Of a DNA stretch of 64,000 nt, positions 1 through 64,000 are shown in pieces. The translations under genes were made by a program, and so were the position numbers. The notes beneath the pieces are model-generated. The model did no database searches and was not told the origin of the DNA. It saw nothing but the letters and a program-made list of their open reading frames with translations. The stretch spans positions 3,534,001 to 3,598,000 of the forward strand of contig OZ038529.1 of the NCBI GenBank assembly GCA_964036665.1. The letters run 5' to 3'. Within the stretch, counting starts at the first letter, position 1; every line of letters begins with the position of its first letter. This DNA is from Gordius sp. MW1 (taxonomy: Eukaryota; Nematomorpha; Gordioida; Gordea; Gordiidae).

Positions 1-599
1 AAGGATTTTGAATATTGATTTAAGTATGGCTTTAATTTTATTTTGCAGAGATTCATTTTTAAAATTAAATTCATAGGTTAAGAGGGCTAGAAGCTTAAAA
101 CCTAATGCTCTGTTGACCAATTGAATACCAGCCATGCGTTGAAATTTAGTTATTTCTAATGCTGGATCAATATCCCATTCTATAATATGGTTTGCATCAT
201 TGGAAATTGATTCTGGAAATTCATGCACACAATGCAGTACAAAGTCTAAATAATGATCATGAGACTGGTTTCCTTTATAGTCTTCAGTCAGATTTATTTT
301 GGAGACCTTAATAACTTAATGAAAAGTTAAAATTTAACATTACTTTTTGGCAATCAGCAATCATATCATTAATAAGCATAAAAACAGTCTTCCATATGTT
401 ATCTTCTGAACTGGTGGGAGATTGGAAATCTAGATTATAATTATAGATTTAAAAATAGATGTGGTGATCAAATAGATTGCTCTAAGATTTATTTTAGATA
501 TTCTATCTAACAAACTCTAAATGATTGTTTAAGGCATATAATAAATATTTACATATTAACTGAATGTACAATGAAAAGAAGTAAAATGTGCTTACCCAT
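1..599 (-). CDS. 5' part of an unrecognised host gene (three exons, runs off left edge)
   Basis: On the minus strand an ATG at 599-597 is followed by one base of the next codon and a GTAAGC donor (exon ends at 596). The next exon is 429-344, after a 166-nt intron ending TCTAG. A 37-nt intron (343-307, GTAATG...TTAAG) leads to exon 306-1, which stays open to the window edge. Frame is kept across both joins, giving about 132 residues starting MDFQSPTSSEDNIWKT. The composition (WDIDPALEITKFQRM, NRALGFKLLALLTYEF) looks like a soluble helical protein, not a transposon protein. I do not recognise the family. The 37-nt intron is credible because the hAT transposase gene here has one of the same length. 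Confidence is good that it is coding and low on identity. Confidence 0.6.
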
Positions 600-856
600 A
601 TTGCTAAGAATTTGACGTGAAAATAATTTAATATATTTAACTAAAACCCTGTATGGGTTTCACATTTGAAATTCGCACATGCATGTATTAACAATGTGAT
701 TTTAACAGCTGACACAATCTGCCACACAGATTTTATATGTTAAATTTTTCTTCTGCCATCTTAAAAGTAAATATCTGTCATTATTTTTATATAATTTCAT
801 AATCTTGGCACAGTAATTTAAGCTTTTATAATTACTATTCTTTTATTTAAATATAC
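600..856 (-). other. Probable 5' UTR and upstream flank of the left-edge gene
   Basis: The stretch between the initiator ATG of the left-edge gene and the 5' LTR of gypsy A. On the minus strand it contains an eight-codon upstream ORF (ATG near 759, MAEEKFNI then TAA), which would lie in the leader if transcription starts further upstream. No clear TATA box was seen. The gypsy A insertion lies only about 260 bp upstream of the start codon. Confidence 0.3.
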
Positions 857-1062
857 TCTAGAGAGGTAATTGGAGTGCGAAGTGCCTCCGGGGATACGTT
901 AATTACAGAAGTGTAGAAGTTAGTTGTAATGCCTCGACTGTCATCCAAATTAACGTTAATTGTTTGTAACTTATATATTCGTGCGATATACACGATTTAG
1001 ACACTTACGAGTTTACACCCTGTCGTAACATGTTTTTGAATAATATCCACCGCACGCGAACA
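857..1062 (+). repeat. 5' LTR of gypsy A
   Basis: Begins TCTAGAGAGGTAATTGG (TG changed to TC) and ends GCGAACA, matching the 3' LTR at 9353-9524 over most of its length. It carries an extra internal segment near 996-1055 relative to the 3' copy. Confidence 0.85.
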
Positions 1063-1094
1063 GTGGCGTCGTAAAGGAAGAACCTACGCGGCCA

Positions 1095-1500
1095 TGCAGA
1101 AGTATAAATTAACGTATAACGTCGACGTTTTTTTAACACAATTTGAGCTTTTCTAAGGAGCCTAAATAAGCCTAAGACAGACGAGCATAAAGCGGCTGTA
1201 CTATTAACCAGCCTCGATGGGGAGGCATTCCAATTAATATTAGAAGACTATAGACCCCAGGATTTGATAGGAATTACATATGAAGAAGCTAAGAATCTGC
1301 TTAGAAAATTATTCCAGTGGAATTCATGCGCGAGGGCAAAGAGCTATGAATTCTCAAAGGTTCGACAAGGCCAGGGGGAACGATAGACGCGTACGCAAAT
1401 AGACTCCAGGCCGGAGCTAACAGCTGCAACTTCGGAAACGAGGAATTTTAGAACAGAATTGTTGACCAATTCTGTGGTATTCCCGCCACCTGGCCTCGAA
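1095..1500 (+). pseudogene. gag remnant of gypsy A
   Basis: Frame fragments from about 1170 read as a retrotransposon Gag: KTDEHKAAVLLTSLDGEAF, then YEEAKNLLRKLFQW, then TIDAYANRLQAGANSCNFG in a shifted frame near 1380-1440. Stops and frameshifts break it up. Gag forms the virus-like particle that packages element RNA. The similarity is to the generic Gag helical core; no zinc knuckle survives. Confidence 0.65.
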
Positions 1501-2100
1501 CCTTCTTTTAATTTCGTTTTATTTCTATTCTATTCCTACCCTATTTAATGTCTATTTTTATGCGCATCTATCTCCTTATGTATATTTCACTATCTTCTAT
1601 ATGTTTAATTACTGACGGCGATGCTTTGGAAATGAAGATATCGAGGAAGAGAAAAGCATCTATGCACCCTCGTTAGAAAGCCATCATTATTATTATTATT
1701 GTATCAAGAAAACACGCTATGTAAAAAATCATGACTTTTCTATTTTCATTTATTAAAACTATTATAGCGTAAAAAGAATTACTTTTCCACTTTTCGGTTT
1801 TCATACAATTATCATTAATTTATCCGAAAAGTGTAAGTAACTATTGTATGATTATTGTAAATTGAATTTCATGTGAAAAAACGAAGTAGTATCAATAATT
1901 AACATATTTTAGTAATCAGCTTATCTGATAGTGTCGGGTGATTAATTCATTTCATTAATTTATAGATATGATAAATTCATTATGGCAGAAAACGATATCA
2001 AATGGGACGAGAGCTGGCCTTAACGGCGAGACAATAAATGGAAGGCTAAGCACCTTCAAAACGTGTCCGAAGAGGCGTGGAGCGTAGTGGCGAGACGAGA
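1501..2100. other. AT-rich stretch inside gypsy A with no readable gag/pol
   Basis: Between the gag and protease remnants lie 600 bp that are much more AT-rich than the flanking element sequence. They include an ATT microsatellite (about 1687-1702) and a 10-bp inverted repeat (CACTTTTCGG near 1789, CCGAAAAGTG near 1822). This may be an eroded insertion inside the element, but I see no clean termini or target duplication. Confidence 0.35.
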
Positions 2101-2129
2101 AGCGTGACCTGGGTCGGTCTGGATTCCCA

Positions 2130-4692
2130 GTTTAAACCATGCTTTAGATGTGTTAACAGTAGATTTATATATTAATAACGAGTTGTTCCAATTTATCTTC
2201 GATACCGGCGCTACGGTATCGATAATACCGGCGCGAAGTTGGGCAAAGGAGATCCGGCGCAACAAAGATCCCGTCCCGACGGTGTACGCATAAGGCCACG
2301 AGGATATAAAGATCGTAGCCAAGGTGCAAGGCGATGTCCGAATGGGTAACACGAGGAAACAGCTGTTATTGTTAGCAGACCTAGCGGGACCTCCGTTGTG
2401 AGGGATCAATTGGATCCAAGAATTCGAGCCCGAAATTTGGCGAGGAATACGTTGGAACTCGAGAGCAGCGGCTGAACGGTTCGCGGTCAATTACGTGGAA
2501 AGACCGAAGGACACCACGTCCGCAAAGCAGCGCGTGATAAAGAAATGGGAGGGCCAGCGAAACGAGTTCCCAAAAGCAGCCAAGGGAATAAGGGTGGAAG
2601 TCACGTTAAAAAAGGGCATAGATCCCTTATTTATCCCCGCACGAAGGGTGCCGATGGCTTGAAAGAAAGAGTGGAAGAAGAACCGAATAAATGAGTCAGA
2701 GACGGGGTAATAGAACCAATTTCAAGATGGGCTAGTCCAGTGATACCCATAAAGAAAAGCGATGGGAGTCTACGATTATGCATCGATTATCGATTTACGA
2801 TTAATAAATATGCACAAGGTTTATTGTACCCCTCACCCAAAATCGATGATTTGTTGAATAAACTCGATAACGCGTGTTGTTTTTCCAAGGTGGACCTAAC
2901 TAATGCGTACCTACAGCTAGAGTTAGGTCCAGAGACGAGCCAACAATTGACGATCTCCACGCACAAAGGCTTATGTAAAGTTAACCGTATGCCTTTTGGT
3001 TTAAATTGTGCCGCGGCTCTTTTCCAATAAACAATGGATCAAATTTTAAAAGGCCTGGAAGGAGTAGCGGTATATCGACAATATACTAATTGCAGAAGAA
3101 ACGGAAAATGTCCACAACGAGCGGCTAATTAAGGTACTTGAAACGTTACAAAGGTGGGGGTTCGTGCCAAACATATCAAGGAAGTAACATTTTTGGGATA
3201 CTTAATAAGTAACAAGGGAATTCAAATCAACGATAATAAAGCCGAACTAGTCGCAATAAAAAAATTTAACAAACAAAAATGAAATAAAATTGTTTCTTGG
3301 GTTAACAGCAAATTTTTCAAAGTTCATAAAGAACTAGGCCCAAATCGTGCACCCGATTCAGAAACTCACGAAGAAAAACGTGACGTACCACTGGGGTGGA
3401 GAACAACAAGTTGCTTATGAAAGTCCGCGCTTGCGAAGGCCCCCGTGCTAGCATACTTTAATGGAGAATTGGAGACAGGCCTGGTGGTAGACGCCTCGGG
3501 TACAGGGTTAGGGGCTATGTTACAGCAACGAGTATCAGGTGAAAATTGGAGAGTGGTGGCCTATGCTTTAAGAGCTTTAAACAATAGCGAAAGCCGATAT
3601 TCGAAGATTGAACGGGAGGCGCTGGCGGTGGTCTATGGGCTAAAAAAGCTCAATGAATATATACAAGGACGAAGCGTTGCTATTATGACGGATCATAGAC
3701 CGCTAGTATATTTGACCAAAGCAAAAGTGGCAAGAAACAATGGTCACCACGATTAACTAGGTGGGCGCTCATGGTATCAGGTTACACGACAAGGTTTGTG
3801 TATAACAAGGGATCCAAAAAAGCTTTCGATTTCTTGTCCAGTAAACCGAACGAACACGCGTATGTTAGCGAGGAAATGTCAGAAAACTCTGCAAATCCAT
3901 TTATATCATTAAAAGTGGTGAGAGAACACACCTTGGACGATCCAGAGCTACGTCAGGTAAAAGAGTATATAAGAGGTAAACAAGACACAATGGTCACTTA
4001 TGGGCTAAAACGCTCTTACGAAAAACACCTGCCAAAGTTACAGGAGTCAAAAAACACTATCTTTTACAAAGGACAACGAATATTAATTCCGGCCAAGTTA
4101 AGAGGAGCCGTACTCCAAAGACAACATAGGGGCCACGTGGGGATCAAGCGAATGCAAGAAGTGGCGTGGCAGTATATATGGTGGCTTACTCTCGACGATG
4201 ACTTACTGCAATTACACGGCCGCGGCGGCCAAGAAGGCACCGTTGATAGAGTGTCAACCTAGCCATAGACCGTGAGTTCAAGTACTGATCGATATCATGG
4301 GTCCTCTCAGGGGTAAGTCATACCTGGTTATGGTAAACAATAGCTCGAAATGGGTAGAGGTTTTTAAATTAGAAGACACCACATCGACCACCATTATAAA
4401 AAAAACTTGCCGAAACGTTTGCTTGATTTGGAAATCCACCATGTTTAATATCAGATAACGGCCCGCAATTCAAATGGCAGGATTTACAGAATTTTTGCAA
4501 GATGAGAGGGATTAATTAACAATGGACAGCCCCTTACCGTCCTGCGTCTAACGGTCTGGCTGAAAGGTACGTACGATTAATTAAAGAAGCCTTTATAAGA
4601 AACGAGTCGTAAGTAGGGCTAAGTAGATTTTTAGAATACTACAGATCTACAAAACACCCCACAACCATTAAAAGCCCAGTGGAGGTGATGCT
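2130..4692 (+). pseudogene. pol remnant of gypsy A: protease, RT, RNase H, integrase (first part)
   Basis: Order along the plus strand: protease with an FDTGATVSI active-site stretch (about 2195-2220); RT from about 2740 with FSKVDLTNAYLQL and RMPFGLNCAAALF, breaking before the YxDD region near 3060-3100; RNase H at 3445-3756 with VVDASGTGLGA, REALAVVYGLKK and TDHRPLVYL; integrase zinc-finger region with HRGHVGIKRM near 4120; and integrase core pieces (ISDNGPQF near 4450, NGLAERYVR near 4550). Many frameshifts and stops. The frame is cut at 4692 by element B and resumes at 8882. Confidence 0.85.
4688..4692. repeat. Target-site duplication ATGCT of gypsy B (left copy)
   Basis: ATGCT at 4688-4692 recurs at 8882-8886 directly after the 3' LTR of element B. 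Removing element B and one copy restores a continuous integrase frame in element A, which confirms the nested insertion. Confidence 0.95.
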
Positions 4693-4826
4693 TGTAATGT
4701 TATACAATTTGTGTTTATACACGTTATTTATAATATCGTTTAGTTCTATATACCTGGAGTATATAAATTATCATTACCAGATGTTATTTTAAAATAATAA
4801 ACTATTTGCATATTGAGTATATTACA
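4693..4826 (+). repeat. 5' LTR of gypsy B
   Basis: TGTAATGTTATAC...AGTATATTACA, 134 bp, read as identical to 8748-8881. Confidence 0.95.
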
Positions 4827-4859
4827 GTGGCGCGGTCGATAAACAAAAATCGAAGGAAT

Positions 4860-6006
4860 ACCTCAATATAAGGCAGGTGATAACATTAATACATATTTGT
4901 TCACCCTAGATAATATTTTTGAGTCTAAACATGTCCCAAAAGAAACTAGAACAAAAACTATATTGGGATGTATGGGCCAGAAACATGTGGAATTACTTAT
5001 CAACTTTGTTTATCCAGTTAATATATCCTCATTGGAATATGAAGATTTAATCAAATTAATTAAGAAGGTATTCCTAACGAAATCAACCATATTCCAATCA
5101 AGACTAAATTTTATTCGTTGTGTAAAACAAGTAGATGAATCATTGATTGAATATGTCACTAGATTGAAAGCTTCTGCAGAATGTTGTCATTTTAAATTGT
5201 TGGATGAAAGATTGCGAGATCAATTTTTGCACGGACTGCATAATACACAATTGGAGATAGACGTTAGAGCTAGATGGCCGGATGCAGTAAAGCCTACAGG
5301 ACTAGATGTGACCTTCAATGACATTTTTAACTTAGCAGAATCCATGCATCTTGCAAATTATGAAGTCAATTCTTCCTCAAATGAATTAAACAAAATTCAA
5401 AATTATATAAAACCAAATCCAATGTACTCCAATCAAAAGAATAGACAATCAATAAAACAATTTGCTACAAAGAAGGATGATCATCAACAATCATTCATAA
5501 GGAATTGCTAAAGATGTGGTAAGTCACATGCAATAAAGCAATGTCCAGCATTTTTAAAAGAATGTTCAATTTGTCATCATAAAGGACATTTTGCAAAAAT
5601 GTGCAGGACCTCAAACAAAGTCAACCAGATTATTAATACAATTGGCAAACTTTATGACTTTAATCACCTTAAACCATACATCCATGTAAGGATAAATCAG
5701 AAAAATTTCAAGATGTTATAAGATACTGGCTCATCAGTATCATTAATCAACAAGAGTATCTACAACATGTTAAATTCACCTAAATTAACACCATGCCCCA
5801 AGATAAAAGCTTTTGGGAATAGTCCAGTTCCTATATGTGGAGAAACACAGGTCTATGTTAATTTAAACAATAAAACTTTAAAGTTAACAGCTATTGTAAC
5901 TACGGTAGAAGATGATGCCATATTTGGGTTAAACTGGATGGAAGCCTTTCACCTACAACTTCCTCATCTAGTTAAAATTAATGCTATAGAAGAAAACCTC
6001 AAAACA
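4860..6006 (+). pseudogene. gag-protease region of gypsy B
   Basis: Frame 1 reads gag from about 4860 (IPQYKAGDNINTYLFTLDNI) through two CCHC-type zinc knuckles (CRTSN ends the second, near 5610) into the protease motif DTGSSVSLIN at about 5721. Two in-frame stops interrupt it, just before the first knuckle (5509-5511) and immediately before DTGS (TAA at about 5718). The frame then stays open to 6009. Gag forms the particle and the aspartic protease would cleave the polyprotein. The same-frame continuity of gag and protease suggests the family once used one long frame. Confidence 0.8.
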
Positions 6007-6009
6007 TAG

Positions 6010-8682
6010 AAGAGGAATTGGTTGAAAAGTATACGAATGTGTTCAGTGATGGCACTCGGTGTATTAAAGATTATGAGGTGAATCTTTTTGTAAAGGAAGA
6101 AGCCAGAGCCATAGCAGTGCCTGCACGAAGGGTTCCTTTCCCTTTAAGGAATAAAGTTGAAGAGGAAATCAGAAGATTATTGGACGAAGAGATAATTGAA
6201 CATGTTGATCCTGCAACAACACCAATAACATGGGCAACTCCTATTGTAAATGTATTAAAATCAAATAAGTCCATTAGAATCTGCGGAGATTTTAGAGTGA
6301 CTATTAACCCCTTCCTAACTTTAAAAAAACCATCTACTTCCGACATTTGACGATGTGATTCTGAAGATCGCAGGAGGGCAAAAATTTACAGTAATTGATT
6401 TACGGGATGCCTATCTTCAGATGAGGGTCGAAGAAAAGTCGCGACATTATCTCACTATTGCAACACATTTAGGTTATTATCGATATAAACGTCTTCCATT
6501 TGGACTTTCAATAGCGCCAAATTTATTCCAACGTTATATGGAAGAATTATTAGAGGGGATTCCCCATACTGGGGTACTTCTAGACGATATCATAGTTACA
6601 GGAGTAAATGAAAAGGATCACCTGAAAAATCTCAACGAGGTACTAAAAAGGGTACAGGACGCTGGTCTAAAAGCAAAGAAGGAAAAGGTTAAATTTTTCC
6701 AAAATTCCGTTAAATATTTGGGACATGTGATCGATGCAACAGGGATCCACCCAACTCAAGAGCGAGTGGAAGCCATTGTTAATTTTCAACAACCACAAAA
6801 CAAAAAAGAACTACGTTCCTTTTAAGGACTAGTTAATTATCAGGAAAGGTTCATTTCAATGTTACACGAAAAATGCGCACCCTTGCATGCATTGACGGGC
6901 TCATCAATAGGTTGGAAATGGACGACTAAAGAGCAGAAGATTTTTAACGATGTTAAACTGATGCTTTCAACGTCAAATACTTTGGTACCGTATTCAACCT
7001 CATTGCCGTTATACCTAACGGTAGATGCTTCTGAAACTGGTATAGGTGCTGTACTATCACACTTATATGCGGACGGGTCCGAAAGAGCTATTGCGTACGC
7101 GTCCAGGACGTTAAGCGAGTCCGAAAAACGATACTCTACAATTGATCGGGAAGCGCGAGCTATTGTGTTCGGTGTTCAGAAATTCGATCAATACGTACGG
7201 GGTCAAAAATTTGTATTGATGACGGATCACAAACCTCTAGAGAGATTATTCGGGAATCATCGGGATTTACCGAAAGTGATCAATAATTGATTAATTCGAT
7301 GGGCTTTATTTTTAAATGGATATCAATACGACATAAAATACCGATCAGGAAAAAACAATCAATGCGCTGATGCATTGTCAAGACTGCCAGATCCAAAATA
7401 CCTTGAAACGGATCAGATCAATCACGTAGGATTACTTATGTTAGATGAATTAAAGTTAGATTATGAAATGCTAAAAACATCTATTAAACAAGATCCTTTT
7501 TGTCGTGAATTAATTTCAGCGATTAACCGTGAATGGCGGTTTGATTTAAAAAAATGCCGTTTTGACATGAAAACGTACTACAATCGAAGGGAGGAACTGT
7601 CATTTGAAGATGGATTATTATTGTGTGGAAATCGGTTAATAATACCGAGGAACCTACAAAATTTAGTTTTAAAAATGTTACACCAAGGACACCCCGGTAT
7701 TACAGGAATGCTTAATTTAGCCCGATATTATGTTTGGTGGCCCGGAATGGACAAGAGTATTGATTTGTTTGTAAAGGAATGTGACGGTTGTCAAGAAGGC
7801 CGACAAGCCGAACAAGAAGTTCCCTTATATTCTTGGTCCGTACCTGACCGTCCCTGGGATCGAGTTCATATAGATATTGCCGGACCTGTCGAAGGAAATT
7901 ATTGGTTGGTTTTAATTGATGCATTATCGAAATGGGTGGAGGTAGCCACACTATCGTCGATTAAAGGACCACAAATTGTGAGGCAGTTACGAAATTGGTT
8001 TTGCAGGTTCGGTATTCCCTTGCAAATAGTATCGGACAATGGACCACAATTTGTCGGTGAAGAATTCACAAAATTTTGTAACAACAACAACATTAAGCAC
8101 GTAACATCCACTCCATATCACCCCAAAACAAATGGATTAGCTGAGAGAATGATCCGAACGCTAAAATCAAGATACTGGGCAGCCAGAAAATCAGGGGGAG
8201 AGAAAGAATTATGCCTTCAACAAATAATTATGACATACAGGAATACATCTCAGGCAACCACGGGTAAAGCTCCGGCGGAATTGTTGTTGGGAAGAAGAGT
8301 AAGGACAGCGTTGGACCTTATTCGACCAGATCCGAAAGAAAAGTGGAAGGAGAGATTAGCTAAACAAAAGAGCTATCATGACCGAAAAGCATGTTATAGG
8401 GAATTTAATCTTGGAGATCCAATATGGATCCGGAATGAAATTAAAGCGGGTTGGTACCAAGGATTTATCATAGAACGTAAATGTCCATATTCATATAATG
8501 TTCGCACTGATAAAGGAATTAAACAGAAACACGCAAATCAGTTAAAATTCAGGATGCAATCCCAGTTCGTCGAAACTAACCATACTAGTCTGGAACCGAA
8601 TGTTGAAAAAGTTGCAAGTTCGAATACTAGTCTGGAAACGAATGTTGAAAAAGTTGCAAGTCCGATTCCGTTAAGGCGATAG
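6010..8682 (+). pseudogene. pol region of gypsy B: RT, RNase H, integrase
   Basis: RT runs 6018-6825 with VPFPLRNKVEEEI, VIDLRDAYLQM, RLPFGLSIAPNLF and the catalytic segment VLLDDIIVTG (Leu in place of the usual Tyr before LDD). RNase H is at 6859-7290 (TVDASETGIGA, TDHKPLERL). Integrase runs 7375-8682 with the H-H-C-C finger (HQGHPG, CDGCQEG), a D-D-E core (HIDIAGPV, VSDNGPQFVGEEF, HPKTNGLAERM) and a C-terminal chromatin/DNA-binding stretch. Breaks: a frame change at 6009-6018, one at an A-run near 6323, a TAA near 6825 and a TGA near 7288. The integrase part is the longest open piece, 435 aa. Confidence 0.9.
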
Positions 8683-8747
8683 ACCAGAAAGCGAAATCCT
8701 CCGTTACGTTATCATGAAGAGTTTTAGCTTTTGAAAGTGGGAAGAAA

Positions 8748-8881
8748 TGTAATGTTATACAATTTGTGTTTATACACGTTATTTATAATATCGTTTAGTT
8801 CTATATACCTGGAGTATATAAATTATCATTACCAGATGTTATTTTAAAATAATAAACTATTTGCATATTGAGTATATTACA
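8748..8881 (+). repeat. 3' LTR of gypsy B
   Basis: Read as identical to the 5' LTR at 4693-4826 and followed by the ATGCT duplication at 8882-8886. Confidence 0.95.
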
Positions 8882-9275
8882 ATGCTTAAAAGGCTTATGC
8901 GAACCGAATGGAGGGTATTGAGGAAAACCGTACCACAACAATGGTTTGAGACCGGGAACCCGCGTATGTTCAAAGTAGGAGACATGGTTTGGGTAGGCAT
9001 GTTTTTGGGACCAAGCAAATGGGTAGAAAGCACGATAAAAGCCAAGCACGGTAGTCGTTCCTACGATGTATGGGCACAGGGAAGAAAGCACCACCTACAC
9101 GTGGATCAAGTAAGGAAACGGAAAATCATGATAGGACTACACTGGGACAAGAGAACGGGTGGCCGCAAAGGATATCATCAGAAGGGGAAGCGGGAACAAG
9201 TGCTCCAAGAAAACAAATGCCAAACCGGGGAACAAGTGCTACAAGGGAACTCAAAACCAGTCAATAACGCCTAGA
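8882..9275 (+). pseudogene. Integrase C-terminal part of gypsy A (resumes after element B)
   Basis: After the ATGCT duplication the frame of element A resumes (KRLMRTEWRVLRKTVPQQWF...) and stays open to 9274. FKVGDMVWVG and the following strands match the small beta-barrel found at the C-terminus of gypsy integrases. The 3' LTR of A begins 79 bp after the stop. Confidence 0.75.
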
Positions 9276-9352
9276 GAAGAACCTAGATACCCGCAGCGTA
9301 GTCGGAAACCGCGAGCATTCCTTAAGGATTTTCTCTGTGAAAAGGGGGGAAC

Positions 9353-9524
9353 TGTAGAGAGGTAATTGGAGTGCGAAGTGCCTCGGGGGATACGTTAATT
9401 ACCGAAGTGTAGAAGTTAGTGGTAATGCCTCGAGTGTCAATCAAATTATCGTTAACTGTTTGTAACTTATATATTCGTGCGATATACACGTGCGAGTTTA
9501 TATCCTTAACGTGTTTTGCGAACA
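9353..9524 (+). repeat. 3' LTR of gypsy A
   Basis: TGTAGAGAGG...GCGAACA, 172 bp, preceded by a purine tract and followed by GATAC (left flank TATAC). Confidence 0.85.
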
Positions 9525-10528
9525 GATACAAAAATATTAAGTTTAAATTTATACGGTTTTGGGCTTTATAAATTAAAAATGTATAAGAATAATAATTATC
9601 AATCCTATGAGCTTCAGACATATAAAATTTTTATATATTCTTACCTAAAATATAAATAAATATTTATTATTATTTTCAGGTTTACTTTTATGCTTTAATT
9701 TGATAAATCCTTTACACTTAGGATCAAAATGACCAATTTGTATAAGACCAACAAAATCTAAATCCTCAAATACTACTATTTAGGACATCAACAGCTTTAC
9801 ATTAGAAGTATATTAATCCATGGGCGTAGCCAGCATTGGAATTAGAGGGCGGCAAAAATGTTTTAGGGAGAAGCAAATTGATGATTTTTTAAATTTTAGC
9901 CATAATTTAAATAAATTTCAACATTGAATTTAGAGAGAGGCAGCCGTGCCTACCTGTCCCCCTTCTTTGCAACGCCTATGTCATTATCCTAAGTCCCTTT
10001 AATTTAAATGAGCGATGCAATTTTCACTACCTATATTTGTTGAAAGATTTGTCATGGTCAGGTTATTGTTAAATGCAAGCTTTAGACTTGATGATAGAAT
10101 TTATGCCATCCGGAAGGAACTATTTTTATTTAGCCATTTCATATTAGTCTACAATTAGAAAAAACTAAGGTAGGCTTCGTAGTATTTGCTCGATTTTTTA
10201 CCTAATTTTAATTTATTTGTGTGTTTATCAAGATTATACCCAGAATTAAACGCAAATCTAGCAAATGTTACATTTAATTTGTCATTTATAAATGAGCTTC
10301 ACAATCAAAACAAATTGATTAAAACAATAATATTATCTGATCTTGGGAATAGAATGCTTTAAAATATACAGTATTTAAATAGGTTGCATAAAAATTTAAA
10401 TATTTAAAATATTTATGCAAAAACACCAAATAACTAGTTATAAATGATTGGAAATTAAACTAAGTCTTATTTATTTTTGTGGCATCCTCCACCCCCTTAC
10501 GCCTCACCCCCCGTACGTGTGTGTTATC
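9525..10528. other. Intergenic AT-rich DNA with one MITE
   Basis: No gene seen. It holds a CATGGGCGTAGCCA MITE at 9819-9980 and, from about 10480, the left part of a low-copy repeat (CCACCCCCTTACG...GTGTGTTATC) whose other copy is at 41524-41705 and into which hAT-1 inserted. Confidence 0.6.
9819..9980 (+). mobile_element. hAT-type MITE, CATGGGCGTAGCCA family, copy 1
   Basis: Left end CATGGGCGTAGCCAGCATTGG, right end AACGCCTATG (decayed from TACGCCCATG). Flanks TATTAATC and TCATTATC are weakly similar (5 of 8). Internal motif GATTTAGGGAG-like, then GGCAGCCG before the right end, as in the other copies. Confidence 0.75.
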
Positions 10529-10539
10529 CAGAGCTGTTA

Positions 10540-10745
10540 AGAACTAGTTCATTTTGAACTAGTTCATAGAACTAGTTCATTTTTTTCTGAACTTAGAACT
10601 GAACTAGTTACCTTCCCAAAAATTTGAACTGTGAACTTGAACTAGTTCATTTTTTTAAGATTGAACTTGAACTAGTTATTTTTTTTCTAATTCTGAACTT
10701 GAACTTGAACTATACAATGTAATTGAACTAGTTCATCACAAATAT
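10540..10745 (+). repeat. Left subterminal array of hAT-1
   Basis: About a dozen copies of GAAC-containing words. The full 10-bp palindrome GAACTAGTTC occurs several times (for example near 10541, 10557 and 10569), with half-sites GAACTTGAAC between. Such arrays bind transposase in other hAT elements; that role here is inferred. Confidence 0.8.
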
Positions 10746-10878
10746 ATTATTTAAAATAAATTTATAAGCCGAGTGTATATGCGTCAACAATTTGACGTGC
10801 ATGGTCTTGTCGGTAATCATACAGACACACAGTAACCGCAAATTTTTGATTTTAAAAACACAAAATTTTTTAGAAAAG

Positions 10879-12959
10879 ATGGATACCATTTCTGAAGTAG
10901 ATAATAGGAACGATGCAGCTCAATCTACCTTTTTACCTTGGCCTTCAATGGAAGAATACTTCAAATATGTATCTTCAGATAAAGATTCATTTAAAGTTAA
11001 GTGCAAACTATGCACTAAAGTTGTGGCGGCTTCAAGAACCTCAACAGCCAATTTATGGAGACATATAAAGGTAATAAGAATAACGTATTATAATTTATAA
11101 TATAAAATCTAGCTGTCTCACTATCAAAAACATGATGAGATTAAGAAGGCTGTCAAGAATAAGGCTGGAAAAAGTTGTGAAGCTAACAAAAAGTTAACAC
11201 AGACCTTAATTGACAGGCCTTTAAACCAAAATTCCCCAATGGCCATTATCAAATATATAATCAATGGTAATCAACCATTTTCGCTATGTGATGATGAGCA
11301 CTTCAATGAATTGTTGAGGGCTTTTAATCCAAAAGCAAAAACAATTTGTAGGCAAACACTCACAGGGAAGGTGATGAAATTTGCTGCAAAGATGAAAGAT
11401 ACAGTTAGAACAAAGTTAATGGCACCCAAGTATGTATGTACAACTGCAGATTGTTGGACAGCATTTAATAAGTACTTATTAATTTCTCTAAAATTGTCAA
11501 TTTATTTTTTTTGTTAGGTCATTTATTGGGGTAACAGCTCATTGGATAGACGATGAGAGTCTTAAAAGAGTTGATGCAGTTCTAGCCTGCAAATGTTTAG
11601 AGGGGAGGCACTCTTTTGATGTTATATGCAAATCCCTTACTCAAATTTACAAAGAGTACCATATTCAAAACAAAAATATCTGTACAATTACTGACAACGG
11701 ATCTAATTTCGTTAAAGCATTCAGGTACTATTTATATAATTCTTCTTTCCTAACTTTTATATAGGATTTTTAATGAAAATGATGAGATGCAGGAGGAAGT
11801 AGTATCTCTTAAGGATATACTTGATCGGGCTGGTTTAGAGGGACATAATCAAAATGATTATGATTATCTACCCAAACATAAGAGATGTGCTTGTCACACC
11901 CTAAATCTGATTGCTACAAGTGATGTTAACAAGCTTTTGAAAAACAATAATGCGTTTACTAAATTATATAATTCTTCATTCTGTAAGTGCCAGGCACTTT
12001 GGAACCTCAATAGCAGATCCACATTATCGGCACAAACCATACGTAACCGTTTTGGGTGTAATATACCCTACCCTGTAGTAACTAGATGGAATTCAACATT
12101 TGATTCCATCTCTGTTATAATAAAAATGATTCAAAATAAGCCTAGTGATTTTCATACTCTCTGTGATGAATTGAGGCTTGAAAGGCTTTCTTTGGAAGAA
12201 TCAAATTTTTTACAGGAATATCACTTAGTGAGTCATTATTTTAAATTTATTTAATTTTTTTAAGGTAATGGAGCCACTTGCTAAGGCCCTTGAAATTTTG
12301 CAGGGGCAAACATACATGTATATGGCTTATTATACACCTACCATAAGCCAGATTCAGTTATGTCTGCAGAATATGGTAAACTTAAAATGGGCTCAACCAT
12401 TAAAAGATGCTATTTTGAAAGGAATAAACATCAGGTATCAAATATAAATGGATTCTAATATATAAATCATATGGTTTTAAGATTTCCTGATCTCTATGAT
12501 GAGGAAAATATTATTGCAGCTGTCCTGCATCCAATTTTTAAGACAGACTGGGCTTGGATCCGGTCACCAGAAAATGTGGAGGAAAGGTCCAGAATCTTAA
12601 AAGCAATAAATTTACTAGTGCCTCAAACAACTGAAAATATGGAGGTGCATGATACACAGAATGGTTTAGATTTTTTTGATATAATACGTGAGAATTCTAA
12701 TAAAGAAACAATTGAAGACTATATTAAATTAAATAATACCTCATTCGATGTATTCGATGAATTTCCCAATCTAAAGCAAATTTTTATAAAATTTAATGTT
12801 TGCCTCCCATCTAGTGCTCCAGTTGAAAGGCTTTTCAGTCTGGGAAAGCTTATATTTGGAGATAAACGTACTTGTTTATTAAACGATAATTTTGAGAACA
12901 ATATTTTATTAAAGTCCAATGGACATCTACTTTCACATGATTTTTATTGTAAATTTTAA
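10879..12959 (+). CDS. hAT transposase, 622 aa, six exons
   Basis: Exons 10879-11070, 11113-11471, 11518-11724, 11765-12227, 12265-12434 and 12482-12959; introns of 42, 46, 40, 37 and 47 nt, all GT-AG. Coding total is 1869 nt with frame kept at every join. The N-terminus has a BED zinc finger (WPSMEEYF, CKLCTKV, then NLWRHIK across the first intron to SHYQKH). Catalytic-core landmarks are TADCWTAFNKS, TAHWIDDESLKRVD, TDNGSNFVKAF and VVTRWNSTFDS. The C-terminal dimerisation segment is SSAPVERLFSLG. The enzyme excises and reinserts DNA in the nucleus using a D-D-E site. Joins such as FNK|SFIGVTAHW and EYHL|VMEPLAKAL read as typical hAT proteins, which supports the tiny introns. No lesion was seen. 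Confidence 0.9.
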
Positions 12960-13149
12960 TTGTATATTGTTTGTAATAAAGATTTTAAACATTGTATAGT
13001 TGATGATTTTGTTATATATGAATATTTCCTTAAATTAGATTTTCAAATATATAATAAACTATGAAATTTATTTAAAATTTTGGATAGCTCTCAAAAAAAC
13101 TGATTTTAATTTAGGAATCATTGCCTAAATTAAAACTTTATCATATTTA

Positions 13150-13345
13150 AAAAAATGAACTGAACTTTGAACTGAACTTTAACTAGTTATTTTTGTAAAA
13201 TTGAACTATTAACTTAAACTAGTTACATTTTTTCCTACATGAACTTGAACTTGAACTAGTTACTTTTGAAAAAAAAATGAACTTGAACTAATGATTTTTT
13301 CAAATTGAACTATGAACTTGAACTAGTTCGTAACATAGATGAACT
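13150..13345 (+). repeat. Right subterminal array of hAT-1
   Basis: Repeated GAACTTGAAC and AACTAGTT words (near 13158, 13190, 13225, 13250, 13285 and 13318), mirroring the left array. Confidence 0.8.
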
Positions 13346-13357
13346 TTAACAGCTCTG

Positions 13358-13501
13358 TATCCGATAATTTATATATTCGTCCCCCCCCCCACACATACAC
13401 ACATACGCGTAATTTTTACTCCTGTTTATGATGAGTCACGATTGTTAGTATCCTAGAGATAAAAATAGTAAAATCGATTTTTATTGCCTTTCTTACTCAT
13501 A
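13358..13501 (+). repeat. Right part of the low-copy repeat split by hAT-1
   Basis: The stretch from CACACATACACACATACGCG to CTTACTCATA matches 41585-41705 with few changes. The Helitron leader begins at its end, so two transposons hit the same repeat copy. Confidence 0.7.
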
Positions 13502-14770
13502 TCTAATATATAAAATTCTCGTGTCACGGTGTGCGTAGTTAAACCCCTCCGAAACGGCGTGACCGATTTCTATGAAAATTTCTGTGTATATTTGGTAGAT
13601 CTGAGATTAGGTTTAAACTATTCTTTAAACCCCTAAGTGATAAGGCGGTCATGTTTTTATGTTTTATACGTTTTGACACTTAATGAAATGTCAATCAAAC
13701 GCAACCTTATGACGTCAAACAGGGATAAAATTCAACAATGTAAATAATCTTTTATATACATAAAGGGCTGAAGTATTCTATTTATTAAAAGTATTCTATT
13801 TATAACATATCAGCTATTCAAATGAGTGGTAAATGCGTGGATTAGCACATGATTACAATTTGATTTAGTTCATCGACAAAATCCCTCCTGAAGACATCGA
13901 TAGTTTAATTTATGCAGAAATTCCAAATCCGTGTACTGATAAATTATTGTTTGATATTGTTACTACAAACATAATCATGGCCCATGTGGATATTTTAATC
14001 CATCATCGAGTATATACAGTGAATCCAAGGCAGACTGAGTTCTCTTAACTGCGACTGTTGTTGGTTAATGGCACCGGCTCATTGTCATTTTACGATATAT
14101 GTAAAGTATGGACAACAGTATCTAGCGTATAAAGATGCATGCCTTACATTAGGTTTGCCAGAAGACGACAACCATTGGGACAGTATTCTTATGGAAGCAG
14201 TATAAACTGTACCGGAACACAAATTCGTATACTATTCGCTATAGTGTTGACTGCATGTTTCCCACCGAGCACAAACGTTGGCTTGACCGATTTTTATGAA
14301 AATTTCTGTGATTATTTGGTAGGTATGAGAATAGGGTTTAAACTTTATTTTAAATCTCTAGGTGATAAGACGGCCAAGTTTTTTTGTTTCATGCGTTTTG
14401 ACACTTAATAAAATGTCAATCAAACGCAACCTCATGACGTCATACAGGGATCTGTAAAATGCAACAATGTAAATAATCTTTCATGTATAAAAAGGGTATC
14501 GTGTCACGTTTGTAGTTAGACTCCTCCGAAAAGGCTTGACCGATTTTTATGAAAATTTCTGTGAATATTTGGTAGGTCTGAGAATAGGTTTTAGACTTTA
14601 TTTTAAATCTCTATGTGATAAGACGGTCGAGTATTATTGTTTTATCCGTTTTGACACTTAATAAAATTTTATTCATACGCAACTTTATGACGTCATACAG
14701 GGATACTGTAATGCAACAATGTAAATAATTTTTCGTATATAAAATGGCTGAAGTATTCTTCTCATAAAAA
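13502..14770 (+). mobile_element. Helitron remnant 1 with three leader copies
   Basis: Starts TCTAATATATAAAATTCTCG after an A, the usual Helitron 5' end inserted in AT. The leader (CTCCGAAACGGC then TGACCGATTT) occurs three times in direct orientation: 13520-13800, 14255-14500 and 14505-14765. Each is followed by CGTTTTGACACTTAATRAAA, then TGACGTCA, then CAACAATGTAAATAAT. Decayed Helitron helicase coding sequence lies between the first two copies. No CTRR end with hairpin was found. Confidence 0.75.
13870..14280 (+). pseudogene. Helitron helicase-domain remnant
   Basis: Frame pieces read PPEDIDSLIYAEIPNPCTDK (about 13880-13945), then LRLLLVNGTGSLSFYDICKV and, after a frame change, KDACLTLGLPEDDNHWDSIL (about 14045-14205). 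This order matches the Helitron region between the Rep domain and the Pif1-like helicase. Stops, frameshifts and a deletion between the blocks mark a dead fragment. Confidence 0.75.
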
Positions 14771-14780
14771 TACCATATAT

Positions 14781-14918
14781 CATGGGCGTAGCCACCATCG
14801 GAATTTAAGGGGGGGCAAAAATGATTTAGGGAACAGGTAAAATAATATTTTTTGATAATAATTTAGCCAATATTTTTATAAGCTTCAAAAAGTTTTTAGA
14901 TTTATAAGGGACAGCCAA
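14781..14918 (+). mobile_element. hAT-type MITE, CATGGGCGTAGCCA family, truncated copy
   Basis: Left end CATGGGCGTAGCCACCATCGG at 14781, then GGGGGGGCAAAAATGATTTAGGGA. The right end is lost around AGGGACAGCC (about 14915), where a different repeat begins. Confidence 0.65.
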
Positions 14919-14934
14919 AAGGGTCGAAAACGGT

Positions 14935-15605
14935 CATTTTCGCAACTTTGAATCGAAATATCTAAAAAACTTGACGTATAGAAAAAAAACGAAAAACATA
15001 TTTGTGTTCACCACAAAAAACTCTGTCGGAATATGTTGACCGTTTCCCGGTTATTTACACAAGACCATTATTTGTTGACTAGTGTAATTATTACTCGCAG
15101 GCGCTTAAATAAATAAATAAAAATTTTCTGAGTTGGTTTTAATTTTTCGGTATTTTTAAATTATAATTATCGCCATCCTGACAGAACAGAATTCCTTTTA
15201 ACGCAATGAGGATTTATTAATTTTGAAACATGCCATTTTTTATATTAAATATTAAACATTTCTGTTTAGAAAAAATTAAATTGCACTTTTCATAAAATAT
15301 TTGTTTGCATTCAAATTTTTATATATACTAATCAATAGCGTATTAATTTATTTCTATTTTAGACCTAAAGCCTTTACCCTTCCGCCACCCCACTCATATA
15401 AATTTGTTTATGAAGCTAAGTTTTTGATATTTTTGACAGCCGGAGAGTGTGGAAATCAGGGCTTTAAAAATTTGTAAGAATTGATAATTTGTATTTTAAT
15501 ATTATTGAGATATAAAAATCGTAATTAAAACTTCGTAGGTTTGGTGAGGTAATAATGACCCCAAGCCTTTTAAAAATGCTGTAAAATTTTTGGGGGTCGC
15601 TCTAA
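14935..15605. repeat. Dispersed repeats next to the LINE 3' end
   Basis: 14935-15095 matches 53215-53375 (ATCTAAAAAACTTGACGTATA, then ACATATTTGTGTTCAC and CCATTATTTGTTGAC). 15165-15215 matches 41848-41905 (CGCCATCCT-ACAGAACAGAATT). The rest is AT-rich with no gene. Confidence 0.6.
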
Positions 15606-18113
15606 TTTTTTTTTTTTTTTAAATTGACATGCTTTATTAAAATAAAGTATTAAATATAAAGTGGAATTAATACAAAGATACAAGAACGAAAATATTTATA
15701 AAAAAAATGATTAAAACACATTCTCCGTTCCTTCATCTTTAAGAATGGGCATTGAATCCATCAAAGAATAAAAATTGGATTTAGCAATCGCAATGGCAAT
15801 TGATTGTCTAAGTAAGAAACTATTCGATATTTTAGAAAGTGGCGAGCGTTTATTGAGTTCTTTAAAAAAATTTAATGCGCTCTTTTCGAACGTCCCTGAG
15901 CACGACGAGACGATAGGAATAAAAACGGAGGTTTCCGATAAAGCTGAGTATTTTAAGGATTTGCGATGCTCTGCCGATCCTAGGGGGTCGTGAGTATCGT
16001 TGGAGGGGGCAAACAGGTCAATACAGGTGTAGTCCCATTTTAAGAAAAGGCTTTTGTCCCATGGGATAAGTGACGAACCGTCAGGACGCATCCGCCCTTC
16101 GAGAGAGGGATCTGACGGTTCAAGGATGGAGGGAACTTTTGCCCGCTTGAGGGCAGCTTGAAGCAGTGTATTTATTTTTTGGTGCCTACTATGCCGGCTT
16201 TTGTTAAATTTACAATGCAGAGGGTGACGCGCTTCCTCATCTACAAGTGAATTACAAAGCCGGCAGGGGTATGGGGACGTGTATTTACAGCCCAAGCGGA
16301 GGGCTATGTTGAAGGACAGGGTAGGATTCTCTAAAAACATTCCCGAAAACTTACTAGGGTAAGCTTCAAGCCATTCATGACCAGATTGGTCGAAAGCCAA
16401 TGACCTAAGGTTGGCCAATGACCTAAGATTGCAATGCTGTTTGGCGTCGCATGTCGAGAGAAGGTAGCAACGGACCGCGACACCAAACTTCCATCCAAAT
16501 CTTTTTGGGCATATGACTGTGGAATGTCAACTCCTAAATTGACATTCTCATTCCATAGAGATAAGGCTTGATTGATAGAGGGGTTGAGTGAGAAAGGGAC
16601 AAGGTCGTTAATAGATTGTTTAAAAGAAAGGGAGGAGGAAATAAAGGCGTCTGAGGAAATCGCGGTTGGGGAACGAATACCTAGACCGCCGGATTTTGTG
16701 GGAAGAGTGGCTTGAAGCCAAGTATTCGTGTTAAAAGAAATTTTTAAAATTAATTCAAGTGTGGATTTAAAAAAGTGTTCATAATTGTGTAAGACATCTT
16801 TAAATAAAAAAGCTTGCGTGGAGCGGAAGCAGAATAAAATTTTGCTAATGTTGTAATAATTTTTTATAATGTAAAAGGAATGATGAGAGGGCATAGATTT
16901 AAAAATGTCTAATTTGGTTTTTAAAGAAGAAAGGTTTTTGTCTAAAAGTTTTTGAGGCACTCAGGGCCCCCGATAGGTGCGCCTAAAACATACATATTGT
17001 CTTTATTAATTTTGGCAAAGTCAAAAAACTTGGGTGAATATTATCCAAGTCAGAATATATTTTACTTTTAGAGGCATTTAAACATAAGTTTAAATTGGGG
17101 AAAAAAGCATGTATTACATCTGGTGCTTGGACTAGGTTGTCAGGGGTGCCAACAAGAGTGGCGTCATCTAGATACCAGATATTAAGGGTGAGTTTACAAT
17201 GTTTGTTATTTTCGTTAATTAGGTGATTTATAGCCAAGCAGAATAAAGGGGGGCCTAGGGGTCACCTTGTTGGATTCCTTCTTCGGATTCAAGGAAGAAT
17301 TCTCCAAATATCAAAAGCGAAGGACATCCGTAACTTGAAATGATGTAGTTGGTGGGGGAAATAGCTTGATAAAATCGTTAATGAAGGCTGTGCGGCGAAT
17401 GCTATTGAAAGCATTTTTAAAATCCAGTTTTATAAAGGAGTCACGTTCCAGGGCTAAGCGTGCGGCATGGGTAGCTATCTCGCACCTTCCTTTGACCCCA
17501 AAGCCTAGTTAATGCGGAATTAAAGTAGGGGACAATATGGGTTTGATCGCCGAACAAATTAATTTAGAAATAATTCTTCGAAAGACACCGCCGATAGCGA
17601 TAGGCCTGGCTGAATTGTCGGCCTTTCTTATAGCTAAAAGCTTAGCTCAAAGACTATGGGTATTATTTCTTTAGGTATACTCCCATTGACTAAAATGTTA
17701 CAAAATTTGGTGAGTAAGTCTAGTAAGATGGAGGAGTTATTATTACAATTGTTATAAGATCTTTTAAAAAAATTGGTTTTATGCCGTCGAGACCACCTGC
17801 AGAATCCATAGGAAAGGATAAGATGGCATCTCGAATGTCTGATGACTTAAAAGCAATATCTGAAGGTTGCGAGGGCGATAGGTAAGTTGACGATAGACTC
17901 TGGGGATGCTTGAGAACCACTTCTTCATATGATTTTTGTGAAGGACTCAAAAATGAATTGTCCTCTTCAAGGTATCTCATTGCACTCTTGATGTTTAATG
18001 AGTGAATTTTCCTAGAGATTATATTCGCTTTTTGTTTGGGGGTTATATTGGGATTCCTTTCTATCCATGTTATATGCTGGAGGGCTGTTTTGACTGTCAA
18101 AATTTAAAACTGA
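15606..18113 (-). mobile_element. Non-LTR retrotransposon (LINE) with restriction-like endonuclease, broken copy
   Basis: Reads on the minus strand from about 18113 to a poly(A) tail seen as the T-run at 15606-15621, with an AATAAA signal just before it. The coding parts show an RT followed by a CCHC finger and a PD-type restriction-like endonuclease, the layout of early-branching site-specific LINE clades such as R2/R4/NeSL. The 5' end is missing and the frame is broken in several places. No target duplication was identified. Confidence 0.8.
15711..18113 (-). pseudogene. RT and endonuclease ORF of the LINE, frameshifted
   Basis: From the 5' side: SAGGLDGIKPIFLKDL (about 17780-17830), an RT stretch with RPIAIGGVFRRIISKLI (about 17565-17620), LDFKNAFNSIRR (about 17385-17430), the catalytic WYLDDATLVG (about 17150-17180), the thumb (16960-16420, LPTKSGGLGIRSP), then CRLCNSLVDEEARH...C (CCHC finger, about 16200-16260). 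It ends with RPDGSSLIPWDKS followed by WDYTCIDLFAPSN, the R/K-PD...D signature of the restriction-like endonuclease (about 16010-16100). RT copies RNA at a nick made by the endonuclease. At least three frame breaks (near 16400, 16970 and 17240-17720) mean it is inactive. Confidence 0.8.
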
Positions 18114-18435
18114 TTGTTTAATATTATGAGTGATATTTGCTTCCTTGTCTTGAGGAATGGATAAAATTTAATAAGAGAATTTAAATAATTTTTCTCAATA
18201 GGATAGGTTCTGAGGGAGAGAAATAATATAAAATTTAAACCACTCGATCAAATAGCCAAATTAATATATTAATGAACGTATAAGAGTTGAAATATTATTC
18301 TTGCAAATTTTGACAAGTTTTTATTATAAAATATGGAAGTTATAGCTATTTAAAGTTTGATGTAAGTATAACCCCAAATACCATCCGTGTTAGCATTTTT
18401 GACTTTACCAACGAAGTGTTAAAGTCACTGTAAAT
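18114..18435. other. AT-rich intergenic DNA
   Basis: No coding potential or recognisable repeat was seen. It ends in CTGTAAAT, the left target duplication of hAT-2. Confidence 0.5.
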
Positions 18436-19783
18436 CATTGGCGTACGCAAGGGTATGCTGTAAGGTTGTAACACTACCCATGAGTTTCAAATAATGAAAT
18501 TTTTATATTGTATTTGCACACAAATATTACTGAATACTGATAATTATAATTTATAAATTATTTTTGTGGAAGTGTCATTAAGTTTTTCGTTGCTTTTTAT
18601 ATTTTATATGTTCAAAATTTATAAATTTTATTCGAAATTTAAATTTTAGATAAATATCTCCCCTCACATCCTTTTTCCGAAATTTTAATATGAAGAAACG
18701 CCAACAATATCCTTCCATTTATAACTACTTCCCTAAAAAAATTAACTTTTCAAAGGAGAAAAGTAAAATTATTAAAATTCACTCTAGATTCTAGAATATG
18801 ATTTAAAAAATGTTAGTACTAATTCAGTAGGAGAAGAAGAGGAACATAGAGATCAGGATGAGGGTGATAAATAAATCATATAAGCTAAATATAGATTCTA
18901 GAATCTATTTCTATAGAAAAAGATTGTATTAATTCTGTAAGACTAAGAATACAAGAAAAAGAGGATAATCAAACACCAAGAGATCAAGGTAATTTACTCT
19001 TTGTTAAAACTCACTCTCTAGAATTTTTTTTAGAAAATAATCAAACCCTAACTTTTCTAGATACTGCCAGTGTGTAGTCTAAAATAGATATTAGTGAGGA
19101 TAACATTCAAAATATATTAAATACTTATGCTTTTAGATGACCATGACATAGGCAATTATATTTACTCAAATTTGATTGGGATGGAGAAATTTAGAGTTTT
19201 TAAATTAATCTGGCAACCTGGGGAAAGCTTCGAGGTCCCCAAATCTGGACCTCGTAATTTAAAATTTCAATATCAGTGGTTTAAACAATGGTCATGGTTA
19301 TGTTATTCCAAAAAGCTTAAAGTAGCTTTTTGTAAGTATTGTGTACTTGCAGGGAAAAAAGAGGCTTCGGGGCATGTTGTCTGCATGTTAGACCTTTTGA
19401 ACTAGGAATAGTAATGGAAAAATCATGATTTTTTGCAAATGTTGAAACACTGGTAAAAATAGTTTGAAACCCCTCTTCTGAATTTATACGCAATTCTTAT
19501 GGCTTCTTCAAATTCATAAAATCTTTTGACAGCATTATGCCTTTGGGTCCACCTTGTTTGTGTTGTTAATTTAGCTTTTCGCCAATGTCACTTTTACATT
19601 GTTATTGAATATAAATAAATATTTGTTGAATTTTTGTTTTTAGTATTTTATTATTTTTACGCTATTGTCACTTTAAACTTTTAGGAAAAAAAACATTTTT
19701 ATCCAAAAAAAATATTTACAAAAAAAATTTCACCTGTAAAATTTTCTAACACTACCCATGAGTAAATCCTAGTTACGCCTATG
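18436..19783 (+). mobile_element. hAT-type transposon with deleted transposase (hAT-2)
   Basis: Left end CATTGGCGTACGCAAGGG, right end (reverse complement) CATAGGCGTAACTAGG. A perfect 8-bp target duplication CTGTAAAT lies at 18428-18435 and 19784-19791, the hAT length. Both ends also carry AACACTACCCATGAGT in the same orientation (near 18470 and 19748). At 1348 bp with only an N-terminal transposase fragment, it is non-autonomous. Its CAT-GGCGTA ends resemble the CATGGGCGTAGCCA MITEs. Confidence 0.9.
18690..19404 (+). pseudogene. TTF/ZMYM1-like hAT transposase fragment
   Basis: An early piece reads MKKRQQYPSIYNYFPKK (about 18691-18740). After a broken acidic region comes DDHDIGNYIYSNLIGMEKF and a TTF-type zinc finger: LKFQYQWFKQWSWLCYSKK then AFCKYCVLAGKKEASGH (19127-19404). 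This is the N-terminal module of the ZMYM1/DUF4371 branch of hAT transposases. The catalytic part is absent; the element ends 380 bp later. Confidence 0.75.
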
Positions 19784-19833
19784 CTGTAAATAGATTTGGC
19801 GTACTATAAAATGCATATCTCGTTAGTTTGTAA

Positions 19834-20649
19834 ATGATGTCATCAAATGTTAAGTCGTCAAATGAGAGCAATGATTGTTTAAATGAATGCTCATTACACG
19901 TGATGAATTTTGCAAATGGCAATATACCTTCATTAATGAATAATGATTTGTTTAACAATGTACCACCAAATTATTTATCAAATCACCAACCGTGGGAGAA
20001 CGCTATGCCCACACCAAACCTGATTCCGTTAGCTTATGCCAGCCCTCGAGGAATGATGAATTGGCAAATATCTCCGCAAGGTTACCAGGTACCACTTGCC
20101 GGGCAATCTAATATCGCTATGAGGGGATTTACACAATTCTGTTTCTCGCCCTATTCCTCCTACCAACCACAACCACCCCCTCCCTTTATACAGCAGGATC
20201 CATATAACATAAGCTCCAATTTACAACAAAAAACGACTTTTGATAAATACCAAGGCTATCTTCCACAACAAGCAACTCAGTCTCCAGGTATGCGACAGAT
20301 GGCTGGCAACTTACATGGCGTTTTGCAAAAGGTATCTATAATTGATGACGACGTTATTAACGACGTATCTACTGTGTCTAAAAATTGCGTAGAATGGGCT
20401 GATAGAATGAAGGTCTCGTCAAAAAATCTCAAAAAACTGGCAGATAAAATTGAGGAAAAGAGAAAGATGGCTGTGCAAGATTTGACAGAGATGCAGAGGG
20501 GACGAAAACCGACTCGAATATATCAGCTAATTGACGACGCCTTGCCAAAAGTTGAACGTCACAAAGGTAGAGCCGGTGTTGGCGCCAAAGATAGTCAATG
20601 TAAAAAAAGGAAAAAATCAGATCTACTTTCGACTGGACAGCTTCCATAA
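19834..20649 (+). CDS. Unrecognised P/Q-rich protein with C-terminal helix, 271 aa
   Basis: A single open frame starting ATGATGTCATCAAATG. It begins 51 bp after hAT-2 ends, with TATAAAA near 19805, although the start could also be an internal exon. The N-terminal 110 residues are Asn/Ser/Met-rich, residues about 110-160 are Pro/Gln-rich (QPQPPPPF), residues about 165-235 are charged and probably helical or coiled-coil (VEWADRMKVSSKNLKKLADK), and the end is basic (CKKRKK), possibly nuclear. Base composition is clearly less AT-rich than its surroundings, which supports coding. I do not recognise a family. No introns were seen; a retroposed copy or a single-exon gene are both possible. Confidence 0.45.
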   Translation: MMSSNVKSSNESNDCLNECSLHVMNFANGNIPSLMNNDLFNNVPPNYLSNHQPWENAMPTPNLIPLAYASPRGMMNWQISPQGYQVPLAGQSNIAMRGFTQFCFSPYSSYQPQPPPPFIQQDPYNISSNLQQKTTFDKYQGYLPQQATQSPGMRQMAGNLHGVLQKVSIIDDDVINDVSTVSKNCVEWADRMKVSSKNLKKLADKIEEKRKMAVQDLTEMQRGRKPTRIYQLIDDALPKVERHKGRAGVGAKDSQCKKRKKSDLLSTGQLP

Positions 20650-23029
20650 TTTTTTTCAACTTAGTAAAATTAAACATCCGTGCACTGAAATTGGTAAAAT
20701 GCATCAAAATAAATATATCTGCCCAGCATCTTCGATTGCAGTCATGCTAGAGTTATTTAACCTCGATAATGACCTTCTTTGTTAATCAGAATAATTACTT
20801 AATTAATTTTTTTGGTTGAACAATTTGTCTAGTCTATAAAACGTATAAAAAGGTTAGGCATTTTAAATCAGGCGCGACCCGGGCCTGAAATTTAGCATCT
20901 TTAATAACAAGGCTCGGGCCCGGCCCAGGCCCGGAATTTTAATTAGTGCAGAAATTAATTGAACTCATTTTTGGTAAAATTTTATATTAAAAATAAGACC
21001 CACATAATAAAATTATAAATCGATAACGGAACTATTTTAATGCAAAAAAACACAGGCATCAAAAATTTCCGCGTTTTGTTCTCCGCCTTCGTATGCGGCC
21101 CGCTGATAAATATCACTTCTCACTCGAGGCAGATGAAGCAGGTGTCGAAAAATTCTTACAATCAAAGGAGCTAAGCGCTAGAAATTGACCACTGTGGTCT
21201 TACACCATTCCAATAATTCTATATTTTTATCGTTGATCTTTAACTTTATGTGTCAACTTCATTTTCATCTACATCTTCCTCCATAGAAGATGTTTCATAC
21301 CACGAAATAAAATCGTGAAACGATGTACCACCTAATATGAGATCTTTTTTGATTTTTGCATGGTTTGTAAGTTTTGTTGAAGGTGGCTTGCATAGGTAAT
21401 TGTCCACATTTTTAAATGTTTCTTTTTCTGGACTTCTTTGCAGCATTTATGCTTTTGAAAGTGAGTGTTCCCTATAAGCACTATTAAAACTAACATAAAT
21501 AATTACCTGATGAGCAAGAATTATATTATAACACATGCACTTCTTACAAAAAATAAAATCTATTTTCTATTCATATTGTCAAACCCATATAGAAATCTTT
21601 TCCACACTGCACTCTTTCCTCTAAGATTTTCTTTGATTTTATAAAATTCTTTCTATTTTCAGCTATTAGCAGTATAGATTTATTTGTTCCATACTCAATT
21701 GTATGTATACTAGAAAAATAATGTTATTTAAATGCTCATTAATAAATTAAAAATGCTCAGTAAAATGTGCTCATTAGTTTATTAATGTGCACAGTTAAAA
21801 ATTCAAAATTGTTCAATAAATTAACTTTAAAATGCTCAGATTTAAATTTATAATGATCAGTAATTTTACCAATATTCTCAGTAATTGAAATTCATAATTT
21901 TCGATTGTAATTTCCTTTGCGCTTATATTTTATAAATCATATTTTAATTGATATACAATTTGTATATTTTATTACATATCAACAAAAAAGTCTTTTTCTA
22001 CACAGTATTATGAGTGCATGGTTACTAATATAGAAAAAGTTAATGTGTTTTAGTCGACGAAAACATACCATAGGTTGTGTTCTTGAAAGTGAACCGTTAG
22101 GTTGTCACAATTTTGATAATAGACCAAAGATTATAGTGATTTATTCGTCGACCTTTGATTTGGTTTAGGGGACAATAAAAATTTTCATAATACTTTTATG
22201 CATCTTACCCAGAAATTTTTATAAAAATTTACTTAGCTCTAAAAGTAAGAATAAGAATTTATTTAGCTCTATCAGCGACAATTATAACCATCAAGTTAGG
22301 TTGACAAATCTAATTTTTATGTTTAAACTAATTTTATGACACCTTAACACATCGATTTTCGTTAAAAGACTTTATTTAGCTCCCGCCCGTGCAGGTCTCC
22401 AATTCTGACACATTATGGAATGTTATTCTAATGCTTAGTAAAAAATACAAAGTGCCCAGTAAACTGTCCCTGAGGTCACATTTGTTAAAATTTTTCTGTC
22501 CGAACTCCGCCCGCTCCTATTTTATAATTAAGTTGCTCGCCAGGGCCCGCTTGAACCTTTTTAAGTGTTCGCTTGGCCATACCCGAATCATTTTAGCTGC
22601 CCGATTTTCTGCCCTAAAATGATGATTTTTTTCAATTATAGTAATAATTTTGCAATATTTTTCAAAAAATTTGAATTTGATTGGGGTTTTATTTGGATAA
22701 AAACTAAGATTTACAAATAATATAAAAGATATGCAAATTATGGGATCACTTTCATTTGTTTACTGTCAAGTCACCCCACGTTTATCGCGTTTTTTTTTTG
22801 ATTTTCCTCTCTTCGCTGAGTCGGCGAAGGAAAATTTCAGCCTCTTGCCCTATTTGTTGCTCCACTTTGTTTAATTTAACGGTGCCTCACTATTAATTGC
22901 CGCGTTTACGTTTTTGCCCCGATATGCCTATGTCAAATCGACGTCATATTTCGTCGTGTTTACCACTGCGACCGCTTGGGATTTCGATTAAGCCATCTTG
23001 AAAACGATACCCGGTGGAATCTTTCCCAC
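20650..23029. other. Decayed repeats, no confident gene
   Basis: 20865-20940 has GC-rich CCCGGGCC words and 22500-22620 a related GC-rich patch (GCCAGGGCCCGC). These may be the ends of one decayed element. A 66-codon minus-strand frame at 21246-21446 ends SSMEEDVDENEVDT and could be an exon, but nothing supports it. 21710-21900 has irregular repeats of ATGCTCA. Confidence 0.35.
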
Positions 23030-23790
23030 GTCTCACCGCACCCCCCCCCCCCCATCACAAGGACCTATGACTCCACTGATATCGAATCTCGGTGAGGGCA
23101 AAAATATTTTTCAAGCCTATTTGAACACCTGTTGCATTTGCCTTATTTAAACTTACATTGTAAAATTTCGGCGCCCCCGCCCCTTGTGGGGCTTATGTCT
23201 CCACTAATATGAGTTCGAACCTCCGTGAGGATAAATTTTTTTGCTTTTATTATTAACCTAAATTTTGCATTGATAATATATTGTTCCCGTTAATAACATA
23301 AATATTTGGCCGTCTGCTGGCTACTGACCAACGGAAATAACATGTGGCCAAAGTGTGATTGGGAATTTTTTTAAAACATTTTTTCCCTTATATAATATAG
23401 GCTTTTTGGTCGTCTGCTGACGAATAGAAAAAATGACCACTGGCCAAAGTGTGAATCGATTTTTTTAAATATTTGGCTCTTATGTATTTATAGGTTTTTG
23501 ACCGTCTGCTGACTTCTAACCAATAGAAAAAAATGACCATTGTCCAAAGTGTGAATAGAAATATTTTTCCTATACTTTGCTGTTATATAAATATAGCTAT
23601 TTGGTTGTCTGCTGACCAATAGAAAAAATGATTACTGGCCAAAGTGTGCATCAAAAAAATTTTCTTTATATTTTGCCCTTATATAATTATAGGCTATTTG
23701 GTCCTCTGCTGGCTGCTGACCAGTAAAAAAAATGGCCATTGGCCAAAGTGTGAATCCAAATTTTTTCCTATATATTGCCGTTAGTGTTTT
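23030..23790 (+). repeat. Satellite A, short diverged array, with tRNA-like box sequences
   Basis: Five units of about 110 bp from about 23300, each with CCGTCTGCTG, then ACCAATAG...ATGACCA and TGGCCAAAGTGTGAAT. The same satellite forms arrays at 47262-48240 and, inverted, at 55880-56720. Just upstream (23070-23230) are two short blocks with GTTCGAA-type sequence, decayed versions of the tRNA B-box-like motif seen beside the other arrays. Confidence 0.7.
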
Positions 23791-24490
23791 GATCTCGTCT
23801 CGGTCTCTAAAACAAAATATCGTCTCGTTTCGGGAGCGATTATGAAAATCTCGATCTCGTATGGGTCTATTAGAAAAATCTCGGTCTCGTCTCGACTTTA
23901 AAAAAAAATATATAGACGGATTAAAATTTTCTCATGTTTTATTAAAAATATTAAATAAGTGTTAAAAAATCCAAATGGCAAATTTTTTTAATTTTAATAA
24001 AACTTTAATACACAAACTTTATAAAGATTTAGCGGGACACCACATCTCATTGGCAAAATAAAGATATGAATTATTTCATAAAGATAACATTTCTAGTGAT
24101 GCGGAATACCCGATAAAAATCTAAGTCTCGTCTCGGAATATGAAAAATTGTGTCGAGTTTAATATGAGAATTTAGAACTCGAGACGAGACGAGATTTTAT
24201 AGTCGAGATCTCGACTTTAAATTTTTTTTATTGGCCATCATAATCATATATAAATTTATCTTATATTTCTATTTTGGATAATCTACATTTAGGATGTTCA
24301 ATGTAAATTAATATAATTGGGATTCCTTTGATATTAAAAATTTTACACATCAAAGTTTAATCAATATTAAATATATATCCGCGTAAAATTTGAATTTTTG
24401 CTGTGTCCCTTAGGGTTGCTAAATAATTAATTAATATATTTATTACATATTTAAACCCTGAGCGTTAATATAATATGAACATACAAACAT
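23780..24490. repeat. Dispersed repeat rich in TCTCGTCTCG words
   Basis: Clusters of TCTCGTCTCG at 23790-23905 and the inverse CGAGACGAGA at 24180-24215 give an inverted-repeat layout. 24093-24490 matches 53393-53800 (GTGATGCGGAA-ACCCGA, then CTATTTTGGAT, then AATTAATATAATT). A shorter relative lies at 27620-27735. Confidence 0.6.
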
Positions 24491-24939
24491 GACAAAGAAC
24501 ATCTAGCGGCATTATATCGCCCAAACGCAAATTTAACCGCCATTTCAAATCATTTAATACAACAAGTTTTAAAAACAATTTGAAAATTACCATTTTAATT
24601 AATACCGAAACTTATTTTGAAAGAAAAACTAAGAGGAGGAGGGGGGGGCAAATCACCCCCCCCCCCCTCCCTGGGTATAAAAGAGGGTAGAAAAAGAGGA
24701 GGAGGGCAAACCAACGGGACAAAAAAAAGAGGTGCAAAGTAAGTATATATTTTTAATTTTTTTATCACCATTTTAGGATAAATATATGATTGAAAAAATA
24801 TTGATTAGCATAAATTATTAAAATCATTATAATTAATTAGCATTATATGCCAGCTGCCAACTATACTAGTACGCTATAATTAAATTTGCTAAAAACCATG
24901 TTTAGTTTTTAACAACCCAGCTCGATACTACGATTTATA
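24491..24939. other. Intergenic DNA with one orphan G/C-run satellite unit
   Basis: 24636-24690 has GGGGGGGGCAAATCACCCC followed by AAAGAGGGTAGAAAAAG, a single diverged unit of the fold-back satellite at 51531-52510. The rest is AT-rich. Confidence 0.5.
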
Positions 24940-25500
24940 TCAAGCAACTCTGCCAAATGACTCAACCAGCAGCCATAGCATCTTTACTGCCAGTGCTAGT
25001 AACCGGATTATTAAGCAGCATGTGCTCGTTATGCTGATGGTAATGGTAGGAGATATGTGCCTATTACCAAGGTTAACACAATACAAGCACAACCATCTCG
25101 AGCGTTTAAACATCACTAGATTTAAGTTACTGGCGGCAAACACGTGCTGTGGTGTAATGCCTATCGACTGGTGAGCCATAAAATAAGATCTCCTGAGCAT
25201 CGCGCAAAGCAGAATTGCATGTGAATGTAATGAATAGGTTTGGACGACCGTAGTTAGAAACATACGCAATTGAATCTTGAGCCTATTCATGTATATGATG
25301 CGGACTTCCGGTGTATAAAGAGGGCAAAATAAATGGTTTCCTAACGTTAATTGTATTAGCGTCGTTAAAAACTGCATCTTGCAATTGAACATATTCTTCT
25401 GAGCGAAGTTTGGTCTGAATTTAACGGATGTAGAGCAGACGTTCCGATTTTTGACATACATATCTGCGATGTATTGGTGGAACAATTGGCGGCATTTTCC
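24940..25500 (-). pseudogene. Helitron N-terminal domain fragment (remnant 2)
   Basis: On the minus strand the fragment begins RQLFHQYIADMYVK (25485-25445). After a frame change it reads LRSEEYVQLQDAVFNDANTI, then ILPSLYTGSPHHIHEYAQDS, then IAYVSNYGRPNLFITFTCNS (about 25400-25210) and FYGSPVDRHYTTARVCRQ (about 25180-25130). This is the Helitron helper-like N-terminal domain in correct order. The 181-codon open frame in this interval is mostly the wrong frame; only its first part matches. No Helitron ends were found. Confidence 0.85.
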
Positions 25501-26612
25501 AAATCTAATCTTCTATAATGTATTTATATTGTAAAAATCAAAATTAAGTTGATAAATTATAATGGATTAAGAACAATGAACGCCCGCTATTTAAAACAAA
25601 GGTTAGGGGCATCGCAAAAAGACCTAGCACTAAGGAGGCCTTTTTGTGATTGACTCTAATGGTGGTTAGAGCACAACTTGTGTTTTCTACTTTCACCACC
25701 TTAAGTCGGAACAGCGGGCCTGTTATTTTTATTAATTTGCGCTTGAGACTATCTTATGAAAATATGTTTTAGAAATAAATTTAAAAATGTTTGCACCGCA
25801 TGTGATGATCTGGGGTCGGATTTTTGAAATTTGTCTGCCCCGAACCCGGCTAGTTAAATTAATCCTTTGGTTCCTCCCGATCCCTTTTAGGTGTTAGCCG
25901 GGCCGTGCCTAAATAAATACAGCTGCCCGAAACCCCGGCTGGAAGTGATGATACTTTTTTGTAATAGTTCTGTTATATTTTTAAAAAAATTTTAATTTGA
26001 TAATTTATTATTTTAGATAATAAATAAGATTGATAGATATTATATATTAAAGAACAAAAAAATTTACGTAGCCCAAATTGTTATATTACCCCCGGGACCC
26101 TTCAAAAAATCTAAATTTAGGACAGTTGACAGGCCGCCATGGGTTACTCGTGCCCTGCCGGATCCGACTGTTCTGGTCTCTGAGATAAAATTAGATACTC
26201 AGGGTGTACTAAATGTATGTCTCTATCGGAACACGACCACGTAATAAAACGTGTACATGATCAAGGTAACTGATATCATAAGTTCAAAACTAATTGATAA
26301 TGTTAGGTACGTTAGCGTGTCATTTTCATTATAAAGTTAATATTATTTCCAAGAAAATCTCTCAAAATTGAAAAAAGTTATTCTAATATTTTATATAAAC
26401 GATAAAAATATAAGATACAACCCAAAGGTAAGACTGTCTTAGTGACCTATGAATGGAAACACATTAACAAATATCTATTGTCTGAAATAAAACTAATTTT
26501 GAGTTGCTGAGTGGCACTTATAAGAAATTAAAAAAAACTTATATATTTTAAGTAAAATGCGTTATTTTGTACTCAACCCCATAAAGTTTTTGTGTGATAT
26601 AAGCATAGACTA
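25501..26612. repeat. Dispersed GC-patch repeat and AT-rich DNA
   Basis: 25790-26200 carries GC-rich patches (CCCGAACCCGGC, CCGGGCC, GCCCTGCCGGATCC) in otherwise AT-rich DNA. AAATTTAGGACAGTTG, then GACTGTTCTGGTCTCTGA, matches 59425-59500. 26200-26612 holds nothing I recognise. Confidence 0.5.
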
Positions 26613-26690
26613 CATAGACTGTTCATGTCATATGATAAAATGCGCAACGTTAAATCCACCATTTTGAATTTAACTATATCTCCATGTATT
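26613..26690 (+). repeat. Solitary end of the THAP fold-back family
   Basis: CATAGACTGTTCATGTCATATG at 26613 matches the outer end of the fold-back element at 46834 (CATAGACTGCCCATGTCATG), followed by a decayed match through CACCATTTTGAA. Confidence 0.55.
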
Positions 26691-28304
26691 TCTGTTTACC
26701 CCGTTAAAAAATGAATTTGCCTTCCTCATAAGTTAATAAATAAAAAAAAATGTCAATAAATGATTTTTTAATAAAATGCAGATGGCACTAAATCGCTTTA
26801 ACATTACATCATCACAATATTTTTTGAATTGTGTAAATGATAGATATTGCTCTTTTAATGTTTAACTAGTTCAATATTTTTTATTACGTTTTAAAATACT
26901 TTAATGAAACATTAACCACTATAATCTATATGTTCTACCCTTGTTTGTGAACATTTTTATATGGCACGGACACTTATTAAAAGTTGACGAGAACTCTGTC
27001 TTTTCTATGGATATAGGCCCATATAATATAATAAAAGCTTCTCATCAAAATTCAATTAACTACAATGAATCTTTATATTGCGGTTGGCAGGTGAACTGTA
27101 ATCACTGAATTTTATTAGCGATTTTGCACGAAATTAAATTATAGTAGATTTTATTTATAAAAAACTATTTTATGACTAGTATATTTTAAAACATTAAAGA
27201 GGTTTTATTAATAGGATCATTTAATTTTTGGATGTAAAAGTATTTTTAACAAAATTGTAAATGTGCAATTTATCGAAAACACAAAAACTTGTATGTTCCT
27301 ATTTCAATAACAATCCTACTTCTAGTGATGTTTTACGTTGTAATGTGTGCAACCACTAATTATGTTATAAATATGAGGAGTATCCACTCCTTTGTTTGAT
27401 TTTATAACTTATAAAAAACTCGTCATGAATTTTTTAGAAATGAATTGATGGCGGTTATATTAGAGGGCTAATATTTATTTAAACATTATTTATTTTTGCC
27501 AATGTTAATAAAAATTACCTACTAGCTTGATTTTGTAAATGTGTTTGTAAAAGTATTTGAGTAATATAATGGGTTCGCCATATAAATATTTTTTATTTAT
27601 ACAATAATTTAATAAATTAGAGGGAAAATCTCGAAAATATTTAAAAAATTATAGTAAAGACGTGTCGATACTTTTCGTCGAGACTAAACCGAAATTTTTC
27701 TAGACTAAGACGCAACGAGATACGAGCTCCACAAACAAATAGCAACTGATTTCCAACCTTATTTAATATATCTTTCTAAATTTTAGTTTGGATATTAAAT
27801 TATTATCCTTCACACAACTTGTAAGTCGATATATTGTTATTTATTTAATATGTGCAGGGCAATCATCAATTATGGTAGTCGGTTAGGCACGCAATGGGGA
27901 TTTATATTTTATACTATTATTTTTGACGCGTTACACAATTCATGTCTCAAACCTTTTTGGGCGGCTTAAACATTATAAGTTTATATCATGATGATTTTTA
28001 CCATCTTTTGTTAATTAAAATTTAACTAATACCACAATTAAAAATGTGGAAAATTTAATTTGTTTAAAAATTATATCGATTTCTAACCATTAATATTATC
28101 TCTTCAGGAAAATCACTTTTTGGGCGATTGTGAAAGTTCATATTTTACACATCCGTTAGTTTCTTTAATTAGATTTTATTGATTTTTAATTATGTCTTAC
28201 CTTTGCCTTAAAAAAAATTAATTTCCCCCTATTAAATTTTTGAACAATCATTATATAACAATTGACTGTAAATTTTGCTTTGAAAATGTATATTTCATGA
28301 GAAA
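26691..28304. other. AT-rich intergenic region upstream of the receptor gene
   Basis: No coding potential seen. 27620-27735 carries TCTCG/CGAGA words of the repeat at 23780-24490. Confidence 0.5.
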
Positions 28305-29939
28305 ATGCCTTTGTTAGGTGGAAATCCCACTCAAAATTGCGAGCACATAACTTCGAGACTTTATGTTGACGAAATTATAAGATGCAAACATTTCAGTTTT
28401 GTCTTTCCTAACAACACACTCCTTCTGATACATTGTCGTTACATCCCTTTGCTCATCGCATTGAGTAGTATGGGAAATATATGCACAATTATCTATTTAA
28501 CTTCGATATATTTTAAAACGAGGTATTTAAACAATGTTTGCTCTAGCTTGGTGGCCTATTGGAATAGGATACGAAATAAGCTTTGTAAAACAGAAGTAGC
28601 GCCATGCGTCAACTCGCAATTCACTATAACGACAACTGGTCAGGAAATCCCCATTCCCAGTCGAGGTCTTGTAGTAGGTAAGGGCATTCACGACCCTGCT
28701 GAAGCACATCAAAAGACTGAAAGTAATCGGAGAGCGCATATATTGATACTCATCATATATGCTATTACTAATATCTTATTGGTACTTTTTATAGCCATAA
28801 ATACGACGATCGATTGCATAGCTAATGATCCATTTATTCGGACTACCGAAATGACATTTAATTTAGGACCTTGGAATCGTAACACAACATTTATTTTTCC
28901 TCAGATTTCGACCCTCAGAGATTTTATACTTCCGTCTACCTTAGAAGACAATGAAAACAGCAGGAATGCCCTCAGGGATGGCACTTATCAGGTTACCATG
29001 AATCGCCTCGTCGTAGAGTTACTCCAACGTTCAAGTGGAGCCTTTAGAATTTATCTCAGTTACAACTGGAACCAATACATGGCAAGTGGATACGTTCCGT
29101 GCCTATATATCCTCGCAAACACAAGTTTCGTCATGACTTTTTTGTATGCGCTAAATCGTTTTATTAACACGTTCTATGACTCCGAATACGAATATTGGTG
29201 CAGCAATGCAAAGTTGAGAGGAACCATAGCGTTAGCTATTGTATTTAACGTACTTTTGTACTTTCCTATGACATTTGATTATCGATTGGTGTCCATCATA
29301 GTTTTGTCACCTTGGGCCAGGAGTCGAAATACCTTTGTATTTGCCCAATCCAGCAACGCACAAAATCCATATAAATACTATTCTTACGTTAAAAGAATCC
29401 TAGGCCCTAAATGGATGACGAGTTGGACCCTTTACGAAGTGCTACGGGAATCGTTATCAAAATATATACCATTGTTCATAATGGTGTATTTCATGATTAA
29501 ATTGATATTATATTTATGGCAGACCCATAAACGTTTAATGGCAATAAGAAATAATGACCATCTTGGGGGAAACGTGCGTCCCGTTATGCCGCTGCAGATA
29601 CTGGAAAGGAATGAACCGGAAATTTTAGCTATACCAGGAACTTCAAGAAATCAAGGTCAAAGTGTTAACCAAGGTCTAGGAAAAGTTGTCAACGAAATGT
29701 CGTACATAATTTTTTTGGCAATTTTTATCTTACAAGCAGTGTTATGGCTTGTGCCTTTAAGTTTGTTACAAATAACCTATAAAATATGGCGTACTAATAT
29801 TAAGCATATGGATGTATTAGAGTATATATATTCATTCCATCAGATCGTCTTGCTCGCATATACTGTCTTACCTTTTTACGTCGTGGCCTTTATTGAGGTT
29901 ATGGTGTTGTGTATCGAAAAAATCAAAACATGTATGTAA
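28305..29939 (+). CDS. Rhodopsin-class GPCR, FMRFamide-receptor-like, 544 aa, intronless
   Basis: A single uninterrupted frame with seven hydrophobic helices at about residues 46-70, 145-167, 263-288, 306-328, 386-405, 465-489 and 511-536. Helix 1 has SSMGN, the class A Gly-Asn position. Helix 3 ends ALNRFINTF, a relaxed E/DRY, followed by YEYWCSNAKLRG, which parallels the CT-x-x-RA loop of FMRFamide-type receptors, and LLYFPMTFDY parallels their N-x-P-R-F helix 4 end. Helix 7 has LPFYVV in place of NPxxY. It would sit in the plasma membrane and couple to G proteins, perhaps sensing a neuropeptide. Odd points are a ~75-residue loop between helices 1 and 2, a ~95-residue loop between 2 and 3, and a Lys/Arg-poor tail of few residues. 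The start is the first in-frame ATG. GPCR is likely; the subfamily is an inference. Confidence 0.6.
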   Translation: MPLLGGNPTQNCEHITSRLYVDEIIRCKHFSFVFPNNTLLLIHCRYIPLLIALSSMGNICTIIYLTSIYFKTRYLNNVCSSLVAYWNRIRNKLCKTEVAPCVNSQFTITTTGQEIPIPSRGLVVGKGIHDPAEAHQKTESNRRAHILILIIYAITNILLVLFIAINTTIDCIANDPFIRTTEMTFNLGPWNRNTTFIFPQISTLRDFILPSTLEDNENSRNALRDGTYQVTMNRLVVELLQRSSGAFRIYLSYNWNQYMASGYVPCLYILANTSFVMTFLYALNRFINTFYDSEYEYWCSNAKLRGTIALAIVFNVLLYFPMTFDYRLVSIIVLSPWARSRNTFVFAQSSNAQNPYKYYSYVKRILGPKWMTSWTLYEVLRESLSKYIPLFIMVYFMIKLILYLWQTHKRLMAIRNNDHLGGNVRPVMPLQILERNEPEILAIPGTSRNQGQSVNQGLGKVVNEMSYIIFLAIFILQAVLWLVPLSLLQITYKIWRTNIKHMDVLEYIYSFHQIVLLAYTVLPFYVVAFIEVMVLCIEKIKTCM

Positions 29940-30831
29940 AACTCATTCTCATCTATAATGTCTTTTTATCGTTTAGATTATTTGATTTTATTTTATCTAA
30001 ATATTAAGTTAATTCACTGTTAGAACTAATTATCGATATTGTATTTGTGAGACATATGTTAAAATGTATATTATTTAAAAGTCCTAAAAGAATTAATCAT
30101 AAAAAACGATCGTTTTTTCCATTTAGACTCGAAATAAGATTTCACAAGTTTATTTCAAAATTTTTCAAATGGTTTAAATAAATCTATTATTTTAATGTGT
30201 AAATAATGCAAGCAATATTAATTGCTATGTATTAACAGTTTATGTATGATTTTATTAAATTTGCGTTATGTTAAAGAGCATTAAAACAGGACTAACTGCT
30301 CGAAGATTGTGAGCGGAAAACGAATTTGTGGTCAATCGAGGTAACACCAATAATTAATATATTGGTAGTAGGTGTTCTGCGTTGTTTTAACGCGCAGTCT
30401 TTGCTCATTACAAGAGGTCATGTAGGTGTTGCTGATGTTGTGGTTGTGTTGAATTTTTAAAATTATAAAATCTGGTATAAAATATAACGAAAGTCATTAT
30501 AAATAATTAAGTTGGTCAGTTACGTTGCACAACTATAAAATATAAAATTTGATCTAAAATATTTTTTTTCATAAAATATCTGCGGGGGGGATTGGGGGGG
30601 ATTTCCGGTTCCCCCCCCCCATTTACGCCACTGGATTACGGCCATGCAGAGCAGTGGACAATTTGGGTGTCAGCAGATGTTGCAATTGCTGAATATGATA
30701 GGAGTGTAGTAGGGCGTCGAGGTTGGTATCGTAGAAGCAACCATGTACAGTTGCATTATTTTAACTAAGATACACATGACGCTGGTGTGGTAGGGCAGCA
30801 GCCAGCCGTGTTTTATAAGAGCTGTCAATCA
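29940..30831. other. 3' flank of the receptor gene and repeat debris
   Basis: AATAAA near 30177 could be the receptor polyadenylation signal. 30582-30640 has G and C runs ending CATTTACGCCACTGG, probably a MITE end. No gene seen. Confidence 0.4.
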
Positions 30832-31308
30832 ATCATTTTGACTGACATATTTTTTACTAAAAGTCCATTTTCGCTATTTTTACGTGTTTTGTTTATTGTT
30901 TTTAATAAATTAGAAAGTAGACTAGCATATTACAGTCAAAACCGTTTAATTGCAAAGCCTTGGGCCTTATTTCGCGATTAAACGATGGAAATAAAAGTGT
31001 ATGTACATTATATTAATATTCATTTCTTACGCTTCGCAATAAAGCGATATTTTATATAATTATCTGGTTGATTTAAGGACTCGAAAATGTTGGTGAATAT
31101 CCGATATTGTACTATTAAGCGATTGGTCAATAAACGATGTTTTTGTTAATATTATCGTTTAAAAAAAAAAAATGGCGGTTACTCCGCGATTAAAAGATTT
31201 TCGCGATAATCCGATTCGCGATTAAGAAGTTTCGACTGTATTTACTTTTTTGGTTTTATTATTGCTATATAATTTATTAAAACATTATATGTATTTTTGT
31301 AAATTTTG
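30832..31308 (+). repeat. Tandem segment copy 1 (contains the pogo-type MITE)
   Basis: TCATTTTGACTGACATATTT...GACTAGCATAT at 30832-30930 continues after the MITE (31239-31308, ATTATTGCTAT...AAAAC). The same segment recurs from 31309, split by gypsy C and resuming at 35598-35660. Confidence 0.75.
30933..31238. mobile_element. Tc1/mariner (pogo-like) MITE, 306 bp
   Basis: Ends CAGTCAAAACCGTTTAATTGC and, in reverse complement, CAGTCGAAACTTCTTAATCGC, flanked by TA on both sides. CAGTC-starting inverted repeats with a TA duplication are typical of the pogo/Tigger group. No transposase inside. Confidence 0.8.
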
Positions 31309-31397
31309 TCATTTTGACTGACATATTTTTTACTAAAGGTCCATCGCTATTTTTACGTGTTATGTTTATTGTTTTTAATAAATTAAGTTTAGACTAG
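31309..31397 (+). repeat. Tandem segment copy 2, left part
   Basis: TCATTTTGACTGACATATTT...TTTAGACTAG matches copy 1. It is cut at ACTAG (31393-31397) by gypsy C, and the right part begins at 35598 with the duplicated ACTAG followed by CATATTATTT. Confidence 0.75.
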
Positions 31398-31570
31398 TGT
31401 AGTATTCTTAACTACAATGTAGTATATCAACTACTCAGAAATCGCTGAAGCTTTTTATTAATATGCAAAATCAACTAAAACATGTGATGATGAAAAAACG
31501 TGTATATTCCCACTAGGAACAACGAACTTAAACGTATATATAAATACAAGTATAAATCTATGATATTACA
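31398..31570 (-). repeat. LTR of gypsy C (3' LTR relative to the element)
   Basis: TGTAGTATTCTTAAC...ATGATATTACA on the plus strand, 173 bp, identical to 35425-35597 on reading. Confidence 0.95.
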
Positions 31571-32484
31571 TTTCTCCCTATTTTAAAAGTTAAATTCATC
31601 GATCGTACCGGTGGTTTTGATATTCTTGTTGAACGTCGCAATATAGGGGGACTTTCAACTCCTTCTATGTTTTGTTCCAAACCTGTTGTCGCAGTCTCTA
31701 AACTTGGCATAAACTGTGATCGCAGCCTAAACTTCATTTGATCAGCATGTTTTCTTTTAATTCCACCGTCTGTCCGGACATTATACGAATAGTGGCCCTT
31801 CCGTTCTACAATAATACCTTTGTACCATCCCGGCTTAATTTCGTTGCGAATCCATACTGGATCTCCAACATCAAATTCCCTAAAACGTACATTTTGATCG
31901 TGATATGTTTTCTGCTTCCATATCTTCTCCCTTATTACGTTTCTTAAATCTGGCTTTATTAAATCTAGTGCGGTTTGTAATCTCCTTCCTAAAAATAATT
32001 CGGATGGGGTTTTTCCCGTCGTCGCTTGAGGAGAGTTTCTGTATTTTATCAAGACCTGTTGGAGACAAAGTTCTTTGTTCCAAGTCTGTTTTCTCGCCGC
32101 ATAATATCTTGTTTTTAACGTCCTTATCATCCTTTCGGCCTGCCCATTGGTTTTAGGATGATATGGAGTCGATTTTATGTGAGTAATATTATTTGAAACA
32201 CAGAATTTGAAAAATTCTTGTCCAGCAAATTGTGGTCCATTGTCTGACACAATCTGCGTCGGAATTCCAAATCTACAGAACCAATTCCGTAGATGATTGA
32301 TTACGGCCGATGTTTTTGTCGAAGTTACCGTTGCTACCTCAACCCATTTTGAGAATGAGTCTATTAATACTAACCACCATTTTCCTTCTATTGGACCAGC
32401 TATATCAATGTGCACACGGTCCCACACACGATCAGGTAAATTCCATGGATAGAGCGGTACCTGCTTTTCTGGAGGTCGCACTTC
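31558..32484 (-). pseudogene. gypsy C integrase, after the in-frame stop
   Basis: In the same frame as the upstream pol but separated by a single TAA at 32487-32485 within the zinc-finger region (CEGC then stop; element B has CDGCQEG here). Core motifs are HIDIAGPIEGKWW, VSDNGPQFAGQEF and HPKTNGQAERMIRTLK, giving D, D and E. The C-terminal domain (VGDPVWIRNEIKPGWYKG) and a charged tail follow and run into the LTR. Integrase inserts element DNA into the chromosome. Without read-through of the stop, the finger is separated from the core. Confidence 0.85.
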
Positions 32485-34437
32485 TTAACATCCTTCGCAT
32501 GATTTTACATGTCTGTCAATGTCTTCATCCATTCTCGGCCAATAAACATAATAGCGACAAACATTTCGCATCCCAGTAATTCCAGGATGTCCTTGATGTA
32601 AAATCCGAAGAACCAAATTCTGTAAAGATTTCGGAATGATCAACCTATTTCCTTGAAATAGTAGTCCACTTTCGTATGAAATTTCTTCACGTTTATTGAA
32701 ATATCCTTTTATATCTAACTGAAATTTGGACATGTCAATGCGCCAATTGCGCTCAATAGCACGAATTAATTCTAGACAACTACGATCTGTCTTTATTGCA
32801 TTTTTAATCATTTCTCTATTCAGTGTTAAGTCCTCGATCATTAATAACCCAATATTGTTTATATTTGTATCGTCACCATCTTCGTGAGTAGTCAATCTAG
32901 ACAGAGCATCTGCACATTGATTGTTTTTACCCATACGATATTTAATTTCATATTGATATGAATTTAATAGTAAAGCCCACCGTACCAGCCTGTTATTAAC
33001 GATTTTGGGTAGATCCCTTTTACAACCGAAAATTCTTTCTAACGGTTTGTGGTCCGTTGTTAACGTAAATTTTCGTCCTCTGAGATACTGATTAAATTTC
33101 TCAACTCCAAAAATTATGGCTCTAGCTTCACGGTCAATCGTCGAATAATGTTTTTCTGATTGGCTCAACGTTCTAGAAGCATAAGCTATGGGTCTTTCAG
33201 ATTTGTCGGGAAAAACATGAGATATCACGGCGCCTACACCTGTCTCGGACGCATCAACTGCAAGATTAACTGGTAACGTTGTACTATACGGTACTAAGGT
33301 GTCAGTAGATGAAAGCATCAACTTAACTTCATCAAAAAATTTTTGTTCCTGAATTGTCCATCTCCACATTATGGTAGAACCAGTTAAGGCATGTAGTGGA
33401 GCACATTTTTCGTGTAATCGAGGAATAAACCGTTCCTGATAATTTACAAGACCTAAAAATGAGCGTAGCTCCTTTTTATTTTCTGGTATCTTGAAATTCT
33501 TAATTGACTCAATGCGTTCTTCTGTAGGGTGGATACCTGTCGAATCAATTTTATGTCCTAGATAGATAACTGAGTTTTGGAACAATTTGACTTTTTCCTT
33601 TTTTGCTTTCAGCCCAGCATTTTGTATTCTTGTTAGGACCTCGTTTAGATTTTTCAAATGGTCATCTTGATTTAACCCCGTGACTATAATATCATCTAAC
33701 AGTACCCCAGTGTGCGGAATTCCATTTAATAAGTTTTCCATATATCGTTGAAAAAGATTTGGTGCCGTCGCTAAACCAAATGGCAAACGTTTGTACCTAA
33801 AATGACCAACATGCGTAGCAATTGTTAACAATTGTCTACTCTCTTCATCTACCATCATTTGTAAATACGCGTCGCGTAGATCTATCACTGTATATTTCTC
33901 ACCACCAGCTATTTTTGTAATTAGATCATCAAATGTTGGCAGCATATGATCATTGGTACTAAGGTAGGGGTTCAAAGTAACTCTGAAATCCCCACAGATT
34001 CGAATAGAACCATTCCCTTTAACAACATTTACCGTTGGTGTGATCCATTTAACTTCACTTAAAGATGGGTCCACTCGTTCAATAATGTTTTCGTCCTCTA
34101 ACCTTTTTAATTCCAATTCTACTTTTTTCCTTAACGGAAACGGTACCCTTCGGGGTTGAAATGATATTGGCTGGCTTTCATCTTTTAAAAATATTTTGAC
34201 TTTATAATTCTTAATAACTCCGGGGCCATCGCTAAATATAGTTGGATACCGAGTAAGTAATAGGGAATCTAATTCATGTTGTATTTTGTTTATTGAAACC
34301 TCACCCGGCAGGTCAAGGTCAAACGCTTTTATCCAGTCAAGGCCAAAAATTGCCCCTTCGTTTGCTGTTGTAACCACTACAGGTAATGTCAAAACTTTTA
34401 GACCAAGTTGAACTGTAACTTTAGTTTTTCCTAAGAT
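32485..34437 (-). CDS. gypsy C pol: protease end, RT, RNase H, integrase finger start
   Basis: Open from the protease C-terminal half (FGLDWIKAFDL) through RT (VPFPLRKKVELEL, VIDLRDAYLQM, RLPFGLATAPNLF and the catalytic VLLDDIIVTG), the thumb, RNase H (AVDASETGVGA, DREARAIIFGVEKF, TDHKPLERIF) and the start of the integrase H-H-C-C finger (HQGHPGITGM). RT and RNase H copy element RNA into DNA inside cytoplasmic particles. The frame is offset from gag-protease by one base at about 34465-34475, and it ends at the TAA at 32485. Catalytic residues all look present apart from Leu where Tyr is usual before LDD. Confidence 0.9.
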   Translation of the reverse strand: MLGKTKVTVQLGLKVLTLPVVVTTANEGAIFGLDWIKAFDLDLPGEVSINKIQHELDSLLLTRYPTIFSDGPGVIKNYKVKIFLKDESQPISFQPRRVPFPLRKKVELELKRLEDENIIERVDPSLSEVKWITPTVNVVKGNGSIRICGDFRVTLNPYLSTNDHMLPTFDDLITKIAGGEKYTVIDLRDAYLQMMVDEESRQLLTIATHVGHFRYKRLPFGLATAPNLFQRYMENLLNGIPHTGVLLDDIIVTGLNQDDHLKNLNEVLTRIQNAGLKAKKEKVKLFQNSVIYLGHKIDSTGIHPTEERIESIKNFKIPENKKELRSFLGLVNYQERFIPRLHEKCAPLHALTGSTIMWRWTIQEQKFFDEVKLMLSSTDTLVPYSTTLPVNLAVDASETGVGAVISHVFPDKSERPIAYASRTLSQSEKHYSTIDREARAIIFGVEKFNQYLRGRKFTLTTDHKPLERIFGCKRDLPKIVNNRLVRWALLLNSYQYEIKYRMGKNNQCADALSRLTTHEDGDDTNINNIGLLMIEDLTLNREMIKNAIKTDRSCLELIRAIERNWRIDMSKFQLDIKGYFNKREEISYESGLLFQGNRLIIPKSLQNLVLRILHQGHPGITGMRNVCRYYVYWPRMDEDIDRHVKSCEGC

Positions 34438-34463
34438 TGGTATTGGATGGTATCCAAAAGATC

Positions 34464-35390
34464 TTAATTTTGGGCATCAAGAGTTGGATTCTGAATCAAA
34501 TTATAAATTTCTTGGTTTATAATTGAGACTGCTGCTCCTGTGTCGAAAAGCATCTTGCATAGTTTTTGGTTGATACAAACCTTGATATAGGGTTTCTTCA
34601 TCCCCAAACTTGTATAATTTTTTACGTGTAAGGTATTTATCATATAGACAGATCCTGTATGACAAAATCTTGCAAAGTGTCCCCTTCTGTGGCATTTGTA
34701 GCACTCTTTATTAAATGCTGGGCACTTGTTAACTTCATGCACCCTTCCACATCTCTCACATCTTTTAGTAGATGTTGATCCTTGGTGGAGAAATTTCTTT
34801 GTGGTGACATGTCTAAATTTTGGCTTAGACTTTTGATATATTGCATCTATTTCATGAGTTACTACTTCATTTCTTGCTAATTCCATTGCTTCAGCAATTT
34901 TATACAAATCTTCAAACCTAATTGCATTTCCTTCAGGATCAACTGCATCTGGCCATCTTGTTCTAACTTCAATTTCAAAAGTTTTATTCTGTATTCCATG
35001 CAAAAATTGATCCCTCAACCTTTCATTAAGTTGTATAGAAAAGTCACATTCTTCTGCAATTTGTTTCAATTTTGTTGCATAATCTTTTATTGACTCTCCA
35101 TCATTTTTTAGGCAACGAATAAACATTAATCTATTTTGAAAAATGGTATTTTTTACAGTAAATACCTTTCTGATGATTTGAATCAATTTATTGTATTTTA
35201 GTTTAGTAATATCCTTTGGGTATACAAAAGTTCTTATCTTCTCGATGTGAGATAAGCCCATATACGCTAAAATCAGCGTGGTGGCTTTCTTATCCAAATT
35301 TTCAATATTCCTGGCCCTAAAAATATTTTCAATGGTAAATTTATAAGAATCAATCTTATCTGTGCCATTGTAGCAAGGAATTATGTCCAT
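34464..35390 (-). CDS. gypsy C Gag with two zinc knuckles and protease start, 308 aa
   Basis: The first ATG in frame is at 35390 (MDIIPCYNGTDKIDSYKF), about 20 bp after the primer-binding site. A helical Gag core (IIRKVFTVKNTIFQNRLMFI) is followed by two CCHC-type knuckles, CERCGRVHEVNKC and the canonical CYKCHRRGHFARFC, then the protease motif LFDTGAAVSIIN. The frame stops at 34464, and the rest of the protease continues in the -1 frame. Gag packages the RNA. The shift site lacks a canonical X-XXY-YYZ heptamer, so damage is more likely than programmed frameshifting. Confidence 0.85.
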   Translation of the reverse strand: MDIIPCYNGTDKIDSYKFTIENIFRARNIENLDKKATTLILAYMGLSHIEKIRTFVYPKDITKLKYNKLIQIIRKVFTVKNTIFQNRLMFIRCLKNDGESIKDYATKLKQIAEECDFSIQLNERLRDQFLHGIQNKTFEIEVRTRWPDAVDPEGNAIRFEDLYKIAEAMELARNEVVTHEIDAIYQKSKPKFRHVTTKKFLHQGSTSTKRCERCGRVHEVNKCPAFNKECYKCHRRGHFARFCHTGSVYMINTLHVKNYTSLGMKKPYIKVCINQKLCKMLFDTGAAVSIINQEIYNLIQNPTLDAQN

Positions 35391-35424
35391 GGCCAAAGAA
35401 TAAATGTAGTACCGCGCCAATAAA

Positions 35425-35597
35425 TGTAGTATTCTTAACTACAATGTAGTATATCAACTACTCAGAAATCGCTGAAGCTTTTTATTAATATGCAAAATCA
35501 ACTAAAACATGTGATGATGAAAAAACGTGTATATTCCCACTAGGAACAACGAACTTAAACGTATATATAAATACAAGTATAAATCTATGATATTACA
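35425..35597 (-). repeat. LTR of gypsy C (5' LTR relative to the element)
   Basis: 173 bp, identical on reading to 31398-31570, followed by ACTAG at 35598-35602. Confidence 0.95.
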
Positions 35598-36356
35598 ACT
35601 AGCATATTATTTCCTTTTGTGTTATTATTATTGCTATTTGATAAAACTGGAATCTACTTTAGGTTGGTTTCTCCCCCCTTCCCCATAAAAATAAACATTT
35701 GTAAAAACAGACTAATCATTATAAGTTTTATTCAAAATTATGCTAAAGACCATCATTAATGTAATCAAAATGGTTGGCATAATGCGTAATGTAGATACCA
35801 AATTTTGAAGTATTATTTAAACGTGGGGAATATAAGGCCCAACATTTTAGTACACATTATATACATAAATTGTAACATCAAAAATGGTCGCGACTATGAA
35901 CAGGTCGATTACCGATGACCATGTTCCAAAGGTTTGTTTGTTGGTACCAATAAAATGATCGAATATATTACGATAAGGATAAACTAATGGCAACAAAAAT
36001 GTAGTGTCAATAAAATTTAAACGATGAAAAACAAATTATCGAATCACAAATGGTAATCTTGATCTTTGTAAATTGCCCAACTTAGCACCGATAAAAACAA
36101 TTTCCATCAGGATGTTTATTATATCAAATGGCGGACATAATCTTTTAGAAATCGGTTTAGATTCTGACATTTTTTTTGAGAACTCCAATCCTTTCCCACG
36201 ATGGGCACCTATGCTCTCCCCACAATCATGTCGGAAGTGCCATTGTAGAACATATTAAAAATTTCGCGTTTTTCGCATTCGTCCACAATAACCCTTAAAA
36301 CCTTTTCTATTAAACAAAGATTTTTTTAGAATTTTAGTCATTTAGTTCTAATAATA
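35598..36356. other. Right part of tandem segment copy 2, then intergenic DNA
   Basis: 35598-35660 completes segment copy 2 (ACTAGCATATTATTT, then TTATTATTATTGCTATTTGAT). Nothing else recognised to 36356. Confidence 0.5.
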
Positions 36357-36665
36357 CGCCTCAGCAAAAATTTAATTTTTTTTCTTTTGATCAATTAATT
36401 ATTGAACGGATTAAAGGTTTCTATAGCATAAAAGACTAAGTAACCTATAAGTACTTTTAATAAAGTTTATATATATATTCTCTGTTTTGTATTTAATCTA
36501 CAAATAAAGCCTTTAATCATTAAATTTCAATTTCACTTGTTCATTTGCTAAGAAAACAACTCGATTGAGCATATTCTCCTCAAGATTACCTGCTCCCACA
36601 CCTAAGTAAGAAGCAAATTTATAGATTATAGAGGATACTTTTCGGCAGTCTGAATATTTGATTTC
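36357..36665 (-). repeat. 309-bp dispersed duplication, copy 1, with a short reading frame
   Basis: CGCCTCAGCAAAAATTT...GAATATTTGATTTC matches 40549-40854 with about 95 percent identity by eye. On the minus strand a frame across it ends in a stop at 36513 and reads KYSDCRKVSSIIYKFASYLG...QVKLKFND, like the last exon of some protein. The second copy has a 2-nt deletion (GAGCATATTC versus GAATATTC) that breaks the frame. I do not recognise the product. Confidence 0.55.
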
Positions 36666-36855
36666 AGCCAGGTTTTGGATTAGGAGGGGGGGGGGCAAAA
36701 CGTTTAAAAGTTCGACTAGAGGGGGGGGGGGGGCAAAACATAAATTTTTTTAATATGTCAACGTTTTTGGATTGAAATTTTTTTTCTCTCGTAATTTAGG
36801 GGGGGGGGGGGGCAGGCGCCTCCCCCCTGCCCCCCCCCCCTGGCTACGCCCATGA
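36666..36855 (+). mobile_element. MITE, G-run variant, left-truncated
   Basis: Begins within the left end (GCCAGGTTTTGGATTAGG), has G runs and GGGGCAAAA blocks, and ends CTGGCTACGCCCATG. Compare the full copy at 37050-37204. Confidence 0.7.
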
Positions 36856-37049
36856 AAATATTAGAAGCTAATAATTTAAAAAGAAAATGACCATTAACTT
36901 TTCTATAATATAAACAAAGATTTTTTTAGATTTTCAGTCATTTAAAATATTTATCTCTAATGATATAATAGAAGCTAATAATTTAAAAAAAAATAGTTTT
37001 TTTAACTCTCACTTCAGGACCATGCCTTATGATTTTCTTATAATACAAA

Positions 37050-37204
37050 CATGGGCGTAGCCAGGTTTTGGATTAGGGAGGGGGGGGGGGCGAAACGTTC
37101 AAAATTTCAATTAGGGGGGGGGCAAAACATATTTTTTTTAATTTTTAAGGCTTTTTGCAATGGAAATTTTTTTCGCCATTCCCCCCCCCCTGGCTACGCC
37201 CAAG
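37050..37204 (+). mobile_element. MITE, G-run variant, complete
   Basis: CATGGGCGTAGCCAGGTTTTGG to CTGGCTACGCCCAAG, with a perfect 8-bp target duplication AATACAAA at 37042-37049 and 37205-37212. The ends match the CATGGGCGTAGCCA MITEs; the interior has G runs instead of the GATTTAGGG block. Confidence 0.9.
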
Positions 37205-37954
37205 AATACAAACAATCATTCTCCAATTTGAATGATTTAGTCTTTTGCATAAAATGAAAGCGATTATTTTTAACAAAACTTTCTGGAATGTATCCGCTTT
37301 TCAAATTCAATTATAGTTTGGAAATCGTATTTGGACATTTAATATGGTAGAAAAAATTTAATCGACAAAAAAATTAATAAAGTTTTTTATGAGTTAATAG
37401 TTTAAGAGGTTGGATATGAAGAGAACAATACAAAATTTAATATGCAAAATGATAACGTGGTTTTTTGGGTAGTTAAAGTTTAGTATAAGGGAGGAATGAT
37501 TTATTGCCTACTTAAGAACAATATCTTAGTAGTAACACTATGAACGCTGGGTATTATTAACACGAGCTAAAATTCTCTCAAAAATCTCATTAATCACGCC
37601 TCTACTCAATCCCATTGGAGGGAGAGAGTGTGAAAAGCCATTAATCATCCCTTTACCAAATCTAAAGGGGTGTTTGGAAAAACCACGCTGGTTGCCACCC
37701 TTCACCGGTGTAATATCCATTTCCACAACGCTCAAAAAATCGACATGCCAATTAAAAATTTTTCTTAAATTTTGAAATTAAATTTCTATGGGCTAAGACA
37801 AACGTCAATCAACAGATGTTTTTAGTTACTAACCTATAAAATCACAAAAAATATTGATTATAATTCAACCATGGTTTACAAGATTAATTAAAATTTATCA
37901 TATTTGTAATTAAAATTTTTCATATTTAGCATTCTGCATTTACTTCTTTTGGTT
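37205..37954. other. Intergenic DNA with one isolated minus-strand frame
   Basis: A minus-strand frame at 37538-37735 reads MDITPVKGGNQRGFSKHPFR and continues FGKGMINGF to a stop, with a less AT-rich composition than its flanks. It could be a last exon (a TTTTTTGAG acceptor-like site lies upstream), but no partner exon was found. HPFRFGK resembles an amidated RF-peptide motif, though with no dibasic sites around it I do not call it one. Confidence 0.3.
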
Positions 37955-38445
37955 TTTGAGCTTGAGCTGATGATCATTGATCTATGTTTATAATTCCTTT
38001 TAAATGGCTGATTTAATTTATAAAGTCAATATTGTATTTGGTACATTTAATAACCTAAGCGATATTTGAGTGAGTATTTAAATACATTAGCTAATGATCA
38101 TTATATCTGATCTATGTTTATAAACCTATCCTTTTAATTGTAACTTTGGTAAAGCTAATTGATGAACTCAATATTGTATTTGGTATATTTATAATAACCT
38201 AAGGGATATCTGTTGAGCTTGAGCTAATGATCATTATATCTGATCTATGTTTATAAGCCTATCCTTTTAATTGTAATTTTGGTAAAGCTAAATGATAAAC
38301 TCAATATTGTATTTGGTACAATAATAACCTAAGGAATAGCTGAGTTAGTACTTGAATACATTGAGCAATTGAGCTTGAGCTAATGATCATTATATCTAAT
38401 CTATGTTTATAAGCCTATCCTATTAATTATTTTTATTGTCTATAA
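37955..38445 (+). repeat. Tandem repeat of about 130 bp, four units
   Basis: TTGAGCTTGAGCTAATGATC, then ATCTATGTTTATAAGCCTAT, then TCAATATTGTATTTGGTA recurs at spacings of about 124-155 bp (GATCTATGTTTATA near 37978, 38110, 38243 and 38398). AT-rich satellite with no coding. Confidence 0.8.
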
Positions 38446-40530
38446 GCTTAAAACTAAGGTAAAGTTTATAACTTAGACTAATAAAGTAAAAGATTTTTTA
38501 ATAAGCTTCAAATGATTATGTGCATTTTTATACAAAACTAGAGATGAAAATACAAATGCTTGAGCTTGACTAAACTGATATTCATAATTTTCTTGATCTA
38601 ACCTAAATTTATAAAATACATGTGAAAAAAAAGATTTGATAATATACTTAAATGGCTAAATTGATAGTTTGTTATGGATTCTCTAAATTTTAATTTATAA
38701 TTTAGTTAATTATGCATAGTAATTCCTTGAAATATTTTAAAAGTCTTGTGTCGTCATTTTAGTGTCTTCAAAAAAAATACATGTTTTTGTGCCAAAACTA
38801 ACCTATTGAGCTTTTAGGAAGATCACGTGATATGGCATATAACTCGTTATTATGCCATATTAACCAATAGGAATGTTCAACTGAGCGTCGTCGTTTTTTA
38901 AATGTCGACGTTTCAGATCATTACACCGGCACTAAAGCTAGTGTTCTGGGGAGGTAAGAAAAGCGGCTCCCTCAAAATACGCAGCCAATTTTGAGGAGGG
39001 GGTATTTAGAGTAAAATATAGAGAGGAGAGGGAAAGCGAAGAGTGTGCATATATATTGGTGGAGAGAGGCTAATATTCTTAAACTTAAATAAATTACGTC
39101 GATGAATGGTGAGCTTAATATTCAATTAACGCGTATCAGATAAGCCGTGAGCTATGTTCGATTACACGCGAACTAATATATCCAATTACTAATATATTTA
39201 ATTAACGCAAACTGGTAAATCAATAGTCCCGACAAATCCGTTGTTGCAATCCAATTCAAAGATAGATCTTTGTTTTAAATATTATTTATTATTAACATTG
39301 TATTCAATTTAAAGAGAATACAGTAACAATAATTTGTAATAAAGTTGCTTTCGAAAAAAACTGTAGATTTTGGCCATTCTTCTGCCTAAATATATCTATC
39401 ATAGACCTTTTAAATAATATTTGGTTAAATTCATTTAAATCAAATTTCAGGACTAGATACTTGGAGCTGGTTCCCTTAAACTGTGATAATTACAATGAAT
39501 AATATAATAACTCATGTGAAAGGCGGAGAAAGGGATGTCGTTCAGGATGATAAGATGAAAATACGTTATGAATATACGTTAATGGTAAAGGAGTAGCGCA
39601 AATAAATAACAAAAGAGGAATTAGACACAACCGCTAAGGAAACACAGCTTTACACAAAAAGAGTGGATATGATAATGTAAGAAAAAAAATTAAAACATGT
39701 AGATATAATAAAACCATGTTATAAAAACTTTATTATAAATAAAGAGACAGTAACAATAGAATGAATAAATTTGATTAATGTTAAAAGGATTGAATAAAAA
39801 AGCCTCTATGAGCATTTGAAATGTTGGCGCATTAATTGTGGTTGAATGTTCAAAAACATTACTAATTATACTCATACTAGGTTGATTTAATACACCTATT
39901 ACATCTGGGCTTAATCAAGATGTCAATCATGATATATAATGAATTTAAGGGTATAAGTTATTTTAAAGGAAATTTTAATTGTAAACCTTCATTATATATA
40001 TCGTTTAAAAAGTTTACATTCATAAGTAGAAAAAAAATATTTTACTTTTCAAAAAATCAAACCACACTCAAAATTTTTGTTCTCTGGTTTTAGTATTCGT
40101 TAGGGAATAGTATTTATCGGTTGCATATATTCAACGGTAGGGCAATTTGATTGTAGCTATCTTAGTTTTGTGATTAGAGGCTGTGCTTAATTAAAAACAA
40201 TAACTTTTAGCTTGATTCTTAAAATGCTTAGTATTATATATTGAAGTATATGTGGGCAGTTACGTTGCTGCCACCTTTTCTAAAAATATTTGGTAAATGC
40301 CCTCACACATAATCGGCTTAAACACCATTCTTTTACATAGCTCAATAGCAATTAATGTGAATTTTTTACAAGGTATATGCAATGTTGTACATTTTAAAAT
40401 TAGCTATATTTTTAGTATATAAGCCATAGGCGGCTAGGATTATATAAGGGAGGGGGGATAATTAAAATTAAATGCATTGAGGATGGCCCATCTGCCCCGC
40501 TTTGCCTTTCCTTGGATATATCCATATACC
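38446..40530. other. AT-rich intergenic DNA; possible solo LTR near 38940-39330
   Basis: 38940 begins TGTTCTGGGGAGGTAAG and the block ends around 39327 with ATACAGTAACA, with AATAAA nearby and a CTCAAAAT...ATTTTGAG stem at about 38972-38996. This resembles an LTR, but no target duplication or internal region was found. The rest holds nothing recognised. Confidence 0.25.
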
Positions 40531-40854
40531 GCGGCATAGCCAAGGGGGCGCCTCAGCAAAAATTTAAATTTTTTTCTTTTGATCAATTAATTATTTAACG
40601 AATTAGAGGTTTCTATAGCATAAAAGACTAAGTAACTTATAAACACTTTAAATAAAAGATTATATATATATTCTCTTTTGTATTTAATCTACAAATAAAG
40701 CCTTTAATCATTAAATTCCATTTTCACTTGTTCATTTGCTAAAAAAACAACTCGATTGAATATTCTCCTCAAGATTACCTGCTCCCATACCTAAGTAAGA
40801 AGCAAATTTATAGATTATAGAGGATACTTTTCGGCAGTCTGAATACTTGATTTC
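40531..40854. repeat. MITE fragment and 309-bp duplication copy 2
   Basis: 40531-40550 (GCGGCATAGCCAAGGGGG) is a MITE left-end remnant. 40549-40854 matches 36357-36665, with a frame-breaking 2-nt deletion near 40756. Confidence 0.6.
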
Positions 40855-41523
40855 TCTTTCGTATCTTGAAAAATATTTCAGCTATGCATCCTTACTATTC
40901 AAATAATTGCAGAAAAAGAGTTTGACATACAACGGCTAGCAGATGACTTTGCAGCTCAGATGAATTTTATTAGAACATTTAGCTAAAGCTAATTCTTATG
41001 ATTGTAATGTTAAATCTAAACCTTTCTTACTAATATTATACCTAAATCTATTGATTTAAATTAACAGTTTTTATCTCCTGAAACGAATCCTTCTTTATAC
41101 TTAATGAATAGTTAAAAAAAATAAGCTCTAACTAATCAGAATTCTTGTTTCGGCAATATCCTTCAACTACTGTGCTAGAACTCAGAAATTATTTTTACTG
41201 CATTTTACTGAAGTGATTTAAATGACAAAACACCAACAAAAATAAGATAGTGTATGGCTTTATCTAAATCTTAAATGACCTGAGGCCCCAAAAATGTCCT
41301 CGACACTCTGACAGCTTACTGTTATTAAAACCGGTGCTTAATATAACCACTTGACTCCCCATAACCACATGCACCACTGAACAAAATTTTTTATGGCTAG
41401 GGGATTGAAAACCTATTAAATAGTATGTCCATCGATAGATGAATTGGCTTTATTAACAATTCATTGGAATGTTCCCACTAGAGGTAAATTTTTAGATAAA
41501 AAATTGCTGGGCTGTTGTATACT
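40855..41523. other. Intergenic DNA with a possible last exon at about 40911-40986
   Basis: After AATAATTGCAG the plus strand reads KEFDIQRLADDFAAQMNFIR then TFS and stop (40912-40985). It is short and unpartnered, so only a suggestion. The remainder is AT-rich. Confidence 0.25.
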
Positions 41524-41705
41524 CATCCACCCCCTTACGTCCCACCCATGTGTGTTATCTAATATTATATTTTATATATAGGTCCCCCCCCCACACACAT
41601 ACACACATACGCGTAATTTTTACTCCTAACTGATGATTCACGATTGTTAGTATCTTAGAGATAAAAATAGATTAACGATTTAATATTGCCACTCTTACTC
41701 ATATA
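41524..41705 (+). repeat. Unsplit copy of the low-copy repeat hit by hAT-1 and Helitron 1
   Basis: CCACCCCCTTACG...TGTGTTATCTAATATT...CCCCACACACATACACAC...TTACTCATAT corresponds to 10484-10528 joined to 13358-13501, so it approximates the empty site. Confidence 0.7.
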
Positions 41706-42625
41706 TATATTTTTTTGAGTAATCATCACTCGGAAAAATGTAAAACGAAATTAATATATTCTCTTCGCGGACGTTATAGCGGATTTTTTTCTCGTTAACT
41801 AAATAAATATTTTATTGAATATTTTAAGTTTTTAGCAAATAAATTCTTCGCCATCCTAACAGAACAGAATTTCTTTTAACTACTATAACTCCTTTATTTT
41901 TTCTTTGAGGATTTTTTATGGGCAAAAAAATTAACATTGTCTTACAATGACGCGATTTTATAGACAAAAGTTATATCTTTTTAGAGGTCTGATTTATTCA
42001 ATTTTTCTACCGAATTCGGTCCGGTCTTTTTATAACTAAATTGCCGTCAAGGTCCTTCAAACCTTTTCAAGAGTCTGCTCAACCAGTTTAAAGCCAAAGT
42101 ATCCGGCTAAAAATAATTATTTATTTAATTTATCAGCAATTTTGTTCTGTTTTCGAAAAAGAATTTAAGTCTCACTTTTAGATAAAAAACACAAATATTA
42201 AAAAATATACAATCAAATAAAATGAACAAATTGTACACAAAATAATATAATACACTATAGAAAATTTCTTATTAGGCCCGAATTGCTTGAATCTTTTCAT
42301 GTTATGGCTCGCCATAAGCTTGTACGACAGTTGCCCTTTCTCATCTCTCATCTTTGTATTTAAAAAAATTAAAAAAATAAAATACTTCACCCCCCACCCT
42401 CCTGGAGAAAATTGTGGTTACGCGGCTGTCCATATTGTATGTATGTATTCATATAAATTTTTTCGTTTTTTCGTTTGTGGTCAGCATCCCATAACATCAT
42501 CTGTATGAAAAAAATATTTGTAAGAGTTAAAGAGACAAATTATGAAAAAAAATATGGATTGTTTGTAAGCATGCTGAGCCAACTTTACAGCATATCATGG
42601 TAACTCTATTTAAATAGCCTATAAG
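41706..42625. other. Upstream region of IFT52; repeat fragments
   Basis: 41848-41905 matches 15165-15215. 42270-42350 resembles the repeat at 59390-59450 (GCCCGAATTGC then GTACGACAGTTGCC). First coding exon(s) of IFT52 should lie here or further left, but I could not place them. Confidence 0.4.
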
Positions 42626-45578
42626 TTAAAAATAGCATTACCCAAATACCTGAAGAATTGTCCGACGTATTGATTATCATAAATTTTGCACATATTTCTG
42701 ACATTGAGGTAACTGAATATTATTGCCGTCATGTTTTTTAGACTAAAAGAATACATGCTTACTTGGAAACAGGGGGAAGCATATTATATTTTTTAAACAA
42801 CGAAAGCTTGCAAAACTTTTACTTATTTGCCAAATATGGGGTTTCTTTTGCTGGCCAAAATAACACAGACGGTGTAGTCATTTCCTTATTGCCCGGAATA
42901 AAACACCCTAAAGAAGCTGTCATTTATTTTAACCAAGAATTGTAATTGCTTAAATTTTATTTTATATCAATTTAGAGATGAAGTCTTTAAATTGGGAGCA
43001 AATAGTGATGATAATTTACTTGATGAGATCAAGTAGGAGTCTTATTTATTCATTTTTAATATTTTTTGTAACAAAAATTGCACATAAATTATAAATTTCT
43101 GGATTCATTTTAATTATATATAATAGATCATCAATCATTTATCCATTTGGTCGTAGTCTTTCAATATCAAATCAAGCAAAATGTTTATTACATTCAGGCA
43201 AATATTGCTATCCTCAAAATGCTCCTTTATGCTCATTACATATCGATAAAGTATGAAATTTTATTATTTAAATAAATTTGTTTTCACTAAATGTACTAAC
43301 TTTATTCTAGGAAAGCTATGGAAAATTTTGTGTCGTTGGATCATCATTGATGTGTCATGACAACTATATCAAATCAGCCCAAAATGAACCTTTTATTGTA
43401 AATAAAAATAATTACTTATTTATTAACTTATAAATTTAATTTTTTTAAATTTTATTCAGAATAAGTTGGTACTGTTTCTCATAGATGGAACTAATGCAAA
43501 AAGCCTTGCGCAAAAGCACATGGTTGGTAAAATATTTTTACTTTTAAAATTATTAAATATTGGACAGCTTTTACCTTCAACAACAGAAGATATCCCTGAT
43601 ATAGCCTCCCTTAGTGAAATGCCTAAATTGTGTGTTTCCTTTAATAACCTTAATGCCAATCAAGCTTTCAATTTAGATGAAGAGCCTTTGTTCAGTATAA
43701 ATCCATGCAAAATGATTACTAATCTGATGAAGTAACCCAAGATAATTTATAATTTTTTAACTATCTTGTGATATGTTTTGCATCTATGAATTTGTAGAAT
43801 TAATGCGATGAACTTTCTTCTTTTTTGTTTGAACTAGCATTTAATCACTTCTATTCAAAGTTGGGATATATATAATTAAATTACACAACCTTGAAGGGTT
43901 AGCTTATTTTTGATTTATCTAATTAAAATGAGTTAAATATATTTTAGGAGACAATTGCAATTGGGTCACTTTAAAATTACCTTGGCAAGCACCAAAAACA
44001 TTGAAGTCTAAAATTATTATTTGTTTAAAGACAGTTGGTTTTTGCATAATAGAGTCATGCAAATTTTTGCTTTCCAACCAGGCCTTGCCTGAAAACTCAA
44101 ATACGTTACTCAAATTTATGTTGTGAGCATATAATGGATAAAACCTAGATTTAAGCAAGGAAAGAGGCAGGAAGTTTAATGAATTGATGATTTTTTGAAC
44201 TTTTAATCTTAATATTGCTAGGTATACAAAATTGAATTTTAAAAACAGGTGAGGGGTGGGGTTATTTTTGATTTGAAGTTATCTAGTTTTTCTTAGCCTT
44301 TTACGTCTACTTAAATTAACCCTATCTTGCTAAAAATTTTACATTTTGGAATTAATATTCGCCATTATTATGATTTTAGGAATTTATGGTTGAAATTTTA
44401 GAAATTTGGATATTATTCAATTTCTGTATGAACCATTCTATGACAAATAAAACGTATGATCGACCATGTCAGGTGTGAAAATTTTTTGGTGAGGGTTTAG
44501 GCTTCATATATTTTAGTAATTTTTTAAAATTGCAGGACCAATACTTTTTGAGTTATGGACGTTCAAAGGGCCAAAATCTTGGGCGCGTTTTATTAATTCT
44601 ATTATTAACATTTTCCGTTAATATTTTGTGATCAAATTAAGAATAAATTATAAGAACCTATTTTGACCCCATATGAAATCACCAATTTCACAATTTTATG
44701 GCCCACTATCAAATTCCAATCGTGCTGCATACATTCGGAGCACGATGCGCAATAACTGGTTAACTGTTCATGGTACCTGATTGTTCATTACATAAGTAGC
44801 TTATTGTCTATGATGTACATGGGCCTATCCAGCATTGGAATTAGAGGGGGGGCATTAATGATTTAGGGAGGGGCAAATTGATTATTTTTTGAAATTTTGG
44901 CCATATTTTTAATAATTTTAACAATTATTTGGATTTAAAGGGGGGCAGCCTTCCATCCCTGCCCCCCTTGGCCACGCCCATGTCCTTGTAATTTATAAAG
45001 TTATTAAGCTTCAATTTTTTCGCAATAATTTACATTTTATTTTTGTTTTAGAATGTATGAAATGTGTAATGTAGAGCCAGGTGCATTGTCTCTCATAAAG
45101 CCGACCTACAAACAACTGTCTCTACCGTTAAAATTTGCCGTAAGTATATATTAAATTTTAAAATGTTAGAAGGTCTAAATTTTTATATACTTATTGTAGT
45201 GTGCATGGGTTTGGGCGTAGCCAGCATAGGAATTAGAAGGGGACAAAAATGATTTAGGTAGGGGCAAAATAAGATTTTTTTTGAAATTTTAGCAATAATT
45301 TAAATAAATTTTCAGTTTTTGGGTTTAGAGGGGGTCAGCCGCCCCTACCTGCCCTCCCCCTTTGGCTACGCCCATGGTAGTATTTCTTTCTAAATAATCA
45401 TTTCTCATATTATCTGGTATAGTATTACACTTATATAGTTGCGTTGCATGTCTTAGTAACCATTGAACTTTATTGGTACATTTAGCTCCATTCCGTAAAA
45501 TTTCCTGAACTAGTATTGGAGCCATCATTAGAAGCTCTTAAATCAATGCGGGAAACGGGGGATAAAGAAAGTGGCTAG
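42626..45578 (+). CDS. IFT52: Intraflagellar transport protein 52 (IFT-B complex), N-terminus unplaced
   Basis: Exons 42626-42708, 42742-42941, 42976-43032, 43127-43250, 43311-43397, 43460-43731, 45052-45139 and 45486-45578; introns of 33, 34, 94, 60, 62, 1320 and 346 nt, GT-AG, in frame. The product follows the IFT52 GIFT-type domain: HAYLETGGSILYFL, IKHPKEAVIYF, IIYPFGRSLSI, GKFCVVGSSLM, then IASLSEMPKLCVSFNN and MYEMCNVEPGALSLIKP. IFT52 is a core subunit of the IFT-B train that builds cilia. The last exon ends FPELVLEPSLEALKSMRETG then KESG and stop, so the C-terminal region that contacts other IFT-B subunits appears missing or lies in exons I did not find. The two longest introns each contain a MITE. 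The first ~60 residues are not located. Confidence 0.85.
44818..44982 (+). mobile_element. hAT-type MITE in IFT52 intron 6
   Basis: CATGGGCCTATCCAGCATTGG to GGCCACGCCCATG, same family as 53808-53970. Flanks ATGATGTA and TCCTTGTA are no longer a clear duplication. Confidence 0.8.
45211..45376 (+). mobile_element. hAT-type MITE in IFT52 intron 7
   Basis: TTGGGCGTAGCCAGCATAGG to TTGGCTACGCCCATG with the family interior (ATGATTTAGG, GGGGTCAGCCGCCCC). Confidence 0.8.
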
Positions 45579-46833
45579 AAAACTTAAAAAGATATTGTCA
45601 GCATGGAAGAGTTATAAATAAAGAGTTCAGCTTGTGCCATATAGAGCACATTTATAGATGAATGGAGTTGTACGATTGTAATTTGAATGTCACGAATATT
45701 AAACGATGGTCTTGTTTTGTGAATCTTTATCGGATTGTATTGTATAATCACGTCGTAATCATTTTATATGTTAAATTTGTTGCAGTAATACTATGTTTTA
45801 TATGATTTAAAGAATTATTTCTTATGTGTCAAATGCTTCAAACGGTTATTTTTTCACGCCAATTAAATTTTGTTCAATTATTTACTAATTTCTCTTATAC
45901 TTATCCGTTCGGCCCATTTATACAATTTTTATACAAATTAATAAAAAAAATTGGAATCTTTTGTGAGTTGCCTCCCATTTATTTCATTCATTTTAAGCGT
46001 GGACGGAGAATTTGTACTGACTGAAGAGCGCTTTCTGTTTTACATTTATGGCTTTGCTTTATAAATATTTGTACAAGGGTCCGGGGAAGTTTGGTCGCAA
46101 AATAAGGATTAGAGATCCTTGTTTCTAGCCATGGGCGTATCCAGCATTGGAATTAGATGGGGGCAATGATGATTTAGGGAGATGCAAGATGAACATTTTT
46201 TGGGATTTTAGCCATAATTTTAATAAATTTCAAACAAATTTGGAATTTAGAGGGGGCAGCCGCCCCTTCCCCCCCCCCCTTGGCTACGCTCATGCTCGTT
46301 TGGTATTGGCTTGCCTCGAGTTTTGCGAAGATAAGCAAATTGCTAAAGGGGTTTATGACGTTCAAACCTCTTGGTTCATCAGGGTTTAATATAAGGAAGG
46401 CATTTTACAGTAAAAGATACTAGTATTAGCATATAGTGTTGAATAACTATGAGTTGCCATGCAATTTATGGTTCGCCCCTTGCTTGGAAAAATGTCAGTC
46501 TGTGGTGTCCAACTTTCCTTCCAATAGAAAAATTAAAATTCTGGTAACATTGTATTACCAAAAAATAAAAATTTAGTTTGTTTGAATTTTCTTATAATTC
46601 AGCCCCAGCCCCTTAATCACGGTACGCTTTCGGGTCGGGTTCGGGTTGAAATTTTAAAAACGCTTTCGGGTGGGGTCGGGTTGAAATTTTAAAAACGCTT
46701 TCGGGTTGGGTTCGGGTTGAAAATTTTAAAACGCTTTCGGGTCGGGTACGGGTTGAAAAAAAGTGACTTTGCAAGCCTCTAGTAGTTATATAGAAAATTG
46801 AATGCCGAATGTCGCTTAAAATACACTACCAAC
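45579..46833. other. Downstream of IFT52: one MITE and a GGGTCGGG tandem repeat
   Basis: 46130-46294 is a MITE of the same family. 46620-46768 has four units of about 40 bp (ACGCTTTCGGGTCGGGTTCG, then GGTTGAAATTTTAAAA). No gene seen. Confidence 0.6.
46130..46294 (+). mobile_element. hAT-type MITE, CATGGGCGTAGCCA family
   Basis: CATGGGCGTATCCAGCATTGG to TTGGCTACGCTCATG. The interior matches the family; no clear target duplication remains. Confidence 0.8.
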
Positions 46834-46998
46834 CATAGACTGCCCATGTCATGTTCCATATGGCAAATTGTGTGTGAAATTTGCCTCCATTTTGTTGAAC
46901 ACTACCGTCCTATATCACATAATGGCGTTTTGCGCTGTGCCGTTTTGTTCGAACAGGAGAGGTAAAGAAAAATGGTTTTGATTCCATAAATAAGTAAG

Positions 46999-47110
46999 AT
47001 ATTACAAAATATATGATATTTTTAAAAAATAAGATGAGTAAAACATTTTAGGCCTGAAATGAAAGGAACACCTAAATTTTTTTAAAAATATCATATATTT
47101 TGTAATATTA
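46999..47110. repeat. Hairpin next to the left fold-back arm
   Basis: TATTACAAAATATATGATAT at about 46999 is repeated inverted at about 47085-47110 (ATATCATATATTTTGTAATA), a long AT-rich stem. Confidence 0.7.
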
Positions 47111-47261
47111 ATTGCTATGCAATTTATGGACTCACTTTCCATTTTCCGATGTCTTGTCACGCTCTTCGGTGCCTTGCACCGAAATGTCTTGCACCGAATG
47201 ACGCTGTTATTTTTATTATTAATTGCTATTATTAATTTAACTAGTTTTTGGGTTCGAATCC

Positions 47262-48240
47262 CGGGGTTTTTTTTGACTCTTATGATTGTTCTTGTTACTA
47301 CCATTGATAATAAGACTTTTTGGTCGTCCGTTGGGTGCTGACCAATGAAAAAAATGACCATTAGCCAAAATGTGAATCCAAGTTTTTTTTTCGTTTTTTT
47401 GACTATTATGATTGTTCCTGTTACTACCAATGCTATTATGACTTTTTGGCCGTCCGCTGGCTGCTGACCGATGGAAAAAATGACCATTGGCCAAAATGTG
47501 AATCGAAATTATTTTTTTCGTTTTTTTGGCTAACATTGACAAGTACCCTATGCCCTCTCCTAGCAGAATGCCTCTACTGATATGGGTCCCTGTGCCCCCC
47601 CTCCCTACAAAAGCCTATGCCTCTCCTGATGTGGGTTCGAATCCCGGAGAGGCCAAATTTTATTTTTATTTTTTTTTGTTTAAATTAATATATTGTTCTT
47701 GTTAATACCATTGATAATAAGACTTTTTGGCCATCCGTTGACTGCTGACCAATGGAATGAAATGACCATTGGCCAAAATGTGAATCGCAACTATTTTTTT
47801 CGTTTTTTTTTACTATTATGATTGTTCTTATTAATACCATTGATAATATCGCTTTTTGGCCGTCCGTTAGCTGCTGACCAATGGAAAAAATGACTATTAG
47901 CCAAAATGTGAATCAAAATTTTTTTTTTCGGTTTTTTTTTACTTTTATGAATTTATATCTACTTTTACCGTGTCCTGGCTGCTGACCAATGGAAAAAATG
48001 ACCATTGGCCAAAATGTAATCGAAAATTTTTTTTCGTTTTTTTTGACTCTTATGAATTTATATCCTTTTTTACCGTATCCTGGCTGCTGACCAATGAAAA
48101 AATGACCATTGGCCAAACTGTGAAACGAAGTTTTTTTTTCGTTTTTTGACTCTTATGTATTTATAGACTGTCCGCTGCCTGCTGACCAATGCAGAAAAAT
48201 GACCTTTGGCCAAAATTTGGTTGAAAAAGTTTTAATTTAT
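47262..48240 (+). repeat. Satellite A array in the fold-back core
   Basis: Seven or so units of roughly 100-140 bp, each with TTTTTGGCCGTCCG, CTGCTGACCAATGG, AAAAAATGACCATTGGCC and AAAATGTGAATCG. Every unit contains CCAATGG and CCATTGG as an inverted pair about 9 nt apart. 47252-47268, 47632-47648 and 48537-48551 carry GGGTTCGAATCCC-type boxes. Confidence 0.8.
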
Positions 48241-48927
48241 CACCTGTAAATTTTTTGAGATATCCTTACAATACCTGTGTTTTTGTAGGTATATATTTTT
48301 TTTCAAACTACATTAATTGGTAATTTATGATAAAATAAAAAACCTAATTTTTAAATTCTTATAATTGCTACTTAGCAATGAAAAAAATGACCATTAGCCA
48401 ATTGTGATCGAAATTTTAATTTTCGCTTTTGAATTGGTTAACATCGATAATTACCCTATGCCCTCCCCTACAAGGGCCTATACCTCTACTTATATGGTTC
48501 CCTGTGCCCCTACAAAAGCCTATGCCTCTATTAATGTGGGTTCGACTCCCGGAGAGTGCAAAATATTTGTATAAATAATTAACTAATCATTTTGCATTTA
48601 ATACCCCCCTATAGGCATTCTCGCCCCTTTCCACCTTTCTCGCCCATAAACTGCATAGCAAATATGCTACTTTTATACAGAGTATAGAAGAGTTTGCCCT
48701 TCCCTTCCCCCCTTCCCTTCCCCCCCCCCCCTCCCCCTTCCCACGAGGGCCAAAGGCCCGAGTTCTTACTTATTTATGGAATCAAAACCTTTTTTCTTTA
48801 CCTCTCCTGTTCGAACAAAACGGCACAGCGCAAAACGCCATTATGTGATATAGGACGGTAGTGTTCATCAAAATGGCCGAAAAAACACACACATTTTATA
48901 CCGTGATGAGCAGTCTATGCTACCAAC

Positions 48928-50454
48928 ATTTCCATCTAAACTTTTTTCTAGAAAATTGATGGCTGATTATGTGTGGACTTTGTTTCGTAAAGGAAAACAA
49001 ACATAACTTATAAGCGGAAATCGCCATTAAATTTTTTCCATTAAACTATTGTAAATTTTATTACAAGTTTGTACCTTGCTTATCAATAAAAAATAAATAT
49101 CCCCTCATACTATACTATAAATTAATTTTGGTAAAAAATTTAACTTTTAAGGGTTTTTGTATTAATATTTTTATTATTTAGGGGGGTGCGGCCGTTCCCC
49201 CCTGCCCCCCCCCCCTTAGCTGCGCCCATGCCGTGCTGCAAAAAAATAAATACCGCAAAAAATGGTTATGAAGTAATTTGCATAGGCGAATATTAGAGCC
49301 CTGAAAAGTCATTTTTTTCAACCCGAACCCGACTTGATCCGAAAGTAAAAAAATTGATTGGTGTAAAATTGATTTTGATGGTTTTAAATGGCAGCAAAAT
49401 GTTATCTCAAAATAAGGCAACATTTAAAAACATGTTTGCCAGAAGTTAAAGCATTAGAAAAAAGTAGATCCTAAATGAGAAAAGTTTTTTTAATATATTT
49501 CAAGTATCCCACTTAACAAGCCATTCATTATCTTCAGGGCACCCGGTCAAAGTAGCAGAAAATAGCAGCCAAATTGATCAGATCAAGCAAGATTGGTCAG
49601 GAGGGTTAGGGTTAGTGTTTTAGGTTGGCGTTTTAGGTTAGGGTTAGGGTTATTTGCACATAAAATTCCCTCCCCATTTGAGATTTAATTCTAATATATT
49701 GATAATCTAAAAAAATATTTTTCTGCTACTTTTTCATCATTCTGCTACTTTGACCCCGATTCATCTTCAGTAGGCACCATGAAAAATGTAGACATTCTTA
49801 AACTTTTGCTATATTAAAATGAGTCTGTCTTTATTATCAAGCAATTTTGATTTTAAAGCTAATAATGGGGTTGTGCGGAAATGAAAGGAGAATATTTGAT
49901 CATTTTTTTTAAACTCTAATTTTTTAAATCATGTTTTTTATACATTTTAATTCGTTTAATAAATAATTATGAAAATTTTATTTTATTCTAATGAATATGT
50001 TAGATGGTAAAGCAAGTTGAGACATCAATATTTAAAAAAGATAAATGGGAGTTCACAAAATCGTTAAAAGTCTTGTGATTTATATGTTTATTATAATTTA
50101 TAGCATTAAGATATTTTACCTTTCTAAAATTTAAATTGCGCAAATCGATATTTTAGAAATAACTTAAAAGAAATTCATAAATGTATGAGATAAATTAATC
50201 ATATGTTTCGATATTAATTATAAAATATAATATATAATAATGACATTAATTTAAACAATATATCTATTATGAAATTTAAGATTCATAACCTTCAACCCGG
50301 ACCTTACCCAAGTTTGAAATTTTTCGACCCGACCGACCTTAAAGCATTTTAAAATTTTTAACCCGAACCCAACCCGACCCTAAGGCATTTAAAAATTTTC
50401 AACCTGAACCCTACCCGACTTCGGGTCGGGTTTCGGGTCACCCGTGCAGGTATA
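48928..50454. other. Repeat debris: MITE end, TTAGGG-like tracts, CCCGAACCC repeats
   Basis: 49180-49230 is only the right end of a MITE (CTGCGCCCATG). 49600-49655 contains GGTTAGGGTTAG and GTTAGGGTTAGGGTTA separated by a decayed stretch. 49315-49345 and 50285-50440 have CCCGAACCCGACTT-type words, the inverse of 46620-46768. No gene. Confidence 0.5.
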
Positions 50455-50641
50455 ATATTGGAGTCAGCGAACGTTGTAAAATAGCGAAGTCAAATGTCAA
50501 TCAAGCGTCATATATTATTTTCATTAAAATTGTTTAAATAGTTCTTATTGGCGGATAAAAACGTCAATCATCAATAATATTATGTTATTTAACATTACGA
50601 TTTTAATCATATTATATATCATAAATAAATTAAGAACTTTG

Positions 50642-51339
50642 CCCCCCCCCCCTTATTTTTTACCCTCTGTCTCACCAGGGGGGGGGGGGGGTGTTTTGCC
50701 CCCACCCCCTTATTTTTTACCCTCTTTCTCACCAGAGGGGGGGGGGGGGGGGGGTTTTGCCCCCCCCCCCAATTATTTTTTATTCTCTTTCTCACCAGAG
50801 GGGAGATGGGGGCCCCCCCTTATTTTTTATCCTCTTTCTCACCAGAGGGGAGATGGGCCCCCCCCCCCTTATTTTTGACCCTCTTTCTTACCAGAGGGGA
50901 GGGGGGTCTTTTGCCTCCCCCCTATTTTTTATCCTATTTCTTACCAGAGGGAAGGGGGGGGGGGGGTGTTTTGCCCCCCCCCCTACTTTTTACCCTCTTT
51001 CTCACTAGAGGGGGGAGGGGGGGGGGGGGGGGGTTTGCCTCCCCCCTTATTCTTTATCCTATTTATTACCAGAGGGGGGGTTTTGCCTCCCCCCCCCCCC
51101 TTATTTTTTATTTTCTTTCTCACCAGAGGGGAGATGGGGGCCCCCCCTCATTTTTATCCTCTTTCTCACCACAGGAGAGATGGGGGGGGCCCTTATTTTT
51201 GACCCTCTTTCTTACCAGAAAGGAGGGGGGTCTTTTGCCCCCCCTATTTTTTATCCTATTTCTTACCAGAGGGGAGGAAAACACCCCCGCTTATTTTTTA
51301 TCCTCTTTCTCACCAAAGGGGAGATGGGGGGGGGGGGGG

Positions 51340-51373
<34 letters not shown>

Positions 51374-51525
51374 GTTTTGCCCCCCCCCTTATTTTTGACC
51401 CTCTTTCTTACCAGAGGAGAGGGGGGTCTTTTGCCCCCCCCGCCTATTTTTTATCCTATTTATTACCAGAGGGGAGGGGGGGGGGGGTCTTCTGCACCCC
51501 TTATTTTTTATCCTTCTTTTTCACT
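50642..51525 (+). repeat. Forward satellite arm of fold-back 1
   Basis: C-run, TTATTTTTTACCCTCTTTCT, CACCAGAGG, G-run, TTTTGCC. Runs of 8-20 G are common, and near 51327-51372 almost unbroken G reaches about 45. Some units have TTACCAGAGG instead of TCACCAGAGG. Confidence 0.85.
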
Positions 51526-51530
51526 TGTGC

Positions 51531-52510
51531 CCCCCCCCCTGGTAAGAAAAAGGGTAAAAAATAGGGGGGGGGGCAAATCACCCCCCTCCCCTCTGGTGAG
51601 AAAAAGGATAAAAAATAAGGGGGGGGCAAAACACCCCCCTACCCCCTGGTGAGAAAGAGGGTAAAAAATCGTGGGGGGGGGGGGCAAATCACTCCTCCCC
51701 CCCCCCTGGTGAGAAAGAGGGTAAAAAATAATGGAAGGGGGCAAATCACCCCCTACCATTTGGTGAGAAAGAGGATAAAAAATAATGGGGGGGGGGGGGG
51801 GCAAATCACTTTTTTACCCCCTGGTGAGAATGAGGGTAAAAAATAATTGGGGGGGGGGGGGCAAATCACCCCCACCCGGGCCCCCCCCCCCCCCCCTCTG
51901 GTTAGAAAGAATATAAAAAATAATGGGGGGGGGGACAAATCACCCCCTACCCCCTGGTGAGAAAGAGGGTAAAAAATAATGGGGGGGGGGGGGGGGTAGG
52001 GGGCAAATCACCCCCTCTCCCCCCCCCCCCTGGTGAGAAAGAAGATAAAAAATAAGGGGGGGGGGGGGCAAATCACCCCCTACCCTCTGGTGAGAAAGAG
52101 GATAAAAAATAATGGGGGGGGGGGGCAAATCACCCCCTACCCCCTCGTGAGAAAGAGGGTAAAAAATAATGGGGGGGGGGGCAAATCACCCCCCTCCCCC
52201 TGGCGAGAAAGAAAATAAAAAATAATGGGGGGGGAGGCAAATCACCCCCTACCCCCTGGTGAGAAAGAGGGTAAAAAATAATTGGGGGGGGGGGCAAATC
52301 ACCCCCCCCCCCCTCTGGTGAGAAAGAGGGTAAAAAATAATGGGGGGGGGCAAATCACCCCCTACCCCCTGGTGAGAAAGAGGGTAAAAAATAATGGGGG
52401 GGGGGAAGCAAATCACCTCCCTCCCCCCCCCCCCCCCCCGAGAAAGAGGGTAAAAAATAATGGGGGGGGGCACCCCCCCTCCCCCTGGTGAGAAAGAGGG
52501 TAAAAAATAA
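51531..52510 (-). repeat. Reverse satellite arm of fold-back 1
   Basis: Inverse of the same unit: CCCCTGGTGAGAAAGAGG, GTAAAAAATAAT, G-run, CAAATCACCCCC. The unit differs from the forward arm by CAAATCAC in place of the complement of GTTTTG, so each arm was homogenised separately. Confidence 0.85.
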
Positions 52511-52850
52511 TATAATTATATTTAACTTAATATTTAATACAACACAATTAGCATCTAATCTCTACCTTACAAAATGTTATTAAGTTCAATATAATTATAT
52601 CAATTTAAATGTATTAGTTATCTATCTTTATCTAATTCAAATATGGGATAATTGACGTTCAAATTTAAAAACGCTCTGGTATAACAATGGGATCGTCAAT
52701 AACAATGCATTTTCCCAATCCCCACCCAATCCCCTGCTAGTAAAAAAAGACGTGATAAACGTCAAAACTCATTATTTCGTGTTTTTAACCAATAGCAATT
52801 CGTATAAGACGTTCGCTATTTTACAATCTTCGTCATTTCTGTACGCTACA

Positions 52851-53807
52851 CCGGGCTCTACGAATATAGGAAGGGGTGAATAAGATAAATTGACACTTGA
52901 CTAGCTCACAACCATTGACCCGCAGTGGTAGTAGTAAAGTGGTAGTAGTACAGTAGATAAACAACAACACTCACTTAATTCCTAGTGTTAAAGAGAAAGA
53001 GAAGAGAGAGAGACCTCAAGTCTGGGGTAATTTGTCAGTGTAAATATATAGGGATAAGTTAATTTTGTTTATAATATTAAAAGTTAATGTGATATGTTAA
53101 AAAAAACTTGCGAATACCTTCCTAACACTTTTATCTACGAATTAAATCTATTAAATAAAATTTTTACAGATTAATTTGCAAATTATTGACGTTTGAAATA
53201 CGATACGCTAAAATCGGTGTTTTTGACAACTTGACAGCGAATATCTAAAAAACTTGACGTATAGGGAAAAAACTAAAACATATTTGTGTTCACAGTGAAA
53301 AACTCCACCAGAATCTGCAAACAGTTTGCCGGTTGATTTCACAGGTCCATTATTTGTTGACCAGTGTAATTAATGTAATACATGAACTTAATTAGTGATG
53401 CGGAAAACCCGAGAAGAATATTGGTCTCGTCTCGAAAACCTAGACGAAACAAGAATTTGAGAACTTGAAAATTTGAGTTGAGATCGAGACGAGATTTTGG
53501 ACCTCAAGACGAGGCGAGATTTTATATTTAAGATCTCGGCTTAAAATTTTCTTTCATCACAATCATTTATAGTAAATTTAATTTCTATTTTGGATATTTC
53601 ACATTTGGGATGTGGAAATTAATATAATTAGGCTTCTTTTAATATTGGATATTTTACACGCCCAAGTTAGGTTAATATTGAATCTATATCCTGGTAAAAG
53701 TTAAGTATAGATAATTTTATTCAATAAAAGATGAGTGGCTTGGGCCTTTAAATAATTGTTTGATAATTACGTATTTTTATTCTGAGCAATTATGCAATAT
53801 CAACATA
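52851..53807. repeat. Dispersed repeats between fold-back 1 and a MITE
   Basis: 53215-53375 matches 14935-15095, and 53393-53800 matches 24093-24490. 52980-53010 is a GA-rich tract. No gene. Confidence 0.6.
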
Positions 53808-53970
53808 CATGGGCCTAGCCAGCATTGGAATTAGAGGGGGGTAATAATGATTTAGGGAGGAGCAAAATAATTTTTTGAAGGTTTAGCCATAATTTTAATG
53901 AATTTCAACAAGTTTTTTGGATTTAGAGGGGGCAGCCGCCCCTCCCAGCCCTCCCTGCGCTACGCCCATG
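53808..53970 (+). mobile_element. hAT-type MITE, CATGGGCGTAGCCA family
   Basis: CATGGGCCTAGCCAGCATTGG to GCGCTACGCCCATG, flanked by TCAACATA and TCAACATT (7 of 8 identical). Confidence 0.85.
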
Positions 53971-54103
53971 TCAACATTCAAACATGAGTTCTGATAAAGT
54001 AGTAAATATTACTAAAACATCCTAGATTTCGCAATAATTACATCATCCTGTATAATGTTATGATATTTTAATTTTCATTAAATGTTACGATTTTGCAAAA
54101 CAA

Positions 54104-54105
54104 TC

Positions 54106-54136
<31 letters not shown>

Positions 54137-55135
54137 TCTCTACCGACTGCCACCAAATTTGGCCAGATCATTGCCTTAGCATCCTTTTACTTTTTATCGA
54201 CCTGTGATAGCCGTAACCCTGTTTTTTGGTGGTGTATACTGCCATCTAGCGGACGAGGGATACAACTTTTATATACTTTTTTATCGTAATGGCAGGGCCA
54301 ACTTACTCGCAGGCTCTCTTACTTTTCTAAGCCTGAAAAATGTTTCTATCCTTGCGAACCAAGCTCTGGAATTTTCAGCGTCAAAATTAGGGAGTTAAAA
54401 AATACGTCAGGTTCACCACTTTGGGGACGCTGTCCATTCTTAGTCTTTGCTTAAACTTTGTTGAATAGGAATTGGTTTATTTAAATGAAATATGAACACG
54501 AATAATGTTTCCTTTCTTACTTTTAGTACAATTTTTGTTAACACACATCTTATAAAACATTATCAATTTTGCCTAACTATTTAAATAGATATCTTTATTC
54601 TTTATATTTTTGGGAAACTCAGTTATTAATATTATAGTAGAGAAACATTCTCAGGTTTCTGTTTTTTTGGAAGCACCCAAAGTAATATTTGCATACTAGC
54701 ATCTTATATGATGTATTATTTAAATATATATTTTTTCTTTTTTGTCAACAGGCCTTTACAAATAGCTGAAAGCAATTTATTAAGATCTACAGATGTTTTT
54801 TTCGTTTAATAATATCTAATGACATTTGTACAACCAATTTTGTGTATCTCCATAACATGTAAAACTGTTATTACCAAATTAAATTATTTTTTTTCTACAG
54901 ACTTGGTATATCTTCCTTTTGTCCTACATGCGGCGCAAGAGATCAACAATAGGGCGTCGTACACGAGCTGCAAATCGGAAACTTCAAGTATCACAGACTT
55001 GATGAGTCCCCTTTGCGTTCACAATCGCCTTCTTCCGCTTCAATAATAGAGATTTCTCAACCAATTAACCAAGCCAATCAACGAGGTCGCGAGTTTGCTT
55101 CAGCAATTATTAAAAAGCCAATTTGGACAGGACGG
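54104..55135 (+). mobile_element. Helitron remnant 3, 5' part
   Basis: Starts TC then (TA)n (54104-54133) and AAATTCTC, with the leader motif CTGCCATCTAGCGG at about 54239-54252. The first coding exon follows at 54928. The 3' part is not present; a MITE sits at the right border. Confidence 0.7.
54928..55130 (+). pseudogene. Helitron ORF start
   Basis: ATG at 54928 reads MRRKRSTIGRRTRAANRKLQ then VSQT and a stop, the basic start common in Helitron proteins. Reading continues in another frame (DESPLRSQSPSS, then NQANQRGREFASAI) to about 55130. A TTTTTCTACAG acceptor-like site lies at 54890-54900. Truncated; no Rep or helicase domain follows. Confidence 0.6.
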
Positions 55136-55312
55136 CATAGGCTTAGCCAGCATTGAGAATAGAGGGGGGGGGGCAATAATGATTTAGGGAGGGGCAAAAT
55201 GATCATTTTTTGGAATTTCGCCATTATTTTTAATTAATTTTAACAAATCTTTGGATTTAAAGGGGGCAGCCGCCTCTCCCTGCCTCACCCTCCCCCCTTG
55301 GTTGCGCCCATG
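55136..55312 (+). mobile_element. hAT-type MITE with perfect 8-bp target duplication
   Basis: CATAGGCTTAGCCAGCATTG to GGTTGCGCCCATG, flanked by CAGGACGG at 55128-55135 and 55313-55320. It fixes the exact boundaries and the 8-bp duplication length for the family. Confidence 0.92.
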
Positions 55313-55320
55313 CAGGACGG

Positions 55321-56830
55321 ACAACCAAAAACGAGCTATAAATTTCATAGCTATTAATTAGTTTATATTGCAGTTATAATATAAAACGTTATATGAGTAA
55401 TACATCTTCATCTTGCTCTTTTAAAAGCTAGGAAAAATAGATCTGAAATTAAAAACTCGGGCCTTCGGCCCTCGTGGGAAGGGGGAGAAGGGAAGGGAAG
55501 AGGGGAAGGGAAGGGGGGACGACTCATCTGTACTTCGTATAAATGTATCATATTTGCTATGCAATTTATGGGCGAGAAAGGTGGGAAGGGGCAAGAATGC
55601 CTATAGGGGGGTATTAAATGCCTAATGATTAATTAATTATTTATACAAATTTTCCATTTATAGGCAAAATGTAATATAGGCAAAATGTAATATAGACAAG
55701 GGTTAGGGTTAGATTTAGTGTTTGCATCTAGTTGCGTATTACATTAGTTTTTATGGCCTTTAGTGATTATGGGTCTAACAAACATTATATTATAAAACAT
55801 CACAATGTTAAGAATTTGCAGAATTGTTGGGAGAAATTTTTTGTTGAATTTGAACAATTTTTAATTAAAAATATCAAAAATTTGGCCAATGGTCATTTTT
55901 CTCTATTGGTCAGTACCAACAGATACTCTATAAGTCAATGATAGCCAAAAAAACGGGAAAAAAAATTTTGATGCTCACTTTGGCCAATGGTCATTTTTTT
56001 CCATTGGTCAGCAGCCAGCACACGGTAAAAGTGGATATAAATTCATAAGAGTAAAAAAAACGAAAAAAAAATTTTCGAATCACATTTTGGCCAGTGGTCA
56101 TTTTTTTCCATTGGTCACCAGCCAGGACACGGTAAAAGTGGATATAAATTCATAATAGTCAAAAAAAAACGAGAAAAAAAAATTTCGAATCACATTTTGG
56201 CCAATGGTCATTTTATTCCATTGGTCAGCAGCCAGCGGACGGCCAAAAAGTCATAATAGCAATGGTAGGAACAGGAACAATCATAATAGTCAAAAAAAAA
56301 CAAAAAAAAATTCGAATCACATTTTGGCCAATGGTCATTTTTTCCATCGGTCAGGAGCCAGCGGACGGCCAAAAATTCTTATTATCAATGATAGTAACAA
56401 GAACAATCATAAGAGTCAAAAAAAACTCCGGGATTCTAACCCAAAAACTAGTTAAATTGCATAGCAATTAAAAGTAAACAACTTTTATTTATGTTTATTA
56501 TATAACATTGGTCAGCAGCCAGCGGACGGCCAAAAAGTCATAATAGCAATGGTAGGAACAGGAACAATCATAATAGTCAAAAAAAACGAAAAAAATAATT
56601 TCGATTCACATTTTGGCCAATGGTCATTTTTTCCATCGGTCAGGAGCCAGCGGACGGCCAAAAATTCTTATTATCAATGTTAGTAACAAGAACAATCATA
56701 AGAGTCAAAAAAAACTCCGGGATTCTAACTAAAAAACTAGTTAAATTGCATAGCTATTAAAAGTAAACAACCTAAAAAACTAGTTAAATTGCATAGCTAT
56801 TAAAATTAAACAACTTTTATTTATGTTAAT
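55321..56830 (-). repeat. Inverted copy of the THAP fold-back core, without its arms
   Basis: 55445-55620 is the inverse of 48590-48775 (GGGCCTTCGGCCCTCGTGGG; CTATAGGGGGGTATTAAATG). 55880-56720 is satellite A in reverse (TTGGCCAATGGTCATTTTTT, CCAGCGGACGGCC). The CATAGACTG ends and THAP exons are absent. Confidence 0.75.
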
Positions 56831-56961
56831 TATATAATAGATAATTTAACAAATCCTATAAATAACACAGCGAGGAAGATAGAGATGAGGGGTGGGGCAC
56901 CTCTTTCTCATGCATTCATTTAAAAAATCGATAACCTAATATACCCAATGCAAATAGATAG

Positions 56962-57020
56962 GGATGGACGGACGGACGGACAGACGGACGGACAGACGGA
57001 CGGACGGACGGACGGACAAC
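56962..57020 (+). repeat. GGAC/GGACAGAC microsatellite
   Basis: About 14 GACG/GACA units ending ACAACAAAAAACGAGCCC, a junction sequence also seen at 55317-55337. Confidence 0.85.
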
Positions 57021-57409
57021 AAAAAACGAGCCCATAAATTGCATAGCAATGCGATTAAAATTGCTATCGTCTAATATAACCATACTACACTCTTTGTCTA
57101 TCTAACACCAAATGCCCTTATTACCGAATTTTTTCCATACATAGAGGATAAAAAACTTATTAACTTATTTTAAAAATTGTATGTCAAAAAATCGATTAAA
57201 TGATTTAGCAAATTCAAAGCATATGAAATGCTTCAATCTCAGGTCAAGCCCTAGATAGCAATTGCTGGGCAAAAGTTATCAAATGATTATTTTATGATAA
57301 GATTTTATATTCTACATACAGAATTTATATCTTGATCATGGGTCATATTTGTCTAAATCTGCCCAAACAAGGCCCGATTTTATAACTTAATTGCCGGCCC
57401 TGGCCAGCC
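57021..57409. other. AT-rich spacer
   Basis: No gene. It contains the boundary motif CCCATAAATTGCATAGCAAT at 57031-57050. Confidence 0.5.
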
Positions 57410-59165
57410 CGATCCTCCCTAATTTTTTACCCTCTTTCTCACCCGGGGGGGGGGAGGCATGGGGGGTGTTTTGCCCCCCCCCCCTAATTTTTTATCCTCT
57501 TTCTGATGCCGGGGATGGGGGGGGGGGGGGCAGGGGGTGTTTTGCCCCCCCCCCTAATTTTTTACCCTCTTTCTCACCCGGGGGGGGGGCATGGGGGGTG
57601 TTTTGCTCCCGCCCCTAATTTTTTATACTCTTTCTGATGCCGAGGAGAGGGGGGGCAGGGGGTGTTTTGCCCCCCCTAATTTTTTACCCCACCCGGGGGG
57701 GGGGGGGTGTTTTGCCCCCTCCCCATTATTTTTTATTCTCTTTTTCACCCGGGGGGGGGGGGGGTGTTTTGCCCCCTCCCCATTATTTTTTGTTCTCTTT
57801 CTCACCCGGGGGGGGGGGGGTGTTTTGCCCCCTCTTCATTATTTTTTTATTCTCTTTCTCACCCGGGGAGGGGGGGGGGGGGTGTTTTGCCCCCTCTCCA
57901 TTGTTTTTTACCCTCTTTCTCACCCGGGGGGGGGGGGGTGTTTTGCCCCCTCCCAATTATTTTTTAACCTCTTTCTCACCGGGGGGGGCATGGGGGGTGT
58001 TTTGCCCCCCCCCCTAATTTTTCACCCTCTTTCTGATGCGGGGGAGAGGGGGGGGGCTCTTCTTTCTGATGCCGGGGAGTGGAAGAGGCAAGTGGTGTTT
58101 TGCCCCCACCCCCCCCCCCCCCATTATTTTTTACCCTCACCCTTTGCCCCCCCCCCCTATTTTTTACCCTCTTTGTCACCCGGGGGGGGGGCTGGAAAGC
58201 CGTTTTTAACCCTTTCAAAATATTTTTATGAATTTTTGCGGTTACAGTGGTGACAAATGTCATAATCAACATTTTTTATTGAATTTTTTTTTTTAATTGA
58301 CTATCACCCCCTCCCCCCCCTCTCCTTGGCATCAGAAAGAGGGTGAAAAATTAACTCCCCCCCCCCTCTCCCCCGCATCAGAAAGAGGGTAAAAAATTAG
58401 GGGGGGGGCAAAACACCCCCCATGCCCCCCCCCTCCCGGGTGAGAAAGAGGGTAAAAAATTAGGGGGGGGGGGCGCAAAACACCCCCTGCCCCCCCCCTC
58501 CTATCCCCGGCATCAGAGAGAAGATAAAAAATTAGGGGGGGGGCAAAACACCCCCCATGCCCCCCCTCCCCGGGTGAGAAAGAGGGTAAAAAACTAAAAA
58601 ATCATGGGGGGGCAAAACACCCCCCATGCCCCCCCCCCTGGTGAGAAAGAGGGTAAAAAATTAGGGGGGGGGGCAAAACACCCCCTGCCCCCCCCCCTAT
58701 CCCCGGCATCAGAAAGAGGATAAAAAATTAGGGGGGGGGGCAAAACACCCCCCATGCCCCCCCCTATCCCCGGTATCAGAAAGGGGATAAAAAAATTAGG
58801 GGGGGGGGGCAAAACACCCCGCATGCCCCCCCTATCCCCGGTATCAGAAAGGGGATAAAAAATTAGGGGGGGGGGGGCAAAACACCCCCCATGCCCCCCC
58901 CCCCGGGTGAGAAAAAGAATAAAAAATTAGGGGGGGGGGCAAAACACCCCCCATGCCCCCCCCCCCCCCGGGTGAGAAAGAGGGTAAAAAATTAGGGGGG
59001 GGGGCAAAACACCCCCATGCCCCGCCCCCCGGGTGAGAAAGAGGGTAAAAAATAGAGAGTATATATAGAATCCCATTATAACGTTGAATGCTAATGTATC
59101 TTCAAGATGGCGGTAAAACTAGCATCACTTTTTCGGTACGTGTGTACGTATAATGAGCAGTCTAT
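57410..59165. mobile_element. Fold-back structure 2: inverted satellite arms with two unit types
   Basis: 57412-58195 has units TAATTTTTTACCCTCTTTCT followed by either CACCCGGGGG or GATGCCGGGGA, then G-run and TGTTTTGCC with C-run. 58308-59057 has the inverse order and strand. A 110-bp AT-rich centre separates the arms. The right flank ends ATAATGAGCAGTCTAT at 59165, which matches the outer end of the THAP fold-back element (TGATGAGCAGTCTATG at 48904-48919). A matching left end was not found. Confidence 0.65.
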
Positions 59166-60793
59166 CTAGTCTATGATTTAGAGAGCTACCCAAACTGCCC
59201 TGCCCGAAATGATGATTTTTACACTTTTCGTACTTATTTTGTTATATTTTGGACAAGTGTTGATTTTCTATTTTTTTGGGGTAAGAAATAAGATTCATTA
59301 TTATCATTTAAAAATCAAATGAAAAAATGACAAAATATTACAAAGAATTACACTATATAAAAAATCTCATTAAGCGCGAATCGCCCTAATCTTGGAATGG
59401 TGCCCGCTCCAGGCTACTGAAAATTTAAATTTACGACAGTTGCCTGCCTGTTCCGTAGGCCGAGCGGGCCCGGCAGAGATCAGGACTTTTCTGGTCTTTG
59501 ATCCTTATTAAATTATAAATAAAAATGTTATAAAAAATTTTCGGCCAGTTTCGCCCCTTTAGAAAATCCTAGCTATGCGCTTGAGTTTAATTAAATATTT
59601 TGACACTTAAAAATTAAAAAGTTTGTCACCTTTTTGAGTACCTTTATTGACTACAACATACTTATATTCTAAATATATTTTTCATACCGTTATTATATAA
59701 TAAAAAATTTAGAGAGGGTAGGAAAAAGCTTAAGATACCCTTAGCTTAGAAACCTTATCATGGACTGAATTAAATTATTTAAAGAAACAATCATTTGTTT
59801 TTTTAGCATTGTGCTCAGTCTATTATCAATCGTTTTTAGATTTTATATGATAGTTTTCCGTCATAATTTCTATCAACAGTATTCTAAGGTAGAGCCCCGC
59901 ATAATAAAAAAATTTTGGCCCGAGCCAGATCTCTCACCGACCCCATTTTCAAATCAACTTTTTTATATGTTTTTAAAAATTATTTAACCATCTAAATATA
60001 ATGCATTAGATTGTTATTACTCGTAATTTACAACTAGGATAGGATAAGATTAAAAGAAAAAATCAATTTTCACTCGTTACAATTTATTCAGCTGACAATT
60101 TAAAACTAAAATCTAACTTTGTAAAATAATTTTAAAGTTACAAATAAAAAACTTTTCTCAAATATTTACCTATCTTATTTCTAAAGTTCTAACAGCTACT
60201 GTGAATCTATTTAAATACTAGAATAAGGTTTGCAATTGAGGTCAGTTATATTATAATGGGGAAAAAGCTGAGGTTTGGAAGCTAGATTATGTACGATGTG
60301 CGAAGAAATGTCGAGTTGAGTTTATTTATATCATATTTTATATAAGATTAGTTTACTTTGGTTCAATTCGGGTCGGGCTCGAGCTTCGGGTCGGGCCGCC
60401 TCATCAGGCCCAACCCTGGCCCATGGCCCGATTATTTTACTAAATTCATTTATTTTAAGGCCTTTTTAAATTTTTCTAAGTATTATTAAGCCCGCGTTCA
60501 CAATACTTTTGCAATGTTGCATTTCTTCTTGCTTTCAGATGATTCTAACCCTGCTAAATCTTTTTTAAGCATTTATTATCAGGCTTAGGGTGTAAAAAAT
60601 ACATTATAGATAGTACGGTGTTTCGTCCTATTAAAACACATCGTTGGATAAATTGGATTATAACACTGGGAAACATATAGCCCCGGTCTCCTTTAATAAA
60701 TTAATAACATCACTTAGAGGTTATTTTTCCTTTAATAAAATTGTTCTGCATTGTAGTATAACAAGTTTATTCAGCTTAATATTATTTATTTTA
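59166..60793. other. Dispersed repeats and AT-rich DNA downstream of the 569-aa gene
   Basis: 59190-59510 matches the repeat at 25790-26200 (CTGCCCGAAATGATGATTTTT; GACAGTTGCCTGCC). 60360-60440 is a GGGTCGGGC patch. AATAAA occurs on the minus strand near 60780, just after the stop of the neighbouring gene. No gene seen. Confidence 0.5.
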
Positions 60794-62586
60794 TTATAAA
60801 GACAATTTTGCTTTTTCTACTTCATTTTTCAGTAGTTTTATGCGGGCTATTAATTCCTTTTTGTGCCTCTTCAATTGAGCATTACGGTTCTTTAATTTTA
60901 AAACGTTTAAATCGGACATCACACTGTCGCTGCCTTCGTTTAAATCCACATTTATACTCCGTTCAATCTTTTCATCACTTTTTCTCACTTCCTCTTTATT
61001 GACAAAATTATTTTTAACTTGGTTATTTTGGATCTTGTTGAAAAGTTTATTCACTATTTTTTGCAAGTCCTCACGATCTTCCCGTCTTCGCTCGAAGTAC
61101 TGCTCTTGTAAGATCTTTTCTCTCAAAACATTTTCCCTTTCGTTTAAGTTTGAAAGTTTTCTTCTCAAATTCTTTTCCCAAAAACTATCACCTCTTTTAT
61201 TTCCTCTCGGTATAATTAAGTTTTGAACGAATGGTACTACAGTTAATGCCATTAAATTAGGATTATTTTGATTTTGACAATTGGTCGTTGTATCAATCCC
61301 ATAGGAATCTGTTGTAACTAGAGTAACGAATTATATTAAATACAAAATTAAAAATTGTTCAAAAATCGACTAAAATTCTATATTTAAGGTTCAAATTTAC
61401 TTAAATTTCCATATTTGTAGTCGAGCAAATTCGATAGGTGGCGGTCACTCGGCGTACCCATTAATAATTTTTTGACGTTTTTTTTTAACGTGATGATAGA
61501 TTTGTGTTTTCCATCTTCTCCAATCCCATCCTTGCCTTTTACCGCCTTCATGTGATTGACTTGAAAAAAATTAGTTTTATCACCGTCAAATTTAGCTTCT
61601 ATTAATCCTATACCATTTTGGTTTTGCCCTTGGGTGCGGCCCTCATTTATCAGCTTCAAGCTACCTTTATAAATGGTCAGAACCTTTTTGAGTATCCTGT
61701 AGAGACCTTTTTCATCTTGAAAGCCAGCGTAGAAATCCAATTGAACCAATACTTTTCTCACCAGTCTAGGATCTACTTCTTTTAGCACTTGCGTATAAAC
61801 CGCTTTGGACGTAACCATCCGCAATATGGATTCCACATCGGCCGAACAGTAACAATTTATACGGGACCAGGGTCTTAAATGTTCCATCTCACAACATTTC
61901 CACTCCCTTAACCCTTTTACAAAAGTAAATAACTCCTTCTTCCCTTCTATATCGTTATCCTCAACGTTGTGCCAGTTTAAGGCAAGCAAAACTTGAAGTT
62001 GAGCCTGTATCCTAGACGCCAGCAATATTGAGGGCTGACTTTGGAAAAAATCTCTTAGCGTCCGACCGCTGAGTCGATAATTACTAATATTAATTTTTTC
62101 TGTCAGAGTCACAGGCTCAATAGCCTCTCTAGAGTAAGGCTTAAATTCTAGAGGATTATTCGTGATAACTGAAACTGCCATTTTCGTAGTTGAGTGATTA
62201 TGTTTACCGATTAAATTCCAAAAAGCCCCCATTTTGCCATGCTCGAAAGACGTGCTGTTTTCTTGATAGGGAAAAGATAAGGGGTAGTTTAATCCAAATT
62301 TGCCTCGATTTCTAACGTTGAGTACCTTATCGCCGGTAGAATTTTCAAAGTCTACATCATATACCATATCCACGTACTGTTGATTAACGGGTTGGCCTAC
62401 AACAATCTTTGTGGTGTTGGGATGGATCATGTGAGCAAAATAATTCCCAATTTTCGAGTTCGCCCACATGCTGCCATTATTCACGTTAAATAAATCAAAA
62501 TTGTGAACTATACTAACGTGCATCATGATGGTAAAGTATTGATAAAGTGGTAATATATGCTGGTAACACCTCGAAATATCATTCAT
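60794..62586 (-). CDS. Unrecognised two-exon protein, 569 aa, C-terminal coiled coil
   Basis: Exon 1 is 62586-61401 (ATG AAT GAT ATT TCG). A donor GTAAAT, an 83-nt intron (61400-61318, ending CTCTAG) and exon 2 at 61317-60794 follow. The joined length is 1710 nt and the frame is kept through a split codon. Without splicing, exon 1 would stop a few codons later. The first ~400 residues are mixed and soluble with a Cys/Trp-containing block (REWKCCEMEHLRPWSRINCY) and a LRMVTSK...LVRKVLVQLDF helical part. The last ~130 residues are strongly charged and heptad-like (RRKLSNLNERENVLREK, RREDREDLQKIVNKLF). There is no signal peptide or membrane segment. I do not recognise the family; it could be a host gene or a gene captured from a large DNA transposon or virus. 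Confidence 0.6.
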
Positions 62587-63110
62587 AGATTACTAACAAT
62601 AGTTTCGCAGGATTTTTTTGATTGTTGATTATATATTACAAAATAGAAGATAATTTATACTTTATCATATAAGTAACGGAATTTAAATCTATGGCGTTTG
62701 ACAAAATCGCCTATTAAAAAAAGACGTCTAACCCCAAGCATTTTAAAAATTTAAAAAATCCATTGATAAAACAACCTAAACATAATATAAAAATATATCA
62801 AAACAGATAAAAAAAAAATACTAAAATTTGCGTTAACCTATATCAGGCTAGCATATTGTTCTATAAAACATTAAGAAGGTATTTAAGACCTTTTAAAACT
62901 CATAAAATATTGAAGCTAATTTCAAACCCTTGCCGATAGCTGCACTTATCGATGACTAATGATGTTATCCGGCTATGACATATATAGATTAAATTTTCTT
63001 AATTTATTATTTATATTCTTTAATTTGTTTTAATAATGTACTTAATTTAAATAAAGCATTCTTTTCGAAAAAGGCTGAAAAGCTAAAACAAAAGTTTAAA
63101 GTTCTAATTT
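62587..63110. other. AT-rich upstream region of the 569-aa gene
   Basis: No gene seen. The minus-strand promoter of the 569-aa gene should lie here; no clear TATA or initiator motif. Confidence 0.4.
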
Positions 63111-63124
63111 TAGTGCTGTAAATG

Positions 63125-63235
63125 AACGCGTTCAAATTTTGAACGCGTTCATGAACGGCGTTCTTTTATTTTTTGGTGAACTTTGAACGTGAACGCGTTC
63201 CTTTTTTTGATGAACGCGTTCGAATTTAACATTCG
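63125..63235 (+). repeat. Subterminal GAACGCGTTC array of hAT-3
   Basis: At least four GAACGCGTTC or close matches plus GAAC half-sites. Same layout as the GAACTAGTTC arrays of hAT-1. Confidence 0.8.
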
Positions 63236-63373
63236 TCCAATTTTAAAAAACCTTTTTTATTTTTATTTATTTGAAAATTAATGTAAATCCGAATTTTTAA
63301 CAAAAAAGTCTTATATTTTTTAATCAGCTGTTTTTCCTGTTTCCTATTACTAATTCCAAAATACTTTTAACAT

Positions 63374-63539
63374 GGTGGCCCGTCAACTCGCCGAAAACAA
63401 TCTCGCCGAAAATAACGTCCCCCAGCTAAAAAAGGTCCCCAAATTTGTGATTGGTTGATGGGTTAGAGTTAATAAGCTGGATGACATTTTTCGCACTAAT
63501 CAGAAAATGTCCCCTGTTTCGGCGAGTTGATAGGGCACC
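63374..63539. mobile_element. MITE with 9-bp target duplication, 166 bp
   Basis: Ends GGTGGCCCGTCAACTCGCCG and, inverted, GGTGCCCTATCAACTCGCCG, flanked by TTTTAACAT at 63365-63373 and 63540-63548. Nine base pairs is the usual length for Mutator-like elements; assignment to that group is an inference. Confidence 0.85.
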
Positions 63540-63649
63540 TTTTAACATACTATAACGTGCAAAAGAAGATAATATTAAAGTTAATTAATTTGATATTATT
63601 AGTTATATTTTAATTTATAGAATATGGACAATCATAATATTATATCGTC

Positions 63650-64000
63650 GTCAATTATCAAGGATGCTTATAAGACCTGTTGTTACAAGATGGAATTCAT
63701 ATTATAATTCCTTAAAATTAATAGACTCATTAAAAGATAAACCTCATTTATTTGACAAAGTATTTGACATGGGAGGATTAGCTAAGCTTACAACCAATGA
63801 TAAAATATTTTTGGAAGAATACTGTACTGTAAGTCCTAATATAATTTTTAAGGATAAATATTATAATAAATTTTAAATATTAAAATAGATCAGGAAACCT
63901 GTTGCTACCGCTCTCACTATTTTAGAAAGTAAGGAAAATATGCATTAGGGCTATTTAATTCCAACAATAACAATAGTTATTTTGAAATTAAAAAAATTAC
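63650..64000 (+). pseudogene. hAT-3 transposase fragment
   Basis: 63664 onward reads LIRPVVTRWNSYYNSLKLI and then LTTNDKIFLEEYCT, matching VVTRWNSTFDS and LEESNFLQEYHL of hAT-1. A GTAAGT...AAATAG intron falls at the same place as hAT-1 intron 4. The next exon reads IRKPVATALTILESKENMH, then a TAG stop, then GYLIPTIT. The stop and missing N-terminus make it a pseudogene; it runs off the right edge. Confidence 0.75.

Follow-up and report, generated by a model that had tools for sequence, protein, structure and literature searches.

The window, by which we mean the whole stretch of 64,000 nucleotides analysed here (C3:3534001-3598000; the genome searched comprises 211.8 Mb in 12 contigs), contains at 46834-48919 an element bounded on both sides by a perfect 8-bp duplication of CTACCAAC. 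The parts of the locus are as follows:

46826..46833: left target-site duplication, 8 bp, CTACCAAC, a perfect match to the right one
46834..47029, plus strand: left arm, with a 5'-type P terminus, leader, exon-1 start, donor and part of intron 1
46922..46993, plus strand: left-arm exon-1 equivalent, MAFCAVPFCSNRRGKEKWF, with a TGA stop at 46979-46981, followed by the donor GTAAGA
47031..47070, minus strand: loop, a 40-nt remnant of THAP exon 2 (second half of the finger), 35/40 identical to L062/L078
47078..47108, minus strand: inner end of the right arm, intron-1 sequence, a 31-nt perfect complement of 46999-47029
47109..48763, no strand assigned: later insertion, a 1,655-bp repeat, Helentron/HINE-like by structure
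48764..48919, minus strand: remainder of the right arm, with intron 1, exon-1 start and leader, then a 3'-type P terminus
48770..48841, minus strand: right-arm exon-1 equivalent, MAFCAVPFCSNRRGKEKRF, with a TGA stop at 48784-48782
48920..48927: right target-site duplication, 8 bp, CTACCAAC, a perfect match to the left one

Both arms face inward, each with ATG...MAFCAVPFCSNRRG, and are inverted to each other over 120 nt at 96% complementarity (46880-46999 and 48764-48883); the 36-nt exon start occurs in both, at 46922-46957 on the plus strand and at 48806-48841 on the minus strand, and satellite-like tandem repeats are located between them. The initial annotation, which had recorded a perfect 8-bp duplication around inverted, inward-pointing arms carrying an exon start, was correct on these points. 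The arms do not simply repeat one another over their outer ~60 bp: the left one resembles the 5' terminus of P-element copies, with a relative on contig C6 as the best match, and the right one resembles the 3' terminus, as found in a relative on contig C2. A Pfam search of eight neighbouring open reading frames of the window returned no match except a weak one, below the cut-off, to the hAT dimerisation domain at 12471-12959. Other repeats are present nearby. Tandem repeats of 36 and 41 bp (CTTTCGGGTCGGGTTCGGGTT-like) flank the element in opposite orientations at 46624-46758 and 50333-50419, and tandem arrays rich in G and C runs, with units of about 46-68 bp (TTATTTTTTACCCTCTTTCTCACCAG-like), occupy 50638-52511 and 57690-59053, each in two oppositely oriented halves.

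The element descends from a P element. A profile search of the genome yielded 76 matches to PF21787 and 146 to PF05485, and several of these loci have 5' ends that align with the arm, with identity reaching 89%. The relative on C2 (C2:24703447-24706859, minus strand, 3.4 kb), the only one found with both termini and all domain-bearing exons, matches the MITE at both ends and carries P-transposase exons. Its 3' terminus is 95% identical to the outer right arm over 59 columns (~58 bp), its 5' end is 74% identical to the left arm, and its two ends resemble each other at 81% over 80 nt. In Pfam, its exons match THAP (PF05485), Tnp_P_element (PF12017, 56.8 bits), RNaseH_N (PF21787, 69.2 bits), GBD (PF21788, 40.7 bits on exon 7 and 18.1 bits, below the cut-off, on exon 5) and RNaseH_C (PF21789, 41.5 bits), that is, a P-type HTH and an RNase H domain with a GTP-binding insertion. 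When exons 1 and 2 are spliced, PF05485 scores 69.0 bits for this copy, 64.3 bits for L061 and 70.5 bits for L062, placing a THAP domain at the N terminus, and P transposase 6p5a is the only PDB-sequence match of the C2 RNase H exon at E <= 0.01. The P-element origin suggested in the initial annotation is upheld by these ends and exons, and the full-length relative that it had proposed to look for, with exon 1 leading into a THAP/P transposase, is found in the C2 copy. No target-site duplication was found around this copy, which on a simple reading is also interrupted by a single in-frame stop separating two conserved exon-8 blocks, so that a working transposase source is only putative.

The C6 relative (within 18932400-18938303) is 92% identical to the C2 copy over positions 1-2992, and its 5' end is 88-90% identical to the left arm; it lacks a 3' end because it sits tail-to-tail with another copy. 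The termini of the MITE are accordingly those of coding elements, shared with C2 at the 3' end and with C6 and C2 at the 5' end. Identity to the arm is only about 88% for C6, which lacks its 3' end, and 74% for C2, the nearest coding copies, so the direct parent may not be present. Two shorter relatives, L062 (1,055 bp, no duplication) and L070 (906 bp), are ordinary internal-deletion copies in which both ends are present and the 3' end lacks an inverted exon. The possibility that full-length or long elements already carried the fold-back was rejected because C2, L062 and L070 have none. Two further observations concern P elements in this genome. The tail-to-tail copies at C6:18932400-18938303 include a 504-bp inverted part that is 98.6% identical, and a second P family comprises at least 10 copies of equal RNase H score (C3:19541493, C8:1988134, C7:4278831 and others; L036-L045), with no arm match in the loci fetched; this family has possibly been active recently.

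The window element is one copy of an abundant, small, P-derived non-autonomous transposon that carries the start of the transposase gene in both ends, as the initial annotation had supposed when it described the transposase start as drawn into both terminal repeats. The 36-nt exon start is present in 480 genome copies at <=3 mismatches (237 on the plus and 243 on the minus strand; 0 for a reversed-pattern control), far more than chance would give. We analysed the 30 loci that best match the window arm, obtained by scoring 40 of 704 candidates, of which 29 lie outside the window. Two arms with a recognisable second end were found in 28 of these 29, with lengths of 447-482 bp; no second end was found in L022, which was left outside the 28. 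These two-ended copies represent a small part of the 480 exon-start sites; in all, about 31 fold-back elements were read. An 8-bp duplication with <=1 mismatch flanks 27 of the 28 (23 perfect, 4 with one mismatch), the exception being L004 (rearranged end, 3 mismatches), when the most favourable of 36 placements of the ends is taken for each copy (either unit, outer or inner, at each end, with a shift of <=1 base); 22 of the 23 perfect duplications required no shift. Together with the perfect duplication in the window, this gives the mobile unit the 8-bp duplication of the P superfamily. In the pairs L009/L010 and L014/L020, 604 nt of flanking sequence are shared, so that each pair represents the duplication of one insertion and not two insertions, which reduces the 28 to 26; shorter flank repeats are common to L015/L024/L021 and to L021/L026. 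The majority sequence of 27 copies (L004 excluded) is 462 nt long, and identity to it ranges from 94.6% to 99.6% with a median of 98.5%, in a sample biased by the choice of copies as best arm matches; the sole both-ended full-length copy is the one with the in-frame stop. The family is thus short, non-coding, bounded by TIRs and present in many homogeneous copies, as expected of MITEs.

The structure of exon 1 could be read from the coding relatives. In five of them, it is 68 nt long (MSFCAVPFCSNRRGKDKRFSFHK-like) and forms a continuous THAP frame when joined to FPVKNPQLL.... These five come from seven close 5' ends compared (L061, L062, L063, L064, L078, L070 and L074), among which L070 has no donor and L074 does not stay in frame; the in-frame L062 has an altered acceptor (AA). 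Among four more distant 5' ends (L065, L066, L068 and L069), no clean automatic exon join was obtained, and L068 has an in-frame stop. The initial annotation had proposed a 40-nt exon followed by a GTAAAG donor. In the five relatives, GTAAAG is coding (Gly-Lys, GK), the true donor lies 28 nt further on, and joining at GTAAAG produced a stop two residues beyond the junction codon in all 5 copies tried. The proposed exon does not hold, and GTAAAG was ruled out as a splice donor, because the frame reads through it and joins made there give stops. About 113 of the 146 genome THAP matches (counted by eye) begin at profile positions 17-22, and an early intron that splits the THAP finger therefore seems common among the P/THAP sequences of this genome.

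In both window arms, a TGA follows after 19 codons, ahead of the native donor (GT at 46994-46995 in the left arm). Compared with the P copies, the MITE arms have a TGA in place of a serine codon and four bases added before the donor, and the exact GGTTTTGATTCC is found in 49 of 57 MITE arms. The exon start itself is present in 57 of 58 arms examined (the right arm of L018 is the exception), with the GTAAG donor retained in most. Nevertheless, the frame of a working THAP start-exon donor, running open from the ATG to the native donor, is lacking: a stop closes the exon before the native donor in 54 of 57 arms, two (L017 right and L020 left) are open only via a one-base frameshift, and one has no recognisable donor. 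With 54 of the 57 closed in this way, both window arms included, THAP fusions are unlikely. Moreover, no more than the first half of the C2CH zinc finger is encoded in the arms.

The full termini read CATAGACTACATAGACTG... and contain a 9-bp unit nearly twice in tandem (CATAGACTA CATAGACTG). The window copy begins and ends at the inner unit on both sides and L026 does so on one side; the remaining 26 copies with a duplication have the outer unit at both ends. The longer deletion copy L070 combines an inner 5' end with an outer 3' end and has a 7/8 duplication. Because the window copy, L026 and L070 end at the inner unit and have duplications, this unit can apparently serve as a terminus, and, judging from these sequences, the transposase seems able to cut at either one.

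The right arm resembles the P 3' terminus as far as CCATTTTGATGAACA, a stretch common to both ends of the C2 relative, and continues from there as 5' sequence in inverted orientation. Two types of loop connect the arms. The majority loop is P 3' UTR (59/66 identical to C2; score 102 versus a maximum of 53 in 200 shuffles), and 26 of 29 elements match it directly, with L016 shortened and L026 inverted. The window loop is THAP exon 2 in the opposite orientation (35/40 identical to L062; score 60 versus a maximum of 40 in 500 shuffles); this sequence has 37 genome sites at <=3 mismatches (control 0), at least 9 of which, the window included, lie within about 125 bp of a listed exon start. In L093 the left end is 3'-type, and the right end is truncated and starts as 5'-type; both ends of L094 are 5'-type. 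We infer that the variation in end type and loop orientation (L026, L093 and L094) reflects recombination between the long inverted arms; as both features differ among copies, the order of the rearrangements is uncertain.

The satellite-like repeats belong to a separate insertion. The window sequence to the left and right of 47109-48763 aligns with MITE positions 10-297 and 297-453, and the loop-B siblings L093 and L094 run uninterrupted through the insertion point. Copies of the 1,655-bp insert with the same two ends are found on C1, C9 and C5 (three full-length copies, 91-93% identity; 40 were scored out of 7,395 candidate places at first look). The insert has subterminal inverted repeats (47109-47129 and 48644-48664), central tandem repeats of 105-129 bp and a GGGCC-AAA-GGCCC palindrome four bases from its end. 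A T stands on either side in 4 of 4 copies compared; since the empty siblings show just one T there, the other may be part of the element itself, and a T/T insertion is only tentative. By its structure, the insert resembles a non-autonomous Helentron of the HINE/DINE-1-like kind, and no similarity to the P element was seen in the comparison of the insert with the MITE. The satellite was accordingly rejected as the core of the mobile unit, since the insert has its own ends and is absent from two siblings: contrary to the initial annotation, the core had not been replaced by satellite A, and the satellite sits in an independent repeat that was inserted later. More pieces of this satellite-bearing repeat occur in the window at 55455-56767 and 23191-23766.

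Taken together, the window element is very probably a non-autonomous fold-back MITE of the P superfamily, later interrupted by a Helentron/HINE-like repeat, and may have arisen as follows. Internal deletion would have removed the core of a P element, and the leader, exon 1 and start of intron 1, which form its 5' subterminal stretch, would have been copied in inverted orientation beside the 3' terminal repeat, presumably by template switch or conversion with the switch point inside CCATTTTGATGAACA. The result would be a hairpin-shaped element of ~460 bp, which P transposase could have mobilised in trans via the CATAGACTACATAGACTG... ends, generating 8-bp duplications and spreading it to many copies. 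The window copy belongs to the loop subtype with a scrap of THAP exon 2, with the inner 9-bp unit used as the terminus at both ends, and was later split 31 nt into its right arm by the Helentron/HINE-like repeat with its satellite core. The steps leading from a P element to the fold-back MITE are open to direct study in this genome, where parent-like internal deletions (L062 and L070), fold-backs with two loop types and a form with two 5'-type ends (L094) occur side by side.

Other readings of the locus fare worse. Had the core been swapped for satellite A and had the arms acted as a working promoter and start exon, insertions could have produced THAP fusions, and the near-universal exon start (57 of 58 arms) with its mostly retained GTAAG donor fits that view. 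However, the satellite resides in an independent repeat with its own ends that is missing from two siblings, stops close 54 of 57 arms before the native donor, the join at a 40-nt exon with GTAAAG leads to a stop in 5 of 5 relatives, and the arms hold just the first half of the C2CH finger; we consider this account very unlikely, and the power to create THAP fusions that had been attributed to the arms is not supported. 8-bp duplications by themselves do not discriminate hAT from P elements, so that the likeness to a THAP exon might in principle be fortuitous, in an unrelated (e.g. hAT or Mutator) fold-back with 8-9-bp duplications. Against this, the arm sequence extends into the 5' ends of elements that have THAP and P RNase H exons, and both termini match relatives. 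The C2 and C6 copies refute a chance resemblance, which we ruled out on the strength of these P exons and to which we assign a negligible probability.

A further question is whether the fold-back MITE is a passive parasite. It may instead have been kept or spread because read-through transcripts of its arms would yield a hairpin of ~190 bp directed against exon 1, leading to small-RNA silencing of P elements. The predicted folding of two copies is very stable (-271 and -287 kcal/mol versus means of -85 and -82 kcal/mol for 20 mononucleotide shuffles each), and the arms span the leader, exon 1 and intron 1 of P copies; on the other hand, the nearest coding copies have diverged by ~12% from the arm, and long inverted repeats fold strongly regardless of role. 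We regard such a selected function as improbable. It is similarly doubtful that the MITE, with its own transposase's leader, start exon and donor in both arms, serves as a putative hairpin or inward promoter that regulates the parent P family through small RNAs or promoter competition; if it did, such regulation would act from perhaps about 240 loci, on the assumption that each element has two of the 480 exon starts.

The layout is unusual, and close precedents exist. The P-MITEs of Anopheles gambiae (Quesneville et al. 2006, PMC1562414) have P-element ends, 8-bp duplications, lengths of 205-2450 bp and 5 to 310 copies and, like the window family, coexist with related full-length P subfamilies. 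As described there, their internal region is unlike any P element and the P sequence in common amounts to 114-198 bp in all, whereas in the window family P-derived sequence makes up the arms, coding exon 1 included, and both loop types examined. The 1,655-bp insert is comparable to DINE-1/HINE elements, which are non-autonomous Helentrons characterized (PMC4067079) by a palindromic subterminal inverted repeat by the 5' end, central tandem repeats, a palindrome a few bases from the 3' end and flanking Ts; the 3' subterminal repeat of the insert lies ~100 nt from the end, versus 38-60 in DINE-1/HINE. Tetris/DAIBAM of Drosophila virilis is likewise a fold-back associated with tandem repeats and 8-10-bp duplications; the tandem repeats of Tetris lie in the TIRs and probably arose there (PMC4079207), whereas those in the window came with a separate inserted element.

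A close parallel is Galileo, also of the P superfamily, the long TIRs of which grow by recruiting adjoining internal sequence in inverted orientation (PMC3573991 and PMC4168063). In D. mojavensis, the recruited stretch separates TIR1 from the ORF (F1) or follows the ORF (F2) (PMC3573991), and in D. willistoni the TIR recruits 69 to more than 500 bp of the transposase ORF end (PMC4168063). Many Galileo copies without transposase and TE insertions inside a TIR are further likenesses in these accounts. They describe the recruitment of the leader or the ORF end, whereas the ~460-bp window MITE has taken up the start-codon exon, the donor and part of intron 1; unlike the long TIRs of Galileo, the ends of the full-length C2 relative are alike over only ~80 nt at 81%. 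In the open-licence literature, covered mostly as titles and the starts of abstracts, we found no P MITE whose two TIRs both contain the start exon of the transposase. The view in the initial annotation that the layout is undescribed consequently stands only in a narrow sense, for the start exon in both arms, and fails for TIR recruitment as such, which the Galileo papers already describe. What appears to be new is that a high-copy MITE carries the start exon in each arm. The TIR extension known from Galileo is thereby widened to a MITE of the P type and to the 5' end of the coding region, and a tempting story of exon shuffling is corrected.
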